Assembly: GCA_021734245.1 (NCBI GenBank)
Contig: JAIPJH010000012.1
Location: forward strand, 1 to 44,741
Reading direction: 5' to 3'
Length of the DNA stretch: 44,741 bases
From: Candidatus Cloacimonadota bacterium
GTDB taxonomy: Bacteria > Cloacimonadota > Cloacimonadia > Cloacimonadales > TCS61
This document shows, one piece after another, positions 1 to 44,741 of the stretch (position 1 is the first letter of the stretch; every line of letters starts with the position of its first letter). Under the pieces are notes generated by a model. It made no database searches. It saw only the letters and a program-made list of their open reading frames with translations, and had not been told where the DNA came from. The position numbers were made by a program, and so were the translations under genes.

Positions 1-80
1 TGTCCAGCCAGGTAGCAGCATGGACAAAAGCAAGAAACAAAAAAGAATGCTCTATAAACTGGCAGTTTACCACCCAAGAT

Positions 81-1223
81 TCACGAGTTAAATTGAAACG
101 TCTCTATCCGACAATCGATGATTGACGGGTCACTAGTATTATCCGGCAAACCGAGATAGCGGTTACCGCCGGCTGCAAAGGAAATATTCTGAAAGCTCTC
201 AGAAAACAGACTACCGCTGCTGTTAACATAGAATTTTTCACTACCATCTTGTCCTGCCTGAAAAAAATTATCCCCAACAAAATTAACTTGAACTCCATCA
301 ACTCCGGCAGAATTAACATATACCCCGTCCATATCAGCTCTTCCAACCCAGAGTCCATTACCTTCAGAACCATTTACAACAAATCCCGCAGGATTTTCAG
401 TATTATAATTCATCGCAGTAGGAGTACCAATTTGCACCGCTTGAAAACCATTCCACAATATTTGATCAGCTTGATATCCACTTATTGTGTTAAATGACAA
501 GAAACCAGAATATTGTGTTCCGCTAGCAGTAACGCCATATGATGAATTATTAACATTCAGCCCATTATATACTCCACTTACAAATATCCCATCACCTGTA
601 TCACTTTGATTCTGGATACTGAGAACAGCATCTTCAGAGTTAGCAGTCATCGTATCGGGTCCCACTTTATGCAGATAAGTATCATCATAAATCTGGGTGA
701 TGCCGCTCAAGCCGGAGCCGTCACCCACATAAGCATCTGCAGTCATAGTTCCCGAGATTGTGGCGTTGCCGTCACCATCCTGCTGCACCACGCCGGAGAG
801 AGCCACGCCTTCCAGAGTGGCAGCATAAGCAGAAGTATCGGCATTGGCAGCCTGATAGGAGCGGATCGAGAACGGCACGGGCAGAAATTTCTGGCGCGGC
901 GTTATCTCTTCTCCGCCCACAAAAAAGGTGATGAAAAGTTCATCGCCGGCAAAGAGATCGGCAGGAAAAGCAGTGTCATTGCCCAGTTCCACGGCAAATA
1001 AACCGTCTTCGATATTCACAGAATAATGCAGTTCCGACCAGAGCTGTGTTCCAGCGGTCAGATCATCATAAATACGAAATTCGATCATTTTTGTGTCGTT
1101 AACCGGAATGCCGTCCGCATCCTGTAGCATTCCCTGAAAGTTTAGAGTACTTTGTTCTGAGAATAAAATTACACTCACAAGCACAATCAGTATAAAAACA
1201 AAAAAAACATGATTTCTTTTCAT
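81..1223 (-). CDS. secreted adhesin/tail-fibre-like hypothetical protein
   Basis: A 380-residue protein with an N-terminal signal peptide (MKRN, then a hydrophobic run to about residue 22). Residues 25-125 form a domain beginning LNFQGMLQDADGIPV and ending PRQKFLPVPFSIRSYQA, which is common at the head of secreted proteins of FCB bacteria. Around residue 165 is the short motif YVGDGSGLSGI, seen in phage tail-fibre-like and trimeric surface proteins. The rest is Gly/Asn/Ser-rich and low in charge, as expected for a beta-rich surface protein. No catalytic motif and no C-terminal sorting domain are visible. The start is set by a strong ribosome site (AAGGGGGG on the minus strand) just upstream. 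Exact function unknown; surface location is inferred. Confidence 0.75.
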   Translation of the reverse strand: MKRNHVFFVFILIVLVSVILFSEQSTLNFQGMLQDADGIPVNDTKMIEFRIYDDLTAGTQLWSELHYSVNIEDGLFAVELGNDTAFPADLFAGDELFITFFVGGEEITPRQKFLPVPFSIRSYQAANADTSAYAATLEGVALSGVVQQDGDGNATISGTMTADAYVGDGSGLSGITQIYDDTYLHKVGPDTMTANSEDAVLSIQNQSDTGDGIFVSGVYNGLNVNNSSYGVTASGTQYSGFLSFNTISGYQADQILWNGFQAVQIGTPTAMNYNTENPAGFVVNGSEGNGLWVGRADMDGVYVNSAGVDGVQVNFVGDNFFQAGQDGSEKFYVNSSGSLFSESFQNISFAAGGNRYLGLPDNTSDPSIIDCRIETFQFNS

Positions 1224-1600
1224 CGGATTTCCCCCCTTATAATATCGACTTCATTCCGCAAACATTTTTCCCAGAGAATCTTAATAATTAATCTGATTGA
1301 TTTATTGAATGCTGCTCATTTTAGTCAAGAAAAAAAATATAATTTGGAAGAAGCATTTCTTTTTACAGAAGTAATTTAGCTGCAACTTAGAATGGGGAAT
1401 ATAAAGATGATAATTATTAATTCTGCATTAGCAGGATACAGCTTTCAACGTCGGGTGAAAATTCAAAAGACAAAATTCAAACCAAAAGATAATTTGCTAC
1501 TATAATGAAAATTCATAAATTTGATTTTCACCGTGGCAGAACCAAGGTGTATTTCGCTAAATTTATTTCAGCAAGCTGAAAATCGAATTTTTATTATTTA

Positions 1601-1636
1601 CCCCTCTGCCTTCGGCATCTCCCCTCAAACAGGGGA
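1601..1636. repeat. short GC-rich hairpin repeat
   Basis: Two adjacent small hairpins (GCC-TTC-GGC and CCCCT-CAAAC-AGGGG) in an otherwise AT-rich gap. Similar C5-6/G5-6 hairpins lie at 23925-23941 and around 37909-37924, so this looks like a dispersed element rather than a terminator: no T-run follows. Confidence 0.45.
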
Positions 1637-1712
1637 GAAAATTTGGAAAACCCCGACGCCGAGCAGCAAGGAATTTTTTCGATTAAATCTTTAACACTAT
1701 AAAAAAAATACT

Positions 1713-1735
1713 TTGACATTTCTGACCGGTGGTCA
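1713..1735 (+). promoter_or_regulatory. TetR-gene promoter with palindromic operator
   Basis: A TTGACA box at 1713-1718 is followed by the inverted repeat TGACC-GGT-GGTCA at 1723-1735, 35 bases before the TetR start. The palindrome sits inside the promoter spacer, where a bound dimer would block RNA polymerase. Autoregulation of the regulator, and of the operon that follows it, is inferred from position. No good TATAAT is visible downstream. Confidence 0.6.
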
Positions 1736-1769
1736 TTTTCTGACTCTTGAAGAAATTTAGAAGGATTTT

Positions 1770-2408
1770 ATGGGAATTCTGGAAAGAAAGGAGCGGGAGA
1801 AAGAGCAGCGTAAGATCGATATAATCGATGCTGCAGAAAAGGTATTTTTCTCCAAAGGCTTTGATAACGCCAGCATGAATGATGTGGCTGAACAAGCTGA
1901 ATTGAGCAAGGGAACACTTTATCTTTATTTCAACAGCAAAAATGAACTCTGTATGGCTATCATCGTTCGTAGTTTGGAAAAGATTTTGGAGCTGTTCCAG
2001 AAAATTATTGATAAAAATTGTAATGGCCTGAAAAAATTACAATTGATCTCCGAAGAATTCTTAAATTTTACCATCGCTCATCCAAAATATTATAAAGCAC
2101 TACTCACTTTTAGAAATCATAGTATTGAATGTTCTGAAACTGGATATATTTATCAGGAAAGTTTAAAAAAAAATTCAGAGATCAATGATTTGATAAAAAA
2201 AATAATCGAATCTGGTCATGCTGATAACAGCATCTCACCTACTGCTGATGCTGCAAAACTTGCTCAGGCGATCTGGGGAAACTTGACAGGATTTCTTCCA
2301 GGATGCATATTAGCAAAGAATCAGATGAACAAGCAGACTGATGTAGAACCTGCTGTAGTTCTGAGATATATCTTCGAGCTGATACAAAATGCAATAAAAG
2401 CTCAATAA
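1770..2408 (+). CDS. TetR/AcrR-family transcriptional regulator
   Basis: A 212-residue regulator. Residues 13-60 are the TetR helix-turn-helix domain (IIDAAEKVFFSKGFDNASMNDVAEQ, then LSKGTLYLYFNSKNEL), and the C-terminal part is an all-helical ligand-binding and dimerisation domain with no recognisable ligand type. AAGGA precedes the ATG. The gene ends 11 bases before mrpE with no terminator, so it is probably the first gene of the respiratory-complex operon and likely controls it through the palindrome at 1723-1735. TetR proteins are usually repressors relieved by a small ligand; the ligand here is unknown. Confidence 0.9.
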   Translation: MGILERKEREKEQRKIDIIDAAEKVFFSKGFDNASMNDVAEQAELSKGTLYLYFNSKNELCMAIIVRSLEKILELFQKIIDKNCNGLKKLQLISEEFLNFTIAHPKYYKALLTFRNHSIECSETGYIYQESLKKNSEINDLIKKIIESGHADNSISPTADAAKLAQAIWGNLTGFLPGCILAKNQMNKQTDVEPAVVLRYIFELIQNAIKAQ

Positions 2409-2419
2409 CAGGAGTTTTG

Positions 2420-2914
2420 ATGAAATTTTTTAAAAAAGCTGTTTTCTTATTTATCACACTATTTCTCATCTGGATATTACTTACAGGTTTGCACCCACAG
2501 GAATTGATCATTGGAGCAATTGTAGCTTTAATTATCATGTTGATCTTCCTGGGAAGTGCGGAAATTTTTGCTGAGATCAAACTAACGCCAAAAGCATTTG
2601 TTTTCTGGTTGATCTACATTTTTGTGTTTTTGTGGGAACTTATCAAATCGAATCTGGATGTTGCTTTCAGGGTTTTAAATCCAAAACTTCCCATCAATCC
2701 GGGAATCGTGAAAGTTAAAACAAATCTTAAATCTAAGATCGGCAGAATAATCCTGGCAAATTCTATTACACTTACTCCGGGAACGCTGACCGTAGAAACT
2801 AAAGATGATTTCTTCTATATTCACTGGATCGATATAAGCTCTACCGATATCGAAGGAGCTACGAATGCAATTGTGGCAAAATTTGAAAAATATCTGGAGG
2901 TGATCTTTGGATAA
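2420..2914 (+). CDS. mrpE: Mrp/Mbx antiporter module subunit E (MnhE-like)
   Basis: Short membrane protein of the MnhE/MrpE family (MbhA/MbxA in archaeal complexes). Two or three N-terminal membrane helices (residues about 5-75) are followed by a soluble tail with the family pattern LNPKLPINPGIVKV and SITLTPGTLTVE. It belongs to the ion-translocating Mrp module of the complex encoded here. The ATG at 2420 is chosen because GGAG at 2411-2414 is well spaced for it; a TTG at 2417 lies too close to that site. It overlaps the next gene by 8 bases. Confidence 0.88.
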   Translation: MKFFKKAVFLFITLFLIWILLTGLHPQELIIGAIVALIIMLIFLGSAEIFAEIKLTPKAFVFWLIYIFVFLWELIKSNLDVAFRVLNPKLPINPGIVKVKTNLKSKIGRIILANSITLTPGTLTVETKDDFFYIHWIDISSTDIEGATNAIVAKFEKYLEVIFG

Positions 2915-3176
2915 TCTAGCCAATCTTATCTACAACATCGCAGCATATTTGGCTTTGGCAGGAATGATAATCGCACTCATTCGAATGCTGAAAGGACCAA
3001 CTGCGGCTGACAGAGTAGTAGCACTCGATGTAATGACAATCATTTCCATTTCACTGATCGTTTTCATTGCCGCCCTGCTGAAAAGGATCATCTACATTGA
3101 TGTAGCTCTGGTTTATGCACTCATGAGTTTCATCGGAGTAATAGCGATCGCCCGTTACTTGGAAAGGGGGCTATAA
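2907..3176 (+). CDS. mrpF: Mrp/Mbx antiporter module subunit F
   Basis: An 89-residue, three-helix membrane protein of the MrpF/MnhF family (MbhB/MbxB). The conserved stretch MLKGPTAADRVVALD at about residues 27-41 is the family signature and contains the conserved Asp-Arg and second Asp. It starts with TTG at 2907, inside the end of mrpE, behind a strong GGAGGTGA. It is part of the Mrp ion-translocating module, and translation is probably coupled to mrpE. Confidence 0.9.
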   Translation: MDNLANLIYNIAAYLALAGMIIALIRMLKGPTAADRVVALDVMTIISISLIVFIAALLKRIIYIDVALVYALMSFIGVIAIARYLERGL

Positions 3177-3536
3177 ATGGAATTAATTGGAGCTATAGTT
3201 ACACTGATCGGAGCAATATTCCTTTTCCTGGGAGCTCTGGGAATTCTGCGAATGCCAGATGTATATAATAGAATGCAGGCGGGAACGAAAGCAACAACCC
3301 TGGGTAGTATTTTCTTCCTGTTTGGAATCTGCATCGGTCATTCTGTAGGAGTTTGTTTCTGGAAAATCGTTCTGTTAATTTTATTCCTGATTTTCACAAA
3401 TCCTATTTCGTCTCACACCTTGGCACGAGCTGCTCATTTTGCCGGGATCAAGTTAGCAAAACGTTCCGTGAAAGACGATCTGGAAAAGGATGAAAATGAA
3501 TCTGTTAATGAAGATTTTAAGGGAGAAGAAATATGA
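3177..3536 (+). CDS. mrpG: Mrp/Mbx antiporter module subunit G
   Basis: A 119-residue membrane protein of the MrpG/MnhG family (MbhC/MbxC). Three hydrophobic helices are visible, and the family signature GILRMPDVYNRMQAGTKA is at about residues 23-40. The C-terminal 25 residues are a charged tail rich in Glu, Asp and Lys. The ATG directly follows the mrpF stop, with AAGGGG inside the mrpF end as ribosome site. Component of the ion-translocating module. Confidence 0.9.
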   Translation: MELIGAIVTLIGAIFLFLGALGILRMPDVYNRMQAGTKATTLGSIFFLFGICIGHSVGVCFWKIVLLILFLIFTNPISSHTLARAAHFAGIKLAKRSVKDDLEKDENESVNEDFKGEEI

Positions 3537-3820
3537 TTTCCACAATAATTATTGTACTTGGTATTATCATGATCTTTGCAGCATTTATGGCAATCTATTT
3601 CCAAAACCTGGTTTCGGCTATCCTTAGTGCCGGAGTTATCAGTTTACTTGCCAGTATTATTTATATTTTGCTTGCTGCACCAGACGTAGCGATGACAGAA
3701 GCTGCTATCGGATCAGGATTGACCACGGTAGTCTTTCTTTATGCCTTCAATAAAATTAGAAAAATGAAAGTGGAAAACAGGCAGAAAGCAGCTAACGTAA
3801 AAGGAGAAGAAAATGGTTAA
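3533..3820 (+). CDS. DUF4040 antiporter-module subunit (MbhD/MbxD-like)
   Basis: A 95-residue protein with three membrane helices, matching the DUF4040 family found as MbhD/MbxD in archaeal complexes and as part of the MrpA C-terminal region in ordinary Mrp antiporters. The family core LLAAPDVAMTEAAIGSGLTT is at residues about 46-65 and contains the conserved acidic residue of this subunit. The start overlaps the mrpG stop (ATGA). In classical Mrp operons this domain is fused to MrpA; a separate gene is typical of the Mbh/Mbx arrangement. Confidence 0.87.
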   Translation: MISTIIIVLGIIMIFAAFMAIYFQNLVSAILSAGVISLLASIIYILLAAPDVAMTEAAIGSGLTTVVFLYAFNKIRKMKVENRQKAANVKGEENG

Positions 3821-4496
3821 AAGATTCTTCACCTTCCTTTTTATTATATTCCTTATTTATATATTGTTTCCGATGTTCTATGTTATTTTCAGTGATACTG
3901 AACTTAATCCGCTGGCAGCAAATTACGTGAGTGCAGGACCCGATGAACTGGGCAGCCAGAACCTGGTAACATCTGTAATTGTTACTTATCGTGGATTGGA
4001 CACTTTAGGCGAAGTTACTGTTCTGTTCATTGCCACAGCTGGTGTGGGTTTTCTACTGAAAACTAAAGAAGCAAAATCTAAAAAGAGAAAAGCTTCTGAA
4101 CTTCTGCAGACAGGATCCGGTTTCTTAGCACCTATTATAATTTTATTTGGTGTTTATATCTTTTCCCATGGCCATCTTACACCTGGTGGTGGCTTTCAAG
4201 GTGGAGTTATAATCGCTACTGGTATATTGCTGTTGATGCTGGCAAACGTGAACTGGAAAATGAATAAAACTGTGTTACACACAATTGAATCTCTTTCCGG
4301 TGCATTTTATATTGTAATTGGTTTACTGGGAATTTTCCTGGCAGGCGGATTTCTGGATAATCGCATTTTACCTCTGGGAGAATTTGGTACACTTTTCAGT
4401 GCCGGAGCTATTCCCATAATTTACTCTCTGATTGGACTAAAAGTAGGTTCCGAACTGGTGGGAATTCTGGATAACTTGAGCGGGGAGGAAGCATGA
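3813..4496 (+). CDS. mrpB: MbhE-MnhB fused antiporter-module subunit (MbxF-like)
   Basis: A 227-residue protein joining two small Mrp-module domains. The N-terminal part carries NLVTSVIVTYRGLDTLGEVTVL (about residues 50-71), the MbhE pattern; the C-terminal part from about residue 95 is MnhB/MrpB, with the signature HGHLTPGGGFQGG at about 120-132. About six membrane helices are visible. In Mbh these domains are two genes (E and F); one fused protein here fits the Mbx-type layout. It overlaps both neighbours by a few bases. Confidence 0.87.
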   Translation: MVKRFFTFLFIIFLIYILFPMFYVIFSDTELNPLAANYVSAGPDELGSQNLVTSVIVTYRGLDTLGEVTVLFIATAGVGFLLKTKEAKSKKRKASELLQTGSGFLAPIIILFGVYIFSHGHLTPGGGFQGGVIIATGILLLMLANVNWKMNKTVLHTIESLSGAFYIVIGLLGIFLAGGFLDNRILPLGEFGTLFSAGAIPIIYSLIGLKVGSELVGILDNLSGEEA

Positions 4497-4846
4497 TCTT
4501 AGTTTCAATGCTTGGCTTTATTCTTATCATTATTGGTTTGTGGGGAATGCTGACTCAGAAAAATATCATCAAGATGATCATTGGATTTTCCATAATCGAT
4601 ACCGGAATTCATCTCGTGATAGTTTCCATTGGCTACCTGAAAGACCGCACAGCTCCCATTTTGGATGCTGCAGTTGAAAAAGCAACAGCAGTAGAAAGAG
4701 TAGTCGACCCTGTTCCCTCTGCTCTGGTTCTAACTGCAATTGTAATCGGGCTGGCCGTTACAGCGCTCATGCTGGTTTACGCCGTGCAAATGTATAAACA
4801 TAAAAAATCATTGCAGATAAATGATTTTGAGGAGTTGAAATGGTAA
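4493..4846 (+). CDS. mrpC: Mrp/Mbx antiporter module subunit C (NuoK-like)
   Basis: A 117-residue, three-helix membrane protein of the MrpC/MnhC/NuoK family (MbhG/MbxG). The last helix contains DPVPSALVLTAIVIGLAVTAL, the most conserved part of the family. Between helices two and three is a loop (about residues 45-70) longer than in NuoK but usual in Mbh/Mbx homologues. The ATG overlaps the preceding stop, and the end overlaps the next start by 7 bases. Confidence 0.9.
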   Translation: MILVSMLGFILIIIGLWGMLTQKNIIKMIIGFSIIDTGIHLVIVSIGYLKDRTAPILDAAVEKATAVERVVDPVPSALVLTAIVIGLAVTALMLVYAVQMYKHKKSLQINDFEELKW

Positions 4847-7800
4847 ATCCTATCTGGATACTGCTTGTAACTTTGGGAATTGCCTTCCTGATAGCTTTAT
4901 TTGATAAACTCTCTCGAAGTTTATCTCAACTTGTCTTTTTTGGAGCTTTGGTATTAACTACGGCTATTTCGGCTCAATGGTTTTTTAATATTCTATATGG
5001 TGGTGAAGGAACACAGATTTTCACAGCCGGCACGATTCCACCGATCTCGATCAATTTGCAAATGGGCCTGGAAGAATCATTATTCACTTTTCTTATAAAT
5101 CTGGCAGCTCTGCTTTCAGCTTTGTATCTTGCTCCAAAATTCCGACTGGCAAAATCGTATGCTTTGTCATTGTATCTGGCATTGGTTCTGGGTTTGAACG
5201 GACTGGTGATGACGCGTGATTTATTCAACGTATTTGTTTTTCTGGAAATCACTGCCATTTCCACTTACGGTTTGATCGCCCTGAATAAAAATACACAAAG
5301 CCTTTCTGCCGGATTTAAATATCTCATCGCCGGAGGATTAGCTTCTGCTTTCTTCCTGCTGGGAACGATTTACATCTACAAATTCACCGGAACATTAAAT
5401 ATCGATTTTATTATCAATTCTCAGGAAATGCTATCAGGAAAACTTGGATTTCTGGCATTATTTCTGCTACTTTCTGCAGTTCTAATTGAGCTGAAACCAT
5501 TTCCTGCCAACGGTTGGGCATTGGATGTTTATCAAGCCGCCGATCCGGGTATTTCGGCTCTCATTGCAGCAGCTTCATCGGCTGCCATATTTTTTGTGTT
5601 TTATAAATTAATTTTTCTTTTTGATGCCATTCTTCCCGCCATCACGGTTTTGGGAATGATCACTTTTATCGGCTCGAATCTGGTTGCTCTGAAGCAGACG
5701 AATGGACGCCGATTGCTGGGCTATTCTTCCATTGCACAAATGGGATTGCTTCTGGCTGCCTTAGCTTTGATCTTCCAATTTTCCGATTTGGAAAGTGTGG
5801 GAAATTCTATTTTTGTAATTATTGGTGGTTTGTTCATCAATCACTTCCTGGCAAAAGCTGGTTTATTCTGGTTAGCAGGAATGGTTAAAGGACAGAAGCT
5901 GGAAGATTTTGCCGTTTTGAAATCCGATCCCATGAAAATTATCATGTTCACTTCATTTTTGTTCGCACTTATCGGTTTACCACCATTTCCGGGTTTCTGG
6001 GCAAAATGGGAGCTTATAATGCAGTTGGCAGCCAACAATATGTTACCCTTGATAGGCTTGATCTTATTCGGATCGCTGCTGGAAGCTGTTTACCTGCTGC
6101 GCTGGCTGGTAAAGATCGTTTCCTCAAAAACTAAAGAACCATCAACTTATAACTTTAATAAAGTTCTTCCTGTTTCGTTATTCTTTTTGCTGCTTTATCT
6201 TTTTGGCTTGATCTCCTCGAATCATCTGGAAGGTTCCGATCCACTCTACCTCTTCCCCATCATGTTTGGAGCAATTTTGTATGCCCTGGACTGGCTGCCT
6301 GCAAAAATGAAAACTTTTCTGGTGATTTTTATTACATTGGGAACCGGATATTTGATTGTGCCGGAACTTTCTGGAATTCGCTATATTTTTGGAATTATGT
6401 TTATCGCTGGAAGTGCTATTCTGCTGATAACCACATTACATTCCAAAGGAATCCGAAGAGGATTTTATCCGCTTATCGTGATGCTGATAACTTCGCTATC
6501 CGGTCTTCTGCAGGCAGAAACGACTCTGCAGTTTTTCCTCTCCTGGGAAATCATGGCGATCAGTGCTTTTCTGCTGATATTACGAGGAAAATTCTCTGCT
6601 CCGCATGCTTTGCGATATATTTTATTCTCCACTTTAGGAAGTTATTTCATACTTACAGCTTTTGGTTTTGCTTTTCGAGAAAACGGTAATGTGCTGCTGG
6701 AATCTTTTGCCATGATCTACACTTCCGCTCCCACAATTTTAATTTTCCTTTCTCTGGGATTTTCGATAAAAAGCGGTGCTTTGGGCCTTCATTTATGGTT
6801 GCCGGGTTCATATGCAGAAGCTGAAGATGATTTTTCACCGTTTGTTTCGTCGCTACTCAGTAAAGCAGGAATTTTTGGATTCCTGATATTCCTGGGAATT
6901 TTCGGTAAAAACTTTCTGGGAGACACTTCGATTACCGTTCTACTGGGATGGATTGGAGTTTTAACAGCCTTCTTCGGAGCGTTGATGGCAATTTTCCAGG
7001 AAGACATCAAATATCTTCTGGCTTATTCCAGTATGAGTCAGATCGGTTACATCGTGCTTACGGTTGCCTCTCTCAGTCATCTGGGCTGGGTTGCGGCTAT
7101 TTATATGAGTGTAAATCACTTCCTGTTCAAAGCGATCTTGTTCATCACGGTCGCCGGAGTAATATCCCGAGTGGGAACGCGAAATATGTTTGAAATGGGC
7201 GGTCTTATCAAGAAAATGCCATTATCATTTGTAGCTGTTCTCATTTCCATCATCGCCATTTCAGGCGTTCCGCCGTTAACAGGATTTGGCAGTAAATGGT
7301 TGATGTACAACGCATTATTTGATAAAGGCTGGTATCTGCAGGCAGGATTAGCTTTCTTTTCCGGAGCAATTTCGTTCCTGTATCTTTTCCGTTTGATCCA
7401 CACGATCTTTCTGGGACAGGGAAAAACTGCTCACAAAAAAGTGAAAGAGGCTTCACCGTTTTACATTGTTCCCTCATTTCTGCTCATCATGGTCATCATG
7501 GCATTTTCCACATATCCAAATCTTTTGATAAAACCAATTACTGCAGCTGTGGAAACACATTTTGCCACAAACATAAATTGGGAAAATTACACTCTGATCA
7601 GTCCGTTTGGTTATTGGAATGGCTATAATGTAATGCTTGTAACGATGGGTGTTTTCATGCTGCCACTTATCTGGATTTCACTGCGCATCCGCTCGATTCG
7701 TAAAGTAAAACAGTTCAACATAGTTTACGCAGCCGAACGACCGGAAAAACCGGAAACTACTCATTTTGCCTACAATTTCTTTGCGCCCTATCAGAAGGCT

Positions 7801-7971
7801 CTGGGATTTCTGGTGGAGCCCCGTGTAACCAAAATCTGGAATTCTGTTGTAGAATGGACTTATTCCATTTCCGCATCATTAAGGCATATTTATACAGGAA
7901 ATGGTCAAACCTACGGACTTCACATCATAATGTATATAGTAATAATTTATTTTGCAATTGGAATAAAATAA
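4840..7971 (+). CDS. double antiporter subunit: fused MbxH-MbxH' (two NuoL/M/N-type domains)
   Basis: A 1043-residue membrane protein made of two consecutive proton/sodium-conducting (NuoL/M/N, MrpD) domains. Domain one (about 1-480) has the ion-channel residues E136 (FVFLEITAIS), K219 (ELKPFP), K339 and K389 (GFWAKWE). Domain two (about 490-930) has E570 (FLSWEIMAIS), K644 (IKSGALGLHLWLPG), K675, K764 and K819 (GFGSKW). Both halves therefore look functional. A C-terminal tail of about 100 residues ends in another helix. In archaeal Mbx operons H and H' are two adjacent genes; here they are one. The start has GAGGAG 6 bases upstream. Expected role: two ion-translocation paths driven by the electron-transfer module downstream. 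Confidence 0.9.
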   Translation: MVNPIWILLVTLGIAFLIALFDKLSRSLSQLVFFGALVLTTAISAQWFFNILYGGEGTQIFTAGTIPPISINLQMGLEESLFTFLINLAALLSALYLAPKFRLAKSYALSLYLALVLGLNGLVMTRDLFNVFVFLEITAISTYGLIALNKNTQSLSAGFKYLIAGGLASAFFLLGTIYIYKFTGTLNIDFIINSQEMLSGKLGFLALFLLLSAVLIELKPFPANGWALDVYQAADPGISALIAAASSAAIFFVFYKLIFLFDAILPAITVLGMITFIGSNLVALKQTNGRRLLGYSSIAQMGLLLAALALIFQFSDLESVGNSIFVIIGGLFINHFLAKAGLFWLAGMVKGQKLEDFAVLKSDPMKIIMFTSFLFALIGLPPFPGFWAKWELIMQLAANNMLPLIGLILFGSLLEAVYLLRWLVKIVSSKTKEPSTYNFNKVLPVSLFFLLLYLFGLISSNHLEGSDPLYLFPIMFGAILYALDWLPAKMKTFLVIFITLGTGYLIVPELSGIRYIFGIMFIAGSAILLITTLHSKGIRRGFYPLIVMLITSLSGLLQAETTLQFFLSWEIMAISAFLLILRGKFSAPHALRYILFSTLGSYFILTAFGFAFRENGNVLLESFAMIYTSAPTILIFLSLGFSIKSGALGLHLWLPGSYAEAEDDFSPFVSSLLSKAGIFGFLIFLGIFGKNFLGDTSITVLLGWIGVLTAFFGALMAIFQEDIKYLLAYSSMSQIGYIVLTVASLSHLGWVAAIYMSVNHFLFKAILFITVAGVISRVGTRNMFEMGGLIKKMPLSFVAVLISIIAISGVPPLTGFGSKWLMYNALFDKGWYLQAGLAFFSGAISFLYLFRLIHTIFLGQGKTAHKKVKEASPFYIVPSFLLIMVIMAFSTYPNLLIKPITAAVETHFATNINWENYTLISPFGYWNGYNVMLVTMGVFMLPLIWISLRIRSIRKVKQFNIVYAAERPEKPETTHFAYNFFAPYQKALGFLVEPRVTKIWNSVVEWTYSISASLRHIYTGNGQTYGLHIIMYIVIIYFAIGIK

Positions 7972-7984
7972 TTAGGAGAGTTTG

Positions 7985-8902
7985 ATGGAATTTAGTTTTC
8001 CGAATTCAATATATTTTGCGATAATTTCACTGGCATTTGCTATAATTTATGGTTTATTCATGTTTGGCTTTGTAGCCAGGATCGTGGCACGTGTTCATGG
8101 AAGAATTGGAATGCCGGTCTGGCAGCCGTTTCTGGATATCATCAAAAACAACGGCAAACGCACCATGATATCACATGGAATAATGTTTTATCTTGGTTCT
8201 GTATTTCGTTTAGCTGGTGGACTGGGATTATATCTTTTTATGCCGGTTTTATACGGTTCAGAATTTTTTGCCAATTTCAGTTTCAGCGGAGATCTGCTTC
8301 TTTTGATGTATTTCTTCTTTTTTGGCCAGTTGGGAATGGCTTTGGGTGCTGGAGAAAGCGGACATCCTTACGCTGCAATGGGAGTAAGTAGAGGACTTTC
8401 TCAAATGACGGCCTTTGAAGTTCCCTACACTTTAGCGGTTATTTCTCTGGTAATCCAATATAAAACTTTAAACGTGCTTGATATTGTTGCCGCTCAACAA
8501 GGTTCATTTCTAAACTGGACGCTCTTCACAAATCCCCTGGCAGTAACAGCTGCTATTTTAGCAATGCTGGGAATGAACATGCATTCACCGTTCGATATTG
8601 TGCGTGCACCACAGGAAATTCCAGTTGGACCTCCAGTTGAACATCACAGCGCTTTTCTGGGAATGCTGCAGACAAATCGAGCTCTATTCAATGTTGCAAA
8701 ACTGATTTTATTCATGAATCTTTTCTTCGGTGGTGCTACGAATCTTATTGTGCTTATCATCAAAACTTTCCTCATTTATATGATTTCGGTTGTGGTTGGC
8801 GTTGCCTTCCCACGTTTCCGAACCGAACAATCGATCCGATTTTTCCTGGGAATTCCAACCATTATTGGAATTCTATCGATAATATTCTGGGCAATAAAAT
8901 AA
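7985..8902 (+). CDS. NuoH-like membrane anchor subunit (MbxM-like)
   Basis: A 305-residue, roughly eight-helix membrane protein of the NuoH/HycD/MbhM family. It anchors the peripheral electron-transfer arm and links it to the ion channels. Family signatures are ARVHGRIGMPVWQPFLDIIK at about 34-53, GAGESGHPYAAMGVSRGLSQM at about 120-140, and the acidic loop FDIVRAPQEIPVGPPVEHHS at about 202-221. The ATG at 7985 is preferred over the TTG at 7982 because AGGAG lies 6 bases before it. Confidence 0.9.
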   Translation: MEFSFPNSIYFAIISLAFAIIYGLFMFGFVARIVARVHGRIGMPVWQPFLDIIKNNGKRTMISHGIMFYLGSVFRLAGGLGLYLFMPVLYGSEFFANFSFSGDLLLLMYFFFFGQLGMALGAGESGHPYAAMGVSRGLSQMTAFEVPYTLAVISLVIQYKTLNVLDIVAAQQGSFLNWTLFTNPLAVTAAILAMLGMNMHSPFDIVRAPQEIPVGPPVEHHSAFLGMLQTNRALFNVAKLILFMNLFFGGATNLIVLIIKTFLIYMISVVVGVAFPRFRTEQSIRFFLGIPTIIGILSIIFWAIK

Positions 8903-8915
8903 GGAGAGCCTTCCA

Positions 8916-9536
8916 ATGAAAAAAGAAAAAGAAAAATTAGCAAATCTGGGTTTGCCGGAACATGAACGAGACCTCTTTTGTGATGCCCGTCCGACACCTT
9001 CTAAACCTTTTGCCAGATACATCGAGAAATTTGTTAACTGGGCACGAGCAAACTCTCTGTGGCTGATCGCTTACGGAACAGGCTGCGGTGCCATTGAGCT
9101 GCGCCCGCTGATGACTTCCCGCTACGATATGTATCGATATGGAATAGCTCCCCGACCGACTCCGCGCCAATCGTCGGTTTTCATCATCGGTGGCTACATG
9201 AGTGTAAAAACACTGAAGCGCGTTGTACGCAGTTATGAACAAATGCAGAATCCCAAATTCGTGATCGCTCTGGGCAGCTGCACGATAAACGGCGGCATGT
9301 ATTACGATAGTTATTACACCATAAATCGCGTCGATCATTACATTCCGGTTGATGTGTATGTGGCAGGTTGTATGCCGCGACCAGAAGCAATTATTGCAGG
9401 CTTCAACAAACTGAAAGAACTTATCAAAGCCGGCAAAGGTGAAGGTGCCAATAAATATGCCGAGAATTTTGACTGGTACAAAAATAATCAGAAAAAGATA
9501 ATTAAAGACTGGAATATGCCCGATTATAACTGGTAG
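8916..9536 (+). CDS. NuoB/hydrogenase small-subunit-like protein (MbxJ-like)
   Basis: A 206-residue soluble subunit homologous to NuoB and group-4 hydrogenase small subunits, expected to carry the FeS cluster nearest the catalytic site. Visible cysteines are C22, C57 (GTGCGAIE), C122 (GSC) and C152 (AGCMPRPEA). NuoB has a tandem CC, and hydrogenases CxxC, at the first position; here only C57 is present, so three of the four usual ligands remain. The fourth may be C22 or a non-cysteine residue, or the cluster may be altered. The N-terminal 50 residues are charged and lack the usual fold signature. It sits between the NuoH- and NuoC-like genes in the operon. Confidence 0.88.
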   Translation: MKKEKEKLANLGLPEHERDLFCDARPTPSKPFARYIEKFVNWARANSLWLIAYGTGCGAIELRPLMTSRYDMYRYGIAPRPTPRQSSVFIIGGYMSVKTLKRVVRSYEQMQNPKFVIALGSCTINGGMYYDSYYTINRVDHYIPVDVYVAGCMPRPEAIIAGFNKLKELIKAGKGEGANKYAENFDWYKNNQKKIIKDWNMPDYNW

Positions 9537-9542
9537 GAAAAA

Positions 9543-10103
9543 ATGAAAGAATTATTGAACGCAATTAAGAAAAAATATGGATTAAAAAAAGTTGTTAAGC
9601 AGCGAGATGATTTGTTTTTCGTAACTGTACCCAAGAGTTATGCTGTCGACTTCATCACACACATGAAAGATTATGAAAAATTTACACATCTTGCTTTCTT
9701 AAATGCAGTGGACCGGCTGGAAAAGAATCTTTTTCAACTTACTTATCTGCTGGATAATCCCACCTCAAATATAAGTTTGGGAATTCGTGTTGAAGTATCT
9801 CGAACTGAACCGGAAATGACGACAATTCATCATCTCTGGAATCAGGTTGCAGCTTACGAAAGAGAATTAAAAGAAATGTTCGGAATTCGCTTTCCCGGCA
9901 GTCCACGCCAGCATGAATCTTTTGTTTTGGAAGGTTGGCAGGAAATTCCACCCATGCGCAGAGATTTTGATACGCTCAAATATTCCAATGAAACCTTCTT
10001 CCCACGACCAGGAAGGCAAACACACGATCCCAAAGAATATATGAAAGAAAAGCTATATCCTGATTTCTTTAAAAAAGAAAAGGAGGAAACAGATGAACGC
10101 TAA
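9543..10103 (+). CDS. NuoC-like 30-kDa subunit (MbxK-like)
   Basis: A 186-residue soluble subunit of the NuoC/HycE-N/MbhK family, which packs against the NuoD-like subunit and has no cofactor. The family signature spans about residues 104-145: WNQVAAYERELKEMFGIRF, then PPMRRDF. The length fits MbhK-type proteins. AGGAAAAA precedes the ATG, and the 3' end overlaps the NuoD-like gene by 11 bases, which suggests coupled translation and equal subunit amounts. Confidence 0.88.
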   Translation: MKELLNAIKKKYGLKKVVKQRDDLFFVTVPKSYAVDFITHMKDYEKFTHLAFLNAVDRLEKNLFQLTYLLDNPTSNISLGIRVEVSRTEPEMTTIHHLWNQVAAYERELKEMFGIRFPGSPRQHESFVLEGWQEIPPMRRDFDTLKYSNETFFPRPGRQTHDPKEYMKEKLYPDFFKKEKEETDER

Positions 10104-11259
10104 TCGAGATAAATATCCTCCTATTCATAACGGAAAAGCGAAGATCGATCTTGATTCTCAAAAATATGTGAAATTGTGGCAAGGTCCGCAACATCCCGGT
10201 GTGACAGGAAATATGTCTTTGGAAGTAACTTTGTGCGGTGATGAAGTAGTCGATCTTAAAACGCACGTGGGCTATTTGCATCGCGGTTTTGAAAAATTGA
10301 TCGAACGCCGCAAATTCATCCAGAATTTTACTATCGTCTGCCGCATCTGCGTTCCCGAACCCGATACGAATGAATATTTATATTGCGCTGCTGTGGAAGA
10401 TCTGGCAGGAATTAAAGTTCCCGAAAAAGCAGTCTGGCTGCGAACCTTAACGATGGAACTTTCCCGTTTAGCAAGCTTTCTCATGTGGATCGGCGGACAA
10501 GCCGGAGCTTTGGGATTGGGAACAGTAGGACAATGGACTGTAACGCATCGTGATTATATTCTGGATCTTTTTGAAGAGCTTTCCGGTGCCAGAATTTATC
10601 ATATGTACATTGTTCCCGGCGGCGTACGATATGATCTTCCTGATGGGTTTGATAATAGATTGGAAGCTGTACTTCAAAAAGTTGAAAAACTTCTAAAAGA
10701 AGTAAAAATGGTGCTTCTAAACAATATCGTTGTAAAAAAACGTCTTATCGGTTTGGGAATTATCAATCAGGAAATGGTTGATCAATTTGGAATTGTCGGG
10801 CCAAATGCCCGTTCTACAGGATTGAAAAGAGATATTAGAAAAGACAATCCCTATTTAGTTTATGATCAACTGGATTTTGAACCTGTAACTCATTCTCATT
10901 CAGATGCTTACAATAGAATAGTTAGCAGATATAATGAGATGTTGCAGTCAATTGATCTGATTCGTCAAATCATGCGCAGAATTCCGGAAAAAGGCAAAAT
11001 TCATAAAACACTGCCTAATGTACTGAACTGGAAAATTCCAGCTGGAGAAACCTATGTGAAAGCCGAATCCACCCGCGGTGAATACGGCTATTATCTGGTT
11101 TCAGATGGTTCTGGTAAACCTAGAAGATGTTACGTGCGAGGTCCCAGCTACACACATGCAATTCCACTTTTGGAACATTTAGCAATCGGAACAAACATCG
11201 CAGATCTTGCAGCTTTGATGGTTTCTCTGCACACTTATCCACCGGAAATTGAGAGGTAA
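10093..11259 (+). CDS. NuoD/NiFe-hydrogenase-large-subunit-like catalytic protein without NiFe ligands (MbxL-like)
   Basis: A 388-residue homologue of NuoD and group-4 hydrogenase large subunits (HPGVTGNMSLEV, VGYLHRGFEKLIERR near the N-terminus). Where NiFe enzymes have RICGIC, this protein has C83-R-I-C86-V-P-E89, so C86 aligns with the first ligand and E89 with the second. The C-terminus (RGPSYTHAIPLLEH...LAALMVSLHTYPPEIER) has no CxxC at all and resembles NuoD. A NiFe centre is therefore very unlikely, and the protein should not be called a hydrogenase. This state is like the Mbx/Mbs family, where electrons go to sulfane sulfur or NAD(P) rather than to protons. AAGGAGGAAACAG precedes the ATG. 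Confidence 0.88.
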   Translation: MNANRDKYPPIHNGKAKIDLDSQKYVKLWQGPQHPGVTGNMSLEVTLCGDEVVDLKTHVGYLHRGFEKLIERRKFIQNFTIVCRICVPEPDTNEYLYCAAVEDLAGIKVPEKAVWLRTLTMELSRLASFLMWIGGQAGALGLGTVGQWTVTHRDYILDLFEELSGARIYHMYIVPGGVRYDLPDGFDNRLEAVLQKVEKLLKEVKMVLLNNIVVKKRLIGLGIINQEMVDQFGIVGPNARSTGLKRDIRKDNPYLVYDQLDFEPVTHSHSDAYNRIVSRYNEMLQSIDLIRQIMRRIPEKGKIHKTLPNVLNWKIPAGETYVKAESTRGEYGYYLVSDGSGKPRRCYVRGPSYTHAIPLLEHLAIGTNIADLAALMVSLHTYPPEIER

Positions 11260-11263
11260 AATT

Positions 11264-13045
11264 ATGAGCTTAAAAGATATATTGTCACCGTTTTATGTTT
11301 GGAAGAGAGCTTTCGAAAAACCCTACACAACACCAAATCCGCTTCAAGACAGACCAGGAGCCGAAAGATATCGAGGTTTTCATCAAAATGATCTGGAAAA
11401 ATGCATCGGCTGTGGCTCTTGTGAAGCGATCTGCCAGAATGCAGCAATCGACATGGTTCCGGTAGAAGGAATTGAAACGACGAAAAAAGACAGTGGACTT
11501 CGTCCGCAAATAGATTATGGTCGCTGCTGCTGGTGCGCTTTATGTGTAGATATCTGTACAACCGATTCCTTGAAAATGAGCAATGATTATACCTGGGTAG
11601 ATACTGATGCAGATGTTTTTCGATTTGTACCGGGAGCAGAAACAAAAAAATGGGACAAAATCGAAGAAGGTTATCAGCGGAGTGATGAATATAAATTGTT
11701 ACTTCCAGATCAAATAAAAATGCCGATGATGACAGCAGATGAAAGCATTCAATCTTTTTTGGAAGTGGTGAAAGGATACTCCAAAAATGAAGCGATAAGA
11801 GAAGCAGAACGGTGCGTGGAATGCGGACTTTGTGTGGCTTCCTGTCCTGCCCATATGGACATCCCCGAATACATCAAAGCAATCAGAGAAGATAATCTGG
11901 AAGAAGCTTTACAGCTGCTTTATAAGACAAATCCAATGCCTTCGACATGTGGAAGAATTTGTACTCATCTTTGTGAAGGTGCTTGTTCGATTGGTGTAAA
12001 GGGTGAAGCTCTGGCAATTCGCTGGCTCAAACGCTATATTGTAGATCAGATCGAACCTTCCAAATTCAAAGAAATTCTAAAGGATGAATTCAAACCCAAC
12101 AATAAGAAAATAGCAATAATTGGAGCAGGCCCGGCTGGTTTGAGTGCTGCATATTATTTGATTACTACCGGTTATGATGTTACAGTTTTTGAAGCTAATG
12201 AAAAAGCCGGCGGCATGATCCGTTATGGCGTTCCCGAATATCGCATGCCCTACGATAAACTGGATGAAGAAATCGCTTACATCGAAAATCTGGGAGTGAA
12301 GATAAAATATAATTACAGGATCGGAGAAAAGATAAAATTTCAGGATCTGCAAAATGATTTCGAGGCAATTTTCATTTCTCCGGGTATGTGGAATTCCATT
12401 CCTGTAAATATTGTAGGTGAAGAACTTCCGCAAGTATTATCGGGAATTCAGCTTCTGAACAAAGTGACAAATAAAGAAAAAATAGAACTTGGCAAAAAAG
12501 TGGGTGTTATTGGTGGTGGAAACTCTGCCATGGATGCTGCCAGAACCGCTCGCAGATTGGGAGCGGAAGTTGATATCTATTATCGTCGAAGAATAGAAGA
12601 TATGCCTGCTGATGATGAAGAAATTGATGAAGCTCAGGAAGAGGGAATTAAATTCTATCCGCAAACAACACCCTTGGAAATCAAAAAAGACGGAAAGGGA
12701 ATTATTTTAATTTGGGGTAAGAATAAAATGAAATATGAGGAAGGAAAACGCCCGAAACCCATTCTTATCAAAGGTGAATCTTTTGAAGTGAAACTTGATT
12801 CATTGATAATTGCTATTGGTCAGAATGCCGATTTCACATTCCTACCAGAAAAATTAAGAGATAAAATTGAAACAAAATGGGATAAGATCGTGGTGGATGA
12901 AAATGGCAAGACCAACATTCCCAAAGTATTTTCCGGTGGTGATGCTTCCAATTATAAAGCTGATGCCATCAGCGCAATTGCCGATGGTCACCGTGCTGCG
13001 ATGGGAATCGATAAATTTTTGAATTCAGGTAAAAATGTAAATTAA
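11264..13045 (+). CDS. fusion of NuoI-like ferredoxin subunit and NfnB/GltD-type NAD(P)H-FAD oxidoreductase
   Basis: A 593-residue protein. Residues 1-140 form a NuoI/MbxN-like ferredoxin with two [4Fe-4S] motifs: C47-C50-C53-C57, and C88-C91-C94-C98 within RCCWCALCVDIC. Residues 180-245 hold two more cysteine sets, C184-C187-C190-C194 and C229-C233-C237-C241, the latter as in GltD/NfnB N-terminal domains. Then come the FAD motif IAIIGAGPAG (about 283-292), the NAD(P) motif GVIGGGNSAMDAA (about 414-426) with YYRRRIEDMPA typical of the GltD/NfnB family, and a C-terminal FSGGD FAD signature. In archaeal Mbx the N subunit is only the ferredoxin part. The fusion places an NAD(P)H site directly on the ion-pumping complex. 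The ATG at 11264 follows GAGAGGT; an in-frame TTG at 11249 inside the previous gene is less likely. Confidence 0.9.
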   Translation: MSLKDILSPFYVWKRAFEKPYTTPNPLQDRPGAERYRGFHQNDLEKCIGCGSCEAICQNAAIDMVPVEGIETTKKDSGLRPQIDYGRCCWCALCVDICTTDSLKMSNDYTWVDTDADVFRFVPGAETKKWDKIEEGYQRSDEYKLLLPDQIKMPMMTADESIQSFLEVVKGYSKNEAIREAERCVECGLCVASCPAHMDIPEYIKAIREDNLEEALQLLYKTNPMPSTCGRICTHLCEGACSIGVKGEALAIRWLKRYIVDQIEPSKFKEILKDEFKPNNKKIAIIGAGPAGLSAAYYLITTGYDVTVFEANEKAGGMIRYGVPEYRMPYDKLDEEIAYIENLGVKIKYNYRIGEKIKFQDLQNDFEAIFISPGMWNSIPVNIVGEELPQVLSGIQLLNKVTNKEKIELGKKVGVIGGGNSAMDAARTARRLGAEVDIYYRRRIEDMPADDEEIDEAQEEGIKFYPQTTPLEIKKDGKGIILIWGKNKMKYEEGKRPKPILIKGESFEVKLDSLIIAIGQNADFTFLPEKLRDKIETKWDKIVVDENGKTNIPKVFSGGDASNYKADAISAIADGHRAAMGIDKFLNSGKNVN

Positions 13046-13073
13046 TCGCATCTACATTCAAAGGAGAAGAATA

Positions 13074-13535
13074 ATGCTGATAGAAGATATTTTAAAAGAA
13101 AAAGGCCGACAAATAATATCGATCAATCAAAAAGATTCTATCTGTGATGTTTTGCAGCTTTTCACAGAAAAGAAGATCGGCTCGGTAATCGTGATGGATG
13201 ATAATGAAAAAATTGCCGGGATAATAACTGAAAAAGATGTTTTAAAATGTTATCGGGATGCTGAAAAATTCGATCAATTGAAAATAAAAGATTTTATGAC
13301 TCCCAAAGAAAACCTGATAATTGCATCTTACAATGATGACATCCAATATGCCATGTGCATGATGACAAAACACAGGATAAAGCATTTGCCGATTTTTAAA
13401 GATTCTCAACTTTTTGGGATAATTTCAATAGGAGATCTCATCAAAGCCCAACTTAAGCAAAGCCAGCATACTGCGAAAACATATCTTGATCTTTTGGAAG
13501 GAAAAACTCCTCAACCTGACAATGAAGAATTTTAA
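13074..13535 (+). CDS. CBS-pair domain protein
   Basis: A 153-residue soluble protein made of two CBS domains (about 1-62 and 72-132), with characteristic GSVIVMDDNEKIAGIITEKD and IKHLPIFKDSQLFGIISIGD strands. CBS pairs bind adenine nucleotides such as AMP, ATP or NAD and regulate partners. It starts 28 bases after the oxidoreductase fusion, with AAAGGAG upstream and no terminator between, so it is probably co-transcribed and may report energy or redox state to the complex. That link is inferred from position only. Confidence 0.85.
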   Translation: MLIEDILKEKGRQIISINQKDSICDVLQLFTEKKIGSVIVMDDNEKIAGIITEKDVLKCYRDAEKFDQLKIKDFMTPKENLIIASYNDDIQYAMCMMTKHRIKHLPIFKDSQLFGIISIGDLIKAQLKQSQHTAKTYLDLLEGKTPQPDNEEF

Positions 13536-13597
13536 AGAATTATTTTTTTCTTATCTAATATAAAATATATTTAATTTTTCTTGCATCAGGTTTATAC

Positions 13598-13603
13598 TTG
13601 ACA
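13598..13603 (+). promoter_or_regulatory. TTGACA promoter box before lipoprotein gene
   Basis: TTGACA in an AT-rich stretch 68 bases before the lipoprotein start. No convincing TATAAT lies 15-18 bases downstream, which recurs at other promoters of this window. Confidence 0.4.
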
Positions 13604-13670
13604 AATAATAACTCTGATGAAAAGAAGTGAATGTGTAATTTTAGAAAATTCTTTTAAAGAAGGAGATATT

Positions 13671-13922
13671 ATGAAGAAGAGTCTTAGAATGTTGTTGGGA
13701 TTTGTAATTCTGGCATCGATTTTACTTTCCGCTTGTGCACCTCCACCACCTCCTGTTACAAAGGATCAGTTGGACATAGCAGAGCAGGAAGCAATTGCTG
13801 CCGAAGAAGCTGCAGCCGATCAGTGTGCTGCCACAAAAGAAATGGAAGCAAAAGTTTCTGCAAAACAGGCAGAGCTTGATGATTTGAAAAATTACAAAAA
13901 TGAACTGGAAGCAAGGAAATAG
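13671..13922 (+). CDS. small lipoprotein with coiled coil
   Basis: An 83-residue lipoprotein. Residues 1-22 (MKKSLRMLLGF...LLSAC) are a lipoprotein signal peptide with lipobox LSAC and lipid-attachment C22. A proline run (APPPPPV) and an Ala/Glu-rich coiled coil to the end follow. The layout resembles small Lpp/Pal-type envelope lipoproteins that tether or brace the outer membrane. The ATG at 13671 is selected because AAGGAGATATT directly precedes it; an ATG at 13617 would place 18 polar residues before the signal peptide. Nine bases separate it from the LysM gene, so the two are probably partners. Confidence 0.8.
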   Translation: MKKSLRMLLGFVILASILLSACAPPPPPVTKDQLDIAEQEAIAAEEAAADQCAATKEMEAKVSAKQAELDDLKNYKNELEARK

Positions 13923-13931
13923 GGGGAACAG

Positions 13932-14819
13932 ATGAAAAAATTTATCATTTTATTAATCGCAGTTATGATCGTTGTTCCTGCTGTTATTAGTGCAAAAGTT
14001 GCTTATCTCAGCGAAGAAGATTATAAGAAATTGAACAAGAAAGAAAGATTGGCTTACTGGGATGAACTTGAAACAGAATTAGCTGCTCTTCAACAAAGAA
14101 AAGCAGACGCTATAGCACAACAAGAACAATGTACAGCTCAGATGGATGATCTCAAAAAGCAGGAAATGGCACTTGATACAGAATATCAGCAAACCTATAA
14201 TTCAATTCTGGCAATGCTGAATGTGGAGAAAAAAGCAGTTCCAGCTATTAATACAAGATTGGACGAATTCAATCAGAGAGTAAGCAACTGGGAAAAACTT
14301 TCTGATGATGAACTTTGGAAAGCCAAGAAATCTGTTCGCGGATTGATTGCTGAATACAAAGATTATCGCGATACAAACGAAACCCTGGTTCCAGATTATC
14401 GTAAAGAATTTTCCGATCTTGATAACAGAGTTGCCAATCTGGAAAGATCTCTTGATAATGCTGAACCAAAATACTATGAAGACACATATACCATTGTGAA
14501 AGGTGATTGGCTCTCTAAAATTGCCGGTTATAGCTTTATTTATAACGACATTTCCAAATGGCCCATCATTTACCGAGCAAATCGCGACAGAATTAAAGAT
14601 CCAAACCTGATCTATCCAGATCAAGTTATCAAAATTCCTCGCGGTCTTCCCAATGAATGGAAAGTTTACAGAGGTGAATGTCTGTGGAGAATTGCCGGTT
14701 ATCCAGAAGTTTATAACAATGCGGCAAAATGGCCTATGATCTACAGAGCAAACAAAGACAAGATCAAAGATCCTGATTTGATTTATCCAAATCAGATATT
14801 CCAGATACCAAGAGACTAA
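13932..14819 (+). CDS. secreted coiled-coil protein with two LysM domains
   Basis: A 295-residue exported protein with a signal peptide (residues 1-21). Residues about 35-175 form a long coiled coil (ELETELAALQQRKADAIAQQEQ and following). Two LysM domains close the protein: about 187-238 (YTIVKGDWLSKIAGY...IYPDQVIKIPRG) and 242-295 (KVYRGECLWRIAGY...IYPNQIFQIPRD). LysM binds peptidoglycan. With the lipoprotein just upstream it suggests a structural link between outer membrane and cell wall. A clear terminator follows. No catalytic domain is seen. Confidence 0.87.
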   Translation: MKKFIILLIAVMIVVPAVISAKVAYLSEEDYKKLNKKERLAYWDELETELAALQQRKADAIAQQEQCTAQMDDLKKQEMALDTEYQQTYNSILAMLNVEKKAVPAINTRLDEFNQRVSNWEKLSDDELWKAKKSVRGLIAEYKDYRDTNETLVPDYRKEFSDLDNRVANLERSLDNAEPKYYEDTYTIVKGDWLSKIAGYSFIYNDISKWPIIYRANRDRIKDPNLIYPDQVIKIPRGLPNEWKVYRGECLWRIAGYPEVYNNAAKWPMIYRANKDKIKDPDLIYPNQIFQIPRD

Positions 14820-14837
14820 TTCTTATAAATATAAAAG

Positions 14838-14872
14838 AAGCCTCTCTTCAAAATGTTGAGAGGCTTTTTTTG
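14838..14872 (+). terminator. Rho-independent terminator
   Basis: Stem AAGCCTCTC (14838-14846) pairs with GAGAGGCTT (14858-14866) and runs into a T-tract. It ends the lipoprotein-LysM unit. Confidence 0.9.
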
Positions 14873-14901
14873 AAACTAATTCTTTTTTTTAGGACAGTTC
14901 G

Positions 14902-17001
14902 TTGGAAAAAATTAAATATATCCTTATCATTTCTACTGCAATTATTATTGCACTTCTGCACTTCCTGGTAAACCCCTACAAGTTTTATAACTATCAGTAC
15001 GACCTTAAACTTGGTGAGATTGCAGAAAAGGATATTATTGCTCCTTTTGATTTTTTTGTTTATAAAAACCAGGAAACTTTGAAAGCTGAACAGGATGCTG
15101 CAGCTGCCAAAGTACAGCCGATTTACAGAGTTTCGGAAAATCTTAAATTCAACGCACAAAAAAATCTGGATTTCATATTTCAGCATTTTACATTATCTAC
15201 AATAAAAGACAGTACAGAAATCAGAGAAAAGCTACTGCAAAATGGATATGACCTATCAATGAACAGTATTCAAAACCTGATGAATGATAAGAGAAGATTT
15301 AGAATTTATAACTTTCTTGCAAAAGAGCTTTCCGATATTTTCACAATTGGAATTTATCCTGACAATTATCGTTATCAGAAGATCAAATTAGTAAAAATCA
15401 ATAGAATTACTGAATATGAATTAAACCGCCTGTATTCGTTGGAGGAAGCTAAAAATAAGCTTATAGCAAAATCAAGTTCTGATATTGATAAACAGATAAT
15501 AAAAGAGATCGCCGATATTATTTTAATCGAAAATATCGTTATCGATAACGAAATGACCGAGCTGGAAAAGCAGAAAGCGCGAGAAAAAGTTCCAACAACT
15601 TTGGGTAAAGTTCAAAAGAATGAAGAAATAATCGGAAAGAATCAAAAGGTAACATCTACAGAACTTCTCAAGCTTCAATCGATGCTGAGAGCTCAGAAAG
15701 ACCAATCTACAAAGAAAAACAACAATCAATTAATACTATCATCTCTGGGTGTATTTCTGTTTTCAATAATCATTCTTTTTGCGTTATATTATATTCTTAG
15801 CATTTTCTTTCCCAAAAACTTCAGTTCTACTCCAAGGCTGGTTATCTTGCTGTGCAGTCTTATTACTTCTATATTATTCACGATAATTGTTAATAGTTTA
15901 TTGCAACTACCATCGCTGATAATTCCCTACAGTTTCAGTGTACTTCTAATTGCAATCATTTTCTCACCACACGTAGGAATCACATTCAATTTTATTAATC
16001 TTATTTTTGTTTCATTATTCCTTAGCTGGAGTATAATAAATCCGATCGTAATGTGCCTTGCAACTCTGGGTGGAGTTATCGCTCTTAAGAACATGAAAAA
16101 AAGATTGGAATATTATCCGCTGACATTATATCTGATTTTAGGATTTCTTCTTATTATTACTTCTTTCACCCTGATCCGTCATGAAAGTTTTATGATCTTC
16201 CTGTGGCATTTATTGTGGTCTACGATTTCTGTTATTAGCTCTATCATGATATTGGTATTGCTAACACCGATTGTAGAAAGAAAGCTGAATATGGCTACAA
16301 AACAGATATTGTTAGAGCTTCTGGATTTTGATAATCCTGTTCTAAAAAAAATGTCGATGATAATTCCCGGAACTTATCATCATTCCCTCATTGTAGGAAA
16401 CCTGGCCGAAAGTGCAGCAGAAGGGATTGGAGCGAACCATTTATTAGCGCGCGTGGGAAGTTATTATCATGATATCGGCAAATTGGAAAATCCCCAATTC
16501 TTCGTGGAAAACAATCCCAATTCCACCGAACTTCACGATAAAATGCAGGCCAATGAAAGTGCAAATCTTATTAAAAATCATATTGCCAATGGAGTTGCCT
16601 TAGCAAAACGTTCCAAACTGCCAAAACCTGTTATTGAAATTCTGCAGCAGCACCACGGAACCAGCAAAATACGTTATTTTTATAATAAAGCAATTGAATC
16701 TAATCTGGAAATCGATGAAAATCAATTCCATTATGAAGGTCCTAAACCACAAACCAAAGAAGCTGCCATTGTTATGATCGCAGATATAGTGGAATCTACC
16801 ACCAAATCACTTTCTGATTTTAGTGAAGAAGCTATTTCGGATGTGATGGACAAAACTTTGAAAAATCTTATAAATGATGGACAATTGGATGAAGCTCCAG
16901 TTACCATACGGGAATTGGATATCATAAAAAAATATATGCTGCCGATTTTGATGGGAGTTTACAGAAAACGCCTGGAATATCCAGAAGAACATAAGGACTA
17001 A
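14902..17001 (+). CDS. 7TM-HD family phosphohydrolase (PgpH-like, c-di-AMP phosphodiesterase candidate)
   Basis: A 699-residue protein with the architecture of the PgpH/YqfF family: one N-terminal helix, an extracytoplasmic domain (about 30-270), a block of about seven helices (about 275-470) and a C-terminal HD domain. The metal-binding motif is visible as GTYHHSLIVGNLAE near 490 and YYHDIGK near 522, with QQHHGT further on. Characterised PgpH proteins hydrolyse cyclic di-AMP. The start is TTG with AGGA 7 bases upstream. It overlies ybeY as in many genomes (pgpH-ybeY), which supports the assignment. Substrate here is inferred from the family. Confidence 0.88.
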   Translation: MEKIKYILIISTAIIIALLHFLVNPYKFYNYQYDLKLGEIAEKDIIAPFDFFVYKNQETLKAEQDAAAAKVQPIYRVSENLKFNAQKNLDFIFQHFTLSTIKDSTEIREKLLQNGYDLSMNSIQNLMNDKRRFRIYNFLAKELSDIFTIGIYPDNYRYQKIKLVKINRITEYELNRLYSLEEAKNKLIAKSSSDIDKQIIKEIADIILIENIVIDNEMTELEKQKAREKVPTTLGKVQKNEEIIGKNQKVTSTELLKLQSMLRAQKDQSTKKNNNQLILSSLGVFLFSIIILFALYYILSIFFPKNFSSTPRLVILLCSLITSILFTIIVNSLLQLPSLIIPYSFSVLLIAIIFSPHVGITFNFINLIFVSLFLSWSIINPIVMCLATLGGVIALKNMKKRLEYYPLTLYLILGFLLIITSFTLIRHESFMIFLWHLLWSTISVISSIMILVLLTPIVERKLNMATKQILLELLDFDNPVLKKMSMIIPGTYHHSLIVGNLAESAAEGIGANHLLARVGSYYHDIGKLENPQFFVENNPNSTELHDKMQANESANLIKNHIANGVALAKRSKLPKPVIEILQQHHGTSKIRYFYNKAIESNLEIDENQFHYEGPKPQTKEAAIVMIADIVESTTKSLSDFSEEAISDVMDKTLKNLINDGQLDEAPVTIRELDIIKKYMLPILMGVYRKRLEYPEEHKD

Positions 17002-17003
17002 AA

Positions 17004-17438
17004 TTGGAAAGTAAAGTAGATCATGTAATTCTTGATAATAAGGCTGAGATCGAACTTGATGATGATCCTTTCAGTAGGATCATGAAAATTCTGATAGTTG
17101 AAGAAGATCTTGATAAAGATTCTTTCGTTAACTTGCGTCTTTCTAATAATAGTGAAATCCAAAATATGAATAAAAAATATCTGGGAAGGGATGAACTTAC
17201 AGATGTGATCTCGTTTTCTTCGGAAATGCCGGGAATTCCATTTCTCGGTGATATCATTATCGATACAAACGTAGCAAACAAACAAAAAGAGAAAAGAACA
17301 TTGCAGGATGAACTGGCTCTACTCTTTCTGCATGGGCTTTTGCATCTTCTAAATTACGATCATCTGGACACAAGAAAAGCTGAAATTATGAAAGAAAAAG
17401 AAAAGAGATTTTTCGAAAAATATAAGGAGAAAATTTAA
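17004..17438 (+). CDS. ybeY: endoribonuclease YbeY (rRNA maturation factor)
   Basis: A 144-residue zinc metalloprotein. The signature HGLLHLLNYDH (about residues 109-119) supplies the three zinc-binding histidines; upstream is ELTDVISFSS, also conserved. YbeY acts in 16S rRNA 3'-end maturation and ribosome quality control. The start is TTG at 17004, two bases after the pgpH-like stop, with AAGGA inside the end of that gene. Confidence 0.95.
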   Translation: MESKVDHVILDNKAEIELDDDPFSRIMKILIVEEDLDKDSFVNLRLSNNSEIQNMNKKYLGRDELTDVISFSSEMPGIPFLGDIIIDTNVANKQKEKRTLQDELALLFLHGLLHLLNYDHLDTRKAEIMKEKEKRFFEKYKEKI

Positions 17439-17442
17439 AACC

Positions 17443-18714
17443 GTGGAAATAAGTTTTTCTATTTTAGTGATTATTGGATTCTTAATGCTGTCAGCATTCT
17501 TTTCAGGATCGGAAACAGCTTTCTTTTCACTTACCAAAATTCAACTGAAAAAAATTGAAAAGAACAAATCTAAAAGCGCTCGCAGATTGCAACGACTTAT
17601 AAATAATCCACGAGAACTGCTGATAATTATTCTTTTGGGAAATACTATCGTAAATGTTGCGGCATCTTCTGTAGCGGCTATTTTGGCGATCTATCTGGCA
17701 GACAATGTATTGATTAATTTTCCCAAATCTCTAATTTTAACCGCTCAGATTGTAGTAATGACAATTTTACTGTTAATCTTTGGTGAAATAACTCCCAAGC
17801 TGATCGCCTTTTCTTCACCAGAAAGAGTTTCGAATTTCTCAAGTTTCTTTCTGGAAATTATCAAATATCTGTTGTGGCCTGTCATCAAAATATTAGAATA
17901 TATCAGTATTTTATTTTCTTCTAAAGAAAAATCTGAAAACTCTCATCACATTACATCTGAAGATTTTAAAAATCTAATCAAATCGAAAGCTGCCCAAGAT
18001 TCTCTGGAAGAAAAGGAAAAGAAAATTATCTACAGTATTTTGCGGTTTTCCTCTACGACCGCAAGAGAAATTATGACACCTCGTGTTGATATAGTTTCTG
18101 TGGAGATTTCCGAGACTCTTACTTCTGTTCGGGAGAGTATAATTGATTCTGGACATTCCAAAATTCCAATTTATGAGGAAAGTATCGATAATATAATCGG
18201 AATTATATATGCTAAAGATCTTATTCTGAATCCAGATCAAAGCAGCATGAATTCTTTTTTCCGACCTTCTCTTTTTATTACGGAAAATACCAAAATTCAA
18301 AATCTTTTAAATCAGTTCAAAGCCAAAAAAGTGCAAATCGCTATCGTGGTAGATGAATACGGTGGAACTTCTGGACTTATTACTTTGGAAGATATTCTGG
18401 AAGAACTTGTCGGTGAGATCATGGATGAATACGACAAAGAAAAACCGATGATTGACAAAGCGAGCGATGATGAATGGATGATAAGCGGAATGCACACCAT
18501 TGCAGAGCTCAATGATGAATTCCAATTAAATATTGATAATGACGAATACGATAATCTGGCAGATTTTCTTTATGACAATTTCAATAAGGTTCCCAAACGA
18601 AATGAAAAATTTATCTTTGCCGATAAAGTGGAATTCACAATTACTCAAGTTAAAGGAAACCGCATCCAATACGCCAAAATGAAATTACTCCCACCTGCCG
18701 ATGAAGAAATATAA
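17443..18714 (+). CDS. CNNM/CorC (HlyC) family membrane protein
   Basis: A 423-residue protein with three parts: an N-terminal DUF21/CNNM membrane domain of about four helices (1-150; FFSGSETAFFSL is the signature), a CBS pair (about 205-330; MTPRVDIVSVE, VDEYGGTSGLITLEDILEELVGEI), and a C-terminal CorC/HlyC transporter-associated domain (about 340-420). Such proteins are linked to Mg2+ or Co2+ export and homeostasis. The start is GTG at 17443. AAGGAG is 14 bases upstream, which is rather far. Its place after ybeY matches the frequent ybeY-corC pairing. Confidence 0.9.
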   Translation: MEISFSILVIIGFLMLSAFFSGSETAFFSLTKIQLKKIEKNKSKSARRLQRLINNPRELLIIILLGNTIVNVAASSVAAILAIYLADNVLINFPKSLILTAQIVVMTILLLIFGEITPKLIAFSSPERVSNFSSFFLEIIKYLLWPVIKILEYISILFSSKEKSENSHHITSEDFKNLIKSKAAQDSLEEKEKKIIYSILRFSSTTAREIMTPRVDIVSVEISETLTSVRESIIDSGHSKIPIYEESIDNIIGIIYAKDLILNPDQSSMNSFFRPSLFITENTKIQNLLNQFKAKKVQIAIVVDEYGGTSGLITLEDILEELVGEIMDEYDKEKPMIDKASDDEWMISGMHTIAELNDEFQLNIDNDEYDNLADFLYDNFNKVPKRNEKFIFADKVEFTITQVKGNRIQYAKMKLLPPADEEI

Positions 18715-19414
18715 TTTAATCTTTCTGCTATTTTTTATTTTTTATTTAAACGCTGAACGAATGGAGCTTTCCATTCGTTATATCGGCCTGCCGGTAGTGA
18801 ATGTGGAAATGACCGATGTCAATAATACGATAACCGTGAAAGCCAAAGCAACCAAAATTGCCAGTATTGCCGCTAAAATGGATAATACATACATTTCACA
18901 CTATTCTGATAATTACCTGCCGAATTCTTACAAGAAGATCATCCATCAGAAAGATTATCATGAAAACCGTGTTACAGAGTATTTTCGAGCTACAAAAACT
19001 GCAAAGAAAACAAGTTACATCAATTACGATAAAAATAAAGTTTTCCCGATAAACTCGGAAAGCCGCGATTTTTTCTCATCACTTTTTTATCTTAGAACTG
19101 TTTGCGATCAACCTTTCGGTGAATTGTATCTGGATGCAAATTCTCTCATTTGGAAAGCAAACTACAAAAATTTAGGAAAAGAGCTCATCAACACAGAACT
19201 TGGTAAATTGAACGCTATAAAGATTAAACTGACTTTCCAAAAAATTTCTGATAAAGAAACAGAAAATACTGATATGCTCACAAATAATCTTGTAACAGAA
19301 GAAAAGTCGCTTATCTTCTGGTTCTCGGACGATGAACGTCACATACCTTTGAAAGCAAAATTTATGATGAAACCGTTTGCCGTTGTGTGGAAACTGGAAA
19401 ACTATTCAGAATGA
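18701..19414 (+). CDS. DUF3108-type exported protein
   Basis: A 237-residue protein with a short signal peptide (KYNLIFLLFFIFYLNA) and a beta-rich body resembling DUF3108 (AERMELSIRYIGLPVVNVEM near the start, DRDFFSSLFYLR-like middle written here as SRDFFSSLFYLR, and ERHIPLKAKFMM near the end). This family is periplasmic and of unknown role. It overlaps the CNNM gene by 14 bases and the next gene by 4, so it belongs to the same operon. Confidence 0.78.
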   Translation: MKKYNLIFLLFFIFYLNAERMELSIRYIGLPVVNVEMTDVNNTITVKAKATKIASIAAKMDNTYISHYSDNYLPNSYKKIIHQKDYHENRVTEYFRATKTAKKTSYINYDKNKVFPINSESRDFFSSLFYLRTVCDQPFGELYLDANSLIWKANYKNLGKELINTELGKLNAIKIKLTFQKISDKETENTDMLTNNLVTEEKSLIFWFSDDERHIPLKAKFMMKPFAVVWKLENYSE

Positions 19415-19788
19415 TTGATAAGAAAGTTTATAAAATTTTATTCTTTGCGTGGTGGGCTGTAATTTTAGTGCTTACATCGTATCCAAAATTACGTTCACCC
19501 GTCGATGATTCCTTGAATTTTGATAAACTTGCCCACTGTCTGGTTTATTTTATTTACGCCTGGTTATTTGTTAAAATGCATGGGAATAATATATCGAGTA
19601 AAACATTGAAAAAACTTCTACTGCTTGCCCTAATTATTCCACTTTTTGATGAACTTCATCAAATTCCCATTCCTGGACGTGGTTTTTCCGGTTGGGATAT
19701 TTTAGCCGATCTGATCGGTTTTGCTATAGTTATATTTATTTTCCGAAAAAAAATCTCAAACCGAAGATCAAGCCATTACGAAGATTAA
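19411..19788 (+). CDS. VanZ-like membrane protein
   Basis: A 125-residue, four-helix membrane protein of the VanZ-like family: DKLAHCLVYFIYAWLF in the second helix, and DELHQIPIPGRGFSGWDILADLIG in the third to fourth, are the family marks. Role unknown in most bacteria (VanZ itself gives low teicoplanin resistance). The ATG at 19411 overlaps the preceding stop (ATGA). A GTG at 19387 is an alternative that would add eight residues. Confidence 0.82.
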   Translation: MIDKKVYKILFFAWWAVILVLTSYPKLRSPVDDSLNFDKLAHCLVYFIYAWLFVKMHGNNISSKTLKKLLLLALIIPLFDELHQIPIPGRGFSGWDILADLIGFAIVIFIFRKKISNRRSSHYED

Positions 19789-19811
19789 AAAACTTTCGTA
19801 AGGCTTTTAAT
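19771..19811. terminator. bidirectional terminator between convergent genes
   Basis: Imperfect inverted repeat: AGCCATTACGAAG (19771-19783) against CTTTCGTAAGGCT (19793-19805), followed by TTTT. It lies where the plus-strand VanZ gene meets the minus-strand 127-residue gene, and overlaps the VanZ stop. Confidence 0.65.
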
Positions 19812-20190
19812 TATCGGCTTTAACTCTTTTCAGTGTAATTACAACTTCGTACTTGTAAGGCGGCTTTTGCCAGATTTGTTTATCAATGTAATTCTGAGGA
19901 TTTTTCATCACTTCAGATTCTTTTACTTCGGTAAATTCATTTTCGCCTGTAACTACCCAGAAAGTGTTTTCTTTTGGTTTGGTTGTTTTAGTTGCCATAA
20001 GTTCTCCTACTAAAATATAATTTGGATGAGTTTCGATGAATTCCTGTAAAATTTCCAGGGAAATCTTCTCTCGATAAATCTCACAGTATGTTTTCCTTTC
20101 ACAGTTTGCTGCACAAACTATGATATCGGTATATTGTTTGCTTTTGGGGCAAACTATCAAATTTTTATTGGATCGTTTTCTTCTTCTCAA
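19807..20190 (-). CDS. hypothetical protein with N-terminal cysteine cluster
   Basis: A 127-residue protein not recognised. The N-terminus is very basic (MRRRKRSNKN), followed by four cysteines, C14, C26, C30 and C36, in a spacing that could bind zinc or an FeS cluster. The C-terminal half is beta-like and Lys-rich, ending YKYEVVITLKRVKADN. It starts with TTG at 20190, 7 bases after dapA, with GAGAT ahead, so it is probably co-transcribed with dapA. There is no signal peptide. Function unknown. Confidence 0.6.
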   Translation of the reverse strand: MRRRKRSNKNLIVCPKSKQYTDIIVCAANCERKTYCEIYREKISLEILQEFIETHPNYILVGELMATKTTKPKENTFWVVTGENEFTEVKESEVMKNPQNYIDKQIWQKPPYKYEVVITLKRVKADN

Positions 20191-20197
20191 TATTATC

Positions 20198-21073
20198 TCA
20201 ATTTAATTTATAATTTTCTAAAACTGATTTTAACATAGCTAAGTTTTCAGCTTCCATTTTGCAGATCGGAAGGCGAAATTCCTGCTCGATCATTCCCATT
20301 AAATGAAGTGCTTCTTTTACCGGGATCGGATTGGTTTCATAAAACAGTGCTTCATTTATTTCAGACAGCTCTAAATGAATTTCGCGTGCTTTTTCATATT
20401 TTCTTTTCTGAACCATTTCAACCACATCATGAACTTGTTTTGGCAGAATATTGGCAGTAACGGAAATAACACCCTTTCCCCCGCAACATAAAATTGGAAA
20501 ATTCAAAGCATCTTCGCCGGAAAGCACAGAAAAATCTTTTGGAGCATCTTTAACGATCTTGCAGAGCTGCACCAGATCGCCGCTGGCTTCTTTTATTCCG
20601 ACTATATTCTTGAATTCATGTGCAAGTTTCAAAGTGGTTGCAGCAGAAATATTAACACCAGTCCTACCGGGAACATTGTAAATAACGATAGGTATATCAG
20701 TATTTTCTGCCACTGCTTTGACGTACAGATAGAGTCCGTTTTGAGTTGGTTTGTTGTAATAAGGAGTTATCACCAAGGCGCTGTTTACACCCCATTCTTT
20801 GGCGCGTGAAGTTGCTGCGATCGTGTGAGAAAGATTATTGGTTCCGGTTCCCATCATCACAGGAATTCTGCCGTCAATTTTCTGCAATCCAAAATTTATC
20901 AATCTCTCTTTTTCATCTCCAGCCAAAGAAGGAGCTTCTCCTGTGGTGCCGCAGAAAAGAATTCCATCAGTGCCATTTTCCAGGTGAAAATCGATCAAGT
21001 TTTCCAGAGCATTGTAATCTATCTCGTTATTTTTGAAGGGTGTTACCAACGCTACATAAGATCCTTTCAGCAT
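20198..21073 (-). CDS. dapA: 4-hydroxy-tetrahydrodipicolinate synthase
   Basis: A 291-residue TIM-barrel enzyme condensing pyruvate with aspartate semialdehyde, the first committed step to lysine and diaminopimelate. Visible active-site features are the Schiff-base lysine K161 (VGIKEASGD), Y132 in IYNVPGR, R137, and the GTTGE loop at 42-46. Length is normal for DapA. TAAGGAGGAAGA gives a strong ribosome site. The leader carries TTGACG and TATAAT boxes on the minus strand and a small inverted repeat at 21094-21118. It is transcribed with the small downstream gene. Confidence 0.95.
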   Translation of the reverse strand: MLKGSYVALVTPFKNNEIDYNALENLIDFHLENGTDGILFCGTTGEAPSLAGDEKERLINFGLQKIDGRIPVMMGTGTNNLSHTIAATSRAKEWGVNSALVITPYYNKPTQNGLYLYVKAVAENTDIPIVIYNVPGRTGVNISAATTLKLAHEFKNIVGIKEASGDLVQLCKIVKDAPKDFSVLSGEDALNFPILCCGGKGVISVTANILPKQVHDVVEMVQKRKYEKAREIHLELSEINEALFYETNPIPVKEALHLMGMIEQEFRLPICKMEAENLAMLKSVLENYKLN

Positions 21074-21148
21074 TCTTCCTCCTTACTCAAAATAGTTCGA
21101 ATTACCGAATCGAGAACTCTCCCAATCCAGTTTCATCGTTAATTACAA

Positions 21149-21175
21149 ATTATAACGGCGGGTTTTTAACGTCAA
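21149..21175 (-). promoter_or_regulatory. dapA promoter
   Basis: On the minus strand TTGACG (21170-21175) is followed after 15 bases by TATAAT (21149-21154), 76 bases before the dapA start. Among the TTGAC boxes of the window this one has the clearest -10 box, though its spacer is short. Confidence 0.5.
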
Positions 21176-21323
21176 CTTTCAAATTGCTAATTTACTATTT
21201 TTTTATTTGGATTTGTTGGAATTTACTTTTACAGAAACGTCTTACAGCCTGCTTCCACTTCAATCGTTTTGCAAAGGAATAATGGAAAATTATAAATGAT
21301 AAATATGAAATTGCGAATGAAAA

Positions 21324-21510
21324 AACGTCATCCTGAAGATTCTTTTAGCTTTACCCTCGACTGTGTCCGGCGAAGCTTTGCGAAGACGGAAGGATCCCGT
21401 GAAAGTTCTTTTAGCCTTGCTTCCTTGTGTACTGGACTTCGTACACGTTCTTTAAGTTTTTCGTTCTCAACTCCAGTCTCATTTCATTCTTCTGAAGTCG
21501 AGTCCGAAAA
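21324..21510. repeat. dispersed hairpin-chain repeat, copy 1
   Basis: Starts near TCATCCTGAAGATTCTTTTA and aligns by eye with copies at about 30856-31150 and 37949-38240: shared words include CTTTTAGC, GTCCGG, CTTTGCGAAG, CGGAAG and AACTCCAG. It contains the inverted repeat GTGTAC/GTACAC (21427-21446, loop TGGACTTC). It fills the gap between dapA and the beta-helix gene. No protein is encoded. Confidence 0.75.
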
Positions 21511-23907
21511 TCACTTCAAAAGCAGCATCTTACAGTTTGCTTCGATCTTTCCAGCTTTTAGTTTAGCGAAGTAAATCCCGCTGGAAACCGGTTTGTTGTT
21601 TTGGTCAGTCCCGTTCCAAACCACGGAATATTCTTTGTTCCCCGCTTGTGTCATCCTGAGCTGCGTCGAAGGACGGAGAACTTTCAATTGATTAACTCCT
21701 GACTCTTCGACTAAGCTTGTCCTGAGCTGCGTCGAAAGGCTCAGAGTGACAGGCAGAGTTTTCACCTTCTGTCCTTTTAAATTGTAGATTTCTATGGTCG
21801 CAAACGAGGACGTTTGCGGTACATTGAAACTAATCGTCGTAGATGGATTGAAAGGATTGGGATAGTTGGTCATTTGTGAACTGGTCATTGGTAATTGGTG
21901 ATTCGAAATTCCCAAAGAATCTGCTCCAAATTCATAGCAACCCATATCTATTACAGCAAATCCATCGTCGTCTCCATCCCAAATACGTTGATTATATATT
22001 AGGTCCCAAGGAGGAAGAAATAGATTTGATGTATCAGGAGTGCCTGCGTCAATACATGGGGAAAATTCAGTTAACTCATAACTGGTTGTAAATAAGGGAT
22101 TCATATCAATATTTCCGTAATTCCAATTAATGGTATTAACTGAACCTTGATTGTATACAGAGTTTTGTCCTCCAACGATATTCGAATAATCAATATTCAG
22201 AATGCTAATTTCTCCAGAAACATAAACATAGTCAGCCATAAACACTTCAAATTGAGTGGGATTATCAAAAATTGTATTTGTCAAATTAATATCACCATAA
22301 CCTTTTAATGTAGTTTCTGAAGCGCTATTATTGGCAAATGTACAATTAATGAAATCGGTAACTCCTCTATTAGAAACATGCATCATGGTTTCAAAATTTG
22401 TATAATTGTTAATAAACTTGCAATTAATGAACTTAACAGGAGATTCTTCTCCCCAGCCACTAACAACTCTTATAATCCTTGAAAAATTACCATTTATTAT
22501 ATTGTTTGAAAAAATACAATTCTCAACTATGAAAGGTTCATCTTCATATGCATCTAATTGAAAAATTACTTCACTACCCCATCCTGAATCAATAGCTTCA
22601 TTATTAGTTATTATACAGTTTTTCATATATCCAGAATTTTCTTCTAATCCCAATCCAGCATTAGAACTAGCAATATTATCTCTAATTATGAGATTTTCAA
22701 ATTCATTTACGATAAACTCTGTATGGATAACTTTCTTTATGTTTGAATTATCTTTAATCTTTACATTTTTCATTTTCACTAAATCAATTTCTACTAAATA
22801 AACTACACATGTTGTAGCAATATCAGGATCGTTTCGGATAGAAAAATCCGATATTTCTATCGATCCTGAAAGGTTGTAAGCTGCTAAAGCATTAACACTT
22901 AAATCATTGTAAACTAATGTTGCATCCATTCCTGAACCAATAATTGAAAGGTTCTCTTTGCAACCAATAGGGAATGTCTGATTGTTTTCTTCGTTTGAAT
23001 AAAGACCTGGTGCAAGATGAATTGTAAGAGGATTCTGTTCATCTGGTTGAATTTTTCTGACCGCAAAACTTATATCCTGCAAAGGATCATCTAGAGTTAA
23101 TCCACTATTTGTATTGTCACCATTTGGTGATACATAAAGATCATTGGATTCAAGCTCCATCCAATTATTTTGTATATTGAATGTGAAAGATGCACCATCA
23201 AGAAATTCAGCAAAGAATCTGTCTGGGTTAAACACAGTAAATGTATCTACAATAACATTAACTGGATACGTATCTTCGGCATATATTTCAGCACCTTTTG
23301 CAGCATTATTGTTGTAGATATTACATAGATTGTTGGGATCGAAATTTATATGACTGTCATCTGCTGCGTAAATTGCACCTCCGAAATTACCAGCATTATT
23401 TATGATTGAAACACCGGATAAGTTGATTGTACTTTCTCTAGCATAAACGCCAGCGCCTAAACAAGCTATATTGTTTTTAACTATACAATTCACAACATTA
23501 ATAGTGCTGTTATTGTGAACTAAAATACCACCTCCATCTTCTGACCAGAATAATGATCCATAACCATTTTGAACTGTAAAGCCTCTTAAAACGGCATTTG
23601 TTTCACCATTGTGCACTCTAACACAACTTTCAAGTTGTTGACCGTCAATTATTGTGTGAGTGATGTATTGATCATCGCCAGTGATTAATTCTAAACTAGC
23701 TATGGTTAGATCTTTCCCAAAAAAATTTACGTTTTCGAAATAAGTTCCAGGATAAACAAGAACTGTGTCAGAATTTGTGGAAGCATTGATTCCTTGTTGA
23801 ATGGTTGTGAAGTCACCCGTGCCGTCGAGTTTGATGTGCCAGGTTGTGCTGAATAGCAACGAACTAACACTAATGAGAGCTAATATGATTAATAATTTCA
23901 ATTTCAT
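21511..23907 (-). CDS. secreted parallel beta-helix protein with C-terminal sorting domain
   Basis: A 798-residue exported protein. A signal peptide (1-20) is followed by right-handed parallel beta-helix repeats (pectate-lyase-like; DGTGDFTTIQQGINAS, DGGGILVHNNSTINVVNC, repeated short N-rich coils), with a DUF1565-type block at LYVSPNGDNTNSG. The last 100 residues are a type-IX-like or FlgD-like sorting domain: MTNYPNPFNPSTTISFNV, EIYNLKGQKVKTL, then YSVVWNGTDQNNKPVSSGIYFAKLKAG. Within this domain about 35 residues (LSLSTQLRTSL... to ...LRMTQAG) are encoded by a dispersed DNA repeat inserted in frame (about 21646-21751). The ATG at 23907 has GGGGG just upstream. Likely surface-attached; substrate unknown. 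Confidence 0.85.
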   Translation of the reverse strand: MKLKLLIILALISVSSLLFSTTWHIKLDGTGDFTTIQQGINASTNSDTVLVYPGTYFENVNFFGKDLTIASLELITGDDQYITHTIIDGQQLESCVRVHNGETNAVLRGFTVQNGYGSLFWSEDGGGILVHNNSTINVVNCIVKNNIACLGAGVYARESTINLSGVSIINNAGNFGGAIYAADDSHINFDPNNLCNIYNNNAAKGAEIYAEDTYPVNVIVDTFTVFNPDRFFAEFLDGASFTFNIQNNWMELESNDLYVSPNGDNTNSGLTLDDPLQDISFAVRKIQPDEQNPLTIHLAPGLYSNEENNQTFPIGCKENLSIIGSGMDATLVYNDLSVNALAAYNLSGSIEISDFSIRNDPDIATTCVVYLVEIDLVKMKNVKIKDNSNIKKVIHTEFIVNEFENLIIRDNIASSNAGLGLEENSGYMKNCIITNNEAIDSGWGSEVIFQLDAYEDEPFIVENCIFSNNIINGNFSRIIRVVSGWGEESPVKFINCKFINNYTNFETMMHVSNRGVTDFINCTFANNSASETTLKGYGDINLTNTIFDNPTQFEVFMADYVYVSGEISILNIDYSNIVGGQNSVYNQGSVNTINWNYGNIDMNPLFTTSYELTEFSPCIDAGTPDTSNLFLPPWDLIYNQRIWDGDDDGFAVIDMGCYEFGADSLGISNHQLPMTSSQMTNYPNPFNPSTTISFNVPQTSSFATIEIYNLKGQKVKTLPVTLSLSTQLRTSLVEESGVNQLKVLRPSTQLRMTQAGNKEYSVVWNGTDQNNKPVSSGIYFAKLKAGKIEANCKMLLLK
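21646..21751. repeat. dispersed repeat inserted in coding sequence
   Basis: Contains two copies of a TCCTGAGCTGCGTCGAA-type word (21653-21670 and 21719-21736), with the stem CTGAGC/GCTCAG at the second. This word family is a non-coding dispersed repeat type in FCB genomes. Here it lies inside the 3' part of the beta-helix gene and is translated without a stop or frameshift. Confidence 0.7.
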
Positions 23908-23924
23908 CAAACCCCCTTTTGATT

Positions 23925-23941
23925 CCCCCTTCTAAAGGGGG
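23925..23941. repeat. GC hairpin upstream of beta-helix gene
   Basis: CCCCCT (23925-23930) pairs with AGGGGG (23936-23941) over a five-base loop. Because it sits in the leader of the minus-strand gene it could form in its mRNA. Similar elements occur at 1621-1635 and about 37909-37924. Confidence 0.5.
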
Positions 23942-24087
23942 ACGCTTAGGTATTATTGATTTCCATTTACAACTCTCAACTGTCAGTTAGATTCTGTTGA
24001 AAAAAGAGTCAAATAGAAATTCAGGTAATTAACCAGCAATCCGGCTTCGCTGATGCAAGAGAAGTAAAAAAAGCTACGCCGTGACAT

Positions 24088-24124
24088 ACCAGCAACAAGT
24101 AACCAGCATCAAGCAACCAGCTAC
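24088..24124. repeat. 14-base tandem repeat at end of rluD
   Basis: Copies ACCAGCAACAAGTA (24088-24101), ACCAGCATCAAGCA (24102-24115) and a partial ACCAGCTAC (24116-24124). The last copy contains the rluD stop codon (minus strand, 24121-24123). An isolated ACCAGCAATC lies about 55 bases earlier. Confidence 0.6.
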
Positions 24125-25116
24125 ACTTCGAAATTCTTGGCTAACCAGTTTAAAGCATATTGGATGTCATCCGGAATCGGAGCTTCTACATTGACATTTT
24201 CTTTTGTAACAGGATGGGTGAATTCTAATCTGTGCGCATGCAAAGCCTGTCGCTGCAAGTGCTTTGCCAGCAGATATTTTACTTTTTTATGATATTGCAC
24301 ATTCAATAAACTGAGTGTGCGTTTAAGGCTGTTATAGGTTTGATCTCCCAGAACAGGACAATTCAAATGCGAAAAATGAACTCTAATCTGATGAGTTCTT
24401 CCGGTTTCCAAGTCGATCTGGGCTGTGGAAAAGAAATGATAATCTTGCAGAATTTTGTAATGAGTTATAGCTTTTCTGCCTTTGGCTGAAACTACCATCT
24501 TGGTACGGTCGGTTTTGCTGCGGTCGATGTAAGTTTCTAGCGTTCCTTCCACTTCTGACGGAACTCCACAGAGCACTGCAAAATAGGATTTCTTGATGCT
24601 CTGTTCCTGGAACATCGAAGAAAGCAGCGAATGAGTTTTATCGTCTTTTGCCATGATGATAAGACCGCTGGTATCTTTGTCCAGGCGATGCACGATTCCA
24701 GGGCGCAAAGCATCATTTCCACTGGAAAGTTCACCCTTGAAATGATGCATCAAAGCATTCACCAGCGTTCCATCTTTGATGCCAGCTCCGGGATGTACAG
24801 AAATGCCGGATTGTTTATTGATGATCGCCAGAAACTGATCTTCGTAAATTACATCGAGAGGAATCTTTTGAGGTAAAATTTCAGCGCTTTTTTGTTTGGG
24901 AATGCTGATAGTTATCGTATCGCCATTTATCAGTTTATAGCTTTTCTTCTCATTTTTATCATTAACTTTGACCAGATTATTTTTTATCAATTTATCGATG
25001 TAGGAACGTGAATAGAGATTTTCCTGTTTCAGATTGCTTAGAAAAACATCCAATCGAGTGGAACTTTCTTCTTCAAAAGTGAAGTTCAATATTTTATCGA
25101 TTTCCAGTCTGTTCAA
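24121..25116 (-). CDS. rluD: RluD-type 23S rRNA pseudouridine synthase
   Basis: A 331-residue enzyme with an N-terminal S4 RNA-binding domain (about 19-75) and an RluA/RluD catalytic domain. The catalytic motif HRLDKDTSG contains D146; downstream are GRTHQIRVH and ALHAHRLEF. RluD modifies helix 69 of 23S rRNA; the RluC/RluA relatives cannot be excluded from sequence alone. The start is TTG at 25116, directly after the stop of the upstream PAS gene, so the two are translationally close. The gene ends in a short tandem repeat. Confidence 0.9.
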   Translation of the reverse strand: MNRLEIDKILNFTFEEESSTRLDVFLSNLKQENLYSRSYIDKLIKNNLVKVNDKNEKKSYKLINGDTITISIPKQKSAEILPQKIPLDVIYEDQFLAIINKQSGISVHPGAGIKDGTLVNALMHHFKGELSSGNDALRPGIVHRLDKDTSGLIIMAKDDKTHSLLSSMFQEQSIKKSYFAVLCGVPSEVEGTLETYIDRSKTDRTKMVVSAKGRKAITHYKILQDYHFFSTAQIDLETGRTHQIRVHFSHLNCPVLGDQTYNSLKRTLSLLNVQYHKKVKYLLAKHLQRQALHAHRLEFTHPVTKENVNVEAPIPDDIQYALNWLAKNFEV

Positions 25117-25875
25117 TTACTCTTTTTCTTCCTTTTTCTTCATTCCCAGATTGGTAAAAGAAACCACAACTCCAGCCATTTGTCCGTTGGCATCGCGAAT
25201 AACCGCACTGTTGAGTGAAATATGCTTTTTCATGGAAGGCATGAAAAATTGCTGTGGTTGCTGTTTTGTTTTGCTTTTCAGGATGTGCAGGATGTACTTT
25301 TTTATATTGTTTTCCACTTCTGGCGGAAAGTTTGATTCGATCATATTCTGATTTTCACTGATCGATGGAAATGTTTTTGTTACAATGTCGTTAATATAAA
25401 CGATATTTCCTTTCACATCCAAAGCCATAAAACCATCATCGGTCAGGTTCAATATCGCCAGAATTCGATTGTGATGTTCCACGATCTTATCCTTTTTCAG
25501 TTTATCAAAAGTCAGCACCGATTTCAGCATTTCATTGATGGAATCAAGAACAGCCAGGAATTCTTTATCCATCGATCTATTATAAACATCAAGATCAATA
25601 TCGATGTTGTAGATTCCCTGAGAAATATCTTTCAGAATATTGTGAATTTCGGAAAAGGCTTTATGCAGGAAAACAGGAATGTAAAAAATGATAATGATCA
25701 CGATCATAAATTGCAGGAATACAGTGATGAAAAGAGTGTTTTGGATATTCATTTTGAGATCAGCAATATCTACCGAGCTATCCATGAGTTGAAAGATAAT
25801 TCCCGTTTGGGTTATCGTAATTAAAAATAACAAGATAACTAAGAATCGAATTTTTCCGGTAAATGTATTCTTCAT
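25117..25875 (-). CDS. membrane-bound PAS-domain protein
   Basis: A 252-residue protein. Two membrane helices (about 10-28 and 46-68) flank a short outside loop; a HAMP-like linker and coiled coil (about 75-130) lead to a PAS domain (about 135-248; ILNLTDDGFMALDVKGNIVYINDI). The protein stops after PAS with a Lys/Glu tail (MKKKEEKE): there is no kinase, GGDEF or other output domain. It sits between a TrkA-type gene (10-base gap) and rluD, so it may sense a membrane or ion signal for its neighbour. That is speculation from position. Confidence 0.78.
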   Translation of the reverse strand: MKNTFTGKIRFLVILLFLITITQTGIIFQLMDSSVDIADLKMNIQNTLFITVFLQFMIVIIIIFYIPVFLHKAFSEIHNILKDISQGIYNIDIDLDVYNRSMDKEFLAVLDSINEMLKSVLTFDKLKKDKIVEHHNRILAILNLTDDGFMALDVKGNIVYINDIVTKTFPSISENQNMIESNFPPEVENNIKKYILHILKSKTKQQPQQFFMPSMKKHISLNSAVIRDANGQMAGVVVSFTNLGMKKKEEKE

Positions 25876-25885
25876 AATTTTCCCT

Positions 25886-26587
25886 TTAAATCTGTTGAGA
25901 AGTTTCTTTGATCAGATCGTTGATCTTGGCTTTTGGACCGATCAAAACCAGTACATCTTCTTCGTTTACCACGTCATTTGCACCAGGCATGTCATTTACT
26001 TTTTTCTGCATCCGATTGTCACCTTCTTTCGTCACAATCTGCTCTGTATATTTGATGGCAACTATGTTCACTCCTTTTTCGGTGGGAAGTGCCAGCTGTT
26101 GCAGGGTTTTACCGACCCATTCTTCCGGAACTACCAATTCCACCACGCTGTGTCCGCTGGAAAGATCGATATATTCCAAAACGCTGCTGGAAATCAGTGA
26201 ATTTGCCAGTTGAATTCCGATCTGTTCTTCCGGGAAAATAATATTTGGAACGCCCAGAAGTTCCAAAATTCGAGCGTGAACTTTACTATCTACTTTGGCA
26301 TAAATATTACTCGCTCCCAGTTTCTTCAGGATAACAGCAGTCAACACACTTACTTCGATGCTGTTGCCAATCGCCAGAATCACAGCATCAACATCCTGGA
26401 TGCGATTCATCTTGAGTGCCCGTTCATCTGTACTGTTCATATTAATTGCCACGCTCACACGTCCGCTGATCTCATCGATCAGAGATTGATCGTTATCGAT
26501 GGCAATAACTTCCGCACCTTTATCGAAAAGCGTGGTAGCTACATTCAAGCCAAATTTTCCTAATCCTATCACAGCAAATTTTGCCAT
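25886..26587 (-). CDS. TrkA/KtrA-type K+ channel regulatory (RCK) protein
   Basis: A 233-residue peripheral regulator of K+ uptake. Residues 1-130 are an RCK_N Rossmann domain with GLGKFG at 8-13 and an acidic residue after the second strand (AIDND), typical for NAD or ATP binding. Residues about 140-230 are RCK_C. A single RCK pair fits KtrA-like proteins, not the double-length TrkA of E. coli. No TrkH/KtrB membrane partner is within the window. GGAG precedes the ATG. Confidence 0.88.
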   Translation of the reverse strand: MAKFAVIGLGKFGLNVATTLFDKGAEVIAIDNDQSLIDEISGRVSVAINMNSTDERALKMNRIQDVDAVILAIGNSIEVSVLTAVILKKLGASNIYAKVDSKVHARILELLGVPNIIFPEEQIGIQLANSLISSSVLEYIDLSSGHSVVELVVPEEWVGKTLQQLALPTEKGVNIVAIKYTEQIVTKEGDNRMQKKVNDMPGANDVVNEEDVLVLIGPKAKINDLIKETSQQI

Positions 26588-26726
26588 AAAATACTCCTAT
26601 CCACTATCTCTGTCATCACACCATCGTTCTGTTCACTTTCTGTCCTTCAGGCTTATCTTGCACGTTGTTCACAGAAATACAACACACATTTTGATCGTGT
26701 ATTTTCCAATACAATTCATTAATATT

Positions 26727-27353
26727 TTAAGAATTTTTCAGTTTTGTTAGAATTTCCTCATGAATAGCCATAACAGACTGATCAGCATTAACTTTGATCA
26801 GTAAATCGTCGGCAGCAAAGCTTTCGATAACAGGATTTGTTTCGAGGTGGAATTTTTCAATTCTCTTATTTATAGTAGCTTCGTTATCATCAACTCTGGC
26901 CACGATCTTGCCACCGCAATCATCACAAACGCCATCAACTTCTGGCTTGCTGTAAAGCAGGTTATAATCTTTCTTGCAGTCTTCGCAATGACGACGTGCA
27001 GTTAATCTTTCGATTGCTTTTTCGTCTGCCAGATCCAGAAGTACTGCATAATCGATCTTGAAATTTTCTCTCAAAAAATCGAGCTGCTTTTTATTACGTG
27101 GAAAACCATCCAGGATAAAACCGTCTTTAAGGCTTTTAAGTGCCACTCGCACAATTTCAAAAACATAAGAATCTGGAACAAGTTCTCCCTTGTCCATAAA
27201 GCTCTTTGCTTTCATGCCAAGCTCAGTTCCGTTGGCAATATTATCTCTTAGCAGATCACCAGTGGTAACGTGTTTCCAACCAGTTTTTTCTACCAGTAAT
27301 TTTGCTTGAGTTCCTTTGCCGCTTCCCTGCACTCCAATTAATACAATATTCAT
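26727..27353 (-). CDS. adk: adenylate kinase
   Basis: A 208-residue kinase interconverting ATP + AMP and 2 ADP. P-loop GVQGSGKGT at 7-15; AMP-binding DGFPRNKKQ at about 84-92; a zinc-type LID with two CxxC pairs (CEDCKK and CDDCGG), as in Gram-positive and many FCB enzymes. The ATG at 27353 follows TAGGAGAA. A longer in-frame reading upstream lacks a ribosome site and would prepend non-homologous residues. On the minus strand, divergent from the epimerase gene. Confidence 0.95.
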   Translation of the reverse strand: MNIVLIGVQGSGKGTQAKLLVEKTGWKHVTTGDLLRDNIANGTELGMKAKSFMDKGELVPDSYVFEIVRVALKSLKDGFILDGFPRNKKQLDFLRENFKIDYAVLLDLADEKAIERLTARRHCEDCKKDYNLLYSKPEVDGVCDDCGGKIVARVDDNEATINKRIEKFHLETNPVIESFAADDLLIKVNADQSVMAIHEEILTKLKNS

Positions 27354-27516
27354 ATCAATTCTCCTATTTTTTATATTTGTCTGCAATTTATTAAATGTAT
27401 CTATCCAGTCAAGTTTTACATATTCCATCTGCATCAATTTATCTGATATCAAAAATACTTGGAATATCATTCACAAATTATTTGACCGAAATTGCCTGAG
27501 TCACGATTTTACATTT

Positions 27517-28491
27517 ATGAATAAAATTGCAGTAACTGGTGCGAACGGATTTGTGGGCAGCAATCTGGTTCGAAAACTAATGAAAAATGGACATCAGGTA
27601 AAATGCCTGGTGCGTGCAGGATCGGATTTGTCTCTGCTTCCAGAAAATGCTGATATATACAAAATAGATTATCACGATTTGAAGGAAATAGCAGAAGTTT
27701 TGCATGACTGTGAAATAATAATTCACAACGCCGCTCTTACCAGAGCAAAAAGTTGGAAAGCTTTCCAGAAAATAAACGTGAATCTCACTGAAACATTAAC
27801 CCAAATAGCTGCAAATAATATAAATACAAAACGCTTTATTTTCATCAGCAGCCAGGCAGCGGCGGGACCAGCTTCGGGCCCAGATGATCCTGTGCAGGAA
27901 AATGATGATCCTCATCCTGTTTCCTGGTATGGTAAAAGTAAGTTGCTGGCAGAGCAAGCCGTTAAGAATTCCCGGCTTCCTTTTACAATTATTCGTCCCG
28001 TTTCTGTTTTCGGTCCGGGCGACAAAGATTTCCTGGAATATTTTAGAATGATCAAGAATCATCTGGCTGCTTTTATCGGATTCAAATCAAAATTTATCAG
28101 CCTTGTTTTCGTGGAAGATCTGGTGGAAATTATCTACAGATCGCTGGAAAATAAGCAAACGGAAAATGAGATATTATTTGCTGCTTCCACACCCCAAATT
28201 TCCATGCAGGAATTTGTGAACACTTTAAAAAAAATAATGCATTCTAAAACTATCGATCTTCATCTTCCCCATTTTTTAATAGATATTGCAGCTTTATTTT
28301 CAGAATTAGCGAGTTTCTTCAGCATCAAACCACCGATCTTGAACAAACAAAAAGCAAAGGAGTTCAAACAGAGATACTGGCTGGTTGATGATACAAAAAT
28401 GAAAAATCTTTTGAGCTTTGAACCTGAATTAACTTTACAAGAACAGATCAAAAAAACTTTTGAATGGTATAAAAATAAAGGTTGGTTATGA
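27517..28491 (+). CDS. NAD-dependent epimerase/dehydratase (extended SDR)
   Basis: A 324-residue extended short-chain dehydrogenase. The NAD(P)-binding motif GANGFVG is at 8-14, the catalytic Ser region SSQAA at 111-115, and the active-site pair Y138/K142 in SWYGKSK. Family includes nucleotide-sugar epimerases, dihydroflavonol-reductase-like and 3-beta-HSD-like enzymes; the substrate cannot be read from sequence. The ATG at 27517 is used because the motif begins directly after it, though the ribosome site is weak. It overlaps the next gene (ATGA), so it heads a three-gene operon. Confidence 0.85.
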   Translation: MNKIAVTGANGFVGSNLVRKLMKNGHQVKCLVRAGSDLSLLPENADIYKIDYHDLKEIAEVLHDCEIIIHNAALTRAKSWKAFQKINVNLTETLTQIAANNINTKRFIFISSQAAAGPASGPDDPVQENDDPHPVSWYGKSKLLAEQAVKNSRLPFTIIRPVSVFGPGDKDFLEYFRMIKNHLAAFIGFKSKFISLVFVEDLVEIIYRSLENKQTENEILFAASTPQISMQEFVNTLKKIMHSKTIDLHLPHFLIDIAALFSELASFFSIKPPILNKQKAKEFKQRYWLVDDTKMKNLLSFEPELTLQEQIKKTFEWYKNKGWL

Positions 28492-30254
28492 AAAAAGTTA
28501 TATTCATCATTGCAGTTTTATCTTTAATTTATCTTTCAGCTCAGCAAACTGAAGAAGTTACTGAAATACAAGTAGATAGTTCGGATTCTATGCAGACGAT
28601 CAAGGTTGAGCAAGATTCACTGCAATCTTCTGCCGAAATACCTGATTCGCTAAAAGTTAGCGATTTTCCTGATTCTCTTGATTTTCTCCTGCAAAATATT
28701 GATTATCAAGCGCAAATGGATTCTCTGGGATACATCGTGGTAGATGGAGATACACTTTATCTAAGAACCGAGGACATGCTGGAAGAAGTTGTGCAGGATA
28801 CTTCCTCGATTGATATGGAAAAGTTGGTTCAAGACTTAGAAAGTAAAATTGAGCAGAAAAGAAAAATCAAAAACGATCTAAATTTACCTTTTGTTTTTTA
28901 CAAAGAAAATTTTCATTTTGCATCACCATTCGAACCAAATCTGCAGATTCGTAAAAATGGATTTACTGAGATCTCTTTTTTAGTTTCCAAAACACATTAT
29001 TTCCAAAATTACGATCCACTGTTTTTAACCAGTTATAAGCAAGGTTTCCTGGAATTCAATTCTACCAATTATGATCTGCCTGTATCAATATCAGAAGCAT
29101 ATCTTGGTCTTGGTGATATTGAGATGAATCATGCTGTAGTTTTATTTCAAAAAGGTAAATTATTTGGAATTGAAAATTTGAATATTGAAGCAGATTACAT
29201 TGGTCAGGATGGCTCCTGGCTTGGGAAGCGTGAGAAATCCCGTAATTTCGATCTGCATCTCTGGCATAGAAATTGGTTAGGAAAATTTCATTTTTATTAC
29301 ACAGATATCGATCAGGAGATCAGCTCAAACAAACTTTCTAATGCACCAGAATTATTAGAAGTGGAGGTTTTCAAAGAAAAAAATATCGATGTAAGTTTCA
29401 AATGGGAAAGCAAATTTCTTACTGTTGGAGCCCGACAGCAAAATGTGAAAATTGATTCTCTGGAAATGAAGCTGAAAAGTATTTTGTTTTCAAAACAGAT
29501 AAATATCGGAAAACACTTCATATCTGGAAGTTACGAATATTTTGATTTGAAAAATGATGGCGATTTTGGTTTGTTTACTTTTTCTAATAATTCGCAGTTA
29601 AGTTCGAGCAATTTTAGCAATAATGCATTTTACAGAGAAGAAGATAATTTCTATCTTAACTCACTCATAAATTGGAATTTCTACCCTGAGTTTTCAATTT
29701 TAGCCAATTATGAAAAATATGGTGAAAAAAACAAAACACCTTTGTGGAAGGAAGAGCGAAAAGCTGCTGGACTTGAATTCATCAATCCCAAAATAGACCT
29801 TCAGATATTTGTTGGACAGGAAAAAATATTTACAACAGAAGATATTTTCGTAGAAAGCAAATCGTCTTTTAAAATTCCAATATCAAAATTTACTGTTTTA
29901 GCCAGAAATTGGACTCTTTATCGTAATACAGAAGAATTGGAACTACCTGTTTTACAGACCAAAACCGATCTGGAATTGAATCTTAACCTTAAATATAACA
30001 ACAAGATCAAGTTAGGACTTTCTCATGTTTATCTGTCTGAATATGGTTATTTTCAAGATTTTTCTGAAGGATTGATTTTGAATGATTTCATGAACGTAAA
30101 TGCCTGGTTGGGAATTCAAATAACTAATAAATTCCAGATCCAGGTTGATGCAGTTAATTTTTTGAATACCAGTGAATTGTACGGTTATCCAACTTCTTAC
30201 AATCTTGCTGGAAGACATTTTAATTTCAATGTTTACTGGCTTTTTGTGAACTGA
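28488..30254 (+). CDS. putative outer-membrane beta-barrel protein
   Basis: A 588-residue exported protein with a signal peptide (MKKVIFIIAVLSLIYLSA). Residues 20-110 are acidic and Ser-rich (low complexity, Asp/Ser/Gln). From about residue 130 the sequence is an alternation of aromatic and polar residues, typical of antiparallel barrel strands, ending NLAGRHFNFNVYWLFVN with an aromatic-rich final strand as in outer-membrane receptors. No plug domain or TonB box is visible, so a receptor call is not supported. ATG at 28488 has AAAGG upstream and overlaps the epimerase stop. Confidence 0.65.
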   Translation: MKKVIFIIAVLSLIYLSAQQTEEVTEIQVDSSDSMQTIKVEQDSLQSSAEIPDSLKVSDFPDSLDFLLQNIDYQAQMDSLGYIVVDGDTLYLRTEDMLEEVVQDTSSIDMEKLVQDLESKIEQKRKIKNDLNLPFVFYKENFHFASPFEPNLQIRKNGFTEISFLVSKTHYFQNYDPLFLTSYKQGFLEFNSTNYDLPVSISEAYLGLGDIEMNHAVVLFQKGKLFGIENLNIEADYIGQDGSWLGKREKSRNFDLHLWHRNWLGKFHFYYTDIDQEISSNKLSNAPELLEVEVFKEKNIDVSFKWESKFLTVGARQQNVKIDSLEMKLKSILFSKQINIGKHFISGSYEYFDLKNDGDFGLFTFSNNSQLSSSNFSNNAFYREEDNFYLNSLINWNFYPEFSILANYEKYGEKNKTPLWKEERKAAGLEFINPKIDLQIFVGQEKIFTTEDIFVESKSSFKIPISKFTVLARNWTLYRNTEELELPVLQTKTDLELNLNLKYNNKIKLGLSHVYLSEYGYFQDFSEGLILNDFMNVNAWLGIQITNKFQIQVDAVNFLNTSELYGYPTSYNLAGRHFNFNVYWLFVN

Positions 30255-30823
30255 TGAATAGCAATTTATTCAAAATTTTGGAATTCCTGATCGTTTTGAT
30301 CTGTACAATATTTTTCAGTGCAGTTGTATGCTTTGTCTTGGATTACAAACTTTTTTCGATCAGTAATTTTGGCTTTCAGTTATTTATTTTTGCATTACTT
30401 ACAACTTTTATCAATTTCAGCAATAAATATCTAAAGTTAATGGAAAGTATTATTCTCGCAGCTTTCTGGGGATTTGTCCTGGCTTATTTTCTAAAAAGAA
30501 CTTCAGTTTTTAATGATTTCGGAAGTTTTTATATGCTGCTTTTGTATACTGAATTATTAATGATTTCTTTTGCCCTGGTTTATACAAAATTATGGAAAGC
30601 CAGAAAAGTGCATTTGCGGGGATTATTATTCAGCATTTTTGCAGCTGTTGCCTACACATTTGTTCATCTTTTTATGCATCAGATCTTAGCAATGCAAATT
30701 GATGCAAGGCAGGTTTTATATTATTTCAGCAATGGACTTGTTATTACACTCACAATGAGCTTTGCTTTGAATATTGCATTTCAAATTAATAATTCCATCC
30801 AAAAGAATTTTTTCTCTAAATAA
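30254..30823 (+). CDS. hypothetical multi-pass membrane protein
   Basis: A 189-residue protein with about five or six membrane helices covering nearly the whole length (FLIVLICTIFFSAVVCFVL at the start; LVITLTMSFALNIAF at the end). No family is recognised. It begins at the last base of the preceding stop (TGATGA), so it is co-transcribed with the outer-membrane protein and could assist or accompany it. Function unknown. Confidence 0.65.
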   Translation: MNSNLFKILEFLIVLICTIFFSAVVCFVLDYKLFSISNFGFQLFIFALLTTFINFSNKYLKLMESIILAAFWGFVLAYFLKRTSVFNDFGSFYMLLLYTELLMISFALVYTKLWKARKVHLRGLLFSIFAAVAYTFVHLFMHQILAMQIDARQVLYYFSNGLVITLTMSFALNIAFQINNSIQKNFFSK

Positions 30824-30855
30824 ACAATTAAATAAACCTCAGATAACCGAAAAAA

Positions 30856-31150
30856 TATCATCTTCCTGAGGATCCTTTTAGCCTTACTTGCGACTGGGTC
30901 CGGCTTAGCTCTGCGAAGACGGAAGTATCTCATGAGAATTTTTTCAGCTTTACTGCTCGATCAGGAGTGATCGAGATACAAAAAGTCTTCTCGTTCCAAA
31001 ACTCCAGTTTTGGAATGTAATTTCCAACGAAACTCCGTTTCGTGATTCTTCCTACCTGTTAAGGCGATATTCATACAAGCCGCAAGAACGATGTGAGAGA
31101 AACGTCAAGCCTAAGTACAGTTTTCAGCTTGGCAGGCAGCTTGACATTAA
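30856..31150. repeat. dispersed hairpin-chain repeat, copy 2
   Basis: Fills most of the gap 30824-31269. Perfect inverted repeats: CTCGATCA/TGATCGAG with loop GGAG (30956-30975), TTCCAAAACT/AGTTTTGGAA with loop CC (30994-31015), and ACGAAAC/GTTTCGT with loop TCC (31027-31043). A 59-base block (30952-31010) is identical to 38041-38099. The remaining part up to 31269 is degenerate repeat-like sequence (words such as AACTCCAGTC and AAGTCCAGTC). Confidence 0.8.
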
Positions 31151-31269
31151 AATAGGCTCGAGTTCAGGAAACTGAATCTGATTATTCATTTTTTTGTTCT
31201 GAACTCCAGTCACACCTGAAGTCCAGTCCAAGATTCTGAGTAATCCTGTGATCCTGTCAGAAAAAAAAA

Positions 31270-32919
31270 TCAATAATTAAATATGCTCCCGCCAATAAAT
31301 TCACGTAAAATCGAATTGGATGGAACAAGACCATCCTGAACATTGTAAACGTGATCTAAAAGCCTGATCAATCGACGTGATTCGATGTATTGTTTACTAT
31401 ATTTATTCACACTTTTCAGAAGTGGTTTGGCATATTTTTTTAGAACGCAAAGTTCGTAGGTAAGAATGCTGTTGAACATGAAATCCGCATTTTCCTGGAA
31501 AGGGAAAATATTGTGATCTTCCCCATCTCGAATATCATCCCACATGCACAAAGTCTGTTCCGCAGAATGATTGCGGAAATTATGATCTCTCACCAGGCGG
31601 CGAATTTTACGAGAATCAGTAGTTGGGATACGATTATGAGCATCGATATTCAAATTATTAAGAGCACTAACGTAGATCCGCATTTTCTGGTTGAAAGGAA
31701 CAGATGAAGTAAGAATATCATTCAATCCGTGAATACCTTCCAGAATGATGACGTTCTCTTTTCCCAGCTTGATATTATGATAACTGCGATCTCTATTTCC
31801 TGTGATGAAATTGAATTTTGGTAGTTCAATCTCTAACCCAGACATCAAAGTCTTCAGATCTTCGTTCAAAAGTGGAAGATCAAGAGCTTGAATATTTTCG
31901 AAATCGAAATCTCCATTGTTCTTGCGAGGTGTTAACGAACGGGGAAGAAAATAATCATCTAAACCTACTATTATAGGATGGATTCCATTTACTCGAAGCT
32001 GAATTGCCAATCGTTTGGCAAAAGTAGTTTTACCAGAAGAAGAAGGTCCGGCGATCAATATCAGCTTGATATCATCATTTTGATGGATCTCACTGGCAAT
32101 ATCCACGATCTTCTTTTCATGAAGAGCTTCTTCCACGTGGATCAGATCTTTTATCGTGTAATTCTGTACTGCCCTGTTCAAAGCACTTACGGTATGCATA
32201 TCAAGAATATTCAACCATTTATCATGCTCCTGGTGAGTAGAAAAAAGTTTACGTGGAAGTCGGAACTTTGTAGTGATCTCGTCATCACCTTTATGAGGAA
32301 AACGTAAAATAATTCCTGGAGATTGATAGAAAATTTCAAAATTTGTTGCAAACGAAGTATTTTCTGCCAACTGACGTAGAAAATAATCATAATAATCGCC
32401 ACATCGATACATGTCGATATTCTTATATTTCAGTATCTTCACAAAATCATCGCGATGCCCTTTCCTGGCCAATTCTTTTGCTTCATCTGGTTTCAAACTC
32501 ACCTTTTCTATTGGAAAAGCGCTATCAATGATCGAATGCATTTCTTTGCGAAGTTTTTCAACTTCTTCGGGGCTAAAAGTGTACCCCAGTACTTCGCAGA
32601 AAACTCCATCTCCAATTGAATGTTCTACAACCAGCTTCTGCTCTTTGGAAATCACGTTATTGAATGCTTTGCAAAGCACAAAAATAGTCGTATCCTGATA
32701 GATCGTGTAACCTTCGGTGGTGTAAACAGATACGCATTCCAACGTGCAGTCTGATTCGATGAGATGCTGAGAACTGCAATATGTTTCATCTATTTTATGA
32801 ATTATTATTTTCTTTTCTTCACACAATTTTTTATCTACAATTTCTTGCACTTTTACCGGCTTGGCAAAAGTGAGTGTTTGATGATGGTCACCATTTATCT
32901 TAAGTTCTATTTTGATCAA
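31270..32919 (-). CDS. uridine-kinase-like nucleoside kinase with ThrRS-like N-terminal domains
   Basis: A 549-residue protein. The N-terminal about 60 residues look TGS-like, residues about 110-200 resemble the second N-terminal (editing-like, SAD) region of threonyl-tRNA synthetase (HSIGDGVFCEVLGY...), and from about 285 there is a P-loop kinase of the uridine-kinase/PRK family (AGPSSSGKTTFAKRLAIQL near 290, GLDDYF, LEGIHGLND). The editing-site residues of real ThrRS are not obvious. The same fusion is known in several bacterial phyla. Start: TTG at 32919 behind GGAGG; a longer upstream reading to 32985 has no such site. Probable role: nucleoside salvage, with a possible RNA-related function for the N-terminus. 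Confidence 0.85.
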   Translation of the reverse strand: MIKIELKINGDHHQTLTFAKPVKVQEIVDKKLCEEKKIIIHKIDETYCSSQHLIESDCTLECVSVYTTEGYTIYQDTTIFVLCKAFNNVISKEQKLVVEHSIGDGVFCEVLGYTFSPEEVEKLRKEMHSIIDSAFPIEKVSLKPDEAKELARKGHRDDFVKILKYKNIDMYRCGDYYDYFLRQLAENTSFATNFEIFYQSPGIILRFPHKGDDEITTKFRLPRKLFSTHQEHDKWLNILDMHTVSALNRAVQNYTIKDLIHVEEALHEKKIVDIASEIHQNDDIKLILIAGPSSSGKTTFAKRLAIQLRVNGIHPIIVGLDDYFLPRSLTPRKNNGDFDFENIQALDLPLLNEDLKTLMSGLEIELPKFNFITGNRDRSYHNIKLGKENVIILEGIHGLNDILTSSVPFNQKMRIYVSALNNLNIDAHNRIPTTDSRKIRRLVRDHNFRNHSAEQTLCMWDDIRDGEDHNIFPFQENADFMFNSILTYELCVLKKYAKPLLKSVNKYSKQYIESRRLIRLLDHVYNVQDGLVPSNSILREFIGGSIFNY

Positions 32920-32969
32920 TTTATCCTCCAAAACTCTAAATAAAATAGAATTTTTATATACTAAAATAA

Positions 32970-32975
32970 CGTCAA
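32970..32975 (-). promoter_or_regulatory. TTGACG promoter box before nucleoside kinase
   Basis: TTGACG on the minus strand, 51 bases before the TTG start. A TATATAAA stretch follows at non-standard spacing. Confidence 0.35.
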
Positions 32976-33058
32976 GTGAAAACACTGGTATTGCTTTCCA
33001 TATTTTGTGATTGACTTTAAAACCTGAAAATTAATTTGCGGCACCGGAGGTGATTGAA

Positions 33059-34003
33059 ATGAAATCATTAGTAAAAAGAAATATCATTCAGCATTTAGGA
33101 ATAATTGCCGGCTCGATCTTTTTTGCCATGGGGTATTCCTGGTTTCTGGTACCATATAAAATTGCACCTGGTGGGATTGGTGGTTTAGGCCAGATTTTAT
33201 ATCATTTTTTTCATATTCCAATCGGTGTTTCGATGATCATGTTCAATGTTCCACTGTTCATTTTGAGTTTCATCTTTTTGGTAAAGCGTTTTGGAGTTCG
33301 TTCTCTTTTTGGAATGTTCACTACATCCATTCTCACCGATCTTCTCAGCTTTGAAACAATGCACAAAATCGGAATTATCAAAGATCTGACTCCATTTACA
33401 TTTACTGCAAAAGGCAGCACTTTTTATGCTATGCTGTCTCCCAGCGATATCTATCTTTCAGCCATTGCCGGTGCTGCTCTGCTGGGTTTTGGATTGGGAA
33501 TTATCTTCCGATTCAAAGGCTCTACCGGTGGAACTGATATTCCGGTTGCCTTCCTTAAACAAAAAACAGGTGTTTCTATAGGAATGGGATATTGGATCGT
33601 GGAAACTCTTATCATTCTCACGATCGGAATTGTTTTCCAGGATCTTAAACTGATAATCTGGGGATATGTGAATTTGTTCATCACTTCCAAAATTACCGAC
33701 CTGACAAGTGAAGGTCTTCCCTACGTGAAAGGTGTTTATATTATTTCTGAAAAAACAGAAGAAATAAAAGAGATGATCTATGATAAGATCAATCGCGGTG
33801 TAACATATCTGAAAGCAGAAGGTGGATATACCGGAAAACCTTTCAACATGCTGTTCTGTGCTATGAACCGTCGCCAGGTTGCGATGGTTCGTGATATCGT
33901 CAAAGATATCGATCCGAAAGCATTTGTGTTACTTACAGATGTTTACGATGTAATGGGTTACGGTTTCCGCAGCCGCAATCTTGATCTGCAGGATAATAGC
34001 TAA
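33059..34003 (+). CDS. YitT family membrane protein (DUF161/DUF2179)
   Basis: A 314-residue protein. Residues about 10-210 hold five or six membrane helices with the YitT motif PGGIGGLGQILYHFF (about 35-49) and the Gly-rich FKGSTGGTDIPVAFL (about 157-171). The C-terminal about 90 residues are the soluble DUF2179 domain (GVYIISEKTEEIKEMIYDKINRGVTYLKAEGGYTG). Function is unknown; some relatives affect antibiotic or nickel phenotypes. ATG at 33059 lies 5 bases behind GGAGGTGA. A TTGACT box is at 33011-33016, and a terminator follows. Confidence 0.9.
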   Translation: MKSLVKRNIIQHLGIIAGSIFFAMGYSWFLVPYKIAPGGIGGLGQILYHFFHIPIGVSMIMFNVPLFILSFIFLVKRFGVRSLFGMFTTSILTDLLSFETMHKIGIIKDLTPFTFTAKGSTFYAMLSPSDIYLSAIAGAALLGFGLGIIFRFKGSTGGTDIPVAFLKQKTGVSIGMGYWIVETLIILTIGIVFQDLKLIIWGYVNLFITSKITDLTSEGLPYVKGVYIISEKTEEIKEMIYDKINRGVTYLKAEGGYTGKPFNMLFCAMNRRQVAMVRDIVKDIDPKAFVLLTDVYDVMGYGFRSRNLDLQDNS

Positions 34004-34021
34004 AATAAATAAATCCTCTCC

Positions 34022-34050
34022 AAAGGCAGATCGCAAGGTCTGCCTTTTTT
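34022..34050 (+). terminator. Rho-independent terminator after YitT gene
   Basis: AAAGGCAGA (34022-34030) pairs with TCTGCCTTT (34039-34047), followed by T residues. Confidence 0.9.
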
Positions 34051-34052
34051 GT

Positions 34053-34058
34053 TTGACG
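34053..34058 (+). promoter_or_regulatory. TTGACG promoter box before thioredoxin lipoprotein gene
   Basis: Lies directly behind the YitT terminator and 46 bases before the next ATG, where a new promoter is needed. No TATAAT is seen. Confidence 0.4.
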
Positions 34059-34098
34059 AAAACCCTTCAAAACAACATCTGACATAAAAGGAGATATT

Positions 34099-35196
34099 AT
34101 GAAAAAATTATTTATAATCACACTTATTGCCTGGATGATGTTTTCCTGTTCATCCAAACCAGGATTCAAGATCAGCGGGGAAATGGAAAATGCAGATGGA
34201 CAAATGATAAAACTTTTACAAAGAGATGGACGAGCATTTGTAACTGTAGATTCTGCGATCGTTAAAGATGGAAACTTCTCATTGAAAGGTTCTGTGGAAT
34301 ATCCTGATTTTTATTTTATTGGTTTGGAAGGCAACGAGAACATGAAGCAGTTTTTCCTGGAAAATTCTGAGATAACAATGCTGGGAAATGCTGATTCATT
34401 GGATAAGGTTGAAATCTCGGGTTCTGTATCCAACGAGGATTACGAAAATTACAATTGGCTTATGAAACCTTTCGATGAAAGAATGGAAACTCTATATCAG
34501 GAATATCAGCAGATCGCCCAATCTGGTGATGAAGCAAAAATGGAAGAATTATATGAAGAATATGAAACCATACAGGATGGTATAAAATCGATTAGCATGC
34601 AATTTATAAAAGATAATCCTGGTTCTTTTGTATCTGCAGGAATTTTGGGACATTTATCTTATGAACTGGATAAAGATGAATTGGATGAAATGCTAGGCAG
34701 CTTACATGATAATGTGAAAGTAATGCCTGTAATAAAGCAGTTGGAAAAACGATTAATTGCTCTAAAAAATACCGAAATTGGCAAAAAAGCCCCTGATTTC
34801 GAATTGAATGATGACAAAGGAAATCCTGTGAAATTGTCAGATATTATTGGTGCAAAATTGTTATTGATAGATTTCTGGGCTTCCTGGTGCAATCCCTGTA
34901 GAGAAGAAAATCCCAACGTGGTTGCAGTTTACAATAAATACAATGAAAAAGGTTTTGATATTATCGGAGTTTCGCTGGATAATGATAAAGACAGCTGGCT
35001 GCAAGGTATTGAAGAAGATAATCTTACCTGGACGCATGTTTCAGCAGTTTCCGGTTGGGATTGTCCAGCTGCCGACAAATACGGTGTTTCTTCTATTCCT
35101 GCAAATTTCCTTTTAGATGAAAACGGCATAATAATTGCCAAGAACCTGCGTGGCGAAGATCTGGGAAATAAGGTGCAGGAATTATTGGGAGAATAG
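34099..35196 (+). CDS. thioredoxin-fold lipoprotein (DUF4369 + TlpA/ResA-like)
   Basis: A 365-residue lipoprotein. Signal peptide with lipobox at FSCSS (C17). Residues 22-120 are a DUF4369 domain (FKISGEMENADGQMIKLLQRDG), then a helical linker (about 130-200), then a thioredoxin-like domain of the AhpC/TSA-TlpA type with the redox motif WCNPC (C264, C267). Such proteins reduce disulfides or assist cytochrome or envelope protein maturation in FCB bacteria. AAGGAGATATT precedes the ATG; the gene stands behind its own promoter box. Confidence 0.9.
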   Translation: MKKLFIITLIAWMMFSCSSKPGFKISGEMENADGQMIKLLQRDGRAFVTVDSAIVKDGNFSLKGSVEYPDFYFIGLEGNENMKQFFLENSEITMLGNADSLDKVEISGSVSNEDYENYNWLMKPFDERMETLYQEYQQIAQSGDEAKMEELYEEYETIQDGIKSISMQFIKDNPGSFVSAGILGHLSYELDKDELDEMLGSLHDNVKVMPVIKQLEKRLIALKNTEIGKKAPDFELNDDKGNPVKLSDIIGAKLLLIDFWASWCNPCREENPNVVAVYNKYNEKGFDIIGVSLDNDKDSWLQGIEEDNLTWTHVSAVSGWDCPAADKYGVSSIPANFLLDENGIIIAKNLRGEDLGNKVQELLGE

Positions 35197-35230
35197 AATT
35201 CCGAACAATGATGTAGAAACACATTAAGAT

Positions 35231-35791
35231 ATGAAAAAATTGTGTCTATTTACACTGATCTTTTTAATAGTAACTCTGAAAGCTGAACTCCGCTTTTATC
35301 GGGAAGATCTGCATTTCACACTTTCGGAAAGCACTTTTACGGTAGATGGTTTATATTTCTTCAGGAATGAATCTGAAAAAGATCTTAAGCAATTACTTTT
35401 TTATCCCTTTCCCCAAGATAGTTTATATGGAAAAGTAGATACCATTTTCTGTAAAAATACTTCCAGAAGCGATTCTGCAAAAGTGTTGCGTTGGAACCAG
35501 ATGGGAGCAAGTTTGCAGATATCAATTCCTGCCGGAGATACAACCGTGATACGTATATTTTACAATCACAAACTGAAAGGCGGGAAAGCAGAATACATTT
35601 TGGAAACTACAGCTGCCTGGGGAAAAGGTTTTGAACAGGCATATTATGACTTGATTTTACCTAAAACGATCACCTTAAAAACTATCTCCTACATTCCAGA
35701 TGACCTGATTGAAACAGATACGCATTATAAACTTATCTGGCGAAAGAAAGATTTTTTACCACTGAAAAATTTCATTATCGAGTTCGAATAA
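35231..35791 (+). CDS. secreted hypothetical protein, paralogue of 43877-44557
   Basis: A 186-residue exported protein with a signal peptide (1-18) and a beta-sandwich-like body. Family not recognised. It matches the protein at 43877-44557 in pattern: YFFRNESEKDLKQLLFYPFP against YKFTRPDDSVKHFKITYPFP, and AEYILETTAAWGKGFEQAYY against YKYILETTKSWKKPLESCKI. The two are distant paralogues. It begins 34 bases after the thioredoxin lipoprotein and is probably co-transcribed. Confidence 0.65.
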   Translation: MKKLCLFTLIFLIVTLKAELRFYREDLHFTLSESTFTVDGLYFFRNESEKDLKQLLFYPFPQDSLYGKVDTIFCKNTSRSDSAKVLRWNQMGASLQISIPAGDTTVIRIFYNHKLKGGKAEYILETTAAWGKGFEQAYYDLILPKTITLKTISYIPDDLIETDTHYKLIWRKKDFLPLKNFIIEFE

Positions 35792-36179
35792 CAAAGAATA
35801 TGGCAAATAAAAATTCGATCATAATTTTATTAACTTTACGCTGTCTGCAAAATTCGTGGGACTGCAAAAAATGATCGTCGAAAATGAAAAAGAATGATGA
35901 AAAACATACGTTTTGTATAGAGAAATCTTATAGCTTTTTTACGAAATATCTCGTGAAAGTCATTGTATATATTTTTAGTATAACTAAAGACGGTTATGGA
36001 TTCAAATTTGATGAGGGTGAGTACAAATGTTAGCCACAGCTGTATAAAGTGAAAAAATGAAGTTATTTTTTATTATGGGGAGAATTCCCGGAAGGTTTAT
36101 TTGCATAGAAAATAATAAGTTAGAGCTAAAAAAAATACGACTCTTGTTACAGAACCAAAATTAAATATAGGATATTTAT
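35792..36179. other. AT-rich intergenic region without visible gene
   Basis: No open reading frame, terminator or repeat family of the window is recognised. GGGgagaattCCC (about 36077-36089) is the only small hairpin. The region may hold the promoter of the broken gene that follows. Confidence 0.4.
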
Positions 36180-37682
36180 ATGAAAAGAATAGTAATAATT
36201 GGAGGCGGCATTTCTGGATTAACTGCGGGAATTTTTGCGCAGAAAACCGGTTTTGAAAGTATAATTCTTGAAAAAAATCATACAATGGGTGGCGAATGTA
36301 CCGGTTGGGAACGGCAGGGATATCATATTGATGGCTGTATACACTGGTTAGTAGGAACAAAGAAATGAACACCCATACGTAGACTTTGGGAATCTGTTGG
36401 GGCTTTAGATGGCGTTGAGATATATCATCCTGAAAGCTTTCTGGCTTTCGAATTTGAGGATATAACGGTAAACTTTTATCGTGATCTTGAACGTCTAAAA
36501 TCAAATTGGCTTGCAATATCACCCGATGACAGGAATTCAATCGAGGAATTTTGCAGCGTCATTAAAAAATTGCAATCATTTCAAATGCCTTAGGAAAGCC
36601 TATGGATATGATGAATATTTTTTGAAAAAATCCAATTTATGGCTTCAATGAAAGAGATTGGTCCCATCATGCAGAAATACAGCAAGATCAGCATTCAGAA
36701 ACTTGCCGGTAAATTCAAACACCCTGCGCTTAGAGGTGCAATTAATTCATTTATGCCTGAAGGAGAGTTTAGTGCAATCTCAATTCTCTTTCCATTGGGA
36801 ACATTTACCGGAAACCAATCATCCATTCCTTATGGTGGTTCCAAAGCCATGACAATGCGAATGGTGGAGAAATATGTTTCTTTAGGCGGACAAGTTGTAA
36901 CATCGTGTGAGGTTACGGATTTGACCATTAAGGGAAGCCAGGTGAATAAAATTAATTGCAGGAATGGCAAATCTTTTACTGGTGATTATTTTATTGCAGC
37001 TTGTGATGCAAAAGTACTGTATGAAAACCTGCTCAAAGGAGAATATAATGACCAGGAATTCCAAAAAAGGTACAATAATCCAAAAGACTATCCATTGGCA
37101 TCAAACATTTATGTAGGTATTGGTTACGAAGGTACTATGGATGATATACCGCGTACATTGCGCTTTCCTGTTAATTCAATCAACATTAATCAGAATGATA
37201 AACCGATTAAACATTTGCAAATGACTCACTATGCTTATGAGAAAGAATTTGCCCCGAAAGGTCATTCAGTTATCATAGTTGCTATCAACCAGTTTGAACC
37301 TGAATTGACCAAATGGGAGAAACTTATAAAAGATAAAGAACAATATAAGCAGGAAAAAAACCGCGTTGGCAGGGAAGTTATTAAGGCAATGGAATCGCGT
37401 TTTCCCCAAATGAAAGGCAAGCTTACATTGCTTGATGTTGCCAGTCCACAAACCTATCAACGGTATTGCAATGCTTACCGGGGAGCATTTATGGGGTTCT
37501 GGCCAACCTTGTCGGGGAAATCATTGGCACATACAGGGAAAATAAAAGGACTAAAAAATCTGATGTTAAGTGGACAATGGCTACAACCACCCGGTGGATT
37601 ACCTGTTGCTTTAATTACCGGAAAAGACACAATTATGCGACTTTGTAAAAAAGAGAAAATCAAGTTCGAGGAATTTAACTGA
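36180..37682 (+). pseudogene. broken phytoene-desaturase-like FAD oxidoreductase
   Basis: Originally about 500 residues. The first piece (36180-36368) has the dinucleotide-binding motif VIIGGGISGLTAG and the NHTMGGECTGWER stretch typical of CrtI/retinol-saturase-like flavoproteins. An in-frame TGA (36366-36368) interrupts it; the same frame continues as TPIRRLWESVGALDG and on to LQSFQMP, where one base is missing (near 36592), and one extra T in the T-run near 36622-36627 restores the frame. The last piece (36639-37682) is intact to FEEFN. Start and end are in the same frame. A functional protein is unlikely unless these are sequencing errors. It stands alone between repeats, consistent with acquired, decaying DNA. 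Confidence 0.85.
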
Positions 37683-37822
37683 TTTTAAAACAAAATCCAC
37701 CTTTCAATGTGGTGGAATCCCCTAACAAAAAGACTTTTTATTCCATGTATACTCTGAACGTCAATCCTGTGATCCTGTCGAAGAAACTATTCGCATAATC
37801 CGTGTTTATTCGCGGCAAAAGA

Positions 37823-37927
37823 GATTCTTCATACCTGTACCGGCGAAGTTACACGAAGCCGTAAGAACAACGAATTTAACTCACCTCATACCGAAAGAAT
37901 TCGGGACACCCCTCTCAAGAGGGGAAT
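37823..37927. repeat. 105-base direct repeat, copy A
   Basis: Begins GATTCTTCATACCTGTACCGG and ends in the CCCCTCTCAAGAGGGG hairpin. It aligns without gaps to 38133-38237 (offset 310) with few mismatches. The segment between the two copies is the hairpin-chain repeat copy 3. Confidence 0.8.
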
Positions 37928-37948
37928 AACGTCAAAATGACGAAAAAA

Positions 37949-38240
37949 AAACGGCTTCCTGAGGTAACTTTTAGCTTTACCCTCGTGTCCGGCGAAGCTT
38001 TGCGAAGTCGGAAGGATCTCGTGAATATTCTTGCAGCTTGACTGCTCGATCAGGAGTGATCGAGATACAAAAAGTCTTCTCGTTCCAAAACTCCAGTTTG
38101 GGAACGCAATTTCCAACGAAACTCCGTTTCGTGATTCTTCCCACCTGTACCGGCGAAATTACACGAAGCCGTAAGAACAACGAATTTAACTCACCTCATA
38201 CCGAAAGTATTCGGGACACCATTCTCAAAAGAGGAATTTT
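37949..38240. repeat. dispersed hairpin-chain repeat, copy 3
   Basis: Same order of words as copies 1 and 2. Inverted repeats at 38045-38064 (CTCGATCA/TGATCGAG) and 38116-38132 (ACGAAAC/GTTTCGT); the TTCCAAAACT hairpin has one mismatch here. The stretch 37683-38360 contains no gene. It consists of this element, the direct repeats and the inverted repeat before gdhA. Confidence 0.8.
38133..38237. repeat. 105-base direct repeat, copy B
   Basis: Second copy of 37823-37927. Its final hairpin is degraded (ATTCTCAAAAGAGGAAT), so the copies have started to drift apart. Confidence 0.8.
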
Positions 38241-38251
38241 TTGCTGTAAGA

Positions 38252-38304
38252 AACCTTGAAAAGGTTAATAAGAAAGTATCATCCTCGTAAACCTTTTCAA
38301 GGTT
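38252..38304. repeat. long-spaced inverted repeat of palindromic 15-mers
   Basis: AACCTTGAAAAGGTT (38252-38266) and its exact reverse complement AACCTTTTCAAGGTT (38290-38304). Each arm is itself a palindrome (AACCTT/AAGGTT around three bases), so each can fold alone or with the other. It lies just beyond the gdhA terminator. Confidence 0.75.
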
Positions 38305-38312
38305 AACAAAAA

Positions 38313-38334
38313 AACCCCCGAAACTCGAGGGCTT
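38313..38334 (-). terminator. Rho-independent terminator of gdhA
   Basis: On the minus strand CCCTCGA pairs with TCGGGGG (one G-U pair, loop GTT) and is followed by a run of seven T. Downstream of the gdhA stop by about 27 bases. Confidence 0.8.
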
Positions 38335-38360
38335 TGATTTTATTTAGTTTTGGTTATATT

Positions 38361-39692
38361 TTAAACAACGCCCTGATCTAACATTGCTTCTGCTACTTTC
38401 ATGAAGCCTGCAATATTGGCACCTTTCACATAATCAACATGATCGCCTTGCTTACCGTATTGCACGCACTGTTCATGAATATCTTTCATAATGCGATGCA
38501 GCTTTTCATCAACCTCTTCCCTGCTCCAGCCAAAACGCAAACTATTCTGACTCATTTCCAAGCCGGAAGTAGCTACGCCGCCAGCATTGGCAGCTTTTCC
38601 AGGAGCATAAAGAATCTTAGCAGCCAGGAAAAGTTCGATAGCTTTTGGAGTGGAAGGCATGTTCGCACCTTCGGAAACACAGATACAACCATTATCCAGA
38701 AGGTTTTTTGCATCAACTTCGTCCAGTTCGTTCTGAGTAGCACATGGTAGAGCAACTTCACATTTTACTTCCCACGGACGCTTACCAGGATAGAAAGGAA
38801 CATCAAATTCATCGGCATAATCTTGCACCATATCTCGGTTGGAAGCTCTCATTTCCAGTAGGAAATCAACTTTTTCGCCGGCAATTCCTTCTTCATCGTA
38901 GATGTAACCATCAGGTCCGGAAAGTGTTACAACTTTTCCACCCAGGTCGTTAACCTTTTGAATTGCTCCCCAGGCTACGTTTCCAAAACCGGAAACTGTA
39001 ACTGTTTTGCCTTCGAAAGATTCACCTACTGTTTTCAGCATTTCTTCTGCAAAATAAACACAGCCAAAACCAGTAGCTTCTGGTCGAATAAGGCTTCCAC
39101 CCCAATTCAAACCTTTACCTGTAAGAACGCCTGTAAATTCATTGCGAAGTTTTTTGTACATTCCAAATAAATAGCCAATTTCACGACCACCAACACCGAT
39201 ATCACCGGCTGGAACGTCTGTGTTTGGCCCGATATGACGGAAAAGCTCGCTCATAAAACTCTGACAGAAATGCATAATTTCGTTATCTGTTTTACCTTTA
39301 GGATCAAAATCCGATCCACCTTTTCCACCGCCCATCGGCAGTGTTGTCAGGCTGTTTTTGAATACTTGTTCAAACCCGAGAAATTTAAGAATACTTAGAG
39401 TAACACTCGGGTGAAAGCGCAATCCACCTTTGTAAGGACCGATAGCACTGTTGAATTCAATACGATAACCGCGATTTACTTGAACTTCACCCAGATCATT
39501 CGTCCAGGGAACGCGGAACATAATTACTCTTTCCGGTTCAACCATTCTTTCCAGGATTTTGGCTTCTTTGAAGCGGGGATTTGATTCGTAAATATCCCAA
39601 ACAGATTCTACAACTTCTTCTACTGCCTGCAGGAATTCCGGTTGTGCCGGATTGTTCGCTGCTACTTTTGCCACAAAGGATTTCTTATCCAT
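38361..39692 (-). CDS. gdhA: glutamate dehydrogenase
   Basis: A 443-residue hexameric-type (50-kDa) glutamate dehydrogenase that interconverts glutamate with 2-oxoglutarate and ammonia. Substrate-site lysines are visible: K88 (GPYKGGLRF), K112 and catalytic K124 (PMGGGKGGSDFDPKG). The dinucleotide-binding motif is GFGNVAWGA. The length and the sequence around GGKGGSDFDPKG are like NADP-dependent enzymes, but coenzyme choice is not certain. GGAGGG before the ATG, TTGACA box on the minus strand at 39746-39751, terminator after the stop: a single-gene unit. It suits amino-acid fermentation or ammonia assimilation. Confidence 0.95.
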   Translation of the reverse strand: MDKKSFVAKVAANNPAQPEFLQAVEEVVESVWDIYESNPRFKEAKILERMVEPERVIMFRVPWTNDLGEVQVNRGYRIEFNSAIGPYKGGLRFHPSVTLSILKFLGFEQVFKNSLTTLPMGGGKGGSDFDPKGKTDNEIMHFCQSFMSELFRHIGPNTDVPAGDIGVGGREIGYLFGMYKKLRNEFTGVLTGKGLNWGGSLIRPEATGFGCVYFAEEMLKTVGESFEGKTVTVSGFGNVAWGAIQKVNDLGGKVVTLSGPDGYIYDEEGIAGEKVDFLLEMRASNRDMVQDYADEFDVPFYPGKRPWEVKCEVALPCATQNELDEVDAKNLLDNGCICVSEGANMPSTPKAIELFLAAKILYAPGKAANAGGVATSGLEMSQNSLRFGWSREEVDEKLHRIMKDIHEQCVQYGKQGDHVDYVKGANIAGFMKVAEAMLDQGVV

Positions 39693-39745
39693 CCTTCCCT
39701 CCGTTTTTTTTTATTTTGATGTCAAAAAGAAAGGTTTGATTTTCT

Positions 39746-39751
39746 TGTCAA
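39746..39751 (-). promoter_or_regulatory. TTGACA promoter box of gdhA
   Basis: TTGACA on the minus strand 54 bases before the gdhA start. The -10 position shows only a T-rich stretch (TTTTTG). Confidence 0.4.
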
Positions 39752-39880
39752 CCTTTGTGAATTGGAGCAATTTAATACTACCTTAAACCTATGTTTAACA
39801 GTCTGTTAGGAAGTTATAAAATTGTATGAAAAATAAGAGAAATATTATAATGAATTACGATTCAATAAGAAAATATTGAA

Positions 39881-40564
39881 TTACAAAGCTTCGTAATCTT
39901 TTTGCAGTTTCTGCAGATCTATCCAGGCTGGTTTTTTCCAGTTTGGATTTCGCAGAAGTGCCGAAGGATGATAAGAAACGTAGGTTTTAATTCCTTTATA
40001 TTCATGAGTTTCAGATCGTAATACAGCCATTGTTCCATCGATGCCCAACAATGTGGTGGCTGCTACTTTTCCCAAAAGCAATATGAGTTGAGGTTTAATT
40101 ATTTCTACCTGCTCTTCCAGATATGGCAGACAGGCACGTTTTTCTTCCGGTAAGGGATTACGATTCCCAGGTGGTCGGCATTTTACAATGTTTGCAATAT
40201 AAACTTCATCACGTTCCAGATTTATCGCTTTCAGCATTTTGGTAAGCAATTGGCCTGCTCTTCCCACGAAAACCTTGCCGGTTCTGTCCTCATCAGCGCC
40301 CGGGCCTTCACCGATCAACATTAATTTTGCAGTTGCCGATCCATTCCCATAACAGAATTTGTTTCTGGAATTCCCTAAAACACATTTCTGGCAACTACTG
40401 TATTTTTGCTCCAGGAATTTCAACATATCTTCAGGCTCTACCTGTTGTTTTATTTGGGATTGCTCCTGCTTAGAAAACGAAGCAACAGTTTTGGAACAAA
40501 AAATATCTTGAATTCCCGATAATTTCAGGTATTCAAGATATTGTTTTATAATTTTTTCGTTCAA
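39881..40564 (-). CDS. family 4 uracil-DNA glycosylase (FeS type)
   Basis: A 227-residue DNA repair enzyme that removes uracil from DNA. Motif A is GEGPGADEDRTG (85-96), motif B is HPSALLR (199-205). Cysteines C58, C61, C129 and C145 have the spacing of the [4Fe-4S] cluster of family 4 glycosylases. An N-terminal extension of about 45 residues precedes the domain, as in many phage-polymerase-like (SPO1 Pol-type) homologues. Start: TTG at 40564 with a weak ribosome site; the next Met is 47 residues in. Probably co-transcribed with the gene before it. Confidence 0.9.
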   Translation of the reverse strand: MNEKIIKQYLEYLKLSGIQDIFCSKTVASFSKQEQSQIKQQVEPEDMLKFLEQKYSSCQKCVLGNSRNKFCYGNGSATAKLMLIGEGPGADEDRTGKVFVGRAGQLLTKMLKAINLERDEVYIANIVKCRPPGNRNPLPEEKRACLPYLEEQVEIIKPQLILLLGKVAATTLLGIDGTMAVLRSETHEYKGIKTYVSYHPSALLRNPNWKKPAWIDLQKLQKDYEAL

Positions 40565-40577
40565 AATGAGATTTGAA

Positions 40578-40808
40578 TTATTTTTCTGCTAATTCTTCGT
40601 CCAGTTGTTCCATCGCTTCTTTCATCACATAATCAGGAATGTTATTTTCTGCAACGTGTTCCAAAGCGATATTTGTCAATTTTCCTTTCAACTGTTTTTT
40701 TACTGTGAAAGGAAGGTTGCTTAGTCGGGCTACTTCCAGATTTGCCATCAACAGGAACAGGTAAGTCATGTTGTGATCTTCCAGGAATTTATCTACTTTC
40801 GGATTCAT
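40578..40808 (-). CDS. rpoZ: RNA polymerase omega-like subunit
   Basis: A 76-residue protein directly after gmk, the usual place of rpoZ. The pattern YLFLLMANLEVARL (about 16-29) and KLTNIALEHVAENNI (about 43-57) follows the omega pattern of LLAAKRARQL and ALEEIAEGKI, but identity is low, so the name is tentative. GGAGGAAAATA precedes the ATG, 23 bases from the gmk stop. Omega helps fold the beta-prime subunit and in some bacteria binds ppGpp. Confidence 0.6.
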   Translation of the reverse strand: MNPKVDKFLEDHNMTYLFLLMANLEVARLSNLPFTVKKQLKGKLTNIALEHVAENNIPDYVMKEAMEQLDEELAEK

Positions 40809-40831
40809 TATTTTCCTCCATTTATTTTCAA

Positions 40832-41443
40832 TTAATTATAATAATCTTCGTGAATATTGGTATATCTTTCAACCTTATTTTCTTCTGCTGCAATTATTTT
40901 TTCCACATCTTTCACCGCAAGTTCAAAATCATCATTTATTATCAGATAATCGAAGTTGTGGATCTGCTTCATTTCTTCTTCTGCAGTTTGCAATCTTCTT
41001 TTGATAACGGCATCGCTTTCAGTTTTTCTGGCTTTCAATCTTTTGATAAGTTCCTTTTCGGTTGGGGGCAGAATGAATATAGATACAAAATCGATGTCTG
41101 TTTCTTTTATTTGGAGTGCACCAGCTACATCGATATCCATTATAATGTGATGACCAGCCTGCAATTTTTCTTCGATAATACTGCGTGATGTTCCATACCA
41201 GAAATCGTGAACCTGGGCATGTTCCAGAAAGTCTTTCTTATCGTTCATCTCATCGAATTTCTGCTGAGAAATAAAATGATAATCCCTGCCATTTACTTCG
41301 TTGTGACGGGCAGGACGAGTAGTATATGAAATAGAATATTCAATATTCTGGTTTCTTTTTATCACTTCTCTCAAAATAGCAGTTTTACCTCCTCCGGAAG
41401 GAGAAATTAGAGCTATCAGAAAATTGCGTTTTTGGAAAGCCAA
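40832..41443 (-). CDS. gmk: guanylate kinase
   Basis: A 203-residue nucleotide kinase turning GMP + ATP into GDP + ADP. P-loop SPSGGGKTA (about 14-22), GMP-binding SISYTTRPARHNEVNGRDYHF (about 38-58), and LEHAQVHDFWYGTS (about 73-86). The P-loop starts SPSGGGK, where most have GPSGxGK. Start is TTG at 41443 with AGGAAG upstream. Adjacent to the rpoZ-like gene, the usual order. Confidence 0.95.
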   Translation of the reverse strand: MAFQKRNFLIALISPSGGGKTAILREVIKRNQNIEYSISYTTRPARHNEVNGRDYHFISQQKFDEMNDKKDFLEHAQVHDFWYGTSRSIIEEKLQAGHHIIMDIDVAGALQIKETDIDFVSIFILPPTEKELIKRLKARKTESDAVIKRRLQTAEEEMKQIHNFDYLIINDDFELAVKDVEKIIAAEENKVERYTNIHEDYYN

Positions 41444-41461
41444 GTTCTTCCTATAAAATGT

Positions 41462-41842
41462 TTATTCTTCAATTATCTTTTTGTAAGCTTCAGCGTTCAA
41501 AAGATTTTCCAGTTCAGATTTATCGGAAAGTTCAATTTTAACTATCCAGCCTTCTTCAAAAGCTGATTCATTGATCGTTTCAGGAGCACCGTCCAGATTT
41601 TCATTAATTTCTACAACTTTTCCCGATACAGGACAATTCAGATCTTCAACGGCTTTTACGGCTTCGATCGTGCCGAAAGGTTCGCCCTTTGTTACTTCAT
41701 CATCCACATCAGGAAGTTCCACGAAAACAATATCTCCCAATTCATGCTGAGCATAATCAGTGATACCAATCGTGGCAATATTTCCGTCAACTTTTACCCA
41801 TTCGTGAGTTTCGGTATAAAATAAATTTTCAAGGACCATCAT
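41462..41842 (-). CDS. gcvH: glycine cleavage system H protein
   Basis: A 126-residue lipoyl carrier. The lipoylated lysine K63 lies in GTIEAVKAVEDL, and the rest fits GcvH in length and pattern (THEWVKVDGNIATIGITDYAQHELGDIV near the start). It shuttles the aminomethyl group between the P, T and L proteins, none of which is in the window. Two ATG codons in tandem follow GGAGGAAC; the second (41839) has better spacing. A TTGACA box on the minus strand at 41900-41905 is 58 bases upstream. Confidence 0.95.
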   Translation of the reverse strand: MMVLENLFYTETHEWVKVDGNIATIGITDYAQHELGDIVFVELPDVDDEVTKGEPFGTIEAVKAVEDLNCPVSGKVVEINENLDGAPETINESAFEEGWIVKIELSDKSELENLLNAEAYKKIIEE

Positions 41843-41899
41843 GTTCCTCCTCTATTTAATTATTATTTTTTGATGTAAGGACTAAAAACCAGGTTTTCA

Positions 41900-41905
41900 T
41901 GTCAA
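41900..41905 (-). promoter_or_regulatory. TTGACA promoter box of gcvH
   Basis: TTGACA on the minus strand 58 bases before gcvH. No TATAAT; no glycine-riboswitch fold is visible in the short leader. Confidence 0.4.
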
Positions 41906-41951
41906 GCAATTCTAAATAATTTATATTTATAATTTAAATAGTTAATAGTAG

Positions 41952-43361
41952 TTATGACTGATCTTCCTCAATCAGTTTAGAATTGCTATCTTCAAATACG
42001 AATTTTTCATCTTTCACTACGTTCAAGCAAGCATCAACCACAGCTGCATCGTATAAAACACCACGGTTAGAAGAGATCTCTTTGATGGCAAAATCCAAAC
42101 CCAGAGCAGCACGGTAAGGGCGATGCGAAGCAATAGCTTCCACTACATCTGCTACACTGATTATTCTAGCTTCCAGAATGATCTCATCGCCTTTCAATCC
42201 AGCTGGATATCCGTTTCCATCCAGTCTTTCCTGGTGCTGAATCACAATGTCTGCAACCGGCCATGGAAATTGGATTTTAGAAAGAATGTCGAAACCAGCT
42301 TGGGGGTGAGTTTTAATCAGATTCATTTCAGCGGTTGTTAACTTTCCAGGTTTACTTAGAATTTCGGATGGAACATAGATCTTTCCAATATCGTGAACTA
42401 ATGCTGCTATCCTCAGTCCATTTATCTGATCTTTCGGCAACCTCATTTCTTCTGCAATTTTGGTTGCAAGGATCGCTACTCGACGTTGATGTCCTGCCGT
42501 GTAAGGATCCCGTTTTTCCAAGGCAAACACCAATCCGTTTACAGTTTCTTCCATCAAAAGTTGCAGCTTATGATAACTTTCTTCCAACTCATCTTCTGTT
42601 TCTTTGCGTTTGGTAATATCTACTGCAACTGTAAGTACAACATCTTTGTTGTCGATAGATTTCATGGGAACTTTGGTAGTTTGAAACCATTTTGTTATGC
42701 CATCGACATTTTCATAATACTCTTCAGGAATAAATTTAGGTTGTTTATTTTCCAGAACTTCCAGATCATTCTGATGATATTTTGCTACCAGGTCTTTATC
42801 TTTTATTACCGAATCGATAAAATCGCTATCAGTTTTTCCCACCATGCTTTTTGGAGTAGTTTTATAGAGGTCGGCATAAGCTTTGTTGGCAATTATGTAT
42901 TTAAAATTTTCATCTTTTACAGAAATATAATTGGGAACAGTATCGATAAGATTCATCAAAAAATTTCGGCTGTTTCTGAGGTTTTTTTCCATCTGATGTT
43001 TATAAAATGCCATGTCCAGATTAACCTTCAGTTCTCTGTCTTCAAAAGGTTTAATCAGGTATCCGAAAGGAGAAGAAAGTGTAGCTTTGGAAAGTATCTC
43101 ATCATTGGCATAAGCAGTAAGAAATATAACCGGAATATCATAGACGTTGTAGATGTGATCAGCAGCGTCCAATCCGTTCATGTCGCCGCTTAACATCACA
43201 TCCATCAAAATCAGATCAGGTTTTTCCTGCTGGGCAATTTCCACAGCAACTTCACCACTGGAAACGATTCCAATCACATCATAATCGAAAGAGAGCAGAG
43301 TCCGTTTTACATCTTCGGCAATGATCTTTTCATCTTCTACAATCATTATCCTTTTCTTCAT
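41952..43361 (-). CDS. response regulator with PAS and HD-GYP domains
   Basis: A 469-residue signalling protein. REC domain 1-120 with acidic residues E9/D10, phosphoacceptor D54 (LILMDVML) and K104-type lysine (YLIKPF). PAS domain about 140-262. HD-GYP domain about 290-445 with YTAGHQRRVAILA, ALVHDIGKIYVP and QHQERLDGNGYPAGL, the motif of cyclic di-GMP phosphodiesterases. No sensor kinase is beside it. The ATG at 43361 begins MKKRIMIVEDE; a TTG at 43367 is better spaced from AAGGAA and would add two residues. A longer upstream reading is hydrophobic junk without ribosome site. TTGCCA/TATTTT boxes may form its promoter. Confidence 0.9.
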   Translation of the reverse strand: MKKRIMIVEDEKIIAEDVKRTLLSFDYDVIGIVSSGEVAVEIAQQEKPDLILMDVMLSGDMNGLDAADHIYNVYDIPVIFLTAYANDEILSKATLSSPFGYLIKPFEDRELKVNLDMAFYKHQMEKNLRNSRNFLMNLIDTVPNYISVKDENFKYIIANKAYADLYKTTPKSMVGKTDSDFIDSVIKDKDLVAKYHQNDLEVLENKQPKFIPEEYYENVDGITKWFQTTKVPMKSIDNKDVVLTVAVDITKRKETEDELEESYHKLQLLMEETVNGLVFALEKRDPYTAGHQRRVAILATKIAEEMRLPKDQINGLRIAALVHDIGKIYVPSEILSKPGKLTTAEMNLIKTHPQAGFDILSKIQFPWPVADIVIQHQERLDGNGYPAGLKGDEIILEARIISVADVVEAIASHRPYRAALGLDFAIKEISSNRGVLYDAAVVDACLNVVKDEKFVFEDSNSKLIEEDQS

Positions 43362-43466
43362 TTCCAATACATTCCTTATCCAATATTTTTTACAAAATAT
43401 TTTGTTCAATTTTAATGGCAAGTAATAAAAAAAAATTATATTTTCAACAAAGAAAAAATTAATGTA

Positions 43467-43472
43467 TTGACA
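43467..43472 (+). promoter_or_regulatory. TTGACA promoter box of csp
   Basis: TTGACA 138 bases before the csp ATG, which would give a long 5' leader as usual for cold-shock genes. The leader contains GGGAAT/ATTCCC (43573-43586). Confidence 0.4.
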
Positions 43473-43609
43473 ATAAACAGACGAATTTATCAGCTGCACT
43501 ATGTGTATGACGGTGATGAAAATCTAAGGATTGCCAAGCAGTTATTAGTATCTTTTGAAAAGTTAATACACAGGGAATTTATTCCCAATATAAATTAGAG
43601 GAGTAGTAC

Positions 43610-43810
43610 ATGTTGGAAGGAACTGTTAAATGGTTCAATGAAAGTAAAGGTTTTGGATTTATTTCTGGAGAAGACGGACAAGATTATTTTGTGCACCACA
43701 CAAATATAAATTCTTCAGGATTCAAAACACTTGCTGAAGGCGAAAAAGTACAGTTTGAATCAGAACAATCTGATAAAGGACTTAGAGCGATAAACGTTTC
43801 TAAAATATAA
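43610..43810 (+). CDS. cold-shock protein (CspA family)
   Basis: A 66-residue single OB-fold protein. RNP1 is KGFGFI (about 13-18) and RNP2 is YFVHHTN (about 26-32), which bind single-stranded RNA or DNA. It acts as an RNA chaperone; whether it is cold-induced is not readable, although a leader of about 100 bases is present. GAGGAG precedes the ATG; a strong terminator follows, so it is a single-gene unit. Confidence 0.96.
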
Positions 43811-43830
43811 CGTATTTTGATTCGCACATA

Positions 43831-43857
43831 AGCCCCGATTTTTCGGGGCTTTTTTTT
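43831..43857 (+). terminator. Rho-independent terminator after csp
   Basis: Perfect stem AGCCCCGA (43831-43838) and TCGGGGCT (43843-43850), loop TTTT, followed by seven or more T. Confidence 0.95.
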
Positions 43858-43876
43858 ATTTAAATTTTATTATCTA

Positions 43877-44557
43877 TTACTTCCAGCTGAATTTCAGATC
43901 TTCTTCGGGATAGAAATTGAATGCAGTCAGTTGATATTCTTTACCTCTTCCTTCTTCATTTTCTAAAGAGATAAGATTATAATTGCAGTGTGCAACAGCA
44001 AAACCTTCCGGCAAATGAAGATTGATCTTACAACTTTCCAATGGTTTTTTCCAAGATTTGGTGGTTTCTAAAATGTATTTGTAGGAATTTCGGGGAGGTT
44101 TCTGCAGAAAAACTATCTCAAACTCCAATTCATCCTTTCCTTCGAAAAACAGTTCCAGAGTTACTTGTTTGGGATTGTTCAAATGCTGAGAAACATTCTC
44201 TATTTCTGCTCCATTTACCATCATCTTCTTGATCTGAACATTGCCAAAATCTTTGCTCTTGGGGAATGGATAAGTAATCTTGAAATGTTTTACCGAATCA
44301 TCGGGACGAGTAAATTTGTATTTGCCGTCCACTTCCACGAATCCATTCGGGAGAAGAGTTATACCTATCTCCTCGGATTGAAAAGTTGCCTTGGGAGGTG
44401 GTGAAAACAAGTTATAAATCAATAGCCCGATTCCTAAAGTGAGCACGCCTAAAATTATAAATTGCCCTGTAGAAAAATCTGAAGAGCCCTTCGGATTGGC
44501 AAATGCAGGAGTGGCTATCAGCAAGAATGCTAATAAAATGTAGATTGTTTTGGTCAT
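43877..44557 (-). CDS. exported/membrane-anchored hypothetical protein, paralogue of 35231-35791
   Basis: A 226-residue protein with a signal peptide (1-21, ending PAFA) followed by a further hydrophobic helix (about 30-52), so it is probably anchored outside the inner membrane. The body (about 60-226) is beta-rich and shares patterns with 35231-35791 (TYPFP, YKYILETTKSWKKP). Function unknown. The ATG at 44557 follows GGAG; a TTG at 44569 would add four residues before the signal peptide. Confidence 0.7.
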   Translation of the reverse strand: MTKTIYILLAFLLIATPAFANPKGSSDFSTGQFIILGVLTLGIGLLIYNLFSPPPKATFQSEEIGITLLPNGFVEVDGKYKFTRPDDSVKHFKITYPFPKSKDFGNVQIKKMMVNGAEIENVSQHLNNPKQVTLELFFEGKDELEFEIVFLQKPPRNSYKYILETTKSWKKPLESCKINLHLPEGFAVAHCNYNLISLENEEGRGKEYQLTAFNFYPEEDLKFSWK

Positions 44558-44741
44558 TTTTTTCTCCAAAGAATTTTCAACTTATCTCAAGATGAACCGC
44601 ACTTAACCCAAGTTTCGGCAAAATGCCTCTAAGTTCTTATTTTGCAAGGGCGGCTTTTTTGTTTGGGCACTACATTCTTACTTTCACATCATGATATTTC
44701 CGATTAAATTTGAACTTGAGATTTAATTTCTGATATATTTC

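Follow-up and report, generated by a model that had tools for sequence, protein, structure and literature searches.

The nearest described counterpart of the complex analyzed here is MBS of P. furiosus, in which ferredoxin is the electron source (PMC7684303). Three cysteines ligate its proximal [4Fe-4S] cluster, which reduces polysulfide at an open iron; C25 is not a ligand of this cluster, and MBS lacks complex I's quinone residues (PMC7684303). Among flavoproteins with an NfnL-type module, StnC has a lysine (K170) or Cys114 at the place of the glutamate that is a ligand of the FAD-proximal cluster in NfnB, its R239 (equivalent to NfnB R201) makes no bond to N5, and its FAD was judged to be non-bifurcating (PMC10482914). 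Nfn-Bfu enzymes also use NfnL-type modules simply to take in electrons from NADPH (PMC9304861). In T. maritima the mbxA transcript is up 4.36-fold with S0, and the passages on MBX in the same source call it a 13-subunit ferredoxin-dependent sulfur reductase and mention no NADPH domain (PMC9431562).

The window, a stretch of 44,741 nucleotides from a Candidatus Cloacimonadota bacterium (GCA_021734245.1, contig JAIPJH010000012.1), contains an MBS-like operon that encodes a complete Mrp-derived membrane arm and ends with a gene for a ferredoxin and a flavoprotein in one chain (Table 1). This gene is a single open frame of 593 amino acids (ATG at 11264, stop at 13045). A TTG-started ORF opens at 11249, but the ATG is the better start because GAGAGG precedes it; the NuoD-like gene ends at 11259, four bases before this ATG. 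Pfam places a 4Fe-4S dicluster domain at residues 46-101, Fer4_20 at 163-264, and Pyr_redox_2 at 282-573, and the Pfam, NCBIfam, and PDB searches concur on a NuoI/MbsN-like N-terminal part (residues ~1-135) joined to an NfnL/GltD-type part (residues ~146-588). The first fold match of an AlphaFold model of the fusion (40 sequences, mean pLDDT 84.5, pTM 0.80) is P. furiosus NfnL. A sequence-only reading of this gene had described one polypeptide made of a NuoI/MbxN-like ferredoxin and an NfnB/GltD-type oxidoreductase, with four Fe-S motifs forming a continuous electron wire and a possible bifurcating flavin. The two halves and the four motifs are borne out by these searches, with every cysteine set at the residues that had been named, and the continuous wire is plausible; the NfnB-type identity does not hold up, and bifurcation is unlikely.

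Table 1. Genes of the operon and sites within the fusion gene, in positions of the window
Feature	Position	Strand	Basis or remark
TetR-family regulator, operon head	1770..2408	+	Pfam, gene order
MnhE/MrpE	2417..2914	+	Pfam
MrpF	2907..3176	+	short ORF, below the length of the first ORF list
MnhG/MrpG	3177..3536	+	Pfam
MbhD-type subunit	3533..3820	+	short ORF, below the length of the first ORF list
MbhE + MnhB-type subunit	3813..4496	+	Pfam
MnhC/NuoK-type subunit	4493..4846	+	Pfam
Two fused antiporter-like subunits (MbsH + MbsH'), 1043 aa	4840..7971	+	Pfam, PDB comparison
NuoH/MbsM-type membrane anchor	7982..8902	+	Pfam, PDB comparison
NuoB/MbsJ-type subunit	8916..9536	+	only three proximal-cluster cysteines, C57, C122, C152
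NuoC/MbsK-type subunit	9543..10103	+	sequence match
NuoD/MbsL-type subunit	10093..11259	+	without NiFe site and without quinone His/Tyr; RICVPEPD at 10342-10365
Fusion gene	11264..13045	+	MbsN/NuoI-like ferredoxin aa 1-~135, linker, NfnL/GltD-fold NADPH:FAD module aa ~160-589
NuoI-type cluster motif 1, C47/50/53/57	11402..11434	+	invariant in 41/41
NuoI-type cluster motif 2, C88/(89)/91/94/98	11525..11557	+	with extra invariant C89
GltD/NfnL-type cysteines C184, C187, C190, C194	11813..11845	+	invariant in 41/41, alignments
GltD/NfnL-type cysteines C229, C233, C237, C241	11948..11986	+	invariant in 41/41, alignments
K256	12029..12031	+	position of NfnB Glu ligand and StnC Lys170
FAD-binding Rossmann motif, aa 282-321	12107..12226	+	Pfam
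R327	12242..12244	+	equivalent of NfnB R201 and StnC R239, by alignment
NADP(H)-binding motif, type A, VIGGGNSAMDAARTARRLGAEVDIYYRRR, aa 415-443	12506..12592	+	sequence comparison
CBS-domain protein, directly 3' of fusion	13074..13535	+	kept beside several homologous operons

A strong match to the fusion is found in 42 of the 125 genomes searched in the phylum. Forty further genes, 41-69% identical to the window's, run uninterrupted across the ferredoxin/flavoprotein junction, and all 17 cysteines and K256 are kept in every full-length fusion (41/41, the window's copy included); R327 is present in every row of a 40-row alignment of fusions. Because 40 relatives read through the junction with all of the cysteines, the fusion is no sequencing artefact, and the missed stop between the halves that the sequence-only reading had considered is not there. 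C89 (11528-11530) adjoins C88 to give RCCWC in 41/41 fusions, where MbsN has RCTFC, and an equivalent is absent from the MbsN and complex I chains aligned. Plasmid copies were rejected as members of the fusion group, their matches being only GltD/NfnB/AegA-like.

The relatives share the gene order MrpE-(F)-G-B-C / antiporters / NuoH-B-C-D / fusion, which recurs in Candidatus Neomarinimicrobiota, Thiothrix, Aliiroseovarius, and Thiotrichales, and in Bacteroidales as far as the contig reaches; homologous operons are also present in Pseudomonadota, Bacteroidota, and Neomarinimicrobiota. A TetR-family gene, possibly a redox or sulfur regulator, also heads the operons of L037, L040, L041, L042, L050, L053, and L101, and a CBS-domain gene stands at the same place in L007, L040, L041, L043, L101, and L104. 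MbsH and MbsH' are fused in most related operons and are separate genes in a divergent group (L012, L037, L052, L097-L100). Downstream of divergent operons lies a second NuoH/NuoB/NuoD-like set (L097 13420-16004, L098 14977-15909, L099 13275-14630), which has 25-36% identity to the window's subunits and may encode a group 4 hydrogenase.

The fusion itself is not new. Positions 7-609 of NCBIfam NF010590 (PRK13984, "putative oxidoreductase", 611 positions) align to fusion residues 2-589, a full-length match that, at 700.6 bits, is below the curated cut-off of 946, and none of the 40 relatives searched exceeds this cut-off. Only T. maritima among 14 control genomes has a match to the family at E 1e-180, and it is above the cut-off. 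The end-to-end match and the T. maritima member mean that the two-half architecture has already been recorded. In the open-licence literature we found no paper describing this architecture and no biochemistry on any fused member. AegA/YgfT and dihydropyrimidine dehydrogenase also carry ferredoxin-like clusters and a GltD-type module in one chain, but these are soluble proteins outside complex I-like pumps.

What the wire delivers to depends on the host complex, whose MBS type had been missed by the sequence-only reading. In comparison with MBS (6u8y), the L subunit scores 326 bits versus 223 for the best-scoring chain of complex I, J 221 versus 144, N 84 versus 55, M 149 versus 54, and H and H' 186 and 206 versus 163 for MbhH. 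Judged by these scores, the six core subunits searched (H/H', M, J, L, and N) are nearest to P. furiosus MBS and not to complex I or a hydrogenase. In the window and in all related operons covering the sites, the NuoB-like subunit has exactly the three cluster cysteines of MBS and lacks the fourth ligand cysteine of complex I. The large subunit lacks, in the alignment, the two CxxC pairs of group 4 [NiFe]-hydrogenase (MBH). Its sequence reads GPQHPGVTGN where complex I has GPQHPSTHGV, and RICVPEPD, identical in MbsL, where complex I has RMDYLHSF. Further likenesses to MBS are the absence of quinone residues and the Mrp-type arm. The window's complex differs in its fused antiporter subunits and in its N subunit, which is joined to an NADPH:FAD module, whereas MbsN is a free, ferredoxin-fed subunit. 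Two MBS cysteines are also missing: the position of MbsJ C25 is glycine in the window's group and cysteine in the divergent group (L037, L012, L052), and that of MbsL C385, which mutagenesis showed to be dispensable in MBS, is tyrosine in the window's copy.

We consider it reasonably probable that electrons enter an MBS/MBX-type complex through the fusion, and that this complex carries them from NADPH to polysulfide and pumps ions without bifurcation. Besides the likeness to MBS and the lysine shared with StnC, the YRRR coenzyme motif, the use of NfnL-type modules for NADPH input in Nfn-Bfu enzymes, and the S0-dependent rise of mbxA in T. maritima, which has a member of the fusion family, speak in favor. 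Here NADPH would donate a hydride to the FAD of the NfnL/GltD-fold half, and this FAD, acting as a non-bifurcating splitter of two electrons into single ones, would feed a FAD-proximal [4Fe-4S] cluster held by C194, C233, C237, and either K256 or C229. The electrons would then pass to a distal [4Fe-4S] cluster (C184, C187, C190, and C241), through the two NuoI-type clusters, and on to the NuoB/MbsJ cluster with its three cysteines and open iron, where the S-S bond of polysulfide or a related sulfane would be reduced. The energy released would drive the Mrp/antiporter arm (Na+/H+) via NuoH. The frame, motifs, operon, relatives, residue identities, and phylogeny come directly from the sequences, whereas we infer cofactor occupancy and the assignment of cysteines to clusters, as well as the donor, acceptor, coupling, and direction. 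The potential of NADPH (about -0.32 to -0.37 V) is higher than that of ferredoxin and only a little more negative than that of polysulfide (about -0.26 V), and the small span from NADPH to polysulfide would imply a low pumping yield. The NuoI-type clusters might still be fed by ferredoxin, and another acceptor is conceivable in the Pseudomonadota operons.

A complex that instead works as a ferredoxin:NADP+ oxidoreductase, or as a ferredoxin-dependent sulfur reductase with a secondary NADPH module, is unlikely. The first of these functions is the original proposal for MBX, cited in PMC3608648, PMC9431562 depicts the MBX of T. maritima as dependent on ferredoxin, and P. furiosus MBS does take ferredoxin electrons (PMC7684303). 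However, electrons passing from ferredoxin to NADP+ can bypass the NuoB/D site, the presumed place of coupling, while the conservation of the three-cysteine site in all operons checked argues for an acceptor there, and MBS works without any NAD(P) module.

The FAD in our preferred NADPH-to-polysulfide route is, for this step taken alone, likely to carry out simple transfer. Counted along the alignments, K256 corresponds to StnC K170 and the NfnB glutamate, and R327 to StnC R239 and NfnB R201. The bifurcation of the NfnB type raised by the sequence-only reading is unlikely because the operon contains no NfnA gene and the NfnB glutamate ligand is replaced by lysine, as in StnC, in 41/41 fusions. 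It is quite improbable, then, that the NfnL-type FAD splits NADPH electrons between ferredoxin at low potential and the MBS-type acceptor at high potential. The NfnL fold and R327 are present and a docking place for ferredoxin close to the NuoI half is conceivable, but the R201 equivalent is kept in non-bifurcating StnC too, the operon has no other second branch, and the clusters form one chain and not two branches. By textbook potentials, moreover, a reaction from NADPH to ferredoxin and polysulfide would have little net drive. C229, which is shared with bacterial NfnB and not with P. furiosus NfnL or StnC, was considered as an additional ligand peculiar to the fusion; this was rejected because bacterial NfnB with the glutamate ligand and Campylobacterales homologs carry it.

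Phylogenetic analysis, as the sequence-only reading had proposed, places the 24 GltD-type halves tested in a single clade (100/99), distinct from both NfnB (100/99) and StnC/NfnABC (96/93), and the flavoprotein half is thus neither of the NfnB nor of the StnC type. NfnB/NfnL (5jca, 4ylf) share its fold and FAD/NADPH sites and are the best structural match; they differ in their glutamate ligand, NfnA partner, and bifurcating FAD. StnC/NfnABC subunit A (8oh5, 9bov, 9n5u) resembles it as an NfnL-type NADPH input into a longer Fe-S chain, with lysine at the proximal-cluster position and the GGMxRYG motif, but its fusion partners are NuoG-like clusters and a soluble bifurcating core. The window's genome also contains an StnABC-like (Nfn-Bfu) gene set (L092, G000:C49, 2329-8027) and an RnfC gene (L093, G000:C6). 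A YgfK-type protein (TIGR03315, over cut-off) is encoded at L055 (G000:C73, 14191-16011), cut by the contig end.

The NuoB/C/D/H/I-like subunits could also belong to an NADPH:quinone oxidoreductase, a variant of complex I with a swapped input module, and some homologous operons occur in Pseudomonadota, where quinone use is normal. Against this, quinone His38 and Tyr87 (Nqo4 numbering) are missing from every NuoD checked, and the NuoB-like subunit has a single cysteine where complex I has a Cys-Cys pair. The window's NuoD is the single member of its own family in the genome. No match to the futalosine genes MqnA/MqnD was found in the genome, and its sole UbiA-family gene adjoins a GGGP synthase and matches geranylgeranylglycerol-phosphate geranylgeranyltransferase. 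The absence of the quinone residues, together with the lack of quinone-synthesis genes in the two families searched (MqnA/MqnD and UbiA), makes quinone an unlikely acceptor, and we give this function little credence. The GGGP synthase, the DGGGP-synthase-like UbiA gene, and a polyprenyl-synthase-like gene stand in a row (L091, G000:C49, 714-3179), a cluster of archaeal-type ether-lipid genes in a bacterial genome. These lipid genes and the Neomarinimicrobiota relative may point to the FCB group.

The C-terminal nucleotide-binding region of the fusions occurs in two types. Type A, which includes the window's copy, has GGGNxAMDAARTxxRLG..YRRRxEDMPAD, as in the NADPH enzymes NfnL and StnC, while type B has an insertion of 6-8 residues and LES, LET, or LED replacing YRR. 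In Rossmann folds, the loss of arginines and gain of an acidic residue points to NADH. By these motifs type B ("LE") is probably NADH-preferring, and type A ("YRRR") appears to be NADPH-like. Electron flow in the opposite direction, with ion-motive force driving electrons from sulfide or polysulfide to NADP+, is very improbable for the window's complex, since the homologous operons of sulfur-oxidation lineages (Thiothrix, Chromatiaceae, and Thiotrichales) that speak for it carry the LE coenzyme type and not the window's.

The two coenzyme types do not follow the history of the operons. In the GltD-half tree, types A and B each occupy one side of a branch (100/100), whereas this split appears in 0% of bootstraps of the concatenated NuoH-B-C-D tree, and L102, of type A, lies inside a type-B operon clade there (100/100). 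Forcing L102 into its operon clade on the GltD data costs 216 log units (p-AU 9.8e-5), in a test whose group was named after the operon tree had been seen. The operon tree also contains two long rows, L012 and L037, so that their exact placement in it is unsure. L037 has a deeply divergent operon, with a NuoI half 44% identical to that of L041, yet its GltD half is 75% identical to L041's, and the identity climbs at the junction, over residues 120 to 160. These conflicts in L102 and L037 indicate at least two transfers of the flavoprotein, or of its nucleotide domain, among operon lineages, and a shared history of both halves is rejected. As evidence of exchange we kept only the reverse pattern (L037 and L012) and the conflict of operon and cassette (L102); higher identity in the NuoI half than in the GltD half was rejected as a sign of recombination because the C-terminal part is faster-evolving throughout. 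In two genomes, G027 and G034, both types occur, each as a single full-length fusion (L041/L074 and L038/L079, respectively). We tentatively suggest that such complexes may be widespread bacterial NAD(P)H-linked sulfane-reducing ion pumps whose coenzyme is set by an interchangeable cassette (YRRR for NADPH, LE for NADH), and which sulfur oxidizers may run in reverse.

If the NADPH-to-polysulfide function is correct, the complex would be a member of the complex I superfamily that wires NADPH, and not ferredoxin or NADH, to a sulfur-reducing cluster that drives pumping. The T. maritima NF010590 protein is presumably encoded adjacent to the mbx operon; if it belongs to that operon, the donor of MBX needs re-examination, and this complex, drawn as ferredoxin-dependent, may oxidize NAD(P)H. 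The swapped coenzyme motif types would be a natural experiment in which a redox pump is re-tuned between NADH and NADPH through part of one subunit.

Follow-up and report, generated by a model that had tools for sequence, protein, structure and literature searches.

A ferredoxin-flavoprotein fusion in an MBS-type membrane complex of Cloacimonadota and its possible role in electron exchange between NADPH and sulfane sulfur

MBS complexes have been studied as ferredoxin-fed forerunners of complex I. A gene in a Candidatus Cloacimonadota bacterium raises the question of whether such a complex can instead carry its own pyridine nucleotide enzyme and, if so, what that enzyme does with the electrons. 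The gene is the last of a 12-gene cassette at positions 2417-13045 of contig JAIPJH010000012.1, of which a stretch of 44,741 nucleotides (the window) was analysed. An earlier note, made from the DNA letters alone, described its product as a single-polypeptide fusion of a NuoI-like ferredoxin and an NfnB/GltD-type oxidoreductase and asked whether it bifurcates electrons or simply transfers them. The features of the locus are collected in Table 1.

Table 1. Features of the cassette, its flanking genes and the fusion protein, in window coordinates.
Feature	Position	Strand	Basis
TetR-family regulator, candidate regulator of the cassette, directly upstream	1770..2408	+	Pfam TetR_N
MrpE/MbsA-like antiporter subunit	2417..2914	+	Pfam MNHE 2e-42
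MrpF/MbsB-like subunit, 89 aa	2907..3176	+	ORF and position; family inferred from order and sequence
MrpG/MbsC-like subunit	3177..3536	+	Pfam PhaG_MnhG
MbhD-like subunit	3533..3820	+	Pfam MbhD
MbhE+MrpB-like subunit	3813..4496	+	Pfam MnhB and MbhE
MrpC/NuoK-like subunit	4493..4846	+	Pfam Oxidored_q2
Double ND-type antiporter protein of 1043 aa, equivalent to MbsH plus MbsH'	4840..7971	+	Pfam Proton_antipo_M x2
NuoH/MbsM-like membrane anchor	7982..8902	+	Pfam NADHdh
NuoB/MbsJ-like subunit, TGCG + GSC + AGCMPRP	8916..9536	+	MBS 6u8y_J score; alignment
NuoC/MbsK-like subunit	9543..10103	+	Pfam Complex1_30kDa
NuoD/MbsL-like subunit	10093..11259	+	MBS 6u8y_L score; alignment
Fusion: NuoI/MbsN-like ferredoxin (residues 1-145) and GltD-fold FAD/NADP(H) module (146-593)	11264..13045	+	Frame, Pfam, NCBIfam, alignments, Foldseek
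FeS motif 1, C47-x2-C50-x2-C53-x3-C57	11402..11434	+	Invariant 41/41
FeS motif 2, C88(C89)-C91-C94-C98, extra invariant C89	11525..11557	+	Invariant 41/41
FeS motif 3, C184/C187/C190/C194 = NfnB C39/C42/C47/C51	11813..11845	+	Invariant 41/41; NfnB numbering PMC7596348
FeS motif 4, C229/C233/C237/C241; last three = NfnB C90/C96/C100, C229 extra	11948..11986	+	Invariant 41/41
Lys256 codon, at NfnB Glu cluster-ligand position and StnC K170	12029..12031	+	Lys in 41/41 fusions; alignment
FAD GxGxxG motif, residues 285-292	12116..12139	+	Pfam, alignment
NAD(P) site, GGGNSAMD (417-424) to YRRR (440-443), NADP(H)-type	12512..12592	+	Alignment; DsrL analogy PMC7596348
CBS-domain protein downstream of the fusion	13074..13535	+	Pfam CBS

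The fusion is encoded by a single open frame of 593 codons and a stop. Its ATG sits 4 nt past the stop of the NuoD-like gene and has a GAGAGG motif upstream. Pfam assigns Fer4-type dicluster domains to residues ~46-101, Fer4_20 to 163-264 and Pyr_redox_2 to 282-573, and the model NF010590/PRK13984 spans residues 2-589, end to end, with 700.6 bits, below its curated cut-off of 946 bits. PRK13984 is a provisional NCBIfam family named only 'putative oxidoreductase', and the fusion architecture is already known to databases under that entry. The four FeS motifs had been placed at residues 47-57, 88-98, 184-194 and 229-241, and these numbers are exact. None of the 17 cysteines, among them the extra C89 and C229, is replaced in any of 41 homologues. 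C229 as a unique fourth ligand is a weakened proposal, as some NfnB proteins (loci L092, L096-L098) also carry a cysteine there. A missed stop between the ferredoxin and flavoprotein parts had been named as grounds for doubting the fusion. The full-length frame is open in ~40 independent genomes from several phyla, so a missed stop or assembly artefact is ruled out, and the fusion is genuine.

Occurrence of the fusion is patchy. Across the whole phylum (125 genomes) there are ~43 near-full-length matches, and among 40 relatives ~14 encode the full-length protein; two genomes of the window's own genus are without it. An MBS-type NuoD-like gene is present in 41 of the 125 genomes, a few of these being weaker matches to other complexes. 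The fusion is also found in Neomarinimicrobiota, Bacteroidales, Thiothrix, Aliiroseovarius, Chromatiaceae and Thiotrichales, and in 2 of 298 genomes of one alphaproteobacterial family. No genome of the phylum (125 genomes) reaches the PRK13984 cut-off of 946 bits. T. maritima, the sole control genome with a PRK13984 match at E<=1e-150, scores over it. Broken frames occur in NuoD of a Thiothrix MAG (L023:6961-8014), in MrpC of genome G122 (L084:4492-5105) and in the fusion itself at L017 (G003:C131), which suggests local assembly errors or decay.

The cassette runs from MrpE-F-G through MbhD, MrpB, MrpC, the double antiporter, NuoH, B, C and D to the fusion, the order known from the P. furiosus mbx/mbs genes. 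Every intact locus examined that spans the cassette has the same order, with the fusion always present as the final redox gene. The most divergent loci (L026, L080, L083) have two unfused antiporter genes and keep the fusion. In the double antiporter protein of the window, NCBIfam places subunit N at residues 10-452 and subunit M at 513-1038. Homologues of the upstream TetR-family gene occupy the same position in L076, L083, L084, L087, L088 and L089, and the downstream CBS-domain gene adjoins the fusion also in L021, L084, L088, L089 and L090; its product might sense adenylates or redox state on behalf of the complex. In Neomarinimicrobiota and Proteobacteria a rubrerythrin/ferritin-like gene lies directly 3' of the fusion, identified by Pfam at L021:9825-10283 and L026:9830-10333 and by sequence likeness at L023:9689-10294, L024:9635-10318 and L117:8461-8958. 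Such a neighbour possibly shields the complex from oxygen or peroxide. Behind the divergent cassette of L080 (14706-20000) lie genes for a HycB-like ferredoxin, a histidine kinase, a response regulator and a true hydrogenase-like NuoH/B/C/D set.

The subunits encoded upstream of the fusion resemble MBS more closely than complex I. MBS differs from complex I in that its proximal [4Fe-4S] cluster is held by only three cysteines and its quinone residues H38/Y87 are lost, and both features have been tied to S-S reduction (PMC7684303). The NuoB-like subunit of the window aligns with three cysteine ligands of this cluster, in the motifs TGCG, GSC and AGCMPRP, and has no CC pair; the three-cysteine signature TGCG/GSC/AGC is found in all fusion-linked NuoB-like proteins that were aligned. 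In the NuoD-like subunit, the positions of Nqo4 H38 and Y87 hold Thr and Val, and the quinone residues are absent in all aligned fusion-linked NuoD-like proteins. The scores agree: the NuoD-like subunit reaches 326.2 bits against MBS 6u8y_L and 223.1 against T. thermophilus Nqo4, the NuoB-like subunit 220.8 bits against 6u8y_J and 143.7 against the best complex I-like chain, and the NuoI half 84 bits against MBS N versus a comparison value of 54. The cassette also holds a full Mrp-type antiporter set, with MrpF assigned by position, and two ND-type pump subunits, which are fused. Judged by these alignments the complex belongs to the MBS type, which corrects a reading of the locus as complex I-type (Nuo).

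Complex I is rejected on the same residues and on scores ~80-100 bits lower than those for MBS. Between 2417 and 13535 no gene resembles NuoE, NuoF or NuoG, and the genome has no PF00346 gene besides the NuoD-like one of the cassette; the organism therefore has no separate complex I. A related proposal is that a quinone or other carrier serves as the partner at the NuoB/D site, making the complex an NADPH:quinone oxidoreductase of the complex I type. The subunits are complex I homologues by Pfam, as this would require, but the missing quinone residues, the MBS cysteine pattern in place of CC and the margin in bits make it very unlikely. A group 4 [NiFe] hydrogenase (MBH) is also rejected: the motifs RICVPEPD and HTYPPEIER of the NuoD-like subunit keep one of the four Ni-Fe cysteines, in contrast to the true hydrogenase-like large subunit at L080:18883. 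A 'group 4g [NiFe] hydrogenase linked to Mrp' has been reported from Ace Lake Cloacimonadota (PMC8542988). Cassettes such as the one at 2417-13045, which lack the Ni-Fe cysteines, could be mistaken for an Mrp-linked group 4g hydrogenase.

The P. furiosus MBS (PDB 6u8y), whose L, J and N chains are the closest solved relatives, shares with the window the gene order, two ND-type pumps, the three-cysteine proximal cluster and the loss of the quinone residues. It differs in its electron input. MbsN is a stand-alone protein that accepts ferredoxin, whereas the MbsN half in the window bears a 450-residue FAD/NADP(H) module. The pump subunits are fused in the window, and MbsJ C25, which is dispensable for activity, is absent. 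The fusion complex is a variant within the MBS kind and not a new class.

We compared the flavin half with characterized GltD-fold enzymes. An AlphaFold model of the fusion has pLDDT values mostly of 80-96 in the flavin half and of only ~33-75 in the NuoI half and the linker. In Foldseek the flavin-half model matches NfnL (5jca_L) with a TM score of 0.88 on the target and an rmsd of 2.2 Å. The GltD/NfnL fold of the earlier description therefore stands, but the flavin half is not an NfnB proper. In a tree, 21 of 21 fusions form one clade (100/99), apart from the NfnB clade that includes P. furiosus NfnL (100/100); the GltD domains of the NuoG, HdrA and YgfK types also fall outside the fusion clade. 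Compared with NfnB/NfnL (PDB 5jca, 4ylf), the fusion shares the fold and cofactor sites and differs in a two-residue deletion in the GRxC..C motif, in its separate clade, in the lack of NfnA and in Lys256, which stands in place of the Glu cluster ligand. In StnC, K170 replaces this Glu at the FAD-proximal cluster, and its authors consider StnC to have lost bifurcation (PMC10482914). The NfnB of L084 has Phe at the position despite an NfnA neighbour, so Glu is not universal among NfnA-paired NfnB proteins, and the Lys256 argument is supportive rather than absolute.

No NfnA partner is present in the cassette or genome, in which the only PF10418 protein adjoins PyrD (dihydroorotate dehydrogenase). 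The genome does encode a 1151-aa StnC-like GltD-NuoG protein (L091:2331-5783; G000:C49), so that transhydrogenation is probably served by Stn rather than Nfn. StnC of the Stn transhydrogenase (PDB 8oh5) also resembles the fusion: each joins a GltD-fold NADPH module to a complex-I-type FeS protein (NuoG in StnC, NuoI in the window), has Lys at the cluster-ligand position and has a linear electron relay. StnC is soluble and feeds a bifurcating FMN in StnB, whereas the relay in the window would end in a membrane pump. Bifurcation by the fused flavin, as in NfnAB, would be in keeping with the GltD/NfnL fold and with the invariant FAD-site Arg R327, which corresponds to NfnL R201. An equivalent Arg is, however, present in non-bifurcating StnC (PMC10482914), and L084 has a separate NfnA/NfnB pair (14416-16634) beside a cassette with its own fused copy. 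With the separate clade, Lys256 and the lack of an NfnA-type second acceptor, we regard bifurcation as highly improbable and reject a bifurcating NfnB identity. Given its own clade, a Lys as in StnC and no NfnA, the answer that best fits the question of bifurcation or transfer is transfer; the flavin half, as judged from its residues, probably does not bifurcate.

The nucleotide used by the flavin half can be predicted by analogy with DsrL. In DsrL, enzymes with a YRR motif are NADP(H) enzymes and those that have lost it are NAD(H) enzymes, as determined by kinetics (PMC7596348). DsrL, an enzyme of sulfur metabolism, resembles the fusion in having a dicluster ferredoxin joined to an NAD(P)H module of the GltD type; unlike the fusion, it has an extra C-terminal ferredoxin domain and DsrAB as its partner, and is not membrane-bound. 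The motif split of the fusion family parallels that in DsrL. The subclade of fusions to which the window belongs has YRR, in the window itself as YRRR behind the second Rossmann motif. SLE or ALE takes its place in the other subclade, where the proteobacterial, Neomarinimicrobiota and Bacteroidales members all fall. By this analogy the YRR branch, including the window, probably uses NADP(H), and the YRR-less branch, including the sulfur oxidisers, probably uses NAD(H).

On balance we consider it probable, with considerable room for doubt, that the fusion supplies an MBS-type Na+/H+ pump with a permanently attached NADP(H) module, which does not bifurcate, and exchanges electrons between NADPH and sulfane sulfur. 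The membrane complex would combine an Mrp-like Na+/H+ antiporter arm and two ND-type pump modules with an arm made of NuoH/B/C/D, at the end of which the three-cysteine [4Fe-4S] cluster sits, and its electron-input subunit would be permanently joined to the GltD-fold FAD enzyme. Electrons would pass, in either direction, between NADPH, FAD, the two [4Fe-4S] clusters of the flavin half, the two of the MbsN half and the open-coordinated proximal cluster, where the S-S bond of a polysulfide or an organic disulfide or trisulfide would be cleaved or formed. The flavin would hand on both hydride electrons one after the other, NADPH and the sulfur compound would exchange electrons directly in place of ferredoxin as donor, and the redox reaction would be coupled to ion translocation, as proposed for MBS. 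The earlier note had proposed a continuous electron wire from the complex to the pyridine nucleotide. What stood of this proposal is that four [4Fe-4S], FAD and NAD(P) sites lie in one chain with conserved ligands; spacing of the clusters close enough for electron transfer is a step we infer, along with sulfane sulfur as the partner, ion pumping and the direction of flow. For the branch of the window we prefer the forward direction, oxidation of NADPH, on the sole ground that NADPH reduces more strongly. From NADPH to polysulfide the driving force is small, by our estimate roughly 0.1 V, which weighs against the proposed relay in a machine with several pump modules and makes reversal plausible. 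No sulfur genes were seen in the window, which also counts against it. A search of open-licence papers found no biochemistry of any fusion member.

Ferredoxin is the partner that the literature would suggest. In MBS, MbsN is the point of ferredoxin entry (PMC7684303), and published work assumes ferredoxin to be the donor of bacterial MBX (PMC9431562). Ferredoxin may likewise enter at the MbsN half of the fusion. Docked there, it could send electrons to NADP+ with ion pumping, or electrons from ferredoxin and from NADPH could converge en route to sulfur. The P. furiosus Mbx was formerly interpreted as a ferredoxin:NADP+ oxidoreductase, and reduced ferredoxin is a currency of this organism, because the genome has Rnf. 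Against this, electrons would bypass the conserved open-coordinated proximal cluster and the pump arm if ferredoxin simply fed NADP+, and the fused flavin domain may mask the ferredoxin site. We therefore hold a ferredoxin-fed complex to be improbable.

A possible but less likely alternative to the NADPH-fed relay is a reverse machine, at least for the YRR-less branch. By reverse electron transport it would spend an ion gradient on the uphill reduction of NAD(P)+ by sulfide, persulfide or thiols. The small redox span would ease such a reversal. In the Riftia symbiont, expression of an Mrp-Mbx complex goes together with that of the reverse TCA cycle (PMC11636981). SoxB is encoded in all four proteobacterial carriers first found (Thiothrix, Aliiroseovarius, Chromatiaceae, Thiotrichales) and in a further carrier, G133, and all SoxB-encoding carriers have T/A-L-E in place of YRR, like the NAD+-linked DsrL-1 of sulfur oxidisers (PMC7596348). 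SoxB is, however, common in one of the families of the carriers, an alphaproteobacterial one (186 of 298 genomes); its presence is therefore no enrichment, and it was set aside as support for a link to sulfur oxidisers. The window itself has YRR, which speaks against reversal in its own branch. The two branches might also differ in function. We put forward only tentatively, as a doubtful proposal, that the YRR branch links NADP(H) to sulfane sulfur and the YRR-less branch links NAD(H) to it, the latter working in reverse in sulfur oxidisers, where an ion gradient would drive it as a sulfide/persulfide:NAD+ oxidoreductase.

The preferred reading, a direct link between NADPH and sulfane sulfur, bears on MBX complexes beyond this phylum. 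The T. maritima MBX has been described as a 13-subunit MBS homologue with ferredoxin as the donor, in passages that make no mention of the flavin module, and its mbxA is induced 4.36-fold by S0 (PMC9431562), which counts in favour of the preferred reading. The T. maritima genome encodes the full-length fusion architecture seen in the window, in a PRK13984 protein that gene order suggests may be the last mbx subunit; its match exceeds the 946-bit cut-off, whereas the window protein reaches 700 bits. In the open-licence literature no description of an NAD(P)H module in MBS or MBX came to light, and older reviews may mention one.

The comparison suggests that the assignment of ferredoxin as the donor of T. 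maritima MBX deserves a retest. A widespread bacterial form of MBS with a built-in NAD(P)H dehydrogenase would represent a NuoEFG-independent way to gain pyridine nucleotide input. The YRR split would predict the cofactor, and perhaps the direction, from sequence. If the YRR-less branch does run backwards in sulfur oxidisers, it would lead electrons from sulfide directly to NADH, with neither quinone nor complex I taking part.
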